The notes beneath the pieces are model-generated. The model made no database searches and was not told the origin of the DNA. It saw nothing but the letters and a program-made list of their open reading frames with translations. A stretch of DNA of 64,000 bases, taken from assembly GCF_009769385.1 (NCBI RefSeq), contig NZ_VKAB01000017.1, positions 62,001 through 126,000 on the forward strand, read 5' to 3'. The position numbers were made by a program, and so were the translations under genes. This stretch comes from Saccharothrix deserti. GTDB taxonomy: Bacteria; Actinomycetota; Actinomycetes; Mycobacteriales; Pseudonocardiaceae. Shown one piece after another: positions 1-64,000 of this stretch; the stretch's first letter is position 1, and every line of letters begins with the position of its first letter.

Positions 1-1086
1 CGTCAGCGCGCCCATGTACCAGCGCTGGTCCAGCTCGAAGCCCAGGCCGTGCGAGTTGCCGGGGAAGCCCTGGTTGAAGTCGGTGAGCATGAGCCGGACG
101 GTGTCCTCGCGCAGGATCCGCCTGCCCGCGTGAACGCCGCCGTTGAGGATCGTCTGGCCGAGCGTGGCCAGCTCGCGCGCCGTGGAGAACACGCCCGCGT
201 GGCCCGCGACCCCGCCCAGCGACCAGGCGTTCTCGTCGTGGACCGTGCCGCGGATGACGCCCCGGCCCGCCTGGTACTCGGTGGCCGCGATCCGGTCGAG
301 CTTGGCGGCGGGCGGGTTGTAGCCGGTGTCCTGGAGGCCCAGCGGACGCGCGATGTCGTCGCGGACCAGCTCGTCCAGCTCCTTGCCGGACCACTTCTCG
401 GCCAGCAGGCCCAGCGTGATCAGGTTCAGGTCCGAGTACAGGTACGTGGCGCCGGGCGCGCTGCGGGGCTTCGTGTCCATCACGGCTTTGAGCCGGGACG
501 GGACGTCCGGGTACTGCGACCACAGCGGCAGCCACGCCACCAGGCCCGACGTGTGGGTCAGCAGCTGCCGGACGGTGATCGACTCCTTGCCGTTGACCGC
601 GAACTCCGGCAGGTGGCGGGCCACCGGGTCGTCCAGCCCGAACCGGCCCAGCTCGTGCTGCCGCATCACCACGACCGAGGTGAACAGCTTGGAGATCGAG
701 GCCAGGTCGAAGATCGTGTCCCGGTCCATCGGCACCCGCTCGGCCTCGGGCAGCTCGGTGCCCGCCGCGTCGGCGTAGCGGACCGCCCAGCCCGCCGGCT
801 CGTGCGTGACCACGACGCCGTCGTGCGCGTAGAGCGTGACGGCGCCTGAGAACAGGGGGTGCCCGGTGGCGTCGGGGACGGTGTAGCGCTCGATCTGCGC
901 CAGTGCGGCGTCCAGCGGAGCCGGGTCGAGTCCCACGCGCTCTGGTGTACCCGGTCGGAGCACGCTGTGCGACCAGCCGTCGTGCGGCTGGTCGAAGCGG
1001 GCCTCGCGGCGGTCGGCGTGCGCCGGCGTGGTGAGCAGCGTCGTGACGAACGTGGTCGTAGCGATCAGCAGGGCAGGGATGCGCAT
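1..1086 (-). CDS. Exported serine beta-lactamase-family hydrolase, AmiE-like (3' end outside window)
   Basis: The 362 visible residues start with a Sec signal peptide (about residues 1-24, ending THA-type PAHA) and continue into a class C beta-lactamase/penicillin-binding fold. The catalytic SxxK tetrad is S130-I-S-K133 and the second motif is Y217-S-D. The C-terminus runs off the left edge. ATG at 1086 is chosen because GGAG lies 8 nt upstream; an in-frame ATG at 1098 directly follows the upstream stop. It is the third gene of a run after NagZ and NamZ homologues, 12 bp downstream of namZ. Bacillus subtilis has the same trio (nagZ, namZ/ybbC, amiE/ybbE), where AmiE of this fold removes peptide from MurNAc. 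An N-acetylmuramyl-L-alanine amidase role is therefore inferred from context; a generic esterase or D-aminopeptidase is the alternative. Confidence 0.8.
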   Translation of the reverse strand, partial: MRIPALLIATTTFVTTLLTTPAHADRREARFDQPHDGWSHSVLRPGTPERVGLDPAPLDAALAQIERYTVPDATGHPLFSGAVTLYAHDGVVVTHEPAGWAVRYADAAGTELPEAERVPMDRDTIFDLASISKLFTSVVVMRQHELGRFGLDDPVARHLPEFAVNGKESITVRQLLTHTSGLVAWLPLWSQYPDVPSRLKAVMDTKPRSAPGATYLYSDLNLITLGLLAEKWSGKELDELVRDDIARPLGLQDTGYNPPAAKLDRIAATEYQAGRGVIRGTVHDENAWSLGGVAGHAGVFSTARELATLGQTILNGGVHAGRRILREDTVRLMLTDFNQGFPGNSHGLGFELDQRWYMGALT

Positions 1087-1098
1087 CGCTGTCTCCAT

Positions 1099-2379
1099 CT
1101 ACCGGTAGCGCAGGTACGGCCGGCGGGTGCGTTCGAACGCGGCCAGCTCGTCGGCCCAGGCGCCGACCACCTCGTCGGTGCCCGCGCCCGCGTCCACCAT
1201 GCGGCGCAGCCGGTCCGAGCCGCTGAGCTTGTCGATCCAGTTGTCCGGCCGCCAGGCGAAGACCTCCGGGTACCGGGCCTTCGCCGTGACGATCATGGCC
1301 ACCGCGGTGCGGACCGCGTCGAACCTGTGCGGGTCGGTGAGGTGCAGGGCTGCACCGCCGCACAGCTTGTTCGCGAACTTGTTGAACGTGGGCGTGAAGT
1401 AGGTCTCCCGGAACCGGACGCCCGGTAGCGCCAGCGCGTTGAGGTCCTCGGCCCACCGCCAGTCCAGGCCGGGCGCGCCGATCGTCTCGAACGGGCGGGT
1501 GGTGCCGCGGCCCTCGGAGAACACGAGCCCTTCGAACAGGCACGTGCCGGGGTAGACGAGCGCGGTGTCGTGCGTGGGCATGTTCGGGCTCGGCGCGATC
1601 CAGGGGATGCCGGAGTGCAGGTCGTCCCGCTTCCAGCCCTTCACGTCGACCACTTCGAGGCTGCTGAGCCCGCCGCCGTCGACGGGCAGGAACTCGGCGT
1701 CGAACAGGCGGGCCAGCTCGCCGATCGTCATGCCGTGCTGCTGGACCACGGGTTTGCGGCCGACACCGGTCGCGTAGGCCGGGTCGAGCTGCGGGCCCCT
1801 GGCCGTGCCGCCGACCGGGTTCGGGCGGTCGAGCACCACGAACCGCGCGCCGGTCGCGGCGGCGGCCTGCATCGCCGTGTACATGGTCCAGATGTAGGTG
1901 TAGAAACGCGCGCCGACGTCCGCGATGTCGAACACGAGCGTGTCGACGCCCGCCTTGGCGACCATGCCGGCGAGCTTGGTGGCGTTCGCGCCGTACGCGT
2001 CGTAGACCGGGACGCCGGTGCGCGGGTCGAGGTAGTCGCCCTCCGAGCCGCCCGCCTGGGCCGTGCCGCGGAAGCCGTGCTCGGGGCCGAACGCGGCGTG
2101 CGGCTTCAGCCCGGCGGCCACCATCGAGTCGACGATGTGCGTGTGGTCGCGCAGCACGCCGGTCGGGTTGGTGACCACGCCGACCTTGCGGCCCGCGAAC
2201 CGCCGCCAGCCGTCCTCGGCCAGCTGCTCGGCCCCGGTCTTGACCGCGCGCGGGCGGTCGGGCCGGTCAAGCCGGTCGGACTGATCGGAGTGATCGGAGT
2301 GATCGGGATTGTCGGCGTCGAGGGCGCTGAACGCGGGTACGGCGAGGGCGCCTGCGGTGAGGAAGTGCCTGCGGTCCAC
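1099..2379 (-). CDS. namZ: Exo-beta-N-acetylmuramidase NamZ (DUF1343 family)
   Basis: This 426-residue protein has the DUF1343 hallmark 'GVVTNPTGV' near residue 68 followed by 'FGPEHGFRG', and it is full length for the family. NamZ enzymes remove MurNAc from the non-reducing end of peptidoglycan fragments. The N-terminus begins MDRRHFLTAGA, a twin-arginine export signal, so it probably acts outside the membrane. Between signal and domain is a short DNPDHSDHSDQSD low-complexity stretch encoded by 9-bp DNA repeats. The GTG start is 4 bp after the nagZ stop, so the two are almost certainly cotranscribed. Function is inferred from family and the nagZ neighbour. Confidence 0.88.
   Translation of the reverse strand: MDRRHFLTAGALAVPAFSALDADNPDHSDHSDQSDRLDRPDRPRAVKTGAEQLAEDGWRRFAGRKVGVVTNPTGVLRDHTHIVDSMVAAGLKPHAAFGPEHGFRGTAQAGGSEGDYLDPRTGVPVYDAYGANATKLAGMVAKAGVDTLVFDIADVGARFYTYIWTMYTAMQAAAATGARFVVLDRPNPVGGTARGPQLDPAYATGVGRKPVVQQHGMTIGELARLFDAEFLPVDGGGLSSLEVVDVKGWKRDDLHSGIPWIAPSPNMPTHDTALVYPGTCLFEGLVFSEGRGTTRPFETIGAPGLDWRWAEDLNALALPGVRFRETYFTPTFNKFANKLCGGAALHLTDPHRFDAVRTAVAMIVTAKARYPEVFAWRPDNWIDKLSGSDRLRRMVDAGAGTDEVVGAWADELAAFERTRRPYLRYR
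2282..2317. repeat. 9-bp tandem repeat inside namZ
   Basis: Three near-identical copies of TGATCGGAG plus a diverged fourth (ATTGTCGGC-like) lie in the linker-coding part of namZ and encode the acidic/Asp-Ser-rich linker. Because the period is a multiple of three, copy-number change would keep frame. Confidence 0.8.
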
Positions 2380-2383
2380 CGGG

Positions 2384-4111
<1,728 letters not shown>

Positions 4112-4136
4112 TGCGGCCTCCCACTGGGAAATCTTC

Positions 4137-4151
4137 CACCACTAAGTGGTG
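4137..4151. promoter_or_regulatory. 15-bp palindromic operator candidate upstream of nagZ
   Basis: CACCACTAAGTGGTG is a perfect 7-1-7 inverted repeat centred at 4144. It lies 25-40 bp upstream of the nagZ GTG, where a repressor could block the operon promoter or leader. No regulator gene is adjacent. The binding protein is unknown; an amino-sugar-responsive repressor is inference. Confidence 0.5.
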
Positions 4152-4283
4152 ACAATCGGTAAGTTACCCACGTCACAGAGGCGGGTCAACGGGTTGCGCT
4201 GTGTGGGCATTGTGGCGGGGAGCACCGACAGATCCGGCAGGCGGGGGCGTCACCCGATCGGGCGGCCTCGGGCGGCTGTTCAG

Positions 4284-4307
4284 TTCTTGGCACAAATTCT
4301 TGGCACA
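4284..4307. repeat. 11-bp direct repeat TTCTTGGCACA beside an RNA terminator
   Basis: TTCTTGGCACA occurs at 4284-4294 and again at 4297-4307. It lies just past the 3' end of the Ms1-like RNA and upstream of nothing transcribed on the plus strand that I can see. Function not apparent. Confidence 0.6.
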
Positions 4308-4345
4308 CAAAAACGGTGGGGCACCCTCGTAAGGGGCCCCACCGT
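4308..4345 (-). terminator. Rho-independent terminator of the Ms1-like RNA
   Basis: On the minus strand a 10-bp stem ACGGTGGGGC/GCCCCACCGT (4345-4313) with an inner CCCT/AGGG helix is followed directly by TTTTTG. It is the strongest intrinsic terminator near the nagZ-HAD gap and ends a minus-strand transcript with no credible reading frame. Confidence 0.85.
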
Positions 4346-4551
4346 CAACGGCGCGGGCTTCCGAGTTACCAAGCGTGCAACTCGTGTCGTACCAACCTGG
4401 CCTCGGCGTCCGGCGTCCCGGTACGCAGGCCCTAGACGACAAGCCTCCCGCGGCGTGCTGCGCGTGGGTGTCTCGAAGTCCGCGCACGGAGCTCTGTCGG
4501 GGTGAACGATGCTTCTCTTCCGCTTCGTCCCTGGCCGACCCGAGGTCCGCA
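4308..4551 (-). ncRNA. Ms1/MTS2823-like small RNA (actinobacterial 6S-like)
   Basis: A minus-strand transcript of about 244 nt is implied by a strong promoter (TTGCTG at 4586-4581, 17 bp, TACAAA at 4563-4558) and the terminator at 4345-4308. The 5' end folds into GAGGT-GCGG-ACCTC (4554-4541). No conserved protein is encoded. In M. tuberculosis the abundant MTS2823 (Ms1 homologue, which binds core RNA polymerase) lies directly downstream of the HAD gene Rv3661 in the same orientation, exactly as here. The assignment rests on synteny, size and signals; I could not compare sequence to a covariance model. The rest of the gap (4152-4283 and 4587-4701) shows no gene. Confidence 0.7.
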
Positions 4552-4557
4552 CCTCCA

Positions 4558-4586
4558 TTTGTAGTAGCTGTTCGGCGTCACAGCAA
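4558..4586 (-). promoter_or_regulatory. Promoter of the Ms1-like RNA
   Basis: Reading the minus strand, TTGCTG (4586-4581) and TACAAA (4563-4558) are separated by 17 bp, a near-consensus housekeeping sigma promoter. It predicts transcription start at about 4551. Confidence 0.65.
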
Positions 4587-4701
4587 GGGCTCGATGGGGT
4601 GCACCGGTCAAGCCACGTTCAGTAGCGGAAAGGCTTTCCCGGCAGTGGTTCCCGGCGGGTGGGGGCCGCAGGTACCGCTGACCGGGGCAAGCCGGGGTGA
4701 A

Positions 4702-5514
4702 TCAGCTCCGACGCCGCCTGCGCAGGCCGTACCAGGCCACGCCCGCGGCCGTAGCGGCGCCCAAACCGATGGCGGTGACGGCGACCGCCGTGCCCGACGG
4801 GCGGGGGATCCGGGCGCGCAGCGACACCGGGTCGGAGAACGTCAGCACCGGCCACCCGCGCTGTGCCGCGATCTTGCGCAGCGCGCGGTCCGGGTTGACC
4901 ACGGTCGGGTGGCCGACGGCCTCCAGCAGCGGCAGGTCGGTGATGGAGTCGGAGTAGGCGTAGCAGCGGCTCAGGTCGTAGTCGTGCTGCTCGGCGAGCT
5001 GCTTGGCGGCGATCGCCTTGTTCTCGCCCGCGCAGTAGAAGTCGACCTCGCCGGAGTAGCGGCCGTTCGCGACCACCATCCGCGTGCCGACGCTGTGCGT
5101 CGCGCCGACCATGGTGGAGATGGGCGCGACCAGCTCCTCGCCGGAAGCGGACACGACGACCACGTCGTGGCCCTCGGTCTTGTGGTCGGTGATGAGCTGG
5201 GTGGCCTCTTTGTAGACGAGGGGGTCGACGATGTCGTGCAGCGTCTCATCGACGATCGAGCGCACCTGCTCGACGTCCCATCCCTCGCAGAGCGCGGTGA
5301 TGTGCGAGCGCATCCGGTCCATCTGGTCGGCGTCGGCGCCGGCCAGCATGAAGACGAACTGCGCGTAGGCGCTCTTGAGCACCGCTCGCCGGTTGATCAG
5401 GCCCTCTTGGAAGAAAGGCCGGCTGAACGCCAGCGTGCTCGACTTGGCGATGACGGTCTTGTCCAGGTCGAAGAACGCGGCGACTCGATTGCCTTCGGTG
5501 GCGTGCTCGGTCAC
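4702..5514 (-). CDS. HAD-superfamily hydrolase, SerB-like (Rv3661 type), membrane tethered
   Basis: 270 residues with HAD motif I 'FFDLDKT' (nucleophile D16, acid/base D18), motif II Ser in 'VVVSASG' and motif III/IV near 'YSDSITDLPLL'. A cap of about 80 residues and HAD subfamily IB layout resemble phosphoserine phosphatase SerB and its SCO/Rv relatives. The last 30 residues include a membrane span (about 243-262) and a RRRRRS tail, so the enzyme is probably anchored on the cytoplasmic face. In Mycobacterium and many actinobacteria this gene sits opposite Ssd and the Tad pilus locus, as here. Substrate unknown; phosphoserine or a phospholipid are possibilities. Confidence 0.85.
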   Translation of the reverse strand: MTEHATEGNRVAAFFDLDKTVIAKSSTLAFSRPFFQEGLINRRAVLKSAYAQFVFMLAGADADQMDRMRSHITALCEGWDVEQVRSIVDETLHDIVDPLVYKEATQLITDHKTEGHDVVVVSASGEELVAPISTMVGATHSVGTRMVVANGRYSGEVDFYCAGENKAIAAKQLAEQHDYDLSRCYAYSDSITDLPLLEAVGHPTVVNPDRALRKIAAQRGWPVLTFSDPVSLRARIPRPSGTAVAVTAIGLGAATAAGVAWYGLRRRRRS

Positions 5515-5663
5515 CGGTCCAGCTTAAGGCGGGCGGGTCGGCACCGGCGGCGGTGGTCGTTCGGTGCTTTACGAACTGAGTGTGTGGTCCACCGAATTTT
5601 CCGCGTCCCTCTAACGGAAGACACGCATGACCCTGTCCTGTGGGGATACAGTAGACGGGTCCG

Positions 5664-5755
5664 GCTCGACCGGACAGGTTCAGTCCGACCCCCCGGGACT
5701 GAACCAATGACGACCCCCGTCCCTCCCCCCTGGCGGGGGTCGTCCCATGTCCGGG
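5664..5755 (+). ncRNA. 6C RNA (actinobacterial two-hairpin RNA, B11 in mycobacteria)
   Basis: Two adjacent hairpins each present a loop with six cytosines. Hairpin 1 pairs GGTTCAGTCC (5677-5686) with GGACTGAACC (5696-5705), loop C-run 5689-5694. Hairpin 2 pairs GACGACCCCCG (5709-5719) with CGGGGGTCGTC (5734-5744), loop C-run 5725-5730. This is the defining 6C architecture, and in M. tuberculosis B11 lies in the same place, between Rv3660c (ssd) and Rv3661, oriented with ssd as here. A candidate -10 TAGACG (5652-5657) with ATGACC (5627-5632) lies upstream. Hairpin 2 may also terminate the RNA. Exact ends are estimates. Confidence 0.9.
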
Positions 5756-6002
5756 GTCGGTTTTCCGGGGCGTTCCGCTGGACCTCCGCGCACTTGCGCC
5801 CCTTCTTGCATCGACTTCCGATCTTCCGCCGCGCCGTTCCGCGGCCGTCCCGCGCTGTCCCTGTCGGCCCTCGTGCGTCCACTCGCGGAGCCCTCGGTTG
5901 TCCACAGCCGGTCCGGTTGTCCACATGTTGATCATGAACCGTTGTGTCCTTCCTCACCGCTCGCCACCGTGGGACCCGTAGATCGACAACGGGGAGGGCG
6001 GG

Positions 6003-7061
6003 ATGAAGCGACCGGTGGCGTTGGTGGCCGAAGCGGGTCTGGTGGAGGAAGTGCTGCACGCGGCGGCGGTCGTCGGGTGCGAGTTGGAGCGGGTGGTCGA
6101 CGTGACCGCGTTGCGCGGTCGTTGGCACGGCGCTCCGGCGGTGGTGCTGGACGAGGAGGCGGTGGTCGCGTGCGCGGCGGCGGGGTTCCCACGCAGACCG
6201 GGTGTTCACGTCGTGGGTGCCGGTCCGCCCGATCCCGCGACGTGGCGGCGTGCCTTGGCCTTGGGTGCGGAGCAGGTCTTGGAGCTACCTGCCGACCACG
6301 ACCGGCTGCGCGCCGTGCTGGCCGACGCCGCCGAGGGCAGTCCGGTCGGTGAGGGCAAGGTCCTGGCGGTCCTGGGCGCCCGTGGTGGTGCCGGCGCGTC
6401 GGTGCTGTCGGTGGCGGTGGGTCAGGCCGTGCTGTCCACAGGCGGCCACGGCTTGCTCGTCGACTGCGACCCGTTGGGCGGCGGCCTCGACCTGACGTTG
6501 GGCGCGGAACGCCAGGAGGGCCTGCGCTGGCCCACGTTGCAGCTGACCGGTGGCCGCGTCCCGGCCGCCGCACTCCGCTCGGCGCTGCCGGGTCGCACCG
6601 GAAGGCGCGGGAGCCTGACCGTGCTGTCCTGCGGCCGAACCGGCCCCGGCCCGGAACCGGATGCCGTGGTCGCGGTGATCGAGGCCGGCCGGCGCGCCGG
6701 CGGAACGGTCGTGTGCGACGTACCGCGCCAACTGACCGACGCCGCCTGCGCCGCACTCGACCGAGCCGACCTGGCGGTCCTGGTGGTGCCGGCCGACGTC
6801 AAGGCGTGCATGGCGGCCAAGACGTTGGTCGAACAGGCCGCCGAACGCGGCGTGCGGCTGAGAGCCGTAGTCCGAGGCCCAGCCCCGGGCGGCCTGTCCA
6901 CCGCGCAGGTGGTCGAAGCGGTGGACGTCCCCCTGCTCACCACCATGCGCCCGGAACCGAGGCTGGCAACAGCCCTGGACAACGGCCGCTTCCCCGAAAC
7001 CACCCGCGGCCCCCTGGCGAAGGCGGCCCGAGAAGTCCTGGCGGCACTCCATGACTGTTGA
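6003..7061 (+). CDS. ssd: Ssd/CpaE-like septum-site or Flp pilus MinD-family protein
   Basis: 352 residues: an N-terminal receiver-like segment (about 1-115) and a ParA/MinD ATPase-like domain. The deviant Walker position reads G125-A-R-G-G-A-G-A-S133, lacking the lysines of KGGxGK(S/T), while 'LLVDCDP' (152-157) matches the A' motif. Loss of the P-loop lysines suggests weak or no ATPase activity, which is common for Ssd/CpaE-like proteins at actinobacterial Tad loci. ATG 6003 has GGGAGGGCGGG upstream. It heads the Tad cluster and likely positions the pilus machinery; Rv3660c in M. tuberculosis also inhibits septation when overproduced. Confidence 0.85.
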   Translation: MKRPVALVAEAGLVEEVLHAAAVVGCELERVVDVTALRGRWHGAPAVVLDEEAVVACAAAGFPRRPGVHVVGAGPPDPATWRRALALGAEQVLELPADHDRLRAVLADAAEGSPVGEGKVLAVLGARGGAGASVLSVAVGQAVLSTGGHGLLVDCDPLGGGLDLTLGAERQEGLRWPTLQLTGGRVPAAALRSALPGRTGRRGSLTVLSCGRTGPGPEPDAVVAVIEAGRRAGGTVVCDVPRQLTDAACAALDRADLAVLVVPADVKACMAAKTLVEQAAERGVRLRAVVRGPAPGGLSTAQVVEAVDVPLLTTMRPEPRLATALDNGRFPETTRGPLAKAAREVLAALHDC

Positions 7062-7088
7062 TCGGCCTGTGACTGTTGATCGGCCTGT
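7053..7088. repeat. 18-bp tandem duplication across the ssd stop codon
   Basis: GACTGTTGATCGGCCTGT occurs at 7053-7070 and exactly again at 7071-7088, followed by a partial third copy TGATCGC. The ssd stop codon TGA (7059-7061) lies inside the first copy. Confidence 0.95.
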
Positions 7089-7247
7089 TGATCGCAACCG
7101 CGCTCCAACCCGACCCCACCACCCCACGCCGCTGTCGACGGTTCTGTGCGGTGAACGGTCCGCGCCTCACGTGCGCGCCCCGGCGCGGACCGGCTGCTCG
7201 CTTCATGCGGTCGGGTTCGCGGTCGGGGGCGGGAGTGGGGGTGCTTT

Positions 7248-7493
7248 GTGAGTTGTGATCGGAAACCGACTGTCAAGCGGCATCCCGGGTTTCGGCCGGC
7301 TCCGGTGTTCCGGACTTGTCGTCCGGTGCTGCTGTCGGCGCTCGTGCTTGCCGAGCTGTCCTTGCCTCATCCGGTGGCTTCTTCGGTCTCTTCGGAGCGG
7401 CAGGCGGGCGTTGGGCGGCGGGCGTTGGTCGAGGCGGCGCGGGAGGTCTTGGCGGTGCGTGGCGGGGAGGTGGGTTGTGAACGATCTGGTTGA
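7248..7493 (+). pseudogene. Possible decayed 3' remnant of a second ssd-like gene
   Basis: The 415 bp between ssd and tadA lack a convincing intact gene. One frame ends with LVEAAREVLAV (near 7423-7458), which strongly resembles the ssd C-terminus LAKAAREVLAA, and the DNA there is roughly 70% identical to the ssd 3' end by eye. The upstream part of the frame does not match ssd. It overlaps the tadA start by 17 bp, as an intact ssd would in a translationally coupled operon. Best reading: leftover of a duplication or rearrangement; chance similarity cannot be excluded. Confidence 0.4.
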
Positions 7494-8607
7494 GCGCGTT
7501 CGGCAGCGGCTGGCCAATGGGCGCAGCGACCTCACTTCCGCCGCTGTCGCGGCGGCGGTGCGGGGGGAGGCCGGTGGGGTGCTGGGCGACGAGGACGTCC
7601 AGCGGGCGCTCACGGTGCTGCGCCAGGAGTTCGTCGGCGCTGGGCCGCTCGAACCGCTCCTGCGCGACCCGGACACGACCGATGTCCTCGTCACCGGGCC
7701 CGATCAGGTGTGGGTCGACGGTGTCACCGGGCTGCGCCGGACGGACGTCACCTTCCCGGACGAAGCCGCTGTGCGCCGACTCGCCCAACGGCTCGCGGTG
7801 GCGGCCGGTCGGCGGCTGGACGATGCGGCGCCCTACGTCGACGGGTGGTTGCCGGGCTCGGTGCGGTTGCACGCGGTGTTGCCGCCGATCGCGCCGCTCA
7901 CCTGCCTGTCGTTGCGGGTCCTCCGCCCGGCTGTGCACGACCTGGCGACGCTGCAGGCGTGCGGCACGTTCGACGAACCGACGGGCGACCTGCTCCGGGC
8001 GATCGTGATGAGCCGCCAGGCGTTCCTGGTCGTCGGCGGCACGGGGTCGGGTAAGACGACGCTCCTCGCCGCGCTGCTGGGCTGCGTGCCGCACCACGAA
8101 CGGGTGGTGTGCGTGGAAGACGCGGGGGAGTTGGAGCCCGACCACCCGCAGGTCGTTCGGCTGTTGGCACGCGGTCCGAACGTCGAGGGCGCGGGCGAGG
8201 TGACGATGCGCGACCTGGTCCGGCAGGCGTTGCGGATGAGGCCGGATCGGATCGTGGTCGGGGAGGTTCGGGGAGCGGAAGTGTGCGAGCTGCTGTCCTC
8301 CCTCAACACCGGGCACGACGGTGGCGCGGGCACGTTGCACGCCAACTCGCCGGCGGAAGTCCCGGCACGGCTGGAGGCCTTGGCGGCGCTCGGCGGGCTT
8401 GACCGGCACGCGTTGCACAGTCAGCTCGCCGCGGCGGTGAAGGTGGTGCTGCACATGCGCCGTGCTCGCGACGGCACCCGGTACCTGGCCGAGATCGGTG
8501 TGCTGGAACGCCGGTCCGGCGAGCTGGTCGTCCGGCCGGCCTGGCGGCGTGACGATGGCCGGCAGGAAGCCGCCGCAGAGCTGGAGTCCCTGGTGGGGGC
8601 GCTGTGA
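7477..8607 (+). CDS. tadA: TadA/CpaF pilus-assembly ATPase
   Basis: 376 residues of the type II/IV secretion ATPase family. Walker A is G187-G-T-G-S-G-K-T194, the Asp box follows at 'CVEDAGEL' and Walker B/His box at 'RPDRIVVGEVRG' and 'GAGTLHANSP'. It powers assembly of Flp pilins together with TadB and TadC. The GTG start is chosen for GGGGAGG 7 nt upstream; upstream in-frame sequence is Arg/Cys-rich noise. Its stop overlaps the tadB start (GTGA). Confidence 0.93.
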   Translation: MNDLVERVRQRLANGRSDLTSAAVAAAVRGEAGGVLGDEDVQRALTVLRQEFVGAGPLEPLLRDPDTTDVLVTGPDQVWVDGVTGLRRTDVTFPDEAAVRRLAQRLAVAAGRRLDDAAPYVDGWLPGSVRLHAVLPPIAPLTCLSLRVLRPAVHDLATLQACGTFDEPTGDLLRAIVMSRQAFLVVGGTGSGKTTLLAALLGCVPHHERVVCVEDAGELEPDHPQVVRLLARGPNVEGAGEVTMRDLVRQALRMRPDRIVVGEVRGAEVCELLSSLNTGHDGGAGTLHANSPAEVPARLEALAALGGLDRHALHSQLAAAVKVVLHMRRARDGTRYLAEIGVLERRSGELVVRPAWRRDDGRQEAAAELESLVGAL

Positions 8608-9371
8608 GCCTCCTGCTGCTGGCCGCCGCACTGCTGGTCTTGCCGCACTCGGCGGCGCGCCGACGCCTGGCCGGGCTTCAGCGCGGACCGAAACCCCGGT
8701 GGAAGCCGCCGAAACCCAACCAGCCGCTTGCCGTCCTGGCGGGCACCGCATTGGGCATCCCGATCGGCGTGGGCGGGGCGATCGCGGGCGCGTTGCTGGC
8801 CTCGACCGTCTGGCGCACGTACCGGGAGAGCGCACGGCAACGCGACCACCTGAAGGCGTCTGCGGCTCTCGCAGACGGGCTGAAGGCGTTCGTCGCCGAA
8901 CTGCGTTCTGGCGCCCACCCGGCCAAGGCCGCCATCGGTGCCGCCGAGGACGCGGAACCACCGGCGACGGACGTCCTGCGGGCGATCGCGGCGACGTCGG
9001 CACGTGGCGGGGATGTGGAAGCGGCGCTCACCGACTTCCCGGACGCCCACCACCTGGCGCGGGCGTGGCGGCTGTCGGCGGTGCACGGCGTGCCGTTGGC
9101 CGAGGTGCTGGACGCGGTCCGGCGAGACCTCGACCGGCGCACCGCGTTCGCCAGACAGGTCCACGCCCGCATGGCCGGTCCACGAGCCGGCGCCGCCGTC
9201 CTGGCCGGCCTACCGCTCTTCGGCGTGGTGCTCGGCGAACTGGGCGGCGCCGGTCCGCTGGCCGTCCTGACCGGCACCGCGCCGGGACAGGTGCTGCTGG
9301 TCGTCGGAGTGGTCCTGATCTGCGCCGGGCTGCGCTGGAGCGGTCGCCTGACCAGGCAGGTGATCGCATGA
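8604..9371 (+). CDS. tadB: TadB-like inner-membrane pilus assembly protein (T2SF domain)
   Basis: 255 residues: N-terminal hydrophobic segment, a pair of spans near 45-65, a T2SF domain (about 90-215, with 'GAHPAKAAIGAAE' and 'LAEVLDAVRRDLDRR') and C-terminal spans. TadB forms the membrane platform with TadC. It starts with GTG inside the tadA stop and ends in an ATGA overlap with tadC, so the three are translationally coupled. Confidence 0.85.
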   Translation: MSLLLLAAALLVLPHSAARRRLAGLQRGPKPRWKPPKPNQPLAVLAGTALGIPIGVGGAIAGALLASTVWRTYRESARQRDHLKASAALADGLKAFVAELRSGAHPAKAAIGAAEDAEPPATDVLRAIAATSARGGDVEAALTDFPDAHHLARAWRLSAVHGVPLAEVLDAVRRDLDRRTAFARQVHARMAGPRAGAAVLAGLPLFGVVLGELGGAGPLAVLTGTAPGQVLLVVGVVLICAGLRWSGRLTRQVIA

Positions 9372-9922
9372 CCCTGCTGCTGCTCGCCTTGGCGCTCCTC
9401 GCGTTCCCACCACCACCGAGGGCCGCGTCGAGGCTGAAATCGAAACCCCGGCGGCAGCCCAGGCCCAAGCCGAGGCCACCGGACCCGTTCGCCCGAGCGG
9501 CGACCTGGGACCTGCTGGCCGCCGCCCTCCGGGCAGGGCTGCCGGTGGCCAGAGCGGTCCACGCCGTGCTGGCGGGCGTCCCACCGGGCCCGGCCGAACG
9601 CCTCCGCGAGGTGGTCGACCTGCTGACGCTGGGCGCGGACCCGGTGAACGCGTGGGCCAAAGCCCTCGACCACCCGGACACCGCACCGCTGGCGAGAGCC
9701 GCACGCCGCACCGCACGTTCCGGCGCGGCCCTGGCCGGTGCCGCGGCGGACCTGGCCGCGGAGGCGCGGGCGACCGTGTCCGACCAAGCCGAGGCCCGCG
9801 CGCAACGAGCCGCCGTCCTCGTGGCGGGACCGCTGGCCCTGTGCTTCCTGCCGGCGTTCCTGTGCCTGGGTGTGCTGCCCGTGGTGATCGGTCTCGTCGG
9901 CAGCGTCAGCGAGAACTGGTGA
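9368..9922 (+). CDS. tadC: TadC-like inner-membrane pilus assembly protein (T2SF domain)
   Basis: 184 residues, shorter than classical TadC (about 300). After an N-terminal hydrophobic helix and a Pro/Arg/Lys-rich linker (about 13-40) comes a single T2SF domain with 'LAAALRAGLPVARAVHAVL', ending in two membrane helices. Partner of TadB in the pilus platform. The ATG overlaps the tadB stop by four bases. Confidence 0.8.
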   Translation: MTLLLLALALLAFPPPPRAASRLKSKPRRQPRPKPRPPDPFARAATWDLLAAALRAGLPVARAVHAVLAGVPPGPAERLREVVDLLTLGADPVNAWAKALDHPDTAPLARAARRTARSGAALAGAAADLAAEARATVSDQAEARAQRAAVLVAGPLALCFLPAFLCLGVLPVVIGLVGSVSENW

Positions 9923-9949
9923 AAGTCCACAGTAGACGGGAGAAGGCAG

Positions 9950-10126
9950 ATGCCTCGAAGCGGGGAAAAGGTGTTGGACGACAGTGGGATGTCCACTGTG
10001 GAATATGCGATCGGGACGATCGCGGCGGCGGGACTCGCCGTGCTCCTGTACTCGATCGTGACCGGGGATTGGACGCTGAACCTCCTCCAAGGCCTGCTGC
10101 AACGAGCTTTCACGGTGGACGCGTGA
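9950..10126 (+). CDS. Flp-type pilin subunit (DUF4244)
   Basis: A 58-residue protein with the DUF4244/Flp layout: short polar N-terminus, then 'GMSTVEYAIGTIAAAGLA' with the pilin Glu five residues after the Gly-Met cleavage region, and one hydrophobic helix. AGAAGG lies upstream of the ATG. Position between tadC and the TadE gene matches Rv3656c. It would be the structural pilin, cleaved by a prepilin peptidase not encoded here. Confidence 0.85.
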   Translation: MPRSGEKVLDDSGMSTVEYAIGTIAAAGLAVLLYSIVTGDWTLNLLQGLLQRAFTVDA

Positions 10127-10482
10127 AGCGCGACTGCGCCCCGGCGAAGGTGTTCGGGGACGACCGGGGCGCGGTGACGGTCGAGGCGGCGCTGGCGGTG
10201 TGCGGGTTGGTCGTCGTCCTGGCGCTCGGCGTCACCGCGGTCATGGCGGTGGTGGGGCAGCTCCGGTGCACCGACGCGGCACGGGAGGCGGCCCGGTTGG
10301 TCGCGCGTGGCGACGACGCGCGGGCTGACGGCGTGGTCGAAGCGATCGCGCCCGAAGGGGCTCGGTGGGCGGTCCACAGAGAGGGGGACACGGCGTGGGT
10401 GGAGGTCAGCGCCTCGCGCCTGGGCGTGGAGTTGAAGGCACGTGCCTACGCCGTGCTGGAGCCGGGGGTGGCGGATGGATGA
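10123..10482 (+). CDS. TadE-like minor pilin
   Basis: 119 residues with 'DRGAVTVEAALAVCGLVVVLALG' type N-terminus (TadE motif with Glu at +5), one membrane helix and a small extracytoplasmic domain. The GTG start overlaps the DUF4244 stop. Equivalent to Rv3655c. Probably a pseudopilin of the same machine. Confidence 0.85.
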   Translation: MKRDCAPAKVFGDDRGAVTVEAALAVCGLVVVLALGVTAVMAVVGQLRCTDAAREAARLVARGDDARADGVVEAIAPEGARWAVHREGDTAWVEVSASRLGVELKARAYAVLEPGVADG

Positions 10483-10807
10483 CCGCGGGGCGGCCTCGGT
10501 CGTCGCGGTGGCCGTCGCCGGGGTGTGGTTCGCGCTGGTCGTGGTCGGCGTGCAGGTGGGGGAGGCCGTCGTGACCAGGCATCGGTTGAGCGCGGCGGCC
10601 GATCTCGGCGCGTTGGCGGCGGCCGGGAGGCTGGTGTCCGGAGCCGCCCACGCCTGCGAACGGGCCAAGTGGGTCGTCGAACGGATGGACGCCCGGTTGG
10701 CGGCTTGCGACGTGCACGGGTGGGAGGTCATCGTGCGGGTGTCCGGTCCGGCCTCGGTGTTCGGCGCGCCCAGCGCACGTGCGCGTGCAGGTCCGACTGA
10801 ACGATGA
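10475..10807 (+). CDS. Rv3654c-type TadE/TadG-like small membrane protein
   Basis: 110 residues: 'MDDRGAASVVAVAVAG' followed by one membrane helix and 'RHRLSAAADLGALAAA', the signature of the Flp-associated helicase/secretion neighbourhood TadE-like family. ATG 10475 overlaps the previous stop by 8 bp; ATG 10479 is out of frame. Last gene of the pilus operon. Confidence 0.8.
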   Translation: MDDRGAASVVAVAVAGVWFALVVVGVQVGEAVVTRHRLSAAADLGALAAAGRLVSGAAHACERAKWVVERMDARLAACDVHGWEVIVRVSGPASVFGAPSARARAGPTER

Positions 10808-11011
10808 CCCCTACCTGCCGCGACGAACGGTCGTCCACTGGCGGTGAGCGGACTCACATGACCGCAGATTCGCGGCTTCGCGGTGGGTGAACCGCCTCCA
10901 CACCGTTCTGCCGGCCGCCCGCACCCACCGCGTTCGCCGTGCCACATCGACCAGTTGTCGACTGGCGGTTACCAAAACCCCCGGTCATGTCGTTAGTTCA
11001 AGTGGTGGCAC

Positions 11012-11046
11012 CGACACGGTGTCGAACAACGCCCGACACGGTGTCG
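11012..11046. promoter_or_regulatory. Tandem 13-bp palindromes spaced 22 bp (operator pair)
   Basis: The palindrome CGACACGGTGTCG occurs exactly twice, at 11012-11024 and 11034-11046. The centres are 22 bp apart, about two helical turns, so two dimers would bind the same DNA face. The second copy ends 30 bp before the primase-polymerase ATG. The bound regulator is unknown. The 204 bp between 10808 and 11011 holds no gene. Confidence 0.7.
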
Positions 11047-11076
11047 TGGATCGCAACGCATGGAGGCGAACGAAAA

Positions 11077-11694
11077 ATGGAGTGGTCGGATAGCTGGCGC
11101 GGGGCCTTCCGCATCGAGCTGCGCGCAGAGGCGGTCAACCTCGCGTGGCACGGGTGGCCTGTGCTGCCGGGCACCTATCCGGCGGGTGAGCAGTGGGCCG
11201 GGCGCAACGGGGTCGAGGACGACGGCCCGGTTCCGGTGCACCGCGACTGGCAGGAGCGCATCGGCACCGAGGCGGAGCAGGTCGCCACCTGGTGGGCGGG
11301 CCACTCCTACAGCATCCTGCTGGCCACCGGTCACGGCGTGGACGCCATCGAGGTGAGCGCCGACCTCGGCCGCCGGGCCGCGGTCGAACTGCGCGCCACC
11401 GGCATCCCCGTCCCGATCGTGGCGACCCCGGAGGGCCGCTGGATGTTCCTGGTCGCCTCCGGCGGCACGGCCATCCCGAGCGCCACGAGCACCGACGGGG
11501 ACGTCAAGCACTACGGCCAGGGCGAGTACGTCCCGCTGCCGCCGAGCCCCGCCCAGGTCGGCGTCGTGCACTGGCGGGTCAAGCCGCAGATCTGCGCGTG
11601 GCAGCTGCCGCACGCGAACGTGGTCCGGGACGCCCTGCTCCAGGCCGCCAACCCCACCCCCGCCTACGGCCTGGTCGCCGCCGACCGGTCCTGA
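11077..11694 (+). CDS. Bifunctional DNA primase/polymerase N-terminal (prim-pol-like) domain protein
   Basis: 205 residues resembling the stand-alone prim-pol domain proteins of actinomycetes: 'AVNLAWHGWPVLPGTYP' early, 'VATWWAGHSYSILLATG' centrally, 'VDAIEVSADLG' where an acidic metal-binding motif is expected, and a C-terminal part with 'YVPLPPS'. The usual DxD catalytic pair is not clear to me (here D-A-I-E), so polymerase activity is uncertain. ATG 11077 has GGAGG about 10 nt upstream. Its 3' end overlaps the convergent helicase gene by 31 bp. It occupies the place of cspA in the M. tuberculosis order. Confidence 0.65.
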   Translation: MEWSDSWRGAFRIELRAEAVNLAWHGWPVLPGTYPAGEQWAGRNGVEDDGPVPVHRDWQERIGTEAEQVATWWAGHSYSILLATGHGVDAIEVSADLGRRAAVELRATGIPVPIVATPEGRWMFLVASGGTAIPSATSTDGDVKHYGQGEYVPLPPSPAQVGVVHWRVKPQICAWQLPHANVVRDALLQAANPTPAYGLVAADRS

Positions 11695-14060
11695 TCCACG
11701 TGGCCGTGCCGGATGTCGTGGCGTCTCTCCCCGACCACCCCGAGCACGACGTCCAGCACGGCCACCCCGCCCGCCTTGTCCAGCGGATCGTTGCCGTTCC
11801 CGCACTTCGGCGACTGCACGCAGGACGGGCACCCGGCCGGACATGCGCAAGCAGCGATGGCCTCCCTAGTAGCGACCAACCACGGGACGACCGCGTTGAA
11901 CCCGCGGTCGGCGAACCCGGCTCCCCCGGGATGACCGTCGTGCACGAACACCGTCGCCTCCCCGGTGTCCTGGTGCAGTGCGGTCGAGACGCCGCCGATG
12001 TCCCATCGGTCACAGGTCGCGAAGAGCGGTAGCAGGCCGATCGCCGCGTGTTCGGCGGCGTGCAGTGCGCCGGGGACGCGCGCCGGAGCCAGACCGGCGC
12101 CCCCCGGCGCACTGCCCAGCAGTTCCGCCGACACGGTGTACCAGACCGCCCGCGTCACCAGCGTCTGCGCGGGCAGGTCCAACGGCACCGAGTCGATCAC
12201 CTGGCCGGACGGCAGTTTCCGCAGGTACCCGACGACCTGCGAGGTCACCTCCACCTCGCCCAGGCACACCGTCACCCCGTCGAACGCCCGCTCCTCCAGC
12301 ACCCGCACCACCGAGATGTCCTTGGTGTCACGGGCCGTCGTCGACCAGTCCGGCCGCTCCGCGTGCACCAACGCGATAGCGCCGTCCAGGTCGAGGTGGT
12401 CCACCACGTACGACTCGCCCTGGTGCAGGTAGACCGCCCCCGAGTGCACCTGCCAGCACGCCGCGCCGGGGTCGACCGTGCCGAGCATCCGACCCGAATC
12501 GGCCTCCACCACCACGACCTGCTCGCCACCGGACCCGCGGATGTCCACGTCGGCGTGCGGCCGGTCGTGCGAAGTCCAGTACCAGCCGTTCGGCCGCCGC
12601 CGCAGCACCCGCCGCGCCGCCATGTCCTCCACCACGGCCAGCGCCGCGTCACCGCCGAACGAGGCCAGCGACTCCGGCGTCAACGGCAGCTCGGCCGCCG
12701 CGCACGCCAGCTGCGGCTCCAGCACGTACGGGTTCGTCGGGTCCAGCACCGTCGCCTCGACCGGCTTGTCCAGCACCGCCGACGGGTTGTGCACCAGGTA
12801 GGTGTCCAACGGGTCGTCCCGCGCCACGAACACCACCAGCGCGTCCGAGTCGCCCGTCCGCCCCGCGCGCCCGGCCTGCTGCCAGAACGACGCCAGCGTG
12901 CCGGGGAACCCGGCCACCACCACGGCGTCCAGCCCGACGATGTCGACGCCCAGCTCCAACGCGTTCGTCGTCGCCACACCCAGCAGCTCGCCGGACGACA
13001 CCGCCCGCTCCAACGCCCGCCGCTCCTCCGGCAGGTACCCGCCGCGATAAGCGGCCACCCGCGAAGCCAACGACGGGTCGACCTCCGACAGCAGCCGCCG
13101 CGCGCCCAACGCGGTCAGCTCCGCACCCACCCGCGACCGCACGAACGCCAGCGACCGCGCGCCCTCCACCACCAGCTCGGCCAGGATCCGCGCCGTCTCG
13201 GCCCCCGCCGACCGGCGCACCGGCGCACCGTTCTCGCCTTCCAGTTCCGCCAACAGCGGCGGCTCCCACATCGCCACCGTCCGCCCGGCGCGCGGCGAAC
13301 CGTCCTCCGTCACCGCCGCGCACGGCGCCCCGAGCAGCGCCGAAGCCGACGCACCCGGATCGGCCACCGTCGCCGACGCCAGCACGAACACCGGGTCCGC
13401 GCCGTACCGCTGGGCGACCCGCCGCAACCGCCGCAACAACAACGCCACGTGCGAACCGAAAACACCCCGGTACGAGTGACATTCGTCGACCACCACGTAC
13501 GACAGCCGGCGCAGGAACCGGATCCACCGGGCGTGGTTGGGCAGCACGCCCCGGTGCAGCATGTCGGGGTTGCTGAACACCCAGTTGGCGTGCGCCCGCA
13601 CCCAATCGCGTTCCGCCATCGGAGTGTCACCGTCGAACGACGCCGCGCGCACGTCCGGCACGCCCAACGAAGTCACCGATCTCAACTGGTCCGCACCCAA
13701 CGCCTTCGTCGGCGAGAGGTACAGAGCTGTTGCCTTCGGATCAACTGTCAACGCGCTCAGAACCGGCAATTGGTACGCCAGTGATTTGCCGGACGCCGTG
13801 CCCGTCGCCACCACCACGTGTGATCCTGACCACGCGAGCTCCGCCGCCTCGACCTGGTGCCGCCACGGTTCGGCCACACCCCGTTCCACCAGCGCCGACA
13901 CCACCGGGGACGGCGTCCACGACGGCCACGGGACGGGCTGCGCCGCACGCGGCGGCAGGTTTTCGGTGTGCGTCAGCGGCGATTCACCGGCCGGAACACC
14001 GGCGAGGACCCGGTCCAGCAAACGACGTCCCTGGTTCGCCACGGGCGCAGCTTCGCACAT
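11664..14060 (-). CDS. SftH/Hrq1-like DEAH-box DNA helicase with DUF1998
   Basis: 798 residues of superfamily II. Walker A-like 'GTASGKSLAYQ' lies near residue 93, motif II is DECH, motif VI 'QQAGRAGR' is present, and a C-terminal DUF1998 module ends with a four-cysteine cluster C-x-C-x3-C-x2-C plus a nearby Cys ('CACPAGCPSC'). M. smegmatis SftH of this clade is a 3'-5' DNA helicase; Rv3649 lies at this spot in M. tuberculosis. ATG 14060 is preferred over a GTG at 14075 because GAGGGGG precedes it. The 3' end overlaps the prim-pol-like gene on the other strand. Confidence 0.9.
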   Translation of the reverse strand: MCEAAPVANQGRRLLDRVLAGVPAGESPLTHTENLPPRAAQPVPWPSWTPSPVVSALVERGVAEPWRHQVEAAELAWSGSHVVVATGTASGKSLAYQLPVLSALTVDPKATALYLSPTKALGADQLRSVTSLGVPDVRAASFDGDTPMAERDWVRAHANWVFSNPDMLHRGVLPNHARWIRFLRRLSYVVVDECHSYRGVFGSHVALLLRRLRRVAQRYGADPVFVLASATVADPGASASALLGAPCAAVTEDGSPRAGRTVAMWEPPLLAELEGENGAPVRRSAGAETARILAELVVEGARSLAFVRSRVGAELTALGARRLLSEVDPSLASRVAAYRGGYLPEERRALERAVSSGELLGVATTNALELGVDIVGLDAVVVAGFPGTLASFWQQAGRAGRTGDSDALVVFVARDDPLDTYLVHNPSAVLDKPVEATVLDPTNPYVLEPQLACAAAELPLTPESLASFGGDAALAVVEDMAARRVLRRRPNGWYWTSHDRPHADVDIRGSGGEQVVVVEADSGRMLGTVDPGAACWQVHSGAVYLHQGESYVVDHLDLDGAIALVHAERPDWSTTARDTKDISVVRVLEERAFDGVTVCLGEVEVTSQVVGYLRKLPSGQVIDSVPLDLPAQTLVTRAVWYTVSAELLGSAPGGAGLAPARVPGALHAAEHAAIGLLPLFATCDRWDIGGVSTALHQDTGEATVFVHDGHPGGAGFADRGFNAVVPWLVATREAIAACACPAGCPSCVQSPKCGNGNDPLDKAGGVAVLDVVLGVVGERRHDIRHGHVDQDRSAATRP

Positions 14061-14285
14061 CACGGACCCCCTCACGAGGGATAAGACTCAGCCTGCGCGC
14101 ATAACGGTGTGTGCACGGATCGGGACGCGCCGTTGTGGACTTGCGCGCTATGAATAGACTCCGCCGAATCGCATCCAATGAGGGATGCATCACGTTGTGT
14201 CGGGGCTGACAGTCGCGTGAGTGACCCGCCTCACACTAGCGGGGTGTGACCCACGTTGGGTTAGGAAAACTCACCAGGAGGACGG

Positions 14286-16589
14286 ATGTCCCGGCAATTC
14301 CTCGCGGAGGGCCTCGAGCTCTCCGGAGGTGATCGCGGCCTCGTCGCCGTGGTCGCCGTGGTCGCCCTGGCTGCCCTGGCCGTGGGCTATGTGCTGCTCC
14401 GGGAGGTACTGGCCGCGGGCCAGGGGACCTCCAAGATGCAGGACATCGCCAAGGCGGTCCAAGAGGGCGCAGCGGCCTACCTCAACCGGCAGTTCCGAAC
14501 GCTCGGCATCTTCGTCGTCATCGTGTTCGTGCTGCTGTTCATGCTCCCCGCCGAGGACTTGGGGGAGCGCATCGGCAGGTCGCTGTTCTTCCTCGTCGGT
14601 GCCGGCTTCTCCGCCACCATCGGCTACCTCGGCATGTGGCTGTCGACCCGCGCGAACGTGCGCGTCGCCGCCGCGGCCAGGGAGCCCGCCGGCCGGGAGA
14701 AGGCCATGCGGATCGCGTTCCGCACCGGTGGCGTGGTCGGCATGTTCACCGTCGGCCTCGGCCTGTTCGGCGCGGCGCTGGTCGTGTTCGTCTACGTGGG
14801 CCAGGCGCCGCGGGTGCTGGAGGGCTTCGGCTTCGGCGCCGCGCTGCTCGCCATGTTCATGCGGGTCGGCGGCGGCATCTTCACCAAGGCCGCCGACGTC
14901 GGCGCTGACCTGGTCGGCAAGGTCGAGCAGGGCATCCCCGAGGACGACCCGCGCAACGCGGCGACCATCGCGGACAACGTGGGCGACAACGTCGGCGACT
15001 GCGCCGGCATGGCCGCGGACCTGTTCGAGTCCTACGCCGTCACCCTGGTGGCGTCGCTCATCCTGGGCACCGCCGCGTTCGGCGCGAAGGGCCTGCTGTT
15101 CCCGCTGATCGTCCCGGCGATCGGCGTGCTCACCGCGGTCATCGGCGTCTACATCACCGGCGCCCGGACCGGCGAGAACGGCCTCACCGCGATCAACCGC
15201 TCGTTCTACATCTCGGCGGTCATCTCGGCGGTGCTGTGCACGGTGGCGGCGTTCCTCTTCCTGCCCAGCTCGTTCGCGGGCCTGGAGGGCGTGTCCGAGG
15301 ACATCGCCCGCACCAGCGGCAACCCGGCCCTGATCGCGGCCATCGCGGTGATCATCGGCATCGTGCTGGCGGGCGTCATCCTGTGGCTGACCGGCTACTT
15401 CACCGGCACCGAGCACAAGCCGGTCAAGGAGGTCGGCCGCACCTCGCTCACCGGCGCGGCGACCGTCATCCTGTCCGGTATCTCGGTCGGCTTCGAGTCG
15501 GCGGTCTACACCGCGCTGGTCATCGGCGGCGCGGTCTACGGCGCGTTCCTGCTGTCCGGTTCGGTGGTCGTGTCGCTGTTCGCGGTCGCGCTGGCCGGTT
15601 GTGGCCTGCTGACCACGGTCGGCGTCATCGTGGCCATGGACACCTTCGGCCCGGTCTCCGACAACGCCCAGGGCATCGCCGAGATGTCCGGCGACGTCGA
15701 CGGCGAGGGCGCGCAGATCCTCACCGAGCTGGACGCGGTCGGCAACACCACCAAGGCCATCACCAAGGGCATCGCGATCGCCACCGCCGTGCTGGCCGCG
15801 ACCGCGCTGTTCGGCTCCTACCGGGACGCCATCGAACAGGCGCTGCGGGACGTCCAGGTCGGCCTCGGCGAGGTGCCGGTGTCGTTCACCAACGTGGTGT
15901 TCAGCCCGAACGTGCTGGTCGGCCTCCTGATCGGCGCGGCCGTGGTGTTCATGTTCTCCGGTCTCGCGGTCAACGCGGTGACCCGTGCGGCGGGCGCGAT
16001 CGTGTTCGAGGTGCGCCGCCAGTTCCGGGAGAACCCGGGCATCATGGACGGCTCGGTCAAGCCGGAGTACGGCAAGGTCGTCGACATCTGCACGAAGGAC
16101 TCGCTGCGCGAGCTGGCCACCCCCGGTCTGCTCGCGGTGCTGGCGCCGATCGCGGTCGGCTTCGGCCTCGGTGTCGGCCCGCTGGCCGGGTACCTGGCCG
16201 GCGCGATCGCCACCGGCACCCTGATGGCGGTGTTCCTGGCCAACTCCGGTGGCGCCTGGGACAACGCGAAGAAGCTGGTCGAGGACGGCAACCACGGCGG
16301 CAAGGGCTCCGACGCCCACGCCGCGACCGTCATCGGCGACACCGTCGGCGACCCGTTCAAGGACACCGCCGGTCCGGCCATCAACCCGCTGATCAAGGTG
16401 ATGAACCTGGTCTCGGTGCTGATCGCGCCCGCCATCGTCGGCTTCTCGGTCGGCGCGGACGCGTCGGCCGGTATCCGGTACACGATCGCGATCGTGGCGG
16501 TGGCGATCATCGTGGCGGCCGTGGTCGTGTCCAAGCGGCGCGGCACGGCCATCGCGGACACCCCGGCGGAGGCGACCACCTCCGCGTGA
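14286..16589 (+). CDS. hppA: Membrane-bound proton-pumping pyrophosphatase, K+-independent type
   Basis: 767 residues with about 16 membrane spans. The substrate site 'GGIFTKAADVGADLVGKVE' and acidic motif 'NAATIADNVGDNVGDCAG' are intact. The K+-dependence switch reads 'GNTTKAITKG' (Lys and Thr instead of Ala and Gly), which marks K+-independent H+-PPases. It couples PPi hydrolysis to proton export. AGGAGGACGG precedes the ATG. A hairpin follows the stop. It is monocistronic and convergent with nothing; the 225 bp upstream shows no gene. Confidence 0.96.
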   Translation: MSRQFLAEGLELSGGDRGLVAVVAVVALAALAVGYVLLREVLAAGQGTSKMQDIAKAVQEGAAAYLNRQFRTLGIFVVIVFVLLFMLPAEDLGERIGRSLFFLVGAGFSATIGYLGMWLSTRANVRVAAAAREPAGREKAMRIAFRTGGVVGMFTVGLGLFGAALVVFVYVGQAPRVLEGFGFGAALLAMFMRVGGGIFTKAADVGADLVGKVEQGIPEDDPRNAATIADNVGDNVGDCAGMAADLFESYAVTLVASLILGTAAFGAKGLLFPLIVPAIGVLTAVIGVYITGARTGENGLTAINRSFYISAVISAVLCTVAAFLFLPSSFAGLEGVSEDIARTSGNPALIAAIAVIIGIVLAGVILWLTGYFTGTEHKPVKEVGRTSLTGAATVILSGISVGFESAVYTALVIGGAVYGAFLLSGSVVVSLFAVALAGCGLLTTVGVIVAMDTFGPVSDNAQGIAEMSGDVDGEGAQILTELDAVGNTTKAITKGIAIATAVLAATALFGSYRDAIEQALRDVQVGLGEVPVSFTNVVFSPNVLVGLLIGAAVVFMFSGLAVNAVTRAAGAIVFEVRRQFRENPGIMDGSVKPEYGKVVDICTKDSLRELATPGLLAVLAPIAVGFGLGVGPLAGYLAGAIATGTLMAVFLANSGGAWDNAKKLVEDGNHGGKGSDAHAATVIGDTVGDPFKDTAGPAINPLIKVMNLVSVLIAPAIVGFSVGADASAGIRYTIAIVAVAIIVAAVVVSKRRGTAIADTPAEATTSA

Positions 16590-16598
16590 GCCCGGTGT

Positions 16599-16635
16599 GA
16601 AGGCGGGGTGCCGCACTCGGTGGCACCCCGCCTTC
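16599..16635 (+). terminator. Hairpin terminator after hppA
   Basis: GAAGGCGGGGTGCC (16599-16612) pairs perfectly with GGCACCCCGCCTTC (16622-16635) around a 9-nt loop. There is no long T-run, as is common in high-GC actinobacteria. Confidence 0.75.
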
Positions 16636-16703
16636 GCTTGCTCCGGATAGGCCGAGTGGGGGCACACTTGTCGGTGATGCCTAGGACTGTTGGGAGCACC
16701 CTC

Positions 16704-17285
16704 ATGAGACTTCTTCCGCTGGTCGCCGCGGCCGCCCTGGTCGTGGCGGTTGCCGGGTGCGGGTCCGGGGGTGACTCCGCGCCACCCACGTCGCCGTCGG
16801 CGCCGTCCGACGCGCCGGCGGTGGCGTACATGGACAAGGTCTGCACGGCGGTGGCCGCGTTCACGGCGGTGCCCAAGACGCCGCCGAAGCTCGACGCGAA
16901 CGACCCGGCGAAGCTCAAGGCCGACATGGCCGTGTACATGGGCCAGATGGCGGACGCGTTCAGCCAGACCGCCACCAAGCTGCGCGAGGTCGGGCCGTCG
17001 CCGATGCCGGGCGGCACCGAGCAGGTGGAGAAGATGGCGGTGACGTTCACCGACATCGCGAAGAACTTCACCGACGCGAAGGCGGCCATCGAGGCGGCGG
17101 ACGCCAACGACCCGGTGGGCGGGCTGCAGGCCGCCGGTGAGGCCATCACGCGGTTGAACGACTTCGTGGAGCCCCTCAAGCAGCTGGAGGCGTCACCGGA
17201 GCTGTCGGCGGCGGCCGAGCAGGCTGCTTCCTGCCAGAACCTGACGACGTTGAGCCCGTCGGAGTCGGTGCCACCCACCTCGTAG
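16704..17285 (+). CDS. Small lipoprotein, family not recognised
   Basis: 193 residues with a lipoprotein signal (lipobox V-A-G-C at about residue 19), a Ser/Pro-rich linker and a helical domain with two further cysteines ('KVCTAV' and 'ASCQNL') that could form a disulfide. No enzyme motif seen. GGGAG lies 7 nt before ATG 16704; ATG 16677 is an in-frame alternative. It resembles the next gene in length, signal, linker and Cys spacing, so the two are probably diverged tandem duplicates. Confidence 0.75.
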   Translation: MRLLPLVAAAALVVAVAGCGSGGDSAPPTSPSAPSDAPAVAYMDKVCTAVAAFTAVPKTPPKLDANDPAKLKADMAVYMGQMADAFSQTATKLREVGPSPMPGGTEQVEKMAVTFTDIAKNFTDAKAAIEAADANDPVGGLQAAGEAITRLNDFVEPLKQLEASPELSAAAEQAASCQNLTTLSPSESVPPTS

Positions 17286-17325
17286 TAGGTTTCCCCCTCG
17301 TCTTTCGACTCCTTGGGGGGCTTTG

Positions 17326-17949
17326 GTGAAGCACAGCGTGAAGCACCGCGTCGTTCTCGCGGCGGCGTTCGCCGTTGTTCTGGTCACCGCGGCGTGCGGC
17401 GGTGGCGGATCGTCGTCGTCCTCGGGCTCGGGCTCGTCCGCGACCACCACGACCACGACCGCGGCGGCCACCGCCGACCCGGTCGAGTGGACCGGCACGT
17501 TCTGCGACGGCATCGGGCCCACCGTGCAGGGTGTGCTGGACCTGCTGAAGATCATGTTCGAGGGCGGCGCCGAGGACCCGGCCAAGCAGAAGGCCGCGCT
17601 GCTCGACTACAGCGCCAAGGCGGGCGAGTCGATGTCCGAGGCGGGCGAGAAGCTGGAAGGCCTCGGCGCGCCCTCGGCGGAGACCCAGGTCCTGCACGAC
17701 GAGCTGGTCAAGTTCTTCACCGACTCGGGCAAGACGTTGACCGAGGTCAACACCGAGTTGGCGAAGCTGGACCCGGCCGACCCGCAGTTCGCCACCAAGC
17801 TGGAGCAGCTGGGCGGCGACCAGGCCGACCCGTCCAAGCTCCAGGAGCAGATCAAGAAGCTCCAGGAGGACCCGAAGCTCGGCGAGGCGTTCAAGCAGGC
17901 CCCGCAGTGCGTGCAGATGGCCGAGACGCTGAAGAGCCTCGGCAGCTGA
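17326..17949 (+). CDS. Small lipoprotein, probable paralogue of the preceding gene
   Basis: 207 residues. Lipobox T-A-A-C, then Gly/Ser and Thr-rich linker, then a helical domain with 'TFCDGIGPTV' near its start and 'PQCVQMAETL' at the end, the same two-cysteine plan as the neighbour. Several in-frame GTG/TTG starts exist; GTG 17326 sits 5 nt after GGGGGG. Function unknown; surface anchored. Confidence 0.75.
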   Translation: MKHSVKHRVVLAAAFAVVLVTAACGGGGSSSSSGSGSSATTTTTTAAATADPVEWTGTFCDGIGPTVQGVLDLLKIMFEGGAEDPAKQKAALLDYSAKAGESMSEAGEKLEGLGAPSAETQVLHDELVKFFTDSGKTLTEVNTELAKLDPADPQFATKLEQLGGDQADPSKLQEQIKKLQEDPKLGEAFKQAPQCVQMAETLKSLGS

Positions 17950-18041
17950 CACCGTGCTGATGCACGTGAGGCCGTTGGGGTACGTGGTTCAGCCCTTCGG
18001 AGACTGGCCGTGGTCGAACGTGTGTTCTACGCTGCCTGTCC

Positions 18042-18623
18042 GTGGGGCAACTGTCCTTCTTCTCGGCCGAGGCGAGACAGCCTTGCCTCGGTGACCTGGC
18101 GGGCCTGCTGTGCGGGCCCGGCCAGGCGCTGGGCTTCGCCCGTGGACGTGCGGCCCGGGTTTCGGTGGGAGTCGACACCCGGGCCCGTGCCGCTGCCGTC
18201 GTGGCGGCGTTGGCCGAGCGCGGCGTGCAGGCCCGGACCGATCTCGACGAGGACGGTCCCGTGCAGGTCACGACCGCTTTCCGGACCGATCTGACCGGGT
18301 TGGCCGCGCAGTGGCTGGACGGTCGCCGCAAGGTCGTGCCCGCCGATTTCGCCCTCGACGGCGGCGCGCTGCGGCTCTGGGCGCTGGCGTCCGGCCGGTG
18401 GGTGGAGTCCGGGTACTTCCTCGGCCTCGACCCGGAGTCGCCCGACACGCATGAGGCGTTGCGAAAAGCGTTGGCCACGTCGGGCCTCCCCTCGACACTC
18501 TTGACGGAGAAGGCCGGGGGACCGGCGCTGCGTGTCGTCGGCCGACGGCGGCTCGAACGGCTCGCGGAGCTGGTCGGACGTGCGCCGCGGGGCGTCGCCG
18601 AGCGCACCTGGCCGGCCGCGTAG
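18042..18623 (+). CDS. Conserved protein of Rv3647c type, upstream of topA
   Basis: 193 residues. Conserved-looking segments are 'CGPGQALGFARGRAARVSV', 'LRLWALASGRWVESGYFLG' and 'LRVVGRRRLERLAELVG'. The second half has the alternating helix/sheet feel of a LAGLIDADG/WhiA-N fold, but no catalytic acids are obvious; that is inference. The position directly upstream of topA matches Rv3647c. A TACGCT hexamer at 18028-18033 ends 8 bp before the GTG, so the message may be leaderless. No function is known to me. Confidence 0.7.
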   Translation: MGQLSFFSAEARQPCLGDLAGLLCGPGQALGFARGRAARVSVGVDTRARAAAVVAALAERGVQARTDLDEDGPVQVTTAFRTDLTGLAAQWLDGRRKVVPADFALDGGALRLWALASGRWVESGYFLGLDPESPDTHEALRKALATSGLPSTLLTEKAGGPALRVVGRRRLERLAELVGRAPRGVAERTWPAA

Positions 18624-18749
18624 CGCGTCCTCTTGGCGGAGGATCGGGCACAGTTGTGTCACCCTGTCCCGACCAGGGCTGCCCAGCGGTGACGAAGGAC
18701 AGTGCACACTGGCGGGTCGGGACACAGGGTTCGAAGAGAGCGGGACGGC

Positions 18750-21512
<2,763 letters not shown>

Positions 21513-21529
21513 CTGGTGGAGGCGGGGCG

Positions 21530-22048
21530 GTGGACGATTTCGGCGCTGGTCTGTTCGGCGAGGACGGCACGCAGGCCCCACCGCCACCGCGGGTGTTCCC
21601 GGACCCGCTCGCGGGGCTGGTGACGGGCGAGCGCTACGACGTGGAGGCGGTGCCACCGGTCGTGGTGCCGCCACCCGTGCCCCTGCCGCAGCCGGGACCG
21701 GCTTACGTCCCGCCTGCCCGCCGTCCGGCACGTGGGCAGGCGCTGCGGCCCGCGCAGCACTCCAGACCGGCCAGGCAGGTGCCCGGACAGGCCTCCGGGC
21801 AGGTTTCGACGCACGCTTCCGGGCACGTTTCGACGCACGTTTCCAGGCAGGTTTCGGGGCAGCCGGCGGCCCACGTGCCGCACGCGGAGCCGGCCCGTCG
21901 TCAGCCCGAGCAGGCGGTCGTCCAGGAAGGCCCGAAGAAGAGCCGGGGTGGGCTGATCGGGTGCCTCGTGGTGCTCGCCGCGCTCAGCGGGCTGCTGTTC
22001 AACGTGGTGCGTGAGATCATCGAAGCAGTGGTCGACCTGCTGCGATGA
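21530..22048 (+). CDS. Pro-rich repeat protein with C-terminal membrane anchor, unknown function
   Basis: 172 residues. About 65 Pro-rich residues, then an imperfect repeat block (about 83-108) in which GQ/GH-V/A-S-T-H/GQ dipeptide patterns recur (for example GQVSTHASGHVSTH), a basic patch and one membrane helix (about 143-165). GGAGGCGGG precedes the GTG, 17 bp after the topA stop, so it is probably cotranscribed with topA. I do not recognise a family; the cytoplasmic tail topology suggests a scaffold or tether. Confidence 0.65.
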   Translation: MDDFGAGLFGEDGTQAPPPPRVFPDPLAGLVTGERYDVEAVPPVVVPPPVPLPQPGPAYVPPARRPARGQALRPAQHSRPARQVPGQASGQVSTHASGHVSTHVSRQVSGQPAAHVPHAEPARRQPEQAVVQEGPKKSRGGLIGCLVVLAALSGLLFNVVREIIEAVVDLLR

Positions 22049-22132
22049 TTTCGCTTCGGTCACCCGAATGGCGGATGTGGTCATGGGGGTGAATCCGCCC
22101 CGCTACCCTTACGGCCTGCAGCATTGGCGGGG

Positions 22133-24163
22133 GTGAGCACCATCCAAGACGGCGGCACAGCGGCCTCGACCAGCCACCGGATTCGCAGCGTGTTGGCGAT
22201 CCGGCCGTTCCGCAGGCTTTGGGGTGTCACCTATCTGTGTAGCGTCGGTGACTGGTTGTCACTGCTGGCGCTGACGGGTCTGGTCAGGCAGATGACCGAG
22301 AGCTACCAGTGGCAGAACTTTTCGCTCAGCCTGGTCGTGCTCACGCAGTTGCTGCCCGGCATCCTGTTCGCGCCGCTCGGCGGCGTGCTGGCCGACCGGT
22401 TCGACCGCCGCAAGATCATGGTGGTCTGCGACCTGCTGCGCGGTGGCCTGTTCATCTCGATCGCGCTGGTCGGCACCGCGTGGTGGCTGTTCATCGCGAA
22501 CTTCCTGGTCGGCTGCTGCGCGATGCTGTGGATCCCGGCCAAGGACTCGGCGGTGCCGAACCTGCTGCGCCGGCCGGACCAGGTGGAGACGGCCAACCAG
22601 CTCGGCCTGGTGATGACCTACGGCATCTCGGTGATCTCCGGCGCGGGCCTGTACTCGATCATCTCCGGCATCCCCGGCTACCTGGGCCTGCAGAACAGCG
22701 ATCTCGAGTTCCGCATCGCCACCATCGCGGTCATGGTCAACGGCGCGCTGTACGTGACGTCGGCGATCATCGTGGCGACCCGCATCCCGGAGCTGTCCGG
22801 CCGGATCACCGCGGTCAGGCAAACCCGCGAGAACGGCGAGGCGCCCGGCTTCTTCGCCATGCTGCGCGAGGGCATGAAGTACGCGGGCCGCACACCGCTG
22901 GTCCGGGGCCTGGTCATCGGCATGATCGGCGCTTTCGCGGCGGCGGGCGCGGTCATCGGCACCGCGCCCTCGTACGCGGAGTCGCTGCTCGGCGGCGCCT
23001 CGACGTTCGGCCTGCTGTTCGTGGCCGTGTTCGCCGGTCTGGCGGTCGGCATGGCCACCGCGCCGCGGATGGCCCAGCGGCTGCCGTACGACCGGCTGTT
23101 CGGCGTGACGATCCTGGTCGCGGGCCTGAGCCTGCTGGTGGTGGCGCTGGCGCCGCACCTGTGGGTGGCGCTGGTCGCGGTGGCGTGCGTCGGCGCGTCG
23201 GCGGGCATGGCGTTCCTGACCGGCCTGACCATCGTCGGCTCGCAGGTCGAGGACGCGATGCGCGGCCGGACCGTGGCCCTGCTCCAGTCGTTGCTGAAGA
23301 TCGTGCTGTTCGCCGCGTCGGCCGCCGCGCCGCTGCTGGTGTCGCTGGTGCAGAAGCGCACGATCACGATCTTCAACCACCCGATGCAGGTGGACGGCAC
23401 CCGTCCGGTGCTGTTCGGCGCGGGCGTGATCGCCGCGCTGCTCGGGTTGATCGCCTACCGGCAGATGGACAACCGGCGGTCCGAGCCGCTCCTGTCCGAC
23501 CTGCTCGCCGCGTTGCGCGGCCGGGCCCGGCGGACGACCGGTGGCGTGCTGATCGCGGTCGAGGGCGACACCCGGCTGGACACGTCCGTGCAGGCCAGGC
23601 GGCTCGCCGAGGCGCTGCGCGAGACCGGGCGCGAGGTGGTGCTGGCGTCCGACCCGGACCTGGACGAGCAGCGGCTGCGCAACCTGCTGTCCACCGCCGA
23701 CCTGGCCGGGGTGCGGGCGCACGCGCTGGTCGCCGCGGCGGTGCGGGCGGACGTGGTGGAACGCGAGGTGCGGCCGGCGTTGGACAACGGCGCGCTGGTC
23801 GTCATGGAGCGGTACGTCGACAGCCCGTTGGCGCACTTCAGCGCGGCAGGCAGCGTGGAGCCGCGCGAGGTGGAGGGTTTGGTCGACTGGGCCACCGGAC
23901 GGCTGCGGCCGGACGTGACCGTGCTGCTGGACCGGACGCCGTCGCAGGTGCGGGCGTCCGGCGGCACGCTGGACACGGTCGAGCACCACTGGCGGGTGCA
24001 GAAGCTGCTGACCGACATGGCGTCGGCCGACCCGGAGCGGTACGTCGTGGTCGACGCGGACGGCACCGAGGACGAGGTGGCCGAACGGGTGCGGGTCGCG
24101 GTCGTGCCGCTGCTCGCGCGGCGGGCCGGTGTGCCGGTCAAGCCGGTGGCGGAGACGTCCTGA
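22133..24163 (+). CDS. MFS transporter fused to a dTMP-kinase-like domain with degenerate P-loop
   Basis: 676 residues. Residues about 15-440 form a 12-span MFS permease ('GGVLADRFDRRKIMV' is motif A). Residues about 470-676 match thymidylate kinase, with 'RRLAEALRETGREVVL' and 'MERYVDSPLAH'. But the P-loop expected as EGxDGxGKTT reads EGDTRLDTS (477-485), losing the glycine-lysine core, and the DRY motif is ERY. Active kinase is therefore unlikely. Such MFS-Tmk fusions occur in Streptomyces and relatives next to holB. Either a pseudokinase/sensor on a transporter or a relic; a genuine tmk should be elsewhere in the genome. GTG 22133 preferred over TTG 22124. Confidence 0.85.
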   Translation: MSTIQDGGTAASTSHRIRSVLAIRPFRRLWGVTYLCSVGDWLSLLALTGLVRQMTESYQWQNFSLSLVVLTQLLPGILFAPLGGVLADRFDRRKIMVVCDLLRGGLFISIALVGTAWWLFIANFLVGCCAMLWIPAKDSAVPNLLRRPDQVETANQLGLVMTYGISVISGAGLYSIISGIPGYLGLQNSDLEFRIATIAVMVNGALYVTSAIIVATRIPELSGRITAVRQTRENGEAPGFFAMLREGMKYAGRTPLVRGLVIGMIGAFAAAGAVIGTAPSYAESLLGGASTFGLLFVAVFAGLAVGMATAPRMAQRLPYDRLFGVTILVAGLSLLVVALAPHLWVALVAVACVGASAGMAFLTGLTIVGSQVEDAMRGRTVALLQSLLKIVLFAASAAAPLLVSLVQKRTITIFNHPMQVDGTRPVLFGAGVIAALLGLIAYRQMDNRRSEPLLSDLLAALRGRARRTTGGVLIAVEGDTRLDTSVQARRLAEALRETGREVVLASDPDLDEQRLRNLLSTADLAGVRAHALVAAAVRADVVEREVRPALDNGALVVMERYVDSPLAHFSAAGSVEPREVEGLVDWATGRLRPDVTVLLDRTPSQVRASGGTLDTVEHHWRVQKLLTDMASADPERYVVVDADGTEDEVAERVRVAVVPLLARRAGVPVKPVAETS

Positions 24164-24183
24164 CGGATCGGTACGGTCGCCTG

Positions 24184-25383
24184 GTGAACCGTGGTGTGTG
24201 GGGCGACGTCGTCGGCCAGCCCGAGGCGGTCGCGGTGTTGTCGGCGGCGGCCGAGGCGGCCGCGTCGATCGTGGCAGGCGGGTCGCCGGCTCCGGGAGCG
24301 ATGACCCACGCGTGGCTGTTCACCGGACCGCCCGGCTCCGGGCGTTCGGGGGCGGCACGGGCGTTCGCCGCCGCTCTGGAGTGCACCGCCGTCGACGACC
24401 GGCCGGGGTGCGGCGAGTGCCCGGGGTGCCACACGACGTTGGCCGGCACGCACGCCGACGTGCGGGTGGTCGCGCCCGAGGGGTTGTCGATCTCGGTCGC
24501 CGAGATGCGGTCGCTGGTGCAGATCGCGGCCCGGCGGCCGACGTCCGGGCGCTGGCAGGTGGTGATCATCGCGGACGCCGACCGGCTCACCGAGGGCGCG
24601 GCGAACGCGCTGCTCAAGGCCGTGGAGGAGCCGCCGGACCGGACCGTTTTCCTGCTGTGCGCGCCGTCGGACCACCCGGACGACGTGTCGGTGACCATCC
24701 GGTCGCGGTGCCGGATCGTGTCGCTGGCCACGCCCCGGGTCGCGGCGATCGCGTCGGCGTTGGAGTACGAGGGCGTGGCGCCGGAGGTGGCGTCGTGGGC
24801 GGCCTCGGTGTGCGGCGGGCACGTGGGGCGGGCGCGGCGGTTGGCCACGGACGAACAGGTGCGGGCGCGGCGTGAGGCGGTGTTGCGGATCCCGATGGCG
24901 TTGCGGCGTCCGGCGGACATCTTCACGTGTGCCGACCAGCTCGTGTCGGCGGCCGAGGGGGACGCGCTGACCGCGAACGAGGGCCGTGACGTGGCCGAAC
25001 GCGAGGCGTTGGAGACCGCCATGGGTGGTGGTGGCACCGGCAAGGGGACGGCCGCCGCGACCCGTGGGGCCAAGGGCGCGTTGAAGGACCTGGAGAAGCG
25101 GCAGAAGTCGCGGGCGACCCGGACCCAGCGCGACTCGTTGGACCAGGCGTTGGTCGACCTGGCCGCGTTCTACCGGGACGTGCTGGTGACGGCGTCCGGC
25201 GCGCAGGCGGTGCTGAACCACCCGGACCGGGCCGAGGACGCCCGTGCGGCCGCGTTGTCGTGGACGCCGGAGTCGACGTTGCGCCGGCTGGAGGCGGTGC
25301 TGAACTGCCGGACCGCGCTGGAGCTGAACGTGAAGCCGCGGATCGCGGTCGAGGCCATGCTCACCACCCTCCAGCGGGGCTGA
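24184..25383 (+). CDS. holB: DNA polymerase III delta-prime subunit (clamp loader)
   Basis: 399 residues. AAA+ clamp-loader fold with a P-loop 'TGPPGSGRSGAA' in which Lys is replaced by Arg, as is usual for delta-prime, which does not hydrolyse ATP. A zinc-type cluster 'CGECPGC' follows, then 'ALLKAVEEPP' and the SRC arginine-finger motif 'RSRCRIV'. It completes the clamp loader with tau/gamma and delta. Start GTG 24184, 20 bp after the fusion gene. Its last 23 bp overlap a convergent small gene. Confidence 0.93.
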   Translation: MNRGVWGDVVGQPEAVAVLSAAAEAAASIVAGGSPAPGAMTHAWLFTGPPGSGRSGAARAFAAALECTAVDDRPGCGECPGCHTTLAGTHADVRVVAPEGLSISVAEMRSLVQIAARRPTSGRWQVVIIADADRLTEGAANALLKAVEEPPDRTVFLLCAPSDHPDDVSVTIRSRCRIVSLATPRVAAIASALEYEGVAPEVASWAASVCGGHVGRARRLATDEQVRARREAVLRIPMALRRPADIFTCADQLVSAAEGDALTANEGRDVAEREALETAMGGGGTGKGTAAATRGAKGALKDLEKRQKSRATRTQRDSLDQALVDLAAFYRDVLVTASGAQAVLNHPDRAEDARAAALSWTPESTLRRLEAVLNCRTALELNVKPRIAVEAMLTTLQRG

Positions 25384-25633
25384 GTTCACGGCCGACTTCC
25401 TGGTTGGGTCCCGGTCGTACCGGAATCGGCGTGGAGCCCGGCGCGAGCCGGACGACGGCCAACCCGGTCCCCGCGTCCCCGATCGCGTGAGCCCGGGTGG
25501 TGGGTACCGCGGACACCGGCGGCTGGTTCGGGTCACGCGGTCCGGGCACCGGCGTGGTCGACGGCTGGGCGGAGGCGGGAGCGGCGCAGAGCGCGACCAA
25601 CACGGCGGCGGCGGGCAAAGCCATCAGGCGCAT
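25361..25633 (-). CDS. Small secreted protein, unknown function
   Basis: 90 residues: Sec signal MRLMALPAAAVLVALCAAPASA, then a Pro/Thr-rich mature part of about 65 residues with no recognisable domain. ATG 25633 has GGAGG 8-9 nt upstream, which supports a real gene. It converges with holB and overlaps it by 23 bp. Confidence 0.6.
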   Translation of the reverse strand: MRLMALPAAAVLVALCAAPASAQPSTTPVPGPRDPNQPPVSAVPTTRAHAIGDAGTGLAVVRLAPGSTPIPVRPGPNQEVGRELSPAGGW

Positions 25634-25757
25634 GTGGTCGTACCTCCATGACAGCGGCGTCACCGTGCGACGCCCGCGTGAGCACCGTCACTCCTCGCCT
25701 AACGACCCGCCCCCCGCTCGGGTGATGGCACGGCTTGGGCTATAGTTGTCGCGTCTC

Positions 25758-25831
25758 GCCGCCTTAGCTCAGTCGGCCAGAGCGGTTCACTCGTAATGAA
25801 CAGGTCGTCGGTTCGATTCCGACAGGCGGCT
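25758..25831 (+). tRNA. tRNA-Thr (CGT)
   Basis: A 74-nt cloverleaf: acceptor GCCGCCT/AGGCGGC, D arm AGCTCAGTCGGCCAGAGC, anticodon loop with CGT flanked by CT and AA, TpsiC arm GGTTCGATTCC. CCA is not encoded. TATAGT at 25741-25746 is a good -10 element. CGT reads ACG threonine codons. Confidence 0.96.
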
Positions 25832-25844
25832 CAGGTGAGATGCG

Positions 25845-25880
25845 GTCGGCCCCGGTGCGCAATGACGCACCGGGGCCGAC
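25845..25880 (+). terminator. Terminator after tRNA-Thr
   Basis: A perfect 15-bp stem, GTCGGCCCCGGTGCG (25845-25859) with CGCACCGGGGCCGAC (25866-25880), loop CAATGA, followed by GTGTTT. The 230 bp after it up to the next gene show no further feature. Confidence 0.85.
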
Positions 25881-26114
25881 GTGTTTCCATCGGCCTCGCT
25901 GACACCGGCCGGATCCGCTTCCGGCACACCAGCTCAGTCATGAGCGTGCGGCACCTCCGAACAGCTCGCCCGTGGTCGGCGCGACCGGGTTGCCGGGGCG
26001 GCTGGGTGTGGCGTGCCGGCTCCGGCGCGGTGGGGTCGCGGTCGTCGGTGAGCGTGCAAGCGCCGTCCTGGGTGGCGCGATGGCAAATGAAATCAGCTGA
26101 AGAGGATGTGCAAC

Positions 26115-27011
26115 GTGGCTCTGCCTCCCATCAATCCGGCACTCGGCATCGAGTTGGTGGCCAGTCGTACGTTGGAGCGCAGGGTCGCGACCGTGAGCGT
26201 GGTGATTCCGGCTCACAACGAGGAGCAGAGCATTACCGAAGTGGTGTCGGAATCAGCTCGTGGCTTGGCCATGCTCGACGTGCCGGGTGAAGTCATCGTC
26301 AGCGCCAGCGGGTGTACCGACCGCACTGTCGAAGTGGCACGCGGCGCGGGCGCGAAGGTGGTGGAGTCGGGGATCGGGAAGGGAATGGCGATTCTCGGGG
26401 GAGTCGAAGCGAGTGTCGGGGACGTGGTGTGCCTCGTCGATGGCGACGTTCGATATTACGGTGATCCGCCTCTGGTCCCCCTGCTGGTGGAGCCGATCCT
26501 CAACGGAATCGCCGACGCCACAATCTCCGACCTGTACTGGCGTCCGCTCTACCCGCAGTTGTGGTTGCACGGCTTTTTCGCGCCGCTGGCGGGCACTTTG
26601 TTCCCCGAGTTGCTTCCCAAAGCCGGCTCGACCCCTTGGTCGGGACAACGTGCCGCCGTGCGCGAACTCTGGCCGGACGTCCTGCCGGCGGGATTTACTT
26701 CAGACCTGGCTCTGCTGCTCCACTGGAACGATCACGCGGTTCGCATGCGTCCGGTTCTGGCGGACGACTGGGTGAATCCCCAGCGCCCCAAGCCGGAACT
26801 CATGGAGCAGGAGTTCGCATTGATCACGGAACACGCCGTGAGGAGTGCGCGCATTGGTCCGGAAGCGGTCGGGCACCTTCGCGGGTGGTTCGAGTCTTCC
26901 CATCAATTGATGGCGGAGTACGATCCGGACAGGCATGACTCGCAGGAATTCGAAATGGCTGTGCTGAACCGCTCCCTGTCGGAACTGCGCACGAGGTTGT
27001 ACCCGGCGTAA
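26115..27011 (+). CDS. Family 2-type glycosyltransferase resembling glucosyl-3-phosphoglycerate synthase
   Basis: 298 residues. GT-A fold: 'VSVVIPAHNEEQSI', 'VIVSASGCTDRTVEVARGAGAKVV', 'GIGKGMAILGG' and the metal/sugar-nucleotide motif 'VCLVDGDVRYYGDP'. The order of motifs is that of GpgS (GT81), which makes glucosyl-3-phosphoglycerate, but the C-terminal half differs, so acceptor is uncertain. Base composition is clearly lower in GC (about 60%) than neighbours, with AT-ending codons, and it lies just after a tRNA gene: signs of acquisition. GTG 26115 gives a 9-nt spacing to GAAGAGG; ATG 26106 would abut it. Confidence 0.7.
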   Translation: MALPPINPALGIELVASRTLERRVATVSVVIPAHNEEQSITEVVSESARGLAMLDVPGEVIVSASGCTDRTVEVARGAGAKVVESGIGKGMAILGGVEASVGDVVCLVDGDVRYYGDPPLVPLLVEPILNGIADATISDLYWRPLYPQLWLHGFFAPLAGTLFPELLPKAGSTPWSGQRAAVRELWPDVLPAGFTSDLALLLHWNDHAVRMRPVLADDWVNPQRPKPELMEQEFALITEHAVRSARIGPEAVGHLRGWFESSHQLMAEYDPDRHDSQEFEMAVLNRSLSELRTRLYPA

Positions 27012-27215
27012 CGCCCGGTCGACCGACCTCGGGTGAACCCGGTGGGGCGTACCCGGCGATCGGGAACCAAGACCTCCGAACGGCGTATCGCCGCTCATCT
27101 TCGGCGTAGCACGGGGCGGTCGGACACGGGGTGTCGTTGCTCCATCGGGGTGACCTTTTTGCCGTTGGCGTCAGGTGTGGGTCACCGTGTCGTTGCCACC
27201 GTGGAGGTGAGGGCG

Positions 27216-27389
27216 ATGGTCACGACGATCGTGTTTACGGTGCTGGCCTTGCCGTTAGCCGTGCTCGCGGCGCGGGTGGGGCGTCGCCGGAGGGTTCGGC
27301 GGCGGACCGTGACTCGGGTTCGGACCGAGTTGTTCCGGCACTGCTGGGTGTGCGAGGAGCCGAGCGGACGGCACCTCATCCGGTCCTGA
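27216..27389 (+). CDS. 57-residue membrane protein with CxxC, unknown
   Basis: One N-terminal membrane helix (about 5-20), an Arg-rich stretch and a C-terminal 'HCWVCEEPSG' with CxxC. GGAGGTGAGGGCG before the ATG is a strong ribosome site. The stop overlaps the convergent LLM gene by 14 bp. No family recognised. Confidence 0.55.
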   Translation: MVTTIVFTVLALPLAVLAARVGRRRRVRRRTVTRVRTELFRHCWVCEEPSGRHLIRS

Positions 27390-28326
27390 CGACCGGCGCG
27401 GCGATCCTGGTGATCACGTCGCCGTAGCGGCGGGTCACCTCGGCTTTCGCCTCCGCGGGCGTGCCCACGACGGCGAAGGCGTCCAGCACCTCGTCGGTGA
27501 CGGCGGCGGCCATGTCGTCCCACAGCCGCCGCCGGGACAGGCGGTGGAGTTCCTCGTGCAGCTCGCCCCATCCGTGCAGGTCGAGGACTTTGCGGTACGC
27601 GGGCGTCGAGCCGTAGAACGCGATCTGGCGCCTGACCTCGACGACGGCCTCCTCATCGCACGCCACCAGCGGCGGCCCGCTGATCTCCAAGCCGTCCAAC
27701 GGCTTGCCTGCCTTGGCCCGCCCGCGCGCCAACGCGGGCAGCGTCACCTCGCGCAGGTACCGCTCGGTGGTGAAGTTGTGGCACAGGAACCCGTCCGCCA
27801 CCTCGCCCGCGACCTCGGTCATCAGCTCGCCGACACCCGCCAGCCACACCTTGGGCGTCCCGTGCGGGTTGGGGCCGGGGTCGAAGAACGGCGTCATCAA
27901 CGTGTGCGTGTAGAACTCGCCGCGGAACCTCAGCCGCTCGCCGGTGGCCCAGCTGTGCCAGATCGCGCGCAACGCCAGGACGAACTCGCGCATCCGCGCG
28001 GCCGGGTGCGACCACGGCATGCCGAACCGCTTGGTGACGTGCGGCTCCACCTGTGAGCCGAGGCCCAGGTTGAACCGGCCGCCGGAGAGCAGCTGGAGGT
28101 CGTTCGCCTGCACGGCGGTGCTCATCGGGTTGCGCGCGAACGCCACCGCGATCGCCGTGCCCAACTCGACCCGTTCCACCTGCCCGGCGACGCGGCCGAG
28201 CGCCACGAACGGGTCGTGCCGGGTCTCCGCCAGCCAGAAACCGTCGCAGCCGTCGGCCTCCGCCTCGCGGGCGGCGTCGAGCACGGTCCGCGGGTCGTAA
28301 GCGATCTCCAGCCGGTCGACCTTCAT
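27376..28326 (-). CDS. LLM-class F420-dependent oxidoreductase (TIGR03617-like)
   Basis: 316 residues with the bacterial luciferase-like TIM barrel: 'DGFWLAETRHDPFVALG', 'VELGTAIAVAFARNPM', 'GGRFNLGLGSQVEPH'. These features match the actinobacterial F420-dependent subgroup. Hydride transfer to an unknown substrate. It follows the thioesterase gene by 7 bp on the same strand. Confidence 0.82.
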   Translation of the reverse strand: MKVDRLEIAYDPRTVLDAAREAEADGCDGFWLAETRHDPFVALGRVAGQVERVELGTAIAVAFARNPMSTAVQANDLQLLSGGRFNLGLGSQVEPHVTKRFGMPWSHPAARMREFVLALRAIWHSWATGERLRFRGEFYTHTLMTPFFDPGPNPHGTPKVWLAGVGELMTEVAGEVADGFLCHNFTTERYLREVTLPALARGRAKAGKPLDGLEISGPPLVACDEEAVVEVRRQIAFYGSTPAYRKVLDLHGWGELHEELHRLSRRRLWDDMAAAVTDEVLDAFAVVGTPAEAKAEVTRRYGDVITRIAAPVVRTG

Positions 28327-28333
28327 GAGCTGA

Positions 28334-28786
28334 TCAGCGGTTCGGGCGGAGGGTCCACACGACGGTCATCTCACCGGTCGTGACGCCCTCCGCGTTGGTG
28401 AGCGTCACGCCGACCGGGAACTCCGGCCGCCTGCCCGCCTCCAACTCGGCCACCACGTCCGCCGCGGGCCGCCCCAGCACGGCCTCGGCGCGCAGGGCGC
28501 CCAGCGCCAACTTCTTGTAGGTGATCTCCGACCGCGCCACCAACGGCGTCGCCTTGTCCATGTGCTCGGTGAACGCGGCCATCACCACGGCCCCCGACGC
28601 GGTCTCCGCGACGCCGAACATCATCGCCGCGTGCGGGCCGCCGACGTGGTTGCGCAGTTCCTCGCGGTCGGGCAGCTCGGCGACCACCCGATCGCCCGCG
28701 ACCTCGAGGAACTCCACGCCCATCGTCTTCACCCACGGCACGGCCTGCTTCATCGCGTCGGCGACGAACGAGTAGTCAGCGCTCAT
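28334..28786 (-). CDS. Hotdog-fold thioesterase-like protein (DUF4442/PaaI type)
   Basis: 150 residues. 'ELRNHVGGPHAAMMFGVAETASGAVV' is the hotdog helix with the N-H-x-G-x-x-H pattern typical of acyl-CoA thioesterases of this group. Probably hydrolyses or binds an acyl-CoA; substrate unknown. First gene of the pair with the LLM oxidoreductase, and divergent from the MarR gene across a 128-bp region with a large palindrome. Confidence 0.8.
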   Translation of the reverse strand: MSADYSFVADAMKQAVPWVKTMGVEFLEVAGDRVVAELPDREELRNHVGGPHAAMMFGVAETASGAVVMAAFTEHMDKATPLVARSEITYKKLALGALRAEAVLGRPAADVVAELEAGRRPEFPVGVTLTNAEGVTTGEMTVVWTLRPNR

Positions 28787-28866
28787 GGGGACAGATGCTA
28801 CCGACCGGTAACCATGAGACGCGAGTCACGGGTAATCCGTTTGCGAAGTCGATCGCCCAGGTTCAT

Positions 28867-28900
28867 GCTTGTACTCAGCAACTAGTTGGTTGATGCAAGC
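28867..28900. promoter_or_regulatory. MarR-type operator, extended inverted repeat
   Basis: A perfect 10-bp core CAACTAGTTG (28879-28888) is flanked symmetrically by GCTTG (28867-28871) and CAAGC (28896-28900), all centred between 28883 and 28884. It lies 15 bp upstream of the MarR start and within the divergent promoter, as expected for autoregulation. Confidence 0.7.
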
Positions 28901-28914
28901 AAACGGAGTGTGTG

Positions 28915-29439
28915 ATGGCGACCCCGGTGGGTGACGAAGTGCGGGCCGAGGAGCTCGCGAAGGCCGACCGGCTCGGCATGGCTCTGGTGCGCATGAACAA
29001 GATGCATGCCTGCGTCGCCGCGCATATGAGCAAGTCGGGCATGGACAAGGCCTCCTTCGTGCTGTTGGCCAACCTCAGCCAGCTCGGCCCCTCGCGGGCG
29101 AGCGCACTGGCCGAGGCGGTGTTCTCCGACCCGTCCACGGTCAGCCGCCAGGTGGCGACGCTGGTCAAGGACGGCCTGGTGGAACGCCGGGCGGACCCGG
29201 AGGACGGCCGCGCGAGCGTGCTGGCGGTGACCGAGGCGGGCGCCCGCCTGCTCCGGGAACGCCGCGCGCAGCGCAACGAGGCGCTGGCCCGCCTGTTCAC
29301 GAACTCCGGCTGGTCCGCAGAGGAGTGGGACCAGTTCATCGAGTACTTCGAGCGCTTCGTGGGGGACTACGAGAAAGCGCTGCCGTATTTCATCGCTGAG
29401 AGCGGACTGGGGCCGCGCTCAGAAGGGGAGAACCACTGA
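28915..29439 (+). CDS. MarR-family transcriptional regulator
   Basis: 174 residues with the winged-helix core: 'GPSRASALAEAVFSDPSTVSRQVATL' (recognition helix) and wing 'DGLVERRADPEDGRASVLAVT'. Typical dimeric MarR size. ATG 28915 has GGAG 6 nt upstream. The stop overlaps the efflux gene start by one base (TGATG), so it most likely represses itself and the pump through the adjacent palindrome. Confidence 0.92.
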   Translation: MATPVGDEVRAEELAKADRLGMALVRMNKMHACVAAHMSKSGMDKASFVLLANLSQLGPSRASALAEAVFSDPSTVSRQVATLVKDGLVERRADPEDGRASVLAVTEAGARLLRERRAQRNEALARLFTNSGWSAEEWDQFIEYFERFVGDYEKALPYFIAESGLGPRSEGENH

Positions 29440-31109
29440 TGTCGGAAACGACTACCCGAGCGGACGCGCCGCCACCCGGCGCCTCGACGCTCAGCCACCG
29501 CCAGATCCTGACGATCCTGTCGGGCCTCCTGCTCGGGCTGTTCCTGGCCGCGCTCGACCAGATGATCGTGGCGACCGCCATGAAGACCATCGCGGACGAG
29601 CTGCACGGCCAGACCTTGCAGGCTTGGGCGACCACGGCCTACCTGATCACCGCGACGATCTCCACGCCGCTGTACGGCAAGCTGTCCGACATCTACGGCC
29701 GCAAGCCGATGTACCTGACCGCGATCTCGCTGTTCCTCGCGGGCTCGCTGCTGAGCGGCATCGCGGGCTCCATGTACGAGCTGGCCGCGTTCCGCGCGGT
29801 GCAGGGCCTCGGCGCGGGTGGCCTGATGTCGCTGGCCATGGCGATCCTGGCGGACATCACCTCGCCGCGTGAGCGCAGCCGGTACACCGGCTACTTCATG
29901 GCGGTGTTCGGCATCTCCAGCGTCGCGGGCCCGGTCGTCGGCGGCCTGTTCGCCGGCATGGAGTCGTTCCTGGGCACGGCCGGCTGGCGCTGGGTGTTCC
30001 TGATCAACGTGCCGATCGCGCTGGTCGCGCTGGTCGTCGTCGCCAAGGTGCTGAACATCCCGCACCAGCGGGTGAACCACCGGATCGACTTCCTCGGCGC
30101 CGGCCTGCTCACCGTCGGCCTGGTGCCGCTGCTGATCGTGGCCGAACAGGGCCGCGAGTGGGGCTGGGCGTCGGGCACCGCGATCGCGATGTACGTCGTC
30201 GGCGTGCTCGGCCTGATCGGGTTCGTGTTCGCCGAGAAGCGCATGGGCGACGAGGCGCTGCTCCCGCTGCGGCTGTTCAAGCGCCAGACGTTCTCGCTGG
30301 GCAACCTGATCAACTTCGTGCTCGGCATCGGGATGTTCGGCGGCATGGTCTCGCTGCCGCTGTACCTGCAGATCGTCAAGGGCTACTCGGCCACCGAGTC
30401 CGGCCTGATGATGCTGCCGCTCACGCTCGGCATCATGCTGGCGGCGGGCACCAGCGGCAACATCACCGCGAAGACCGGCCGGTACAAGGTGTTCCCGGTC
30501 GTCGGGTTCGGGCTGATGACGATCGCGTTGTTCATCTTCAGCACGGTCGGCACGGACACGCCGGTCTCCCTGCCGCTGGCGCTGATGTTCGTCCTGGGCG
30601 CCGGTCTGGGCCTGTGCATGCAGACCCTGCTGGTGGCCATCCAGAACGACGCCGAGCCGCGCGACATGGGTGTGGCGACCTCGTCGGCCACGTTCTTCCG
30701 CCAGATCGGCGGCACGGTCGGCACCGCGGTGTTCCTGTCGATCCTGTTCAGCACGGTCGGCGACAAGATCGGCAACGCGCTGCGCACGGCGATGGGCTCG
30801 CCGGACTTCCAGGCGGCGCTGGCCCGTCCGGAGAACCGCGAGTTCGCGGGCTCCCTGCAGAGCGGCGCCGGTTTCGACCTGGACAACACCGAGTTCCTGA
30901 GCAAGCTCGACCCGGTGCTGGCCCGGCCGTTCCTGGACGGCTTCTCCAGCTCGATCGACATCGTGTTCCTGGTCGGCGGTCTGGTGACGCTGGTGGGCTT
31001 CGTGGTGATCTGGTTCCTGCGCGAGGTGCCGCTGTCCAACCGCTCCGGCCTGGAGCGGGTGCAGGACGAGGCGGACGCCGACGTGCCCACGCCGGTCGCG
31101 ATGCACTGA
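29439..31109 (+). CDS. DHA2-family (EmrB/QacA) multidrug efflux MFS transporter
   Basis: 556 residues and about 14 spans. 'ALDQMIVATAMKTIADEL' is the DHA2 motif D1 and 'GKLSDIYGRKP' motif A; 'GISSVAGPVVGG' is the antiporter motif C. Proton/drug antiport inferred. Cotranscribed with the MarR regulator. The stop lies in an 8-bp tandem repeat and a bidirectional terminator follows. Confidence 0.92.
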   Translation: MSETTTRADAPPPGASTLSHRQILTILSGLLLGLFLAALDQMIVATAMKTIADELHGQTLQAWATTAYLITATISTPLYGKLSDIYGRKPMYLTAISLFLAGSLLSGIAGSMYELAAFRAVQGLGAGGLMSLAMAILADITSPRERSRYTGYFMAVFGISSVAGPVVGGLFAGMESFLGTAGWRWVFLINVPIALVALVVVAKVLNIPHQRVNHRIDFLGAGLLTVGLVPLLIVAEQGREWGWASGTAIAMYVVGVLGLIGFVFAEKRMGDEALLPLRLFKRQTFSLGNLINFVLGIGMFGGMVSLPLYLQIVKGYSATESGLMMLPLTLGIMLAAGTSGNITAKTGRYKVFPVVGFGLMTIALFIFSTVGTDTPVSLPLALMFVLGAGLGLCMQTLLVAIQNDAEPRDMGVATSSATFFRQIGGTVGTAVFLSILFSTVGDKIGNALRTAMGSPDFQAALARPENREFAGSLQSGAGFDLDNTEFLSKLDPVLARPFLDGFSSSIDIVFLVGGLVTLVGFVVIWFLREVPLSNRSGLERVQDEADADVPTPVAMH

Positions 31110-31130
31110 CCCGTTGACCCGTTGACCCGA
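31107..31130. repeat. 8-bp tandem repeat at the efflux gene stop
   Basis: TGACCCGT, TGACCCGT, TGACCCGA at 31107, 31115 and 31123. The first copy supplies the stop codon. Confidence 0.9.
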
Positions 31131-31144
31131 ACGCGTTGACACGA

Positions 31145-31182
31145 AAGAGGCCCGCTCCCCCGATCGGGGGAGCGGGCCTCTT
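31145..31182. terminator. Bidirectional terminator between efflux gene and ppa
   Basis: A perfectly self-complementary stretch with arms AAGAGGCCCGCTCCCCC and GGGGGAGCGGGCCTCTT around GATC-type centre (31145-31182). It serves both convergent genes. Confidence 0.85.
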
Positions 31183-31195
31183 CGCGCTTTTCAGC

Positions 31196-31699
31196 TCAGT
31201 GGTCTTCGCCGCGCGCCACGGCGTCCTTCAGACGCTGGTACGAGCGGACGATCTCCGCCTCGGCCTCGGAGCGGCCGACCCAGGTCGCGCCCTCGACGCT
31301 CTTGCCCGGCTCGAGGTCCTTGTAGACCTCGAAGAAGTGCTGGATCTCCAGCCGGTAGAACTCGTTGAGGTGGTGGATGTCGCGCAGGTGCTCGGAACGC
31401 GGGTCCTCCGCCGGGACGCAGAGCAGCTTGTCGTCGCCGCCCTTCTCGTCGGTCATCCGGAACATGCCGATCGCGCGCGAGCGGATCAGGCAGCCGGGGA
31501 ACGTCGGTTCCTGGACCAGCACGAGCGCGTCGAGCGGGTCACCGTCCTCGCCGAGTGTGTTGTCGACGAACCCGTAATCCGCCGGGTACTGAGTGGCCGT
31601 GAACAGGGTCCGGTCCAGCCGGATGCGCCCCGTCTTGTGGTCCATCTCGTACTTGTTGCGGACCCCCTTGGGGATCTCGATGGTGACGTCGAACTCCAC
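31196..31699 (-). CDS. ppa: Soluble inorganic pyrophosphatase
   Basis: 167 residues, family I. Signature 'DGDPLD' (metal-binding aspartates) and N-terminal '[12 protein letters not shown]' are intact. Hydrolyses PPi in the cytoplasm, so this organism also carries a soluble enzyme beside the membrane pump at 14286. GTG start at 31699; convergent with the efflux gene, divergent from dacB. Confidence 0.97.
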
Positions 31700-31813
31700 T
31701 GCGCGGTCCTCGCTCGTCTTCGCCGTTCGTTACGCCACTAGTGTGGACTACGACGTCTCGTCAACCCCTTGCCGAGGGTGTGACGTTGCCCGTACTCGAC
31801 CGCGGAGGACTGC

Positions 31814-33457
31814 GTGCCCGACGAGCCATCGTGGCCGACCGTTGATGACGACGAGGTCGACCGCGAGCCGCCGACGGTGCAGGTCAGGCGGCCTGACCCG
31901 CCCACCATGCGTATTCAGGCGCCGGTTCCGGCCAAGCCCGTGAGGGTGCCGCCGAAGCCCGTCGCGCCGCCTTCGCGGCCCCAGCAGGAGCCGGCGACCG
32001 AGATCAAGTCGGAACCTGAACGGGTTCCTGAACCGATCACGGAACGTGAAGAACCGCCGCCACCAACGACCGCATCGCCGCCTGCTCGTCGTCGGAAGCG
32101 CCCGCTCGTGCTCGGCGCCGCGGCGCTGCTGGTGGTCGCCCTCGCCGGCACGGCGGTGACCGGCGCCCAGATGGGGTGGTTCGACACCACGCCCGCGCCG
32201 ACGACCGCCGCGCCCCTGCCTCCCGCACCGGTGGCGTTGTCGATGAAGGGCGTCGGCGCGGACGGCACCGCGCCGACGGCCGCCGGCGTGCGGGCGGTGC
32301 TGAGCGGTCCGGCGGCGAACGCTCTGCTGGCCCCCGTGGCGGGCGTGGTGGTCGACCCGGTGACCGGCACGACGCTGTGGAACCAGGGCGAGACGGCGCC
32401 GCAGACGCCCGCGTCCACGATCAAGATCCTGACCGCGGCGGCGGCGCTGCTCACCCTCGACCACACGTCCCAGCTGTCGACCAAGGTCGTGCAGGGTGCG
32501 CAGCCGGGGACCGTGGTGCTGGTCGGCGGTGGTGATCCGACGCTGTCGTCCCTGCCCGCCGGCGAGACCACGGTGTACCCGGGCGCGGCGACGATCGACG
32601 ACCTGGCCGCGCAGGTGCGTGCCACCGGGCAGCCGGTGACGCAGGTGCAGTACGACGTGTCGCGGTACGCGGGTCCGGGGATGGCGCCCGGCTGGGACCC
32701 CGCCGACGTGCCGACCGGGTACGTCTCGCCGATCGAGCCGGTGATGCTGGACGGCGGGCGTAGCGACCCGAAGAAGATGGACACACCGCGCACGTCCACA
32801 CCCGCCGCGGCGGCCGCGCAGGCGTTGGCGCAGCGGTTGGGCGTGCCGGCGGTGGCGGCCGGTGTGGCGACGCCGGACGCGAAGGTGCTCGGCGAGGTGA
32901 AGTCGGCGCCGGTGGACCAGTTGGTCGAGAACCTCATGCAGATCTCGGACAACGTGCTGGCCGAGACGATGGCCCGTGAGGTGGCCAAGGCGCGTGGCGC
33001 GGAGATGTCGTTCGAGGGCGCGGCCAAGGCCGTGCGGGACGTGCTGACCGAGAACGGCTTCGACTTGTCGTCGTCCACGGTCGTGGACGGCAGCGGGCTG
33101 TCGCCGAACGACAAGGTGCCCGCGAAGCTGCTGGCCGACGTCCTCACCGCGGCGGCCAAACCGGACGCCTCCGATCCCAAGACCGCCAAGCTGCGACCCC
33201 TCCTCACGGCACTGCCGGTGGCGGGCGGCAGCGGCACGCTGGCGGGGCGTTACGAGGAGTCCGGCGCGGAGGGCCGCGGCTGGGTCCGGGCCAAGACCGG
33301 CACGCTGACCAGCGTGAACTCACTGGCCGGCGTGGTCCTGGACACCGACGGCCGGCTGCTGGTGTTCGCGTTCATGTCGTTGAGCCCCGAGCAGGCCATC
33401 CCCGTCCGGGGTGCTCTGGACGAGATGGCCGCCGCCCTGCGCACCTGCGGCTGCTGA
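31814..33457 (+). CDS. dacB: D-alanyl-D-alanine carboxypeptidase/endopeptidase (PBP4, S13)
   Basis: 547 residues. A cytoplasmic Pro/Glu-rich N-terminus (1-95), one membrane span (about 98-118), then the S13 domain: S201-T-I-K204 (SxxK), S378-D-N380 (SxN) and K494-T-G496 (KTG). Trims pentapeptides or cross-links in the wall. The long N-terminal extension makes it a type II membrane protein rather than a secreted one. GTG 31814 follows GGAGGA. The stop is inside a 16-bp tandem repeat. Confidence 0.93.
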   Translation: MPDEPSWPTVDDDEVDREPPTVQVRRPDPPTMRIQAPVPAKPVRVPPKPVAPPSRPQQEPATEIKSEPERVPEPITEREEPPPPTTASPPARRRKRPLVLGAAALLVVALAGTAVTGAQMGWFDTTPAPTTAAPLPPAPVALSMKGVGADGTAPTAAGVRAVLSGPAANALLAPVAGVVVDPVTGTTLWNQGETAPQTPASTIKILTAAAALLTLDHTSQLSTKVVQGAQPGTVVLVGGGDPTLSSLPAGETTVYPGAATIDDLAAQVRATGQPVTQVQYDVSRYAGPGMAPGWDPADVPTGYVSPIEPVMLDGGRSDPKKMDTPRTSTPAAAAAQALAQRLGVPAVAAGVATPDAKVLGEVKSAPVDQLVENLMQISDNVLAETMAREVAKARGAEMSFEGAAKAVRDVLTENGFDLSSSTVVDGSGLSPNDKVPAKLLADVLTAAAKPDASDPKTAKLRPLLTALPVAGGSGTLAGRYEESGAEGRGWVRAKTGTLTSVNSLAGVVLDTDGRLLVFAFMSLSPEQAIPVRGALDEMAAALRTCGC

Positions 33458-33511
33458 CTCGGGCTCACACTGACTCGGACCCGCGCTGACCTGGGCTCGC
33501 GCTGACCGAAC
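33454..33511. repeat. 16-bp tandem repeat at the dacB stop
   Basis: Units starting CTGACTCGGG, CTGACTCGGA and CTGACCTGGG, each 16 bp, begin at 33454, 33470 and 33486, with a partial fourth at 33502. The dacB TGA is in the first unit. The rest of the 236-bp gap to the next gene is empty. Confidence 0.85.
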
Positions 33512-33693
33512 CCCACGGCGTGCCGTGCCGGCGCCGACGCTTCGCAGGGGTCCTCGCTCGGGGGATCCCCGAATTTGATCCTGCCAGAGCGGACCGACGA
33601 GATCGGGCCTTCGGGCCGTGCCTGTGGACAACTCGGGCGGCGGGCGTGGGCGGGAGTGTTGTTCGGGCGGTCTCCGCAGGTAGCGTCAGAAGG

Positions 33694-34707
33694 GTGAACC
33701 CGGCGACGCAGGACCGCAGTGCCCCGGTCGATTGGGCTCTGGCCGTCACCACGGCGACCAGGCTCGTCCGCCCCGGTCCGATCGTGCCCAGAGCCGAGGC
33801 GGACATCGCCGTGCACCGCCTGCGCGAACTCGCCGTGGACGCCGAGGTGCACGTCCGCGAGCTCACCGGCCTCGGTCACGGCCTGCCGCTCAAGCAGGGC
33901 GAGGTGGTCGACCGCCCCGGATGGGTGCGGGCCGCCGTGCAAGGCCTCGCCGCCCTCACCGACGACGCCCTGCCCAAGCAGTCCGGCGCGTTCAGCGGCG
34001 TCCTCGCGGGCACGGCGGGCGTCCAGGCGGGCGTCGTCATCGCCTTCCTCAGCGGCCGGGTGCTCGGCCAGTACGACCCGTTCTCCGACGGCGGCAGGCT
34101 GCTCCTCGTCGCACCGAACATCGTCGGCGCCCAACGGGCCCTGGACGTCTCCGGTGAGGACTTCAGCATGTGGGTCTGCCTGCACGAGGGCACCCACCGC
34201 CTGCAGTTCACCGCCGTGCCGTGGCTCGCCGACCACTTCGCGGGCCTGGTCGCCACCCTGCTCGGCAGCATGGACGAGAGCAGCGCGCCCCGCCTGCGCG
34301 ACCTGCCGAAACGGCTCCGCGAGGCGGACGGCCTGGTGGAACTGCTGCAGAGCCCGGCCCAACGCGAGGTGCTTGATCGGCTCATCGCTCTGTCGACACT
34401 GCTGGAGGGCCACGCCGACCACGTGATGGACGCCGTCGGCCCGGACGTCGTGCCGTCCGTCCGCACGATCCGCGAACGCTTCACCGCCCGCCGCCAGGGC
34501 GGTGGCGTGCTGGACCGCGTGCTGCGCACCCTCCTCGGCGTCGAGGCCAAGGTCCGCCAGTACGCGGAGGGCGCGGCGTTCACCGGGCACGTGGTCGACG
34601 CGGTCGGCATGGACGGCTTCAACACCGTCTGGACCAGCCCCGACACCCTCCCCACGCGTGCGGAGATCGCCGAGCCCGCCGGTTGGCTGCGTCGCGTCCG
34701 ACCGTGA
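33694..34707 (+). CDS. Zinc-dependent metalloprotease-like protein, DUF2342 (Rv3626c type)
   Basis: 337 residues. Zinc motif H164-E165-G-T-H168 and a distal Glu in 'LLEGHADHVMD' (E238) fit a gluzincin-like active site. The family is annotated as zincin-like or F420-biosynthesis associated; the real substrate is unknown. GTG 33694 follows TAGCGT at 33681-33686 by 7 bp with no ribosome site, so a leaderless message is likely. The stop is in a 16-bp tandem repeat leading into tilS. Confidence 0.82.
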   Translation: MNPATQDRSAPVDWALAVTTATRLVRPGPIVPRAEADIAVHRLRELAVDAEVHVRELTGLGHGLPLKQGEVVDRPGWVRAAVQGLAALTDDALPKQSGAFSGVLAGTAGVQAGVVIAFLSGRVLGQYDPFSDGGRLLLVAPNIVGAQRALDVSGEDFSMWVCLHEGTHRLQFTAVPWLADHFAGLVATLLGSMDESSAPRLRDLPKRLREADGLVELLQSPAQREVLDRLIALSTLLEGHADHVMDAVGPDVVPSVRTIRERFTARRQGGGVLDRVLRTLLGVEAKVRQYAEGAAFTGHVVDAVGMDGFNTVWTSPDTLPTRAEIAEPAGWLRRVRP

Positions 34708-34748
34708 GCGCCCAGCACCGTGAGCGTCAAGCACCGTGAGCGCCCAGC
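34701..34748. repeat. 16-bp tandem repeat between DUF2342 gene and tilS
   Basis: ACCGTGAGCGCCCAGC, ACCGTGAGCGTCAAGC and ACCGTGAGCGCCCAGC at 34701, 34717 and 34733. The first unit holds the upstream stop TGA (34705-34707); a degenerate ACCGTGAACGG continues into the tilS start. Confidence 0.95.
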
Positions 34749-34763
34749 CATGAGCACACAACC

Positions 34764-35675
34764 GTGAACGGCCCTGTGGCCGACGTCCGCACGGCCGTCA
34801 AGCGCTTCCTGCTCGAACACCGCCCGGAGCGGGTCACGGTGGCCGTGAGCGGCGGCGCGGACTCGCTCGCCCTGGCCGCCGTCACGTCAGGCCTCACGGA
34901 GGCGTCGGCCGTCGTGGTGGACCACGGCCTGCAACCCGATTCCGCCGACGTCGCCGAACGGGCCGCGCAGGCGTGCCGAGAGCTGGGTCTGGCCACCGAG
35001 GTGCGCCGGGTCGAGGTCACCGGACCGGGCGGCCCCGAAGCCGCCGCCCGAAGGGTCAGGTACGCGGCGCTGAGGCCGGAACGCGGCCTGGTCCTGCTCG
35101 GCCACACCAGGGACGACCAGGCCGAAACGGTCCTGCTCGGCCTCGGCCGGGGCTCCGGACCGCGCAGCATCGCCGGTATGCGCCCGCACGACCCGCCGTG
35201 GGGCCGCCCGCTCCTGCGCATCTCCCGGGCCACGACCGAGGCCGCCTGTGACGAACTCGGCCTGACGCCGTGGAGCGACCCGCACAACGAAGACCCCCGC
35301 TACACCAGGGTCCGGCTGCGCCGCGAAGTCCTTCCGCTGCTGGAAGAAGTGCTGCAGGGCGGGGTGGCCGACGCCCTCGCCCGCACCGCCGCCCACCTGC
35401 GCGAGGACAACGACGCCCTGGACGAGTTGGCCGAGGCGTTCGACGGCGACTGCCGCTCGGTGGAGGACGTCGGACGCCTGCCGACCGCGCTGCGCCGCCG
35501 CGTCCTGCGGCGCTGGCTGCTCCGGGAGAACGTGCCCGAGTTGTCCGACTCGCACCTGCGCCGGGTAGACGCCCTGGTGAGCGAGTGGCGAGGTCAAGGC
35601 GGAGTCTGGTTGCCGGGCGGCTTTGTGGCGCGGCGCGCGCATGGCAGGCTGCAAGTGGAACCAGTGCAGTCATGA
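34764..35675 (+). CDS. tilS: tRNA(Ile)-lysidine synthetase
   Basis: 303 residues. N-type ATP pyrophosphatase P-loop S29-G-G-A-D-S34, then 'VVDHGLQPDSADVA' and 'LLGHTRDDQAETVLLGLGRGSG', the family core. Converts C34 of tRNA-Ile2 to lysidine so that AUA is read as Ile. Compact actinobacterial form. GTG start in the tail of the repeat; 18 bp before hpt, so probably one operon. Confidence 0.93.
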   Translation: MNGPVADVRTAVKRFLLEHRPERVTVAVSGGADSLALAAVTSGLTEASAVVVDHGLQPDSADVAERAAQACRELGLATEVRRVEVTGPGGPEAAARRVRYAALRPERGLVLLGHTRDDQAETVLLGLGRGSGPRSIAGMRPHDPPWGRPLLRISRATTEAACDELGLTPWSDPHNEDPRYTRVRLRREVLPLLEEVLQGGVADALARTAAHLREDNDALDELAEAFDGDCRSVEDVGRLPTALRRRVLRRWLLRENVPELSDSHLRRVDALVSEWRGQGGVWLPGGFVARRAHGRLQVEPVQS

Positions 35676-35693
35676 CAAAAAGGGGAACCGTCC

Positions 35694-36245
35694 GTGTACG
35701 ACGGCGACATCAGTTCCGTGCTCATCACCGAGCAGGAGATCAGCGACAAGGTCACCGAGCTGGCCAACAAGGTCGCGGCTGACTTCCCGGCCGAAGACGG
35801 CAACGACCTGGTCCTGATCACCGTGCTCAAGGGCGCGGTGATGTTCATGACCGACCTGGCCAGGGCGTTGCCGGTGCCGGTCCAGTTGGAGTTCATGGCG
35901 GTGAGCTCCTACGGCTCGTCGACCTCGTCCTCCGGCGTGGTGCGCATCCTCAAGGACCTCGACCGGGACATCGCGGGCCGGGACGTGGTCATCGTCGAGG
36001 ACATTATCGATTCCGGCCTGACGCTGTCGTGGCTGCTCAAGAACCTCGCGTCGCGCAAGCCGCGGTCGCTGGAGGTGTGCACGCTGCTGCGCAAGCCGGA
36101 CGCGGTGAAGGTCGAGGTGCCGGTGAAGTACGTCGGCTTCGAGATCCCGAACGAATTCGTGGTCGGGTACGGCCTCGACTACGCCGAGCGCTACCGCGAC
36201 CTGCCCTACATCGGCGCGCTCGACCCGAAGGTCTACTCGAGCTGA
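35694..36245 (+). CDS. hpt: Hypoxanthine-guanine phosphoribosyltransferase
   Basis: 183 residues. PRPP-binding motif '[14 protein letters not shown]' and flexible-loop '[11 protein letters not shown]' are intact. Purine salvage. AAAAAGGGG lies upstream of the GTG. tilS-hpt-ftsH-fol gene order matches M. tuberculosis. Confidence 0.96.
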
Positions 36246-36252
36246 GAACGCC

Positions 36253-36289
36253 GAACGGGGGCGGCCCGCGAAGGGCCGCCCCGTTCGTG
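36253..36289. terminator. Terminator after hpt, also facing the VWA gene
   Basis: A stem of GAACGGGGCGGCC-type arms (GAACGGGGGCGGCCC and GGGCCGCCCCGTTC) around GCGAA follows the hpt stop. It sits between convergent genes. Confidence 0.75.
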
Positions 36290-36298
36290 CGTCCGAAC

Positions 36299-37999
36299 TC
36301 AGCAGCTCGGCCGGCAGCGCCTCTGTGAGATGGCGTCCAGCAGCACGCCGCGGATGTCCTCCGGCTCCAGCGCCTGGTAGGCCTTGCCGCCGGTGGCGGC
36401 GGCGATCTGCCGCAACGCGTTCATGTCGGCGTCACGACCGAGGCCGACCATGATCATCGGCACCGGTCGGGCCGGGTCGGACTCCTGCTTCAACGTGGCC
36501 AGCAGACCGGGCAGGTCGATGCTGGAGATGTCGTCGTTGCTGCCGTCGGTGAACAGCGTGACCGAGTTGATCTTCGACGGGTCGTAGGTCTTCTGCATGT
36601 GCCGGAACGCGGCCAGCGCCGTGTCGTTCAACGCCGTGCCGCCGCCGACCAGGGCGGGCAGGGTGCCCGCGCCCTTCTGCAGCTGCACCCGCCGCGGCGC
36701 GCCCGCGATCGGCTCGCCCAGCGGCCCGACCGGCACCAGCTCGATCCAGTCGTTCGGCGGCTTCTTGTCCGTGGAGAACGCCCAGAGGCCGATCTCGGAG
36801 GTGTCGGGCAGCATGCCCAACGCGGTCAGCGCCGCCTCCTTGGCCGAGTCGATCCTGGTCTGGCCGTTGCTCATCTTCTCGGCCATCGAGCCGGACACGT
36901 CCAGCACGGCCAGCATCCGGGTGTCCAGGCTCACCGCGCCCCACGTGCGCAGCAGCTCGGAGACCTGGTCCGGGTCCGGGGTCTTCAGCACGGCCACGTC
37001 GTCGCCGCGCACGCCGTCCTTCTCGTTCGTCCAGCCGTCGGGCGCGTTGCCGTCGGGCGTGCGGAAGCCCGCCTCGGCGAACCGCTGGGCGGTCCGGCCG
37101 GTGCGCAGGGCCTTCTCGAAGCCCTCCGCGGCCTGCGCGGTGCCCGCCTGCTCGCCCGACCGGCTGACCCGCACCACCGGGTAGTCGAACGAGACGGTGC
37201 CCTCCTTCGGGTAGGAGGCGACGACCCGGCGTGTCGCGGCGGCCCGGTTGGCGACCAGCACCGACTGCTCCGAAGCGGTGAACACCGGGGCGTTCTCCGT
37301 GCCCTGCACGACCTTGCCGAACGCGTCGCGCACGGACGGCAGCGCGTTGCGGCCGACCCGCAGCAGCGCGCCGATCAGCTCCGGCTTGGGCGTGCCGTCC
37401 GGGTTGCCGAGCTGCGCGCGGATGACCGCGAGCGTGGCCAGGCCCTCGGTGGACGTGGTCGGGTCGCTCAGCGTCACGGAAACCTTCGGGTCCACGACCC
37501 TCGCCCAGGTCACGGGCGTGACGGGCCAGCCGAGCGCGGTCATCGCCTGCTCCGAGCCGGCGATCACCAGCGGCGAGCTGGCCAGCGAGTCCAGGATGTC
37601 CAGGCGCGGCGCCTCGGCGCCCTGGTCACCGGCCTGCCGCTGGGTCTCGGCGGCCCACATGGACGAGTCCGGGATCCACAGCGCGGGCGGGTTGATCTGC
37701 GCGGTGGGCAGTTCGTTGGACACGTCTGCCGCGCCGCGCGCCTCGACCTGCACCTGCACGCACTTGCCGTCCACGATGGGCTGGCTGGTCTGGTAGTCGT
37801 CGGCCGCGCCGCGCACGACCTCCTCGATCGCCGGGGTGACCGCGATCTTGAGCGGAAGGGTGCCCTTGCACTCGGGGCCGCTGGTGGCTCGCAGCGCCAC
37901 CACGGTGACGCCCGCGGCGGCGATGACGCCGAGCAGGGCGCCGACGGGGAGGATGACGCGGCGGAGGCGACCGGGGCTGTCCGGGTTGCGAGCTGACAT
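36299..37999 (-). CDS. Membrane-anchored protein with substrate-binding-like and VWA domains
   Basis: 566 residues. N-terminal anchor (about 15-37), then a periplasmic-binding-protein-like domain ('PLKIAVTPAIEEVVRGAA' onward to about 340) and a C-terminal von Willebrand A domain with MIDAS D367-V-S-G-S and later 'LFTDGSND'. Both domains would be outside the membrane. ATG 37999 has AAAGG upstream. The two-domain plan is common in actinobacteria but uncharacterised; ligand unknown. Divergent from ftsH. Confidence 0.82.
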   Translation of the reverse strand: MSARNPDSPGRLRRVILPVGALLGVIAAAGVTVVALRATSGPECKGTLPLKIAVTPAIEEVVRGAADDYQTSQPIVDGKCVQVQVEARGAADVSNELPTAQINPPALWIPDSSMWAAETQRQAGDQGAEAPRLDILDSLASSPLVIAGSEQAMTALGWPVTPVTWARVVDPKVSVTLSDPTTSTEGLATLAVIRAQLGNPDGTPKPELIGALLRVGRNALPSVRDAFGKVVQGTENAPVFTASEQSVLVANRAAATRRVVASYPKEGTVSFDYPVVRVSRSGEQAGTAQAAEGFEKALRTGRTAQRFAEAGFRTPDGNAPDGWTNEKDGVRGDDVAVLKTPDPDQVSELLRTWGAVSLDTRMLAVLDVSGSMAEKMSNGQTRIDSAKEAALTALGMLPDTSEIGLWAFSTDKKPPNDWIELVPVGPLGEPIAGAPRRVQLQKGAGTLPALVGGGTALNDTALAAFRHMQKTYDPSKINSVTLFTDGSNDDISSIDLPGLLATLKQESDPARPVPMIMVGLGRDADMNALRQIAAATGGKAYQALEPEDIRGVLLDAISQRRCRPSC

Positions 38000-38429
38000 G
38001 CTTCGTACCTTTGGTCGGTGTTCACCCTTTCGGGTGGGCGAAGAACACTCGGTGGTTGCCGAGGATGACACGGCTCACTCGCGTGACAAACTCTCGTGTT
38101 CTACGTCACCCGAGTGGTCCTCACATCGTCGCTACCTGCTAGTAACGGAATACCCCTCGTAAGTGTTACGGGGTTGATGCCCGTGCGGTTCATGGTCAAA
38201 ACGCCCGACCGGGTGAACCGTGCTGACCTGCGGTCCGTGTTCAGGGTCACCACGGAACCACCACGGGAACACTGGACCGCTCTCGCCCGTTGGTCCGGCA
38301 AGACGCGACAGGGCCCGCACGCGGAGCGCTCCGCCCGAGCCTCGGGCGGTAGGCTGGTCGGACGGGTGTGCCCGTCTGCGCCCGTCGACAAGTCAGGGAG
38401 GGTCGAGGCCGCCCGCCGGCCGTAAGTGC
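38000..38429. promoter_or_regulatory. 430-bp divergent region upstream of ftsH and the VWA gene
   Basis: No gene is visible. A small palindrome CGTAAGTGTTACG lies at 38158-38170 and may be an operator or leader hairpin. GGGAGG at 38397-38402 is too far from the ftsH ATG to be its ribosome site. I cannot place promoters with confidence. Confidence 0.4.
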
Positions 38430-40664
38430 ATGGACCGCAAGCGCCTGCTTCGCAACCCGCTGCTGTGGATCGTGGCGGTGTTGCTGCTCTTTTACGCCTT
38501 CAACGTGCTCTTCGACGACAACCGGGGTTACACCCCGATCAAGACGTCCCAGGCACTGCAACAGATCCGGGACGGCCAGGTCAAGGAAGCCACGATTGAG
38601 GACAAGGAGCAGCTTCTCAAGCTCACCCTCAACGACGGGGTGACCGTCGAGGGCAGCAACCGCGTGCGCGCCCAGTTCCCGGCGAGCTCCACGGACGAGA
38701 TCTTCACCATCCTCGACCAGGCGGGCAACAAGCCGGTCGTGGAGACCAAGGTCACCCAGGACTCGTTCCTGATGCAGATGCTGCTGTACCTGGTCCCGCT
38801 GGGCCTGCTGCTGCTCCTGCTGATGTGGATGATGAACAACGCGCAGGGCGGCGGCAACCGCGTCCTCAACTTCGGCAAGTCCAAGGCCAAGCAGCTGTCG
38901 AAGGACATGCCCAAGACGACGTTCGCCGACGTCGCGGGCGCCGAAGAGGCCGTCGAAGAGCTCTACGAGATCAAGGACTTCCTGCAGAACCCGGGCCGCT
39001 ACCAGGCCCTGGGCGCGAAGATCCCGAAGGGCGTGCTGCTCTACGGCCCGCCCGGCACCGGCAAGACGCTGCTCGCGCGCGCCGTGGCCGGTGAGGCCGG
39101 TGTGCCGTTCTACTCGATCTCCGGCTCGGACTTCGTGGAGATGTTCGTCGGTGTCGGCGCCTCGCGCGTCCGCGACCTGTTCGAACAGGCCAAGCAGAAC
39201 GCGCCCTGCATCATCTTCGTCGACGAGATCGACGCGGTCGGCCGCCACCGCGGCGCCGGCATGGGCGGCGGTCACGACGAGCGCGAGCAGACGCTCAACC
39301 AGCTGCTGGTCGAGATGGACGGCTTCGACTCGCGCGGCGGGATCATCCTGATCGCGGCGACGAACCGGCCCGACATCCTCGACCCGGCGCTGCTGCGCCC
39401 CGGCCGGTTCGACCGGCAGATCCCGGTGTCCGCGCCGGACCTGAAGGGTCGCAAGCAGATCCTGCGCGTGCACGCCAAGGGCAAGCCGTTGGACGCGGAA
39501 GCCGACCTCGACGGCCTGGCCAAGCGCACCGTGGGCTTCTCCGGCGCCGACCTGGCCAACGTGGTCAACGAGGCCGCGCTGCTCACCGCGCGCAAGAACG
39601 GCACCGTCATCACCGGCGTCGAGCTGGAAGAGTCGGTGGACCGCGTGATCGGCGGTCCGGCCCGCAAGAGCCGGATCATCTCCGAGAAGGAGAAGAAGAT
39701 CACCGCGTACCACGAGGCCGGGCACGCCCTGGCCGCGTGGGCGATGCCGGACATCGACCCGGTCTACAAGGTCACGATCCTGGCCCGCGGCCGGACGGGT
39801 GGTCACACCCTGTCCGTGCCCGAGGAGGACAAGGACCTGATGACCAGGTCGGAGATGATCGCCCGGCTGGTGTTCGCGCTGGGTGGCCGCTCCGCCGAGG
39901 AGCTGGTCTTCCACGAGCCGACCACGGGCGCGTCGAACGACATCGAGCAGGCGACCAAGATCGCCCGCGCGATGGTCACCGAGTACGGCATGTCCGCCCG
40001 GCTCGGCGCGGTCAAGTACGGCCAGGAGCAGGGTGAGCCGTTCCTCGGGCGCGCCATGGGCCGGCAGGCCGACTACTCGCTGGAAGTCGCGCACGAGATC
40101 GACGAGGAAGTCCGCGAGCTGATCGAGGCCGCGCACACCGAGGCGTACGAGGTGCTGAACACGTACCGCGACGTGCTCGACGCGTTGACGCTGGAGCTGA
40201 TCGAGAAGGAGACCCTGCACCAGAAGGACCTGGAGCGGGTCTTCGCCGGCGTCGAGAAGCGGCCGCGGATCACCAAGTTCAACGAGTTCGGCAACCGCAC
40301 CCCGTCGGACAAGCCGCCGGTCAAGACCCCGGCGGAACTGGCCAGGGAGCGCGGCGAGCCGTGGCCGCCCGCGATCGAGGACACCCTCGACGCCGAGCCG
40401 GACGTCCCGGACGCGGTGCCGACGCCGTCGACGACGTCGCCGCCGCCGCAGAACGGCAGCAACGGCGTGCCGCCGCAGCCGTACCAGCAGCCGTACCAGC
40501 CGCAGCACCCGTCGTCCGGCCCGCCGAACTACGGCGCGCCGCCCGGGTGGACCCCGGCCACGGTGCCCGGCGGCGCCCCGCAGCCACCCCAGTGGCAGCC
40601 GGAGCCGACGGACGCGGAAGCGGGGAAGCGGTCCTTCGACACCGACCCGGACAACCGCACGTGA
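38430..40664 (+). CDS. ftsH: ATP-dependent zinc metalloprotease FtsH
   Basis: 744 residues. Two N-terminal spans bracket an extracytoplasmic domain (about 30-115). AAA domain: Walker A from G206 (GPPGTGKT), Walker B '[11 protein letters not shown]'. Zinc protease motif H428-E-A-G-H432. The C-terminus has a Pro/Gln-rich disordered tail of about 100 residues, typical of actinobacteria. Degrades misfolded membrane proteins. GTGA overlap with folE links it to folate genes. Confidence 0.97.
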
Positions 40665-41293
40665 CCGAGATCGACCAGACCGGCCTCTCCGGAAACGGGG
40701 GGGCCGGTCTCGCACGCCGACCCTTCGACCAGAAGCGCGCCGAGGAAGCGGTGCGTGAACTGCTGCTCGCGTGCGGTGAGGACCCGGAGCGCGAAGGGCT
40801 GCGCGACACGCCGTCGCGGGTGGCACGGGCGTACCGGGAGATGTTCGCCGGGCTCCACACCGACCCGGACAGCGTGCTGGCGAGGACGTTCGACGAGAGC
40901 CACGAGGAGTTGGTGCTGGTCACCGACATCCCGATGTTCTCGTTCTGCGAGCACCACCTGCTGCCGTTCCACGGCGTCGCGCACGTCGGGTACATCCCGA
41001 ACGAGCACGGCCGGGTGACCGGGCTGTCGAAGCTGGCCCGGCTGGTCGACCTGTACGCCAAGCGGCCGCAGGTGCAGGAGCGGCTGACGTCGCAGGTGGC
41101 GGACGCGCTGGTGCGGCGGCTCGAACCGCGCGGCGTGATCGTGGTGGTCGAGGCCGAGCACCTGTGCATGGGCATGCGCGGCGTGCGCAAGCCCGGCTCG
41201 CGGACCACGACGTCGGCGGTGCGCGGGCTGCTGCGCAGCTCGGCGTCGTCGCGGGCGGAGGCCATCGAGCTGATCAGGGGACGTCTGCGGTGA
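40661..41293 (+). CDS. folE: GTP cyclohydrolase I
   Basis: 210 residues. '[13 protein letters not shown]' supplies zinc ligands and '[12 protein letters not shown]' the second Cys; '[16 protein letters not shown]' is conserved. First enzyme of tetrahydrofolate synthesis. Start overlaps ftsH and stop overlaps folP, giving tight coupling. Confidence 0.97.
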
Positions 41294-42108
41294 GCGTCCC
41301 CAGGCCGGGGCACTGCGTGGTGATGGGCGTCCTGAACGTCACCCCGGACTCGTTCTCGGACGGCGGTCGGTACCTCGACCTGGACGACGCCGTCGCGCAC
41401 GGCGTGGCCATGTTCCGGCGCGGGGCCGACGTGGTGGACGTCGGCGGCGAGTCCACGCGTCCCGGCGCGTCGCGGGTGTCACCGTCGGTGGAGGCCGCGC
41501 GGGTGGCGCCGGTGATCCGCGCGCTGGTCGCGGAGGGCGTGCCGGTCAGCGTGGACACCACGCGGGCCGAGGTGGCCGAGGCCGCGCTGGACGCGGGCGC
41601 GTCGATCGTGAACGACGTGTCCGGCGGGTTGGCCGATCCCGCGATGGCGCCGCTGGTGGCGTCGGCGGGCGTGCCGTACGTGCTGATGCACTGGCGTGGG
41701 CACAGCAGGCAGATGGACCAGCTGGCCGTGTACGACGACGTGGTGCGCGACGTGCGCGACGAGCTGTGCCGCCAGGTGGACGCCGCCCTGGCCGCGGGCG
41801 TGGCGTCGGACGACATCATCCTCGACCCCGGTCTGGGGTTCGCCAAGAACGCCACGCACAACTGGCAGCTGCTGCACGGGCTGGATTCGCTGCTCGAGCT
41901 GGGGTTCCCGGTGCTGGTCGGGGCGTCCCGCAAGCGTTTCCTGGGCACGCTGCTCGGCGATCGGGCCCCCGATGGCAGGGAAGACGCGACTGCGGCAGTC
42001 TCCGCTCTGGCGGCGTTCACCGGCGCGTGGGGTGTGCGGGTGCACGACGTGGACCGATCCCTTGATGCGGTGGCTGTGGCACGGGCGTGGAGGCAGGGAC
42101 GTGGCTGA
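41290..42108 (+). CDS. folP: Dihydropteroate synthase
   Basis: 272 residues. TIM barrel signatures '[17 protein letters not shown]' and '[14 protein letters not shown]' are intact, with '[14 protein letters not shown]' following. Condenses pterin pyrophosphate with p-aminobenzoate. Start GTG overlaps folE by four bases, stop overlaps folB by eight. Confidence 0.97.
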
Positions 42109-42463
42109 TCGGATTGCACTGCGGGGTCTGCGGGTGCGCGGGTTCCACGGTGTGTTCGAGCACGAGAAGCGGGACGGCCAGGACTTCCTGGTGGACATCA
42201 CGGCGTGGCTGGACCTCTCGCGGGCGGCGGCGACGGACGACCTGCGCGAGACGCTGCACTACGGGGAGCTGGCCGAGCGGGCGGCGGCGATCGTGGCCGG
42301 TGGGCCGTACGACCTGATCGAGACGGTGGCGGGCAAGGTCGCCGACGAGGTGATGACCGACCTGCGGGTGCGGGCGACCGAGGTGACGGTGCACAAGCCG
42401 TCCGCCCCCATCCCGTTGACGTTCAGCGATGTCTCGGTGACGATCCGGCGCACCCGTGACTAG
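42101..42463 (+). CDS. folB: Dihydroneopterin aldolase
   Basis: 120 residues. '[20 protein letters not shown]' and '[14 protein letters not shown]' match the family, including the catalytic Glu and Lys ('[10 protein letters not shown]'). Acts between FolE and FolK. Both ends overlap neighbours. Confidence 0.96.
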
Positions 42464-42938
42464 GGCGGTGCTGTCGCTCGGCTCCAACATGGGCGACCGG
42501 CTGGGGTACCTGCGTCTCGCGGTGGAGGGGTTCGCCGACGTGCTGGTGGCGGCGTCTCCGGTGTACGAGACGGCGCCGTGGGGCGTGACCGACCAGGACG
42601 ACTTCCTCAACGCGGTGCTGATCGTGTCCGGTGACGTGGACGAGTGGGGCTGGCTGCGGCGCGGCCAGGCGTTGGAGCAGGCCGCCGGGCGCGTCCGCGA
42701 GCGGCGCTGGGGGCCGCGCACGCTGGACGTGGACGTGGTGGCGGTGGACGGCGTGCGGTCATCGGATCCGGAGCTGCTGCTGCCGCATCCGGGCGCGCAC
42801 GAGCGTGCCTCGGTACTGGTGCCGTGGCTGGACATCGAGCCGGACGCCGTCGTGCCCGGACATGGCCGCGTACGCGACTTGGTGACCGGTCTGGACCTGA
42901 GCGGGGTCACACGAAGGGCTGATCTCTCGCTGCTCTGA
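42456..42938 (+). CDS. folK: HPPK, 6-hydroxymethyl-dihydropterin pyrophosphokinase
   Basis: 160 residues. '[14 protein letters not shown]', '[19 protein letters not shown]' and '[13 protein letters not shown]' cover the substrate and Mg-ATP sites. Last gene of the folate operon, overlapping folB by 8 bp. Confidence 0.97.
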
Positions 42939-42954
42939 TCAACGCCGCCGACTT

Positions 42955-43060
42955 TCAACGCCGCGACCCGACGAGTGGGATGTGCTCTTCGCCGACAACG
43001 ACGCGGCCAAGGGCTGGGAGGAGTTGAGCAGACAAGCACCGGGCATCCCAAGGGGCCGAG
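42955..43060 (+). pseudogene. Truncated RelE/ParE-like toxin gene remnant
   Basis: One frame reads PDEWDVLFADNDAAKGW then EELSRQAPG before becoming unrelated Arg-rich sequence. This matches the N-terminal ~30 residues of actinobacterial RelE-like toxins of the 'WEV..-.A..GWE.L..QAPGNA' type. The rest of the toxin and any antitoxin are missing. Likely a dead fragment in the folK-DinB gap. Confidence 0.5.
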
Positions 43061-43114
43061 TAGCAGTGCGGCGGGTGCGTGGCGGGGCTAGCGTTGGGCG
43101 CGGAGGTGGCGCGG

Positions 43115-43774
43115 ATGAGCAACGCGGTCACTTACGACGCCGCGCGGCGGCGGATCATCAGCATGGTCACCGAAGGCGATCCCGACGCGGCGGTCGAGGC
43201 TTGTCCCGGGTGGACGGTGAAGGACGTGGTCGCGCACCTCGCCGGCGGGTTGGCGGATTTCACCGAGCGGCGGCTCGACGGGTACGAGGACGGTTCGTGG
43301 GGCGAGCGGCAGGTTCGTGACCGGCGTGATCGCAGCATGGGTGAGCTGTTGGTCGAGTGGGAGCGGAACTTCCAGATCGCCGAAGGGCTTTTCGACTCGC
43401 CGGTGGGCGCGGTGCTGATCGCGGAGATCATCTCGCACGAGCACGACATCCGGACGGCGCTGGGGCAGCCGGGGGAACGGGACAACGTTGCCGTGCGGGC
43501 GGCGTTGACGCGGCCGTTGCAGGAGTTGGACAAGCGGATGCGGGAACAGCACCTGCCCGCGTTGCGGATCACGTTGGAGCACGGCGACCGCGTGGTGGGC
43601 GAGGGAGACCCGGCGGGCGTGCTGCGCACGTCGTCGTTCGAGTTGTTGCGCGTGCTGGGCGGCCGGCGCAGCGACGACCAGGTGCGTTCGCTGGACTGGG
43701 ACACCGATCCCGGGCCGTGGCTGCCCGTGCTGCCCGTGTTGTTCGGCAGGCGCGAGACCGCCTTGGTCGAGTAG
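43115..43774 (+). CDS. Mycothiol-dependent maleylpyruvate-isomerase-family protein (DinB fold)
   Basis: 219 residues. 'ACPGWTVKDVVAHLAGGLADF' is the N-terminal helix with the metal-binding His, and 'IAEIISHEHDIRTALGQPG' gives the H-x3-H pair. Family members use mycothiol for isomerisation or transfer. GGAGG sits 8 nt before ATG. Mycothiol use supports an actinobacterial host. Exact substrate unknown. Confidence 0.85.
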   Translation: MSNAVTYDAARRRIISMVTEGDPDAAVEACPGWTVKDVVAHLAGGLADFTERRLDGYEDGSWGERQVRDRRDRSMGELLVEWERNFQIAEGLFDSPVGAVLIAEIISHEHDIRTALGQPGERDNVAVRAALTRPLQELDKRMREQHLPALRITLEHGDRVVGEGDPAGVLRTSSFELLRVLGGRRSDDQVRSLDWDTDPGPWLPVLPVLFGRRETALVE

Positions 43775-43791
43775 TCGGGGACGATGGTGGG

Positions 43792-44244
43792 GTGAGGTTC
43801 ACCAAACCCCGTGATCTGCTCGCCGTCGGACTCGTCGCGGGCCTGCTCGCGCACCTGCTCATCCGGCTCGCCTACGACACGCTGCCGCCGCTGCCGACGT
43901 TCGCCGGGTTCACCCTCCTCGTGATCGCGGCCGTCAACCTGTGGCTCGCGTTCTCGCTGCGAGCGCGCATCCTCCGCAAGCCCGGCGCGCGGCCGGTGGA
44001 GCCGTTGACCGCGGCGCGGGCGGTGGCGTTCGCCAAGGCGTCGTCGCTGCTCGGGGCGATCATGGTCGGCGCGTGGGCCGGTGTGCTCATCTACGTGCTG
44101 CCGGCGCGCGGCGAGTTCGAGGCGGCCGATCACGACGTGGTCAGCAGCATCGTCGGGATCGTCTGCGGGGCCGTGCTCATCGGCGCCGCGCTGTGGCTCG
44201 AACGCTGCTGCAAGACACCGGATGATCCGCATCTCGATCAATGA
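43792..44244 (+). CDS. DUF3180 membrane protein (Rv3605c type)
   Basis: 150 residues with four predicted spans (about 10-30, 36-55, 82-104, 118-140). Always near folK in actinobacteria; role unknown. No ribosome site before GTG 43792, so possibly leaderless. Confidence 0.85.
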   Translation: MRFTKPRDLLAVGLVAGLLAHLLIRLAYDTLPPLPTFAGFTLLVIAAVNLWLAFSLRARILRKPGARPVEPLTAARAVAFAKASSLLGAIMVGAWAGVLIYVLPARGEFEAADHDVVSSIVGIVCGAVLIGAALWLERCCKTPDDPHLDQ

Positions 44245-44294
44245 ATACCGACGCCGAGGTCTCAATCGGGTAACTGACCGGTACGGTAGACGCC

Positions 44295-46022
44295 ATGACC
44301 GGGCGAGGCGCGTCGGAAGATGACGAGCAGCAAGATCACGGTCGTGGCTCCGGACGGCTACTGCTGGTAGCGGCATTGGCGCTCGCACTCGGGGCCGCGG
44401 CGGTGCTCGTGCTGAGCGACAACGCCCGTTGGCTGCGGTTGGCCGTGGTGGCCGCGTTGTGGGCCGCGCTGGTCGGCGCGTTCCTCGCCGCCCGCTACCG
44501 CAAGCAGATCTCCGAGCGCGAGGACGAGGTGGCCGACCTCCAGTCGGTGTACGAACTGGAGCTGGAACGCGAGGTCGCCGCACGTCGCGAGTACGAGCTG
44601 GAGGTCGAGGCCGAGACCCGCAAGCGGGTGCAGGAAGAGGCGAAGGACGACCTGGAGGCGCTGCGCGGTGAGCTGCGCGCCCTGCGGGAGAACCTGGAAG
44701 CCCTCCTCGGTGGCGAGGTGTTGGTCGAACGGGTGGCGTTGCGCGCCGAGTCGACCCGGATGCGCGCCCTGTCCGACCAGTCCCGGCTGATGGCTGTGGG
44801 TGACAAGCGGATCATCAACGCCGGGCCCGCCGTGCCGGTCACGAAGAAGGCCCCGGACAAGCCGCAGGTGGACCGCACCGAGTTGATCGAGCGGGTCAAC
44901 GTGGACACCTCGCGCAAAGATCAGGTTCGGCGTCCCGAACCGACGCGCCCCGAGCCCGCGCGGCGTGAGCCGGCCCAGCCGGTGCGCCGGGAACCGGCCC
45001 GTGCCGCCGCCCAGCCCCGCCCGACGCCGCCCGTGGTGGTGCGGCGGGAGGCGCCGAAGGCGGATCCGACGGAGCGGGTGAGCCGGGACGTGGCGGCGCG
45101 GTTGGCGCCCCCTCCGGCTCCCTCCGGTCGACCGGCCGAGCCCGCCGAGCGGCAGCGGACGTCGGAGCCGTCGAAGACCGAGCACACCGTGCAGCGGCGC
45201 AGCCGGGTGGCCGAGCGGACCGAGATGATCAGCCGGGAGGCGTTGGCCGCGGAGGGCGCGGCGCGGCGGACGCCCGGTGGACGTCCCGAGTCGTCCGGTG
45301 AGCAGCGGGCCGTTCCGCGTGCCGAGTCGACCGGTGAGCAGCGGGCCGTGCCGGGCGAGATGCGTCGACCGTCGACCGCGCGGGTGGAGTTGACCGGCGA
45401 GCACCGGCCGGTGGACGTGCGTCGTCCTGCTGCGCGGGGTGACATGACCGGTGAACAGCGGTCTGTCGGGCGTGGTGAGCCGGTTGCCGAGCCGGTGCGT
45501 CGGCCTGCTGCCCGTGTCGACATGACTGGTGAGCACCGGCCGGTGGGTCGTCCTGACCCGATCAGCGAGCAGGTGCGCCGGCCGGCGGTGCGTGCGGATT
45601 TGACCGGCGAGCACCTCCCGGTGGCCCGGCAGGCGGAGCCCGCGCGACGTTCCGCTGAGGACGACGTGCGCCGATCACGTCGTGCGGTCGAGATGACCGG
45701 TGGTCACCGTCCGGTGGTCGACGAGCCGGTGCTCGGCGAGTCGGTCGGTGGACGTTCGGCCGATTCCGCGTCGGCCTCCGTGACGCCGTCCGAGGGGCGT
45801 CGTCGGGCGGCCGAGCCCGCCGCCGAGTCGGGTGGCGGTCGGCGTCGGGTCGAGGAGTCCTGGGACAGCTGGGAGGACAGCCCCAAGCCGTCCGGCAGGC
45901 GCAGCGCGCCCGAACCGGCCGAGCCCGCCGGCGCGCACGCGGACGGCAAGTCGGTCAGCGAACTGCTCGCCGCGTTCGGCGGTGCCGATTCGCCGCGCCG
46001 CCGTCGCCGCCGCGACGACTAG
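44295..46022 (+). CDS. Rv3604c-type membrane protein with coiled coil and TGEHRPV repeats
   Basis: 575 residues. Two adjacent spans (about 20-66), a coiled coil rich in Glu/Arg (about 70-150), then some 400 disordered residues. Within these the motif TGE(H/Q)RPV recurs at intervals of about 16-35 residues (about seven copies, encoded near 45280-45720), with linker RRPAAR. The short acidic/basic C-terminus ends RRRRRRDD. Probably DUF6779. The repeats may bind a partner or reflect DNA-level slippage. Function unknown. Confidence 0.75.
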   Translation: MTGRGASEDDEQQDHGRGSGRLLLVAALALALGAAAVLVLSDNARWLRLAVVAALWAALVGAFLAARYRKQISEREDEVADLQSVYELELEREVAARREYELEVEAETRKRVQEEAKDDLEALRGELRALRENLEALLGGEVLVERVALRAESTRMRALSDQSRLMAVGDKRIINAGPAVPVTKKAPDKPQVDRTELIERVNVDTSRKDQVRRPEPTRPEPARREPAQPVRREPARAAAQPRPTPPVVVRREAPKADPTERVSRDVAARLAPPPAPSGRPAEPAERQRTSEPSKTEHTVQRRSRVAERTEMISREALAAEGAARRTPGGRPESSGEQRAVPRAESTGEQRAVPGEMRRPSTARVELTGEHRPVDVRRPAARGDMTGEQRSVGRGEPVAEPVRRPAARVDMTGEHRPVGRPDPISEQVRRPAVRADLTGEHLPVARQAEPARRSAEDDVRRSRRAVEMTGGHRPVVDEPVLGESVGGRSADSASASVTPSEGRRRAAEPAAESGGGRRRVEESWDSWEDSPKPSGRRSAPEPAEPAGAHADGKSVSELLAAFGGADSPRRRRRRDD

Positions 46023-46027
46023 GCCCG

Positions 46028-47092
46028 CTACTTGTCGATATCGCCGACGACCACGGCGAACGACCCGAGCACCGCGGGCAGGTCCGCGACCCGGGTGCCA
46101 GGCAGCAGCGCGGACAGGGCCTGGACGTTGTTGAACGACGGCGTCCGCAGCTTCAACCGCCACGGGGTCTTCTCGCCACGCGACGCCAGGTGGACGCCCG
46201 AAGTGCCCAACGGCGCCTCGACCCACGTGTAGACCGAGCCTTCCGGCGCCTTGATCGCCTTGGGCAGCCGCAGGTTCACCGGGCCGGTCGGCAGCTGGTC
46301 CAGGCACTGGTGGGCGAGCGCGATGGACTGGCGGACCTCGTCCACCATGCAGCGGACGCGGGCGAGCGCGTCGCCCTCGGTCCGGACCACGGGCCGGACG
46401 TCCAGGTTCCGGTAGCCGGGGAGCGGGTCGTCGCGGCGCAGGTCGAAGTCCACTCCGGACGCTCGACCGATCGGCCCGGTGACGCCGAACGCGAGCGCGG
46501 CATCCCGTGCCAGCACACCGATCCCGGCCAAGCCCTCCGGCGGCTCACCGGGGTCCACAGTGGACATAACCTCGCGGACCCGGTCGGTCCAGCCGGCGGG
46601 GACGTCCTCGCGCAGGCCGCCGATCCGGTTGAACATGAAGTGGATCCGGCCGCCGGACGCCTCCTCCAGCACGGCTTGCACGGCGTCGCGGTTGCGGGCG
46701 CCGGTGAGCGGTTCGAGGAACACGAGGTGCGCCATGATCCGGTTGAGCTCGCACAGCAGGGCGCGCAGGGCTTGGGCGCGGGGCGGGACGTCCATGCCGG
46801 TCATCCGCTCGACGGCGAGGGCGACGGCCAGTTCGTTGCAGAAGGCGGCGAGCCAGTCGTGCCGGTTGGCGAGGGTGAGGACCTGCCGGTAGTCGCGGAC
46901 CTCGAACAACTTCTCCGCGCCCCGGTGCAGGTGCCCGACCAGGGGTTCGGCGGCGGTGATGACCTCGTCGTCGCGAACCGTCAGCCGCAACCGGTAGGCG
47001 CCGTGCGCCGACGGGTGCAGGGGGCCCAGATCGACCACCCGATCCACCCCGAGGTGCCGCGCCCCGGCGCCAACGCCAACGGTGATCTCCAC
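46028..47092 (-). CDS. Orphan complex I 49-kDa (NuoD)-like subunit lacking the quinone-site tyrosine
   Basis: 354 residues, about 50 shorter than Thermus Nqo4. The family signature 'HLHRGAEKLFE' (R57) and 'GPLHPSAHG' (H30) are present and the C-terminus 'VVVGDIDK' is complete. By eye-alignment to the bovine 49-kDa subunit, H30 equals the quinone-binding His59 and R57 equals Arg85, but the quinone Tyr108 (DRLDY) is Trp80 here (NRHDW). No other nuo genes are near. GTG 47092 start. The gene is on one strand with a DUF1203 gene and an NDUFAF7/MidA-type methyltransferase. Not M. tuberculosis-like; could belong to an NiFe-hydrogenase-like or partial complex. Confidence 0.8.
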   Translation of the reverse strand: MEITVGVGAGARHLGVDRVVDLGPLHPSAHGAYRLRLTVRDDEVITAAEPLVGHLHRGAEKLFEVRDYRQVLTLANRHDWLAAFCNELAVALAVERMTGMDVPPRAQALRALLCELNRIMAHLVFLEPLTGARNRDAVQAVLEEASGGRIHFMFNRIGGLREDVPAGWTDRVREVMSTVDPGEPPEGLAGIGVLARDAALAFGVTGPIGRASGVDFDLRRDDPLPGYRNLDVRPVVRTEGDALARVRCMVDEVRQSIALAHQCLDQLPTGPVNLRLPKAIKAPEGSVYTWVEAPLGTSGVHLASRGEKTPWRLKLRTPSFNNVQALSALLPGTRVADLPAVLGSFAVVVGDIDK

Positions 47093-47169
47093 CCGTTCAT
47101 GCTCGCACGCCCCCGTCCGACCCGCGGAAACCCGCCACCCGGCCGCCGGCCTCTGAATCGGGCGACGGC

Positions 47170-47616
47170 TCAATCGCGGGTGACGGCGAACAGGAAGCAG
47201 CCGTGGGAGACGCTTCGGACCTGGATTTCGGCTACCTCGGGATTGTCGAACAGCCTGGTCAGGGTTTCGGTGAGGACTTCCGGTCGGGCGATTTCGCCGT
47301 CGTGGATGCGGCCGTCGGCCGTGTAGGCGCGGAGGGTTCGGGGCGCGTGGCGGAAGGCTTCCGGGAACTCCGTCGTGCTCGCCGGGCCGTCGCACGGGTC
47401 GGCGTGGGCGAACACGGGGCCGAGTTCCTCGTACGGTCCGGTGCCCGCCGTGGGGGTGTGGCGGAAAAGGACCACCGGTTCGCCCGGCTCGGCTTTGCGC
47501 AGGCAGCAGCGCAGCGGTGCGCCGGGGGAGTCCGCGTGCAACTCGTGGTGTTCGTCCGTGCCCGCCAGCTTGCGGGCCCGCTCCAGGACGTCGGTGGGCA
47601 GCGCGTGGATCCTCAT
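47170..47616 (-). CDS. DUF1203 protein
   Basis: 148 residues. 'RIHALPTDVLERARKL', 'APLRCCLRKAEPGEPV', 'GPYEELGPVFAHADPC' and 'VRSVSHGCFLFAVTRD' are the family's conserved blocks, with paired cysteines. Function unknown. It sits between the NuoD-like and MidA-like genes, same strand. Confidence 0.85.
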   Translation of the reverse strand: MRIHALPTDVLERARKLAGTDEHHELHADSPGAPLRCCLRKAEPGEPVVLFRHTPTAGTGPYEELGPVFAHADPCDGPASTTEFPEAFRHAPRTLRAYTADGRIHDGEIARPEVLTETLTRLFDNPEVAEIQVRSVSHGCFLFAVTRD

Positions 47617-47690
47617 GCGCCTGATCGTGGTCGGGGAGGTGCGGCGCCGCCGGCGGTCTTCAGCCCTGGAGACAGGGGCCAAGGAGTTGA

Positions 47691-48647
47691 TCACGGCCGC
47701 CACGGGGGCAGCGGCGGCAGCAGGGACGACACGGGCACGCCCACGCCGTGCAGGAGCCACCCGAACGACCCCAGCCCGCCCTCCGCCCGCAACTCCGCGA
47801 TCCGAGACGCCCGCTCGGCCGACGCCAACCAATCAGCCGCACCCACCGAACCGCCCACACCGACCGAGCCTGCCGAGCCTGCCGAGCCTGCCGAGCCCAG
47901 CTTGCCCACCAGCCCCAACGCCGCCAGGGCGTCCCGTTGCGAGACCAGCACCCGATCACCCCCGGCCGCTGCCGCGCACGCGTCCAGCGCCACGTGCGCG
48001 GTCAGGTCGCAGGTCCCGTCGAACACCGGCTCCACCCGCCGACCGTCCCGGTAGGCCGCGAACGTCCCCGACGCGTACCGCCCGGCCACCCGATCGGCCA
48101 GCACGTGCCCGTAGTCCACCGCCAACGCCGCACCGCGCACCCGCGACACCGCGTCCGCCCACGCCGCATCCCTCGGCGCCCCTACCTCCGCCTTCTCCCC
48201 GTCCCCGACCGGCCACCACCGATCCAACCAAGGATGGGATAACGGGCCCGTAACCAACGGACACGGCACCGCGTCCAGCCATTCGTGCCCCACCAACAAC
48301 CCGCACACCGACGAAGGCAACGCCGAGGTCCACCGCACACCCGGCACCGTCCGGGCAGGCCCGACGTCCACCGCCGTCACCACCAACCGCGCCGCCAGCG
48401 ACCCGGACGCCAGCGACCGCACCGCCGCCGACAGCTCCCCGCCACCGGCCCCGACGTCCACGAAGTCCAGCCGCTCGGGACGTCCCAGCGCAAAATCCAC
48501 CCGATCGAGGAGCACGAGCAGCGCTTCGGCCAGCTCAGGCCCCACCAGGGGCGCGGTGCGGAAGTGGTCGGCGGGCACCGCCCCACGCGTGAAGAACCCC
48601 GACGGCCCGTACAGCGCCTCCCGCCACAGGGCTTCCGAGTCAACCAT
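47691..48647 (-). CDS. SAM-dependent methyltransferase, MidA/NDUFAF7 family
   Basis: 318 residues. N-terminal 'YGPSGFFTRGAVPADHFRTAP', SAM loop 'DFVDVGAGGGELS' and 'HEWLDAVP' (family E-x-L-D-A-x-P) identify the NDUFAF7/MidA group. Human NDUFAF7 dimethylates an arginine of NDUFS2, the NuoD homologue, which makes the nearby NuoD-like gene a natural substrate candidate. An internal Gly-Ser-Ala linker (encoded by 9-bp repeats at 47864-47897) interrupts the C-terminal half. Divergent from prsW with only 30 bp between. Confidence 0.85.
   Translation of the reverse strand: MVDSEALWREALYGPSGFFTRGAVPADHFRTAPLVGPELAEALLVLLDRVDFALGRPERLDFVDVGAGGGELSAAVRSLASGSLAARLVVTAVDVGPARTVPGVRWTSALPSSVCGLLVGHEWLDAVPCPLVTGPLSHPWLDRWWPVGDGEKAEVGAPRDAAWADAVSRVRGAALAVDYGHVLADRVAGRYASGTFAAYRDGRRVEPVFDGTCDLTAHVALDACAAAAGGDRVLVSQRDALAALGLVGKLGSAGSAGSAGSVGVGGSVGAADWLASAERASRIAELRAEGGLGSFGWLLHGVGVPVSSLLPPLPPWRP
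47864..47897. repeat. 9-bp tandem repeat inside the MidA-like gene
   Basis: CCGAGCCTG occurs three times in a row (from 47864, 47873, 47882) plus a partial fourth. It encodes a GSA repeat linker and keeps frame. Confidence 0.9.
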
Positions 48648-48677
48648 CGGTCAAGTGTCCCTTTAAGGTTCCTCCCC

Positions 48678-49850
48678 GTGACCACTCCCGCCCGCAAGCG
48701 CGTCGACCAGCACCGCTGGACCGTCCTGCTCCCGGTCGTGGGCCTGATCGCGCTGGGTGTGTCCGGGCTCGTGCTCCTCGGCCTCGGCACGAGCAAGATC
48801 GGCCTGCTGCCCATCCTGGTCGGCGCGCTGGCCGCGCTGCTGCCCGTCCTCGCGGTGATCGGCGCCTACCTGTGGATCGACCGGTGGGAGCCGGAGCCGG
48901 CGAAGATCCTCCTCCTCGCCTTCATCTGGGGCGCGTGCGGCGCGACGATCACCTCGCTGGTGTTCAACCAGACCGCCCACGTGCTCGGCCAGCTGATCGA
49001 CGGCGGTGACGGCAGCACGTTCGCCGCCGTCATCGGCGCGCCGATCACCGAGGAGGCCGCCAAGGCGGCGTTCATCGTGGTCCTGTTCCTGCGCCGCCGG
49101 CAGGAGTTCGACGGCGTGGTGGACGGCGTGGTCTACGCGGGTGTGACGGCCGCGGGCTTCGCGTTCACCGAGAACATCTGGTACTTCGCCCGGGTCTTCT
49201 CCGACAGCGGGTTCGGCGACCTCAGCAGCGGTGTGATCGCCCTGTTCATCCTGCGCGGCGTGCTCTCGCCGTTCGCGCACCCGCTGTTCACGTCGATGAC
49301 CGGGATCGGCATCGGCATCGCGGCCATGACCGCCAACCGGAAGCTGCGGGTCGTCGCGCCGGTCCTCGGCTACCTCGCCGCGGCCGGCCTGCACTCGTTG
49401 TGGAACTTCTCCACCACCGTCGGCACCGGCTCGACCTTCATCAACCTGTACTTCCTGATCATGGTGCCGATCTTCGCCGGCATGGTGTCCATGGTGGTCT
49501 GGCAGCGCCGCCGGGAGCAGCGGATCGTCGCCGGCCAGCTGCCGACCATGGCGGCCAACAAGTGGATCGCCTCCAGCGAGGTCACCCTGCTGGCGAGCCT
49601 GCAGGGCCGCAGCCGGTGGCGGCGCCTGGTGCGGCGCAAGGCCGGTGACGAGGCCGCGAAGGCGGTCGCGGGCTACCAGGTGGCGGCCACCGAACTGGCG
49701 TTCCTGCGGCACCGCATCGAAAACGGAACCGCTGGTCAGGACGCCGAAGAGCGTCACACGAAGCTGCTCGAAGCCCTCATCGCCGCACGCCAGGCCGCGG
49801 TCGACGCGCCGGGTGCGTTGAAGGCCGCGGGTGGCGTTCGTCGCAGTTGA
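48678..49850 (+). CDS. PrsW-family intramembrane protease-like protein
   Basis: 390 residues, seven to eight spans. The PrsW motifs are 'APITEEAAKAAF' (EExxK), 'AGFAFTENIWYF' and 'AHPLFTSM'. The C-terminal 100 residues are cytoplasmic and helical. PrsW cleaves anti-sigma factors in Bacillus; target here unknown. GTG 48678 start, divergent from the MidA-like gene, possibly leaderless. Confidence 0.88.
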   Translation: MTTPARKRVDQHRWTVLLPVVGLIALGVSGLVLLGLGTSKIGLLPILVGALAALLPVLAVIGAYLWIDRWEPEPAKILLLAFIWGACGATITSLVFNQTAHVLGQLIDGGDGSTFAAVIGAPITEEAAKAAFIVVLFLRRRQEFDGVVDGVVYAGVTAAGFAFTENIWYFARVFSDSGFGDLSSGVIALFILRGVLSPFAHPLFTSMTGIGIGIAAMTANRKLRVVAPVLGYLAAAGLHSLWNFSTTVGTGSTFINLYFLIMVPIFAGMVSMVVWQRRREQRIVAGQLPTMAANKWIASSEVTLLASLQGRSRWRRLVRRKAGDEAAKAVAGYQVAATELAFLRHRIENGTAGQDAEERHTKLLEALIAARQAAVDAPGALKAAGGVRRS

Positions 49851-49941
49851 GCGCTGATCCCGACGCACCGGATTACGCTCGCGCCCGTCGTCCGGTACCC
49901 GCGCATCAGGGCCTGGAACGCCGCCTGAAGGAGTACGTCGC

Positions 49942-50826
49942 ATGGACGCGACCCCCCGCCCCGCGCGGCTGGCCGTGGGAGTGATCTCGGCAGGCCGGGT
50001 GGGTTCGGTGCTGGGTGCCGCGCTGTCCCGAGCGGGGCACGTCGTGAGCGCTGTCGCCGCCGTCTCCCGCGACTCCCTCCGCCGCGCCGAAGACCTGCTG
50101 CCGGACGTGCCGGTGCTGCCGCCGCCGGACGTCGCCGCCTCCGCCGACCTGGTGCTGCTCGCCGTGCCCGACGACGAGCTGGCGGGTCTGGTCCGCGGCC
50201 TCGTCGCCACCGGTTCGCTGCGCGCCGGGCAGATCGTCGTGCACACCAGCGGCGCGCAGGGCGTCGGAGTGCTCCGGCCCGCCGCCGGGTTGGGCGCGCT
50301 GTGCGTGGCGCTGCACCCCGTCATGACGTTCACCGGCCGTGTCGAGGACGTGCAGCGGATGAACGCCTGCTCGGTCGGCGTCACCGCGGCCGACGGCGAC
50401 GAGATCGCCTGGAACGTGGGCGAGGCGCTGGTGGTGGAGATGTCCGCCGAACCGGTGCGCATCCCCGAGGCCGTCCGCCCGCTCTACCACGCCGCCCTCG
50501 CGCACGGCGCGAACCACCTGATCACCCTGGTCGCCGACTGCGCGGACCTGCTGCGCGGCGCGGGCATCCAGGACGCCGAGCGGATGCTCGGCCCGCTGCT
50601 GTCCGCCGCGCTGGACAACGCCCTGCGGCACGGCGACCGCGCCCTCACCGGCCCCGTCGCACGCGGCGACGCGGGCACCGTGGCCAAGCACCTGGCCGTG
50701 CTCGCCGACCAGGACACCCTGCCCGCGTACCGGGTTCTCGCGCTCCGCACCGCGGCGCGCGCACAGGCCGCCGGGCTGCTCAAGCCCGAACTGGCGTCCG
50801 ACGTCCGCACCACCCTCGAGGACTGA
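49942..50826 (+). CDS. Rossmann-fold DUF2520 protein, candidate ketopantoate reductase
   Basis: 294 residues. N-terminal NAD(P)-binding 'VGVISAGRVGSVLGAALSRAGH', then a helical DUF2520 half ('HPVMTFTGRVEDVQRMNACSVG'). Rv3603c equivalent. Six bp upstream of panC, so its role as the missing pantoate-forming reductase is a reasonable inference (a PanG-like alternative to PanE); not proven. AAGGAG precedes the ATG. Confidence 0.82.
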   Translation: MDATPRPARLAVGVISAGRVGSVLGAALSRAGHVVSAVAAVSRDSLRRAEDLLPDVPVLPPPDVAASADLVLLAVPDDELAGLVRGLVATGSLRAGQIVVHTSGAQGVGVLRPAAGLGALCVALHPVMTFTGRVEDVQRMNACSVGVTAADGDEIAWNVGEALVVEMSAEPVRIPEAVRPLYHAALAHGANHLITLVADCADLLRGAGIQDAERMLGPLLSAALDNALRHGDRALTGPVARGDAGTVAKHLAVLADQDTLPAYRVLALRTAARAQAAGLLKPELASDVRTTLED

Positions 50827-50832
50827 ACAGGC

Positions 50833-51723
50833 ATGACCAAGCCGCTCACCAAGGACGACTACGCGCCGAACGACGTGACGGTGCACCGCGACCCGGAGCG
50901 GCTGCGCCGCGTCACCAGGGCGTTGAAGGCGGCGGGTCGCAACATCGCCCTGGTGCCGACCATGGGCGCGCTGCACGAGGGCCACCGGCAGCTGATCCGC
51001 GAAGCGCACGTCATGCAGAACACCGTGGTCGTCGTCTCCATCTTCGTGAACCCCAAGCAGTTCGGCCCGAACGAGGACTTCGACCGCTACCCGCGCAGCT
51101 TCGAGTCCGATGTGGACATCTGCCGCGCGGAACGCGTCGGCCTGGTGTTCGCGCCGTCGGTCGACGACATGTACCTGCCCGGCAGCACCGTCACGGTCGA
51201 TCCCGGCCCGCTCGGCGACGAGCTGGAGGGCAGGACCAGGCCCGGCCACTTCACCGGCGTGCTGTCGGTGGTCGCCAAGCTGTTCAACATCGTGCAGCCC
51301 ACCTACGCGGTGTTCGGCGAGAAGGACTACCAGCAGCTCACCCTGATCCACCGGATGGCGCGCGACCTGAACTTCCCGCTGGACGTGGTCGGCGTGCCGA
51401 CCGTGCGCGAGCCGGACGGCCTGGCGCTGTCCTCGCGCAACCGCTACCTGTCCGACGAGGAGCGCTCCGCCGCGACCGCGTTGTCCGCCGCTCTGGTGGC
51501 GGGCTCGTACGTCAGCGGCCAGGGCGCGGACGCCGTGCTCAAGGCCGCGCGCGACACCCTCGCCGCGGTGCCCGGCGTCGACCTCGACTACCTGGAGCTG
51601 CGCGCGCCCGACCTCGGTCCGGCGCCGGAGAACGGCGACGCCCGCCTGCTGGTGGCCGCCCGCGTCGGCTCCACCCGACTGATCGACAACACCGCCGTGC
51701 TGCTCGGCACCGGTGACGAGTAA
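50833..51723 (+). CDS. panC: Pantothenate synthetase
   Basis: 296 residues. '[19 protein letters not shown]' is the HIGH-type nucleotide motif and '[12 protein letters not shown]' the KMSKS-like region; '[15 protein letters not shown]' binds substrate. Joins pantoate and beta-alanine. N-terminal extension of about 20 residues. Confidence 0.97.
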
Positions 51724-51733
51724 GGGGACCGCG

Positions 51734-52234
51734 ATGTTCCGCACCATGCTCAAGTCGAAGATCCACCGGGCCACCGTCACCCAGGCCGACCTGCACTACG
51801 TCGGCTCGGTCACGGTGGACGAGGACCTGATGGAGGCCGCCGACCTGCTCGCCGGCGAGCAGGTGGCGATCGTGGACGTCACCAACGGCGCGCGCCTGGA
51901 GACCTACGTGATCCCCGGCGAGCGCGGCACCGGCGTGATCGGCATCAACGGCGCGGCGGCGCACCTGGTGAAGCCGGGCGACCTGGTGATCCTCATCGCC
52001 TACGGGCAGATGGACGACGCCGAGGCACGGGTGTACGAACCGAAGGTGGTGTTCGTCGACGCCGACAACAAGGTGGTCGACCTCGGCGCCGACCCGGCCC
52101 GTGCTCCGGAGGGCTCCGGGCTGGTCAGCGGGTCGACGACGGTCCAGAAACCGGCCCAGGCGCAGCCGGAGCCGGTGTCGGCGGAGACCGAGGACGCGGC
52201 GGCGCTGGACGCGTTGATCCAGGCCGAGGACTAG
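51734..52234 (+). CDS. panD: Aspartate 1-decarboxylase with C-terminal extension
   Basis: 166 residues. The self-processing site is G24-S25 ('YVGSVTVD'), which becomes the pyruvoyl group, and R/Y catalytic residues in '[20 protein letters not shown]' are present. Usual length is 117-140; here about 35 extra residues rich in Ala/Pro/Gln/Glu follow residue 125. M. tuberculosis PanD also has a shorter disordered tail that influences turnover. Makes beta-alanine for PanC. Confidence 0.95.
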
Positions 52235-52245
52235 GGGGTTCCGCA

Positions 52246-53031
52246 GTGCTGCTCGCCATCGACGTCGGCAACACCAACATCGTCCTGGGCCTCTACGACG
52301 GCACGGGCGACTCCGCCGCGCTCATCCGCGACTGGCGGATGCGCACCGACGCCCGGATGACCGCCGACGAGCTGGCGCTGACCATGCGCGGCCTGCTCGG
52401 CGAGTACGCCGACAAGATCACCGGCATCTCGGCGCTGTCCACCGTGCCCGCGGTGCTGCGGGAACTGCGCGTGATGCTCGGCCGGTACTACTCGACCGTG
52501 CCGAAGGTGCTGGTCGAGCCGGGCGTGCGGACCGGCGTGCCGCTGCTGGTGGACAACCCCAAGGAGGTGGGCTCCGACCGGGTGATCAACACGTTGGCCG
52601 CGCACCACCTGCACAGCACGGCGTGCGTTGTCGTGGATTTCGGCACGTCCACGAACCTCGACGTGATCTCGGCCAAGGGCGAGTTCCTGGGCGGCGCGCT
52701 GGCACCGGGGATCGAGATCTCCGTGGACGCGCTCGCGGCACGTGCCGCGCAGCTGCGCAAGGTCGAACTGGTGCGACCCCGGTCGGTGATCGGCAAGAAC
52801 ACCGTGGAATGCCTCCAGTCCGGCATCGTCTACGGGTTCGTCGGCCAGGTGGACGGTCTGGTGAGACGGATCGTGGACGAACTCCAACTCAGCGAGCCGG
52901 GCCCGGTGACGGTCATCGCCACCGGCGGTCTCGCGCCCCTGGTGGTGACCGAGTCGGCCACCATCCAGGCGCACGTGCCGGATCTGACGCTGCTGGGCCT
53001 GCGGTTGGTGTTCGAGCGCAATATGAAGTGA
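52246..53031 (+). CDS. coaX: Type III pantothenate kinase
   Basis: 261 residues of the ASKHA fold: 'LLAIDVGNTNIVLGLYDG', 'VDFGTSTNLDVIS' and 'VIATGGLAPLV'. First step of CoA synthesis after PanC. Eleven bp after panD; last of the pantothenate operon. The following 166 bp hold no gene. Confidence 0.95.
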   Translation: MLLAIDVGNTNIVLGLYDGTGDSAALIRDWRMRTDARMTADELALTMRGLLGEYADKITGISALSTVPAVLRELRVMLGRYYSTVPKVLVEPGVRTGVPLLVDNPKEVGSDRVINTLAAHHLHSTACVVVDFGTSTNLDVISAKGEFLGGALAPGIEISVDALAARAAQLRKVELVRPRSVIGKNTVECLQSGIVYGFVGQVDGLVRRIVDELQLSEPGPVTVIATGGLAPLVVTESATIQAHVPDLTLLGLRLVFERNMK

Positions 53032-53197
53032 CTGTGTTGGATGGCCGCTGCTCCGCAGACGGCGGCTCGGTCGCCCGGGCTGTAGTCGATCCGCCGCTCC
53101 GCGGGGGCAGACCGCTCGCGCCTGATTTTCCGACGATCGAAAAGCGTGATCGCCGGAAAATGAGTCGCGAACGATCGACGGCGACCTCGCGAGGTGG

Positions 53198-53962
53198 TCA
53201 AGCGGGCTTGGTGCACACCGCGCGCTGCACCAAGGTCACCAGGGGGTAGTCGAATTCGCCCTCGGCGGTTTCGGGACGGGACTTGAGGAACGCGAGCAGT
53301 CGCGCGTTCAGCTCGGCCCGTTCCTCCTCCGGGATCACCAGGACGTGCGAGTGCGTGTTGATGGTGGCCACCAGCGACTCGGCGGTGCGCCGGTGCGAGT
53401 GCGCGAACCGCCGCTCGGACCTGCTGCCGAACAGCTCGTGCTCCGGCACGTCGCCGTACACGCCCTTCGCGCTGGCGCTCGACGCGCCCGACTCGTCGAA
53501 CTCGACGGCCCACGGCACCGACTCGTCGAAGCCGTTCCACATCGCGGCCAGCACACCGCCCGGCCGCAGCACGCGCGCGATCTCCGGCATCGCCCGCTCG
53601 GTGTCGAACCAGTGGAACGCCTGCCCGACCACGACCGCGTCGACCGTGCCGTCCGGCACCGGGATCCGCTCCGCGCTGCCGGGCAGCGCGCGTGCCGCCC
53701 CGTGGTGGCGCACCAGCTCCGAGAGCATCCCCTCGTCCGGCTCGACAGCCGTCACCTGGTGGCCCTCCGCGAGCAGACCGCCGGTCAGCTTGCCGGTGCC
53801 CGCGGCGAGGTCGAGCACGTGGTGCGGCCCCTCGCCCAACGGTTCCAGCGCCCACCGGATGGCCTCGATCGGGTAGTCCGGTCGGTGTTCCGCGTAAGCC
53901 GAGGCGTGCGCTCCGAAGGAGTTCGCCCGCCGCGCCCGCAAGTCATCTCCCGTCACACGCAC
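53198..53962 (-). CDS. Class I SAM-dependent methyltransferase, substrate unknown
   Basis: 254 residues. 'HHVLDLAAGTGKLTGGL' is motif I, 'AVEPDEGML' motif II, 'AVVVGQAFHWFD' motif IV. Resembles UbiE/BioC-like enzymes on small molecules. Convergent with coaX and divergent from lysS over 55 bp. Confidence 0.85.
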   Translation of the reverse strand: MRVTGDDLRARRANSFGAHASAYAEHRPDYPIEAIRWALEPLGEGPHHVLDLAAGTGKLTGGLLAEGHQVTAVEPDEGMLSELVRHHGAARALPGSAERIPVPDGTVDAVVVGQAFHWFDTERAMPEIARVLRPGGVLAAMWNGFDESVPWAVEFDESGASSASAKGVYGDVPEHELFGSRSERRFAHSHRRTAESLVATINTHSHVLVIPEEERAELNARLLAFLKSRPETAEGEFDYPLVTLVQRAVCTKPA

Positions 53963-54017
53963 ACCCTAGTGAGATCCGGTTCGTTTTCCCGAGCGGTCTT
54001 TCCGTACCCTTCCTGTT

Positions 54018-55529
54018 GTGAGTGAGCAGCCAGCGACCGGTTCCGCGACCAGCGACGACGATCTCCCCGAGCAGCTGAGGGTGCGCCGGGAGAAGCGGGC
54101 GCGACTGCTGGAACGCGGTGTCGATCCCTATCCGGTCGAAGTACCACGCACGCACACGTTGCGCGAGGTGCGCGAAGCGCATCAGGGACTGGAGCCCGAC
54201 ACGGCGACCGGCGAAGTCGTCGGTGTGACCGGCCGGGTCATGTTCATCCGCAACACCGGCAAGTTGTGCTTCGCCACGCTGCGCGAAGGCGACGGCACCG
54301 AACTGCAGGCCATGCTGAGCCTGGCCGGTGTCGGCGAGCAGGCGCTCGGCGAATGGAAGTCCGACGTCGACTTGGGCGACCACGTATTCGTGCACGGCGA
54401 GGTCATCACGTCCCGCCGCGGCGAACTGTCCGTGATGGCCGACCGGTGGGCCATCACGGCGAAGGCGTTGCGCCCGTTGCCGGTCGCGCACAAGGAACTC
54501 GCCGAGGAAACCCGCATTCGCCAGCGGTACGTGGATCTGATCCTGCGCGAGCAGGCGCGGAACACGGTGCGCAACAGGGCGACCGTGGTGCGCTCGTTGC
54601 GGGAGTCGTTCCACCGGCGCGGTTTCATCGAAGTCGAGACGCCGATGTTGCAGACGTTGCAGGGTGGCGCGACCGCCCGGCCGTTCGTCACCCGCTCGAA
54701 CGCGCTCGACATCGACCTGTTCCTGCGGATCGCGCCGGAGCTGTACCTGAAGCGGTGCGTGGTCGGCGGTATCGAGAAGGTCTTCGAGATCAACCGCAAC
54801 TTCCGCAACGAGGGCATGGACTCGTCGCATTCGCCGGAGTTCTCCATGCTGGAGTACTACGAGGCGTACGCCACCTACGACACGAACGCGGTGCTGACCC
54901 GGGAGCTGATCCAGGAGGCCGCGCTGGCGGTCGCCGGTTCGCACGTGGTAACGCTGGTCGACGGTTCCGAGTACGACCTCGGCGGCGAGTGGACCACGTT
55001 GAGCATGTACGACTCGTTGTCCGACGCGGTCGGTGAAGACGTCACACCTGAAACTTCTTCGGAACACCTGCGCAAGCTCGCGGACAAGCACGGCCTGGAG
55101 ACGGACCCGAAGACCGGGCACGGCAAGCTGGTCGAGGAGCTGTGGGAGCACCTGGTCGGCGACACCCTGCACGCGCCCACGTTTGTGCGCGATTTCCCGG
55201 TGGAGACCTCGCCGCTCACCCGTCAGCACCGCAGCCGGCCGGGTGTCGCTGAAAAGTGGGACCTGTACGTGCGCGGTTTCGAGTTGGCCACGGGATACTC
55301 GGAACTGGTCGACCCGGTGGTCGAGCGGGAGCGGTTGGAAGCCCAGGCACGCCTTGGCGCCACCGGTGACGTCGAGGCCATGCCGGTCGATGAAGACTTT
55401 CTGCGATCGCTGGAGTACGGAATGCCACCGAGCGGTGGCGTGGGAATGGGCATCGACCGGCTGCTGATGGCTCTCACGGGTCTCGGTATCCGGGAGACGA
55501 TCCTGTTCCCCCTCGTGCGACCTGAATGA
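54018..55529 (+). CDS. lysS: Lysyl-tRNA synthetase, class II
   Basis: 503 residues. Anticodon-binding OB fold (about 65-165), then class II core: motif 2 '[24 protein letters not shown]' region and motif 3 '[13 protein letters not shown]'. No LysX-type N-terminal membrane domain. GTG 54018. Confidence 0.97.
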
Positions 55530-55643
55530 GTAACTTCTGGGACTCCGGGCGGCGCATTCCGGGAGTTGTGCGCTAACCTGCACTCGCCAATGCTTTAGGT
55601 CGCGGTCGGGGAACACCGCGCATTCGAGTCCAGGAGGATACGC

Positions 55644-55991
55644 ATGGCGCAGAAGGTCACCGTGACCCTGGTCGATGACCTGGACGGTGGGAAGGCCGAG
55701 GAGACGGTCGGCTTCGGATTGGACGGTGTGTCCTACGAGATCGACCTTTCTGCGAGCAATGCGGGCAGGCTCCGCGACGCTCTCGCCGACTTCGTCGCCA
55801 GTGCCCGCAAGGCGGGCGGCCGCAAGCGCGGCCCGGGTCGTCCGGCCGGTGTGAAGGCAGCTCGTCCGGCTTCGGCTGATCGAGAGCAGAACCAGGCCAT
55901 TCGGGAGTGGGCGCGCAAGCAGGGCATGAAGGTGTCCGATCGCGGGCGCATCCCGGCCGAGGTGCTGGAGGCTTACCACCAGCAGGGCTGA
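55644..55991 (+). CDS. lsr2: Lsr2 nucleoid-associated silencer
   Basis: 115 residues. Dimerisation domain 1-60 ('[21 protein letters not shown]') and C-terminal DNA-binding domain with the AT-hook-like R-G-R ('[10 protein letters not shown]') and '[13 protein letters not shown]'. Silences AT-rich and acquired DNA. AGGAGG precedes the ATG. A terminator follows. Confidence 0.97.
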
Positions 55992-56041
55992 CGGGAGTCA
56001 TTGACGTGGCGCAGGCCACGGCAATTACGTCAATCGACGAA

Positions 56042-56079
56042 GGGGCGCCGGATTCGTCCGGTGCCCCTCGGTTGTTTTT
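56042..56079 (+). terminator. Terminator after lsr2
   Basis: GGGGCGCCGGA/TCCGGTGCCCC stem with TTCG loop at 56042-56067 and a T-rich tail GTTGTTTTT. One G-U pair. Confidence 0.85.
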
Positions 56080-56220
56080 GCCGACCCGCTGATCCGCTCT
56101 CCGCGAAACGATGATCCTTTCCACGGACCGTTCCGGGGTGTTCCGGGTGCGGTTCGGGGATCTTCCGTTCGACCGTTCGGCGGCACGGAGCGTGCCCGGC
56201 GATCACCCCCGCGCATTCGG

Positions 56221-56239
56221 TTAGGCTCGCCTCACCCAA
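56221..56239. promoter_or_regulatory. IdeR/DmdR iron box upstream of the ferric-siderophore permease genes
   Basis: TTAGGCTCGCCTCACCCAA matches the IdeR/DtxR consensus (TTAGGTTAGSCTAACCTAA) at 15 of 19 positions. It lies 29 bp upstream of the first permease start, so iron-replete IdeR would repress the operon. Confidence 0.75.
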
Positions 56240-56267
56240 GTCGGGCTGCCGCGGGAGGAGCAGCATT

Positions 56268-57257
56268 TTGGCCCTCCGCAGCACCCGCTTGTTCCTGCTC
56301 GTCGGGCTCCTCGTCCTGGTCGCTCTCGCGAGCGTGGCCATCGGTGCGAAGGACATCCCGCTCGGTGACGTCTGGCACGCGCTGACGGCCTCGACCGGGC
56401 TGGAGAACGACCTCGTGGTCCGCGAATTGCGGGTGCCGCGCACGTTGCTCGGCGTCGCCGTGGGCATCGCGCTGGGCATCGGCGGCGCGTTGATGCAGGG
56501 GCACACCCGCAACCCGTTGGCCGATCCGGGCATCCTCGGCGTGACGCAGGGTGCGGCGTTCGCGGTCGTGCTGTCGATCTTCACGCTGGGCGTGACGAGT
56601 CTTTACGGGTACGTGTGGTTCGCGTTCGCCGGTGCGCTGGTGGCCAGCGTCGTGGTGTTCCTGCTCGGTTCCGGGCGGTCCGGGCCGACTCCGGTGACGT
56701 TGGCGCTCGCGGGTGCGGCGGTCAGCGCGCTCATGCAGGGGCTGGTGGCCGCGCTGGTGCTGCTCGACCGGCAGAGCCTCGACGCGTTCCGGTTCTGGCA
56801 GGTCGGCGGGATCGCCGGACGTGACCTCGCGGTGCTGTGGCAGGTGCTGCCGTTTTTGGTGCTCGGGCTGGTGCTGGCGGCGTTCAACGCGGCCGGGCTG
56901 AACGCGCTGGCGCTCGGTGACGACGTGGCGCGGTCGTTGGGGCAGCGGGTGGCGTTGACCAGGGTCGTGGGTGTCGTCGCGACCACGTTGCTGGTGGGCG
57001 GCGCGGTGGCGGTGTGCGGGCCGATCGGGTTCCTCGGGCTGGTCGTGCCGCACGCGGCGCGGGCGCTGACCGGGCCGGACTACCGGTGGCTGCTGCCGTT
57101 CTCAGGGGTGATCGGGGCGATCGTGCTGCTGGTCGCGGACGTGGTCGGACGCGTGGTGACCAGGCCGGGCGAGCTGGAGGTCGGCGTGGTGATGGCGCTG
57201 GTCGGCGCGCCGTTCTTCATCGCCCTGGTGCGGCGGCGGAAGCTGGTGAAGCTGTGA
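56268..57257 (+). CDS. Ferric-siderophore ABC transporter permease (FecCD family)
   Basis: 329 residues, nine to ten spans. 'RVPRTLLGVAVGIALGIGGALMQGHTRNPLADPGILGV' region carries the family motif and 'CGPIGFLGLVVPHAAR' the EAA-like loop. TTG start with GGGAGGAG 7 nt upstream. Stop overlaps the next permease. No solute-binding protein is adjacent. Confidence 0.93.
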   Translation: MALRSTRLFLLVGLLVLVALASVAIGAKDIPLGDVWHALTASTGLENDLVVRELRVPRTLLGVAVGIALGIGGALMQGHTRNPLADPGILGVTQGAAFAVVLSIFTLGVTSLYGYVWFAFAGALVASVVVFLLGSGRSGPTPVTLALAGAAVSALMQGLVAALVLLDRQSLDAFRFWQVGGIAGRDLAVLWQVLPFLVLGLVLAAFNAAGLNALALGDDVARSLGQRVALTRVVGVVATTLLVGGAVAVCGPIGFLGLVVPHAARALTGPDYRWLLPFSGVIGAIVLLVADVVGRVVTRPGELEVGVVMALVGAPFFIALVRRRKLVKL

Positions 57258-58321
57258 CGGGGTCCACGGGGTCCACGGGGTTCCGACTCGGACCGGTGTC
57301 CGGGCCGCTGCGGTGGCGGCCGTTCGTCGTCGTGGTCGTCGGGCTGGGGCTGCTGGTGCTCGCGGCGGCGGTGAGCGTCGCGCGCGGTGACTTCCCGATC
57401 CCGTTGGGGCAGGTGTTCGACGTGCTCCTGGGCGGCGGGCAGCGCGGGCAGCGGTTCATCGTGCTCGACCTGCGCCTGCCCAGGGCGTTGACCGGCCTGT
57501 TCGTCGGCGCGGCGCTCGGTGTGGCGGGCGCGGTGTTCCAGTCGATCGCGCGCAACCCGTTGGCCAGCCCGGACATCCTGGGCGTCACGTGGGGTGCGGG
57601 GGCGGGCGCGGTCAGCGTGATCACGTTCGCCGGGACGCTCGGCGCGGTGGACGGGACGATGGCGCGGGTCGGGGTGCCGTTGGCGAGCCTGGCCGGCGGG
57701 CTGCTGGCCGGGCTCCTGGTCTACGGGCTGGCGTGGCGGCGGGGGATCGAGGGCTTCCGGCTGGTGCTCGTGGGCATCGGCATCTCGGCGGTGGCCGGCA
57801 ACTTCACCCACTACCTGCTGACCGTCGGTGACGTCACCGATGCGGCGCGGGTGATGGTGTGGATCACCGGCAGCCTCAACGGGCGCGGGTGGGAGCACGT
57901 CGTGCCGGTCGGGTTGGCGCTGGCGCTGCTGATCCCGGCGGCCCTGGTCGGGACCCGGCTGCTCGGAGCCCTGCAGTTCGACGACGACACCGTGCGCGGG
58001 CTCGGGGTGCGGCTCAACGGCGCGCGCAGCGTGATGCTGCTGTTGGCCGTCGTGCTGGCCGCCGTGGCGACGGCCGCCGCCGGTCCGGTCGCGTTCGTGG
58101 CGCTGGCGTCACCCCAGATCGCGTTGCGGCTGGCTGGCACCGCCACGCCGCCGCTGCTCGGGTCGGCCGTCGTCGGCGGGCTGCTGGTCGTGGTGTCGGA
58201 CCTGGTCGCGCGGCTGGCGTTCGGCGGGTTCGAACTGCCGGTCGGCGTGGTGACCGCGGTGCTCGGCGCGCCTTATCTGATGTACCTGCTCGTCCGCAGT
58301 CGCCGGGAGGCACGGGTATGA
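57254..58321 (+). CDS. Ferric-siderophore ABC transporter permease, second subunit
   Basis: 355 residues. 'RLPRALTGLFVGAALGVAGAVFQSIARNPL' and 'AGPVAFVALASPQIALRL' repeat the family motifs. The start codon overlaps the previous stop and two 9-bp ACGGGGTCC repeats (57257-57274) encode an N-terminal TGSTGSTG. Partner of the first permease. Confidence 0.93.
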   Translation: MTGSTGSTGFRLGPVSGPLRWRPFVVVVVGLGLLVLAAAVSVARGDFPIPLGQVFDVLLGGGQRGQRFIVLDLRLPRALTGLFVGAALGVAGAVFQSIARNPLASPDILGVTWGAGAGAVSVITFAGTLGAVDGTMARVGVPLASLAGGLLAGLLVYGLAWRRGIEGFRLVLVGIGISAVAGNFTHYLLTVGDVTDAARVMVWITGSLNGRGWEHVVPVGLALALLIPAALVGTRLLGALQFDDDTVRGLGVRLNGARSVMLLLAVVLAAVATAAAGPVAFVALASPQIALRLAGTATPPLLGSAVVGGLLVVVSDLVARLAFGGFELPVGVVTAVLGAPYLMYLLVRSRREARV

Positions 58322-59187
58322 CCGCTGTTCGGCTCCAGACCCAGTCGCTGTCCGTCGGGTACGGGGAGCGGCTGGTGGTGTCCGACCTCGACCTGGACGT
58401 GCTCGCCGGGTCGGTGACGGCGGTGATCGGGCCCAACGGGTGCGGCAAGTCGACGTTGCTGCGTGCTTTGGGGCGGCTGCTGCCCGCTCGGGCCGGCGCG
58501 GTGGTGCTGGACGGCAAGCGCATCGACCGCACACCCACCCGTGAGGTGGCGAAGGTGCTGGCGATGCTGCCCCAGTCGCCGCAGGCGCCCGAGGGGCTGA
58601 CCGTGGCCGAGCTGGTGGCGCGCGGCAGGCACCCGCACCAGGCCTGGTACCGGCAGTGGTCGCCGGACGACGAGGAGGCCGTGACGGCGGCACTGAAGAT
58701 GACGGGCATGGCGGAGTTGAGCGAGCGGACCGTGGACGAGCTGTCCGGCGGTCAGCGGCAGCGTGCGTGGATTTCCATGGCGTTGGCCCAGGGCACCGAC
58801 CTGCTCCTGCTGGACGAGCCGACGACCTACCTGGACCTGGCCCACCAGATCGACGTGCTGGACCTCGTGCAGCGGCTGCACCGGGAGCACGGCCGGACCG
58901 TGGTGATGGTCCTGCACGACCTCAACCTGGCCGCCCGCTACGCCGAGCGCCTGGTGGCGATGAAGGACGGCCGAATCGTCGTCGAGGGCCCGCCTGCGGA
59001 CGTCCTGACCGAGCCGAACCTCCTGGAGGTCTTCGGCCTGGACGCGAGAGTCGTGACCGACCCCGTAGCCGGCACCCCACTCGTCATCCCCATCGGCCAC
59101 CTCGAACGCGCAGCGTTCGATGAATCGCACGCGAAGCGTCCGATGCAGACCCGCCGCGAACGTAGGACACACCCGCCGCGAACGTAG
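58318..59187 (+). CDS. Ferric-siderophore ABC transporter ATPase (FepC/FecE type)
   Basis: 289 residues. Walker A 'GPNGCGKST', signature 'LSGGQRQR', Walker B 'LLLLDEPT', H-loop 'VLHDLNL'. Powers the two permeases. The last residues (RRERRTHPPRT) are encoded by the first two 22-bp modules of the repeat array; the reading frame meets TAG in the second module. Confidence 0.95.
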   Translation: MTAVRLQTQSLSVGYGERLVVSDLDLDVLAGSVTAVIGPNGCGKSTLLRALGRLLPARAGAVVLDGKRIDRTPTREVAKVLAMLPQSPQAPEGLTVAELVARGRHPHQAWYRQWSPDDEEAVTAALKMTGMAELSERTVDELSGGQRQRAWISMALAQGTDLLLLDEPTTYLDLAHQIDVLDLVQRLHREHGRTVVMVLHDLNLAARYAERLVAMKDGRIVVEGPPADVLTEPNLLEVFGLDARVVTDPVAGTPLVIPIGHLERAAFDESHAKRPMQTRRERRTHPPRT

Positions 59188-59362
59188 GACACACGCGAGA
59201 GTCCTACGTTCAGAGCACGAGAGTCGAACGCTCAGGCGCCGAGAGTCGAACGCTCGGGTGCGGTGAGTTCAACGCTCAGGACGCGGTGTGGCCGGAACCT
59301 GAGTGTTGAACTCGGCCTACCTGAACGTTCGACTCTCGGGACGTGAGGGTTCGACTCTCGGG
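59149..59362. repeat. 22-bp module repeat array in two orientations
   Basis: At least nine 22-bp modules with no spacer between modules. Two begin ACCCGCCGCGAACGTAGG (59149, 59171). Four of CGAGAGTCGAACGCTCAGG type begin near 59196, 59218, 59240 and 59262. After a 17-bp gap come three inverted modules (59298, 59320, 59342) of CCTGAACGTTCGACTCTCGG type. The centre forms a 16-bp stem GAGTTCAACGCTCAGG (59265-59280) with CCTGAGTGTTGAACTC (59298-59313). The array can fold as a long cruciform and probably terminates both convergent iron genes. Confidence 0.9.
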
Positions 59363-59373
59363 TTCGGGTGGGG

Positions 59374-60189
59374 TCAGCAGACGCGGGGGCAGGTGGTGCA
59401 GGCTTCGGCGTTCGGCAGCACGAAGTGGAAGCAGCAGCTCTCCCGGCGCCGGGTCCAACCTGTGTCCGTGGCCTTCAGGGTGGACGCCGAGGTGAACGGG
59501 TCCAGCTTGGCCGGCAGCAACAGCGCCGAGTCCATCACGCCCGCCGTCTCGTCACCGGCCAACCGGCCCGCCGTCCACGCCGCACCGTCCAGGGCGTCCG
59601 TGGCCGCCGCCCACAGCATCCGCCGCCCCAGCCGCACGGTCGGCCCGAACGAGCCGACGAACTGCGCGCTGTGCGCCGCGAACCGGGCCCTCAGCAACGC
59701 CGCCAACGCGGTCTCGTCGGCCACCGCGGTCGCCGCCGGGTGGTTGCCCGCCGGGTCGTCCGGCAGGCACGCGAACTCGTCCGACAGCAGCGCCACGCCG
59801 ACCGCGTGCGGCCGACCCTCGGGCGCCAGCCTGATCGCCACGTCGGAGGGCCGCAGCGACGGCACCCGCCGCGCCGTGTGGAACAACAGCCCGCCCAGCA
59901 CGCCGACCACGTTGAGGTACCAACTCATCACATACCCGGCGGTGGTGCGGTCGGGCGCCTCGCCGTACTGCTCGCGCAGCCACTCGGCCAGCTGCTTGCG
60001 CCACACGTCGAACCGCTCCGGCTCACCGATGAACTCCGAGCACAGGACCCAGTCGTCCCGATCGGCCGGCAGACCGAACCGCACCTCGAAGCCCGCGGAC
60101 AGCGCGGCAGCCCGCCGGACGGACTCGGCGACGGGCGTCGTCACGTCCGTTGTCACGTCGCACACGGTCACCTTCGCCGGTACGGTCAT
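59374..60189 (-). CDS. Ferric-siderophore reductase, FhuF type (2Fe-2S)
   Basis: 271 residues. The C-terminal 'CCFHFVLP' and 'CTTCPRVC' give the C-C-x10-C-x2-C iron-sulfur motif of FhuF. Reduces Fe(III)-siderophore in the cytoplasm to free iron. Convergent with the ABC genes, and controlled by two iron boxes upstream. Confidence 0.9.
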   Translation of the reverse strand: MTVPAKVTVCDVTTDVTTPVAESVRRAAALSAGFEVRFGLPADRDDWVLCSEFIGEPERFDVWRKQLAEWLREQYGEAPDRTTAGYVMSWYLNVVGVLGGLLFHTARRVPSLRPSDVAIRLAPEGRPHAVGVALLSDEFACLPDDPAGNHPAATAVADETALAALLRARFAAHSAQFVGSFGPTVRLGRRMLWAAATDALDGAAWTAGRLAGDETAGVMDSALLLPAKLDPFTSASTLKATDTGWTRRRESCCFHFVLPNAEACTTCPRVC

Positions 60190-60219
60190 GGCCAGAAGGT
60201 CCTCGTCGGTTCGAGTGGT

Positions 60220-60258
60220 TGAGGCTTGCCTAACCTTACCGAGGTTTGCCTAACTCGC
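60220..60258. promoter_or_regulatory. Tandem IdeR iron boxes upstream of fhuF
   Basis: TGAGGCTTGCCTAACCTTA (60220-60238) matches the IdeR consensus at about 15 of 19 positions; CGAGGTTTGCCTAACTCGC (60240-60258) at about 12. They start 31 bp upstream of the fhuF ATG. Confidence 0.75.
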
Positions 60259-60305
60259 ACCGTAGCGGTGACTCCGGTCACCCCGGAATCGCCAAACGGT
60301 TGAAT

Positions 60306-60322
60306 GTTCGCGCTGAGCGGAC
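60306..60322. promoter_or_regulatory. ClgR-like box upstream of clpC
   Basis: GTTCGCGCTGAGCGGAC has the CGC-N5-GCG core of actinobacterial ClgR sites, which control clp genes. It is 207 bp upstream of the clpC ATG. The rest of 60323-60528 is leader without a clear gene. Confidence 0.55.
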
Positions 60323-60528
60323 AGCACCCGATCCGTGGAATCTGCCAGGCAGATCACGCGTTGATACCGATGTCAGAGATCCCCGAAGACCACTGCCTGC
60401 GATCGGGGACTGGGAGTGTCGGGCCTGGCGACTACAGTGGTCCCACGGTGCCGCGCTCTCCACGGTCAGCCAGACGGTCGGCCAGGGGTGAGCCCGAGGA
60501 CCGCCGGCGCAGCAGTCAGGGAGTGCGA

Positions 60529-63086
<2,558 letters not shown>

Positions 63087-63090
<4 letters not shown>

Positions 63091-63107
63091 CGCCTGACGG
63101 CTGAACG
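63087..63107. repeat. 7-bp tandem repeat at the clpC stop
   Basis: CTGACGC, CTGACGG, CTGAACG. The first unit contains the clpC TGA. Confidence 0.8.
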
Positions 63108-63116
63108 ACCCCGAGT

Positions 63117-63150
63117 CGAAGCGCCCCCCGGTTCTCCGGGGGGCGCTTCG
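63117..63150 (+). terminator. Terminator after clpC
   Basis: A perfect 15-bp stem CGAAGCGCCCCCCGG/CCGGGGGGCGCTTCG with TTCT loop. Confidence 0.85.
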
Positions 63151-63230
63151 CGTGTCCGGGGTCGGTGCGGGGCGCACGCGGTCGTGCGCACGCCGTCAGC
63201 GATACCTCCGTTTCGGGCAGACTGGGTGTC

Positions 63231-64000
63231 GTGGTCGACATCGAGGAACGCCGCACCAGGCGCGGCGGGACGACGTTCCTGCTGGTGGTGGCGGCCATCG
63301 CGTTCGTTCTCGCCGCGTGCACCCGGCTGCTGGGGATCGACGGCAGCCGGCACATGCTCGCCACGACCGCCCTCACGCCGTACTTCACGGCGGCCGGGGT
63401 CGTGTTGGGCGCGCTCGCGCTGCTCCTGAGACGTTGGGTGGTCGGCCTCGTCACGTTGTTGGTCGCGGTGGTGCTGGTGGCGGCCGTCGCGCCGCGGGCG
63501 TTCCCCGATTCACGCCCGGTGGGCGTCGGCCAGGACGTCACCGTGATGGCGGCGAACCTGCTGGTCGGCAAGGCCGAGGCGGAGGCGGTGGTGGCGGCCG
63601 TGAGGGCGCACGACGTCGACGTGCTGGCCCTCCAGGAGCTGACGCCCGCGATGGTGCGCGATTTCGAACGCGCCGGCCTCGGGAAGGTGCTGCCGTACCG
63701 GCACTTCCTGGACGAACCGGGCGGGTCCGGTTCCGGTATCGCGTCCCGCTACCCGCTGTTCCCGCGCACGCTCACGCCGCCCAGCAAGTTGCGCCAGGCC
63801 GGCGCGCTGGTCGACCTGCCCGGTGACGACCTGGAGATCCTGTCCGTGCACCCGATGCCGCCGGTGGTCGCCGCCGGGCCGGAGAACTGGCAGCGCGACA
63901 TGGCGGGCCTGCCGAAACGGGAGATCAACGGACCGGTGCGGGTGCTGGCGGGCGATTTCAACGCCACCCTCGACCACGTCGGCATGCGCCGGCTCCTCAA
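63231..64000 (+). CDS. Membrane-anchored endonuclease/exonuclease/phosphatase-family protein (3' end outside window)
   Basis: 256 visible residues. Three spans (about 17-33, 44-66, 70-88) and then the EEP domain: 'DVDVLALQELTP' supplies the catalytic Glu and 'LAGDFNATLDHV' the later D-x-N motif. Substrate may be a phosphodiester, inositol phosphate or DNA; unresolved. GTG 63231 has CAGACT at 63220-63225 and no ribosome site, so leaderless start is likely. Confidence 0.85.
   Translation, partial: MVDIEERRTRRGGTTFLLVVAAIAFVLAACTRLLGIDGSRHMLATTALTPYFTAAGVVLGALALLLRRWVVGLVTLLVAVVLVAAVAPRAFPDSRPVGVGQDVTVMAANLLVGKAEAEAVVAAVRAHDVDVLALQELTPAMVRDFERAGLGKVLPYRHFLDEPGGSGSGIASRYPLFPRTLTPPSKLRQAGALVDLPGDDLEILSVHPMPPVVAAGPENWQRDMAGLPKREINGPVRVLAGDFNATLDHVGMRRLL

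Follow-up and report, generated by a model that had tools for sequence, protein, structure and literature searches.

A NuoD-like protein encoded near a MidA-family methyltransferase in Saccharothrix deserti probably belongs, as D subunit, to a second, split complex I-like module

The window analysed here, a stretch of 64,000 nucleotides from Saccharothrix deserti (NZ_VKAB01000017.1), carries on its reverse strand the gene for an orphan NuoD-like (complex I 49-kDa) subunit with a GTG start (46028–47092, PF00346), hereafter D2. The mechanical open reading frame extends to 47395; adoption of the GTG at 47092 gives a protein of 354 aa. The codon of R57 (CGG, 46922–46924, reverse strand), a predicted methylation site beside cluster N2, lies in the motif HLHRGAEK, and that of W80 (TGG, 46853–46855, reverse strand) stands at the place of the quinone-site Tyr. 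Also on the reverse strand are the genes for a DUF1203 protein (47170–47616, likely ATG at 47616; PF06718, 135.8 bits) and, with this protein between it and D2, a SAM-dependent methyltransferase of the MidA/NDUFAF7 family (47691–48647, 318 aa, PF02636). All three genes and both residues were found where the preliminary description of this DNA had placed them. One flank of the group holds folP- and folK-type genes, a mycothiol-isomerase-like gene, DUF3180 and DUF6779; the other holds a PrsW-like gene, DUF2520, panC, panD and a type III pantothenate kinase gene. No further complex I protein occurred among the Pfam-scanned proteins of 41–53 kb, and genome-wide searches with PF00346, PF01058 and PF00146 gave no additional match inside the window; the canonical NuoD and NuoB of this genome are encoded on another contig. 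The earlier remark that no other complex I genes are near is accordingly right for 41–53 kb, but partner genes, NuoB2, NuoC2 and NuoI2, do exist elsewhere in the genome. In named Saccharothrix relatives, D2 is 94% identical to that of the window.

D2 passed the curated PF00346 cut-off (197 bits against 24) and fell under the NCBIfam cut-offs for NuoD equivalogs (TIGR01962, 286.8 against 459.35; NF004739, 298.6 against 360). Residues were compared across aligned D2, canonical and B2 rows, some of which are close relatives or represent the same genome twice. The column of W80, which we take to be that of the quinone-site Tyr, held Trp in 66/66 D2 rows and Tyr in 20/20 canonical NuoD rows, which bears out the replacement proposed earlier. 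At H151, a position that we presume to lie near N2, His was found in 66/66 D2 rows and Asn in 20/20 canonical rows. The protein had been described as about 50 residues short, and this too was upheld: a 41-residue segment of canonical NuoD is absent from at least 90% of D2 rows, the window D2 additionally lacks segments of 11 and 10 residues, and the canonical NuoD of the same genome has 418 aa with the start that we chose. The structure model of D2 was moderate (pLDDT 77), with values below 50 at residues 54–58, which include R57. Three other identities were rejected. As a [NiFe] hydrogenase large subunit, D2 would be at odds with the finding of no invariant or near-invariant Cys among 17 D2; an anti-phage function found no backing in PADLOC, where nothing matched at E 0.01; and the place of D subunit in the canonical complex is already taken by a canonical NuoD, whose partner NuoB would not fit the arginine placement of D2.

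The pairing of D2 with MidA was surveyed in 393 Actinomycetes genomes at least 90% complete, with thresholds of E 1e-60 for D2 and E 1e-10 for MidA. D2 was found in 145 genomes and MidA in 135; 129 had both, 16 D2 only, 6 MidA only and 242 neither. In 127/129 genomes the two genes were on one contig, always within 14.5 kb and in 118 cases within 5 kb, on the same strand in 99/127 pairs. Of the 16 genomes without detected MidA, G380 is truncated at a contig end and the other 15 have a divergent D2 (<285 bits). Of the six with MidA that had no D2 at the E 1e-60 threshold, three matched MidA weakly and in part. The 60 nearer genomes gave 39 with both, one with D2 only (on a 3.3-kb contig), one with MidA only (86% complete) and 19 with neither; counted by genus, MidA occurred in 15/15 with D2 and 1/19 without. 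Among 80 named D2 loci, all with HRGxEK, MidA was found in 70, and 8 of the 10 misses are cut by contig ends, L259 and L265 having full flanks. Within the order, 16 of 19 D2 loci also had MidA in the fetched stretch; a twentieth, L052, has canonical NuoD only. The pairing noted from the single locus is therefore conserved well past this genome. The D2 trait, mapped on a tree of 38 canonical NuoD sequences, requires seven or more changes, six of them forced by well-supported branches. Averaged over six independent pairs, the D2 trait was followed by MidA in 5.0 pairs and by B2 in 5.4 (sign-test median p 0.0625 each).

Such a pattern might reflect conserved synteny only, with D2 and MidA lying in a long-established block of folate/pantothenate genes and MidA acting on another protein, a reading that we consider unlikely. 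Many pairs do lie between DUF2520/panC and DUF3180/folK, 28/127 are on opposite strands, and R57 is kept in 16/16 D2 genomes without detected MidA, which also counts against a strict dependence of substrate on enzyme. Against synteny alone, D2 and MidA are jointly missing in 19/60 nearer genomes, and DUF2520 was kept in all 18 genomes searched of the 20 nearer ones without D2 (14 strong and 4 weak matches, as presence in the genome and not as position beside panC). The pair is also interrupted or wider apart in four of the loci read, the intervening genes encoding a P450, an amino acid permease, a response regulator or an ABC transporter. Finally, alongside the sole MidA-family protein found, this genome has no other Arg-type NuoD among its PF00346 matches. 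The neighbourhood taken alone is nevertheless weaker than the evidence from B2 given below, because neighbouring genes share history by position.

The genes between D2 and MidA were rejected as partners, since they differ across the four loci examined (five proteins named by Pfam). DUF1203 was likewise dismissed as a functional third member. It occurred in 5/19 D2 loci of the order, all in the genus or family of the window, and in 10/80 named loci (four Saccharothrix, five Lentzea and one deposited as Nocardia sp. NRRL S-836), the latter search having used a single query sequence that diverged copies could escape. A conserved trio of NuoD-like, DUF1203 and MidA genes, as had been envisaged, was thus not borne out by the neighbourhood survey.

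The window methyltransferase scored 42.2 bits against PF02636 (cut-off 23.3), a model matched by 15/15 members of its family, and its structure model had a pLDDT of 84. For METHYLTRANSFERASE, just three PDB sequences reached E 0.01 with the family profile: 4f3n (COG1565), 1zkd (DUF185) and 5ztz, an NDUFAF7 homologue (E 3e-10, family profile against PDB). Pfam model and family profile alike found a single MidA-family match in the genome. HRGxE is a general motif of many NuoD/49-kDa proteins, so that an arginine within it gains meaning only when set against the Thr found in canonical NuoD of actinobacteria. R57 had been offered as a pointer to methylation; it gains from the presence of Arg in all D2 rows and Thr in canonical NuoD, and loses from the wide spread of the motif. 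Human NDUFAF7 dimethylates NDUFS2 at R85 (PMC3829151), and R65 of Paracoccus denitrificans bears the same mark (PMC3750175). In E. coli, the latter paper reports, the arginine is present and methylation absent, and the arginine alone is therefore no proof of methylation. The argument here is the arginine together with the linked MidA, from which modification of R57 is predicted.

The placement of arginine around N2 provided a further comparison. In Yarrowia the D subunit supplies the arginine next to N2 (NDUFS2-R121, with NDUFS7-T122 across from it); in Thermus the D subunit has Thr and the arginine is Nqo6-R83; the two side chains overlap and are structurally equivalent (PMC8042128). Both arrangements were recovered in our alignments. 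D2 has Arg in 66/66 rows and B2 has Thr in 25/25, and canonical NuoD has Thr in 20/20 rows and canonical NuoB has Arg in 20/20; HTGxEK was present in 38/38 canonical NuoD. Exchanged D and B partners would give two arginines or none at N2. No other evidence speaks as strongly for the pairing of D2 with B2 as this switch, and none speaks as strongly for D2 as the target of the sole MidA-family protein found in this genome. All four ligand cysteines of N2 are kept in 25/25 B2 rows.

The second NuoB of this genome lies on contig C5 near 416.9 kb, in a NuoB2-NuoC2-NuoI2 cluster with an HtpX protease gene after it; the closest canonical nuo gene matched on that contig is some 15 kb away. No membrane subunit lies beside this cluster, and no NADH module in the stretch read; NuoI2 has a 4Fe-4S dicluster domain. 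In other families, B2-C2-I2 genes occur with NuoH and further membrane subunits and with no D there. Across the 393 genomes, with B2 counted by eye as at least two NuoB-type matches or one at B2 level, 134 had both D2 and B2, 11 D2 only, 7 B2 only and 241 neither. Two of the seven B2-only genomes, G042 and G436, may have a duplicated canonical NuoB. In 22 genomes the distances of D2 tracked those of B2+C2+I2 (r 0.83) above those of canonical NuoD (0.44), with a partial correlation of 0.80 that 0/2000 permutations reached; in 17 genomes, after removal of four near relatives and one long branch, the value was 0.85. These data show that D2 is inherited together with the NuoB2, NuoC2 and NuoI2 of a separate locus, and the notion of a self-contained enzyme–substrate pair was abandoned. 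With B, C and I partners and the N2 ligands present, B2-C2-D2-I2 would amount to a Q-module, and a physical complex is predicted. A gene for the alpha subunit of 2-oxoacid:acceptor oxidoreductase was present in the fetched stretch around B2 in 11/17 and 5/9 loci, counts in which two copies were identity-checked and chance proximity is uncontrolled.

Membrane arms were compared among 40 picked genomes. Eleven D2 genomes have a second NuoH (329–347 bits) near B2 and were called membrane type; the other D2 genomes have one strong NuoH, some with extra matches below 170 bits. Two exceptions were seen: G048 (82% complete) has no NuoH, and G059 has a partial second match of 210 bits and was put in neither class. 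The genome of the window has one NuoH, which is canonical, and none of D2's own. A branch sets the 18 membrane-free D2 rows, from seven families, apart from the rest with support of 84/95 only, a value that counts against the preferred reading given below; 17 membrane-free B2C2I2 rows are set apart in the same way, with support of 100/98. The PRQxD loop of B2 is absent in 17/17 membrane-free rows (G149 has PREAD) and present in 6/6 membrane-type B2 and in the five canonical rows shown. The 11-residue segment missing from the window D2 is the one at the quinone-site acid, and by eye this acid motif is lost in most membrane-free D2 rows, with part retained in G071 and G069. We assume roles in quinone binding for the Tyr, the acid and the PRQxD loop. 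The altered quinone site described earlier is thus confirmed and extended, the window D2 having lost segments besides the change of Tyr to Trp. Two candidate signatures were set aside: W80 as a sign of membrane loss, Trp also being present in D2 with a membrane arm, and Glu in place of the quinone-site Asp as a mark of D2, the three canonical rows shown also having Glu.

A module swap, in which B2-C2-D2-I2 docks on the canonical membrane arm to form a ferredoxin-dependent complex I, would fit the single NuoH of the genome, the proximity of B2C2I2 to canonical nuo genes, and the fact that D2 of other lineages has a full membrane arm of its own. Docking on NuoH would however be expected to preserve both the PRQxD loop and the quinone-site segment, which are lost from the membrane-free B2 rows and from the window D2, respectively, and we regard the swap as improbable.

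Together, these comparisons make it likely that D2 serves as D subunit in a second complex I-like module whose genes are split between two loci. The module would be membrane-free and probably fed by ferredoxin, would have an arginine methyltransferase to itself and would use a non-standard acceptor. For the methylation, the electron donor and the acceptor, we infer the following scheme. MidA would symmetrically dimethylate R57 while D2 joins B2, as NDUFAF7 does on R85 of human NDUFS2. Reduced ferredoxin would deliver electrons into NuoI2, with its two 4Fe-4S clusters; the candidate source of reduced ferredoxin is the 2-oxoacid:acceptor oxidoreductase encoded near many B2 clusters. From NuoI2 the electrons would reach N2, where B2 and D2 meet, and then be handed to something other than quinone in the standard pocket. 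Ferredoxin is the probable donor of the B2-C2-D2-I2 module because no NADH module was seen beside the cluster, NuoI2 carries a dicluster domain, and the oxidoreductase genes are nearby. In the genus of the window, judged by sequence, the module is not expected to reduce quinone by the usual route. The fuller picture is put forward more tentatively, at somewhat less than even chances: a soluble four-subunit iron–sulfur enzyme, NuoB2-C2-D2-I2, without membrane arm or quinone, fed by ferredoxin, with an arginine dimethylated by a dedicated MidA, and working beside an ordinary complex I of opposite arginine placement. The preliminary description had proposed a non-quinone electron-transfer subunit with its own modification factor; the pairing, the arginine and the altered quinone site speak for this, while the role for DUF1203 and the self-contained pair have fallen away.

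It is highly improbable that D2 is instead the degenerating relic of a second complex I and no longer takes part in electron transfer: the membrane-free group has lost membrane subunits and has deletions and longer branches, but dN/dS is near 0.1 (medians of 0.105 for D2, 0.151 for MidA, 0.131 for B2, 0.223 for C2 and 0.278 for DUF1203, some strains being counted twice), R57, W80 and H151 stand in 66/66 D2 rows and the N2 cysteines in 25/25 B2 rows, and the 18 membrane-free D2 rows from seven families group together in the tree.

The likely split module resembles several known systems in part. With human NDUFAF7/NDUFS2 R85 and Paracoccus R65 it shares a MidA-family methyltransferase and an HRGxE arginine beside N2 (PMC3829151, PMC3750175). 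In those organisms the target is the D subunit of ordinary complex I, whereas here the ordinary NuoD has Thr and the arginine is on a second D protein whose gene is near the methyltransferase gene. The 11-subunit complex I-like enzymes of Desulfitobacterium are, like the B2C2I2 stretch, without an NADH module, and a non-NADH donor is expected in both (PMC11238625); unlike in those enzymes, the membrane arm is absent here, the D gene is split off and the quinone-site Tyr is Trp. The Thermus-type and Yarrowia-type placements of the N2 arginine (PMC8042128) occur here in one genome, on different D/B pairs.

In mitochondria, methylation of the arginine beside N2 is tied to the assembly of a central enzyme, which makes its purpose in complex I hard to single out. 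If the proposed reading is true, the same chemistry would occur in a second, possibly membrane-free bacterial module, with the Thr-type complex I as an internal control, so that the roles of the arginine, its methylation and MidA could be separated from proton pumping and quinone. It would also show a route for the Q-module of complex I back to soluble life. For the MidA link, the arginine switch and the membrane-free module, we found no account in a literature search largely limited to open-access papers. Already known is nuoD2 of Streptomyces as a separated gene: the second nuo gene set, nuo2, has nuoD2 apart from the others (PMC8388888, PMC3765725), and the available parts of these papers mention neither a methyltransferase nor an arginine switch for it. 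Streptomyces nuo2 includes a second membrane arm, whereas the genome of the window has only B2, C2, I2 and D2. Named Streptomyces loci in our survey hold the same D2 family, and their D2 is presumably the published nuoD2.

Analysis of the class sample (393 Actinomycetes genomes) showed that D2, the orphan NuoD-like subunit, and MidA, the MidA/NDUFAF7-family methyltransferase, were encoded on opposite strands in 28 of the 127 pairs found on one contig. One genome of the window's own genus displayed this arrangement, with MidA at 7385-8299 of locus L051 on the strand opposite to D2. The window's MidA protein contains a Gly-Ser-Ala repeat (window 47850-47890), which is longer in the L053 copy and missing from the remoter MidA members of the alignment.

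Twenty further loci (L168-L187) were chosen for a low D2 score or a missing MidA. MidA was undetected in 16 of these, and the D2 His at position 30 was missing in 8/20. R57, W80 and H151 were kept by D2 in all 20.

At the loci of NuoB2, a proposed D2 partner, a korA-type gene (2-oxoacid:acceptor oxidoreductase alpha) was found at L058 18742-19900 and L093 13447-15363. Such a gene lay within the fetched stretch surrounding NuoB2 in 11/17 loci of one set and 5/9 of another, counts in which family membership was confirmed for two copies. In L058, an HtpX protease gene (10888-11904) follows nuoI2 and may have a role in assembly or quality control. An M48 match occurred within the fetched NuoB2 stretch in 12/17 and 3/9 loci of these two sets, respectively.
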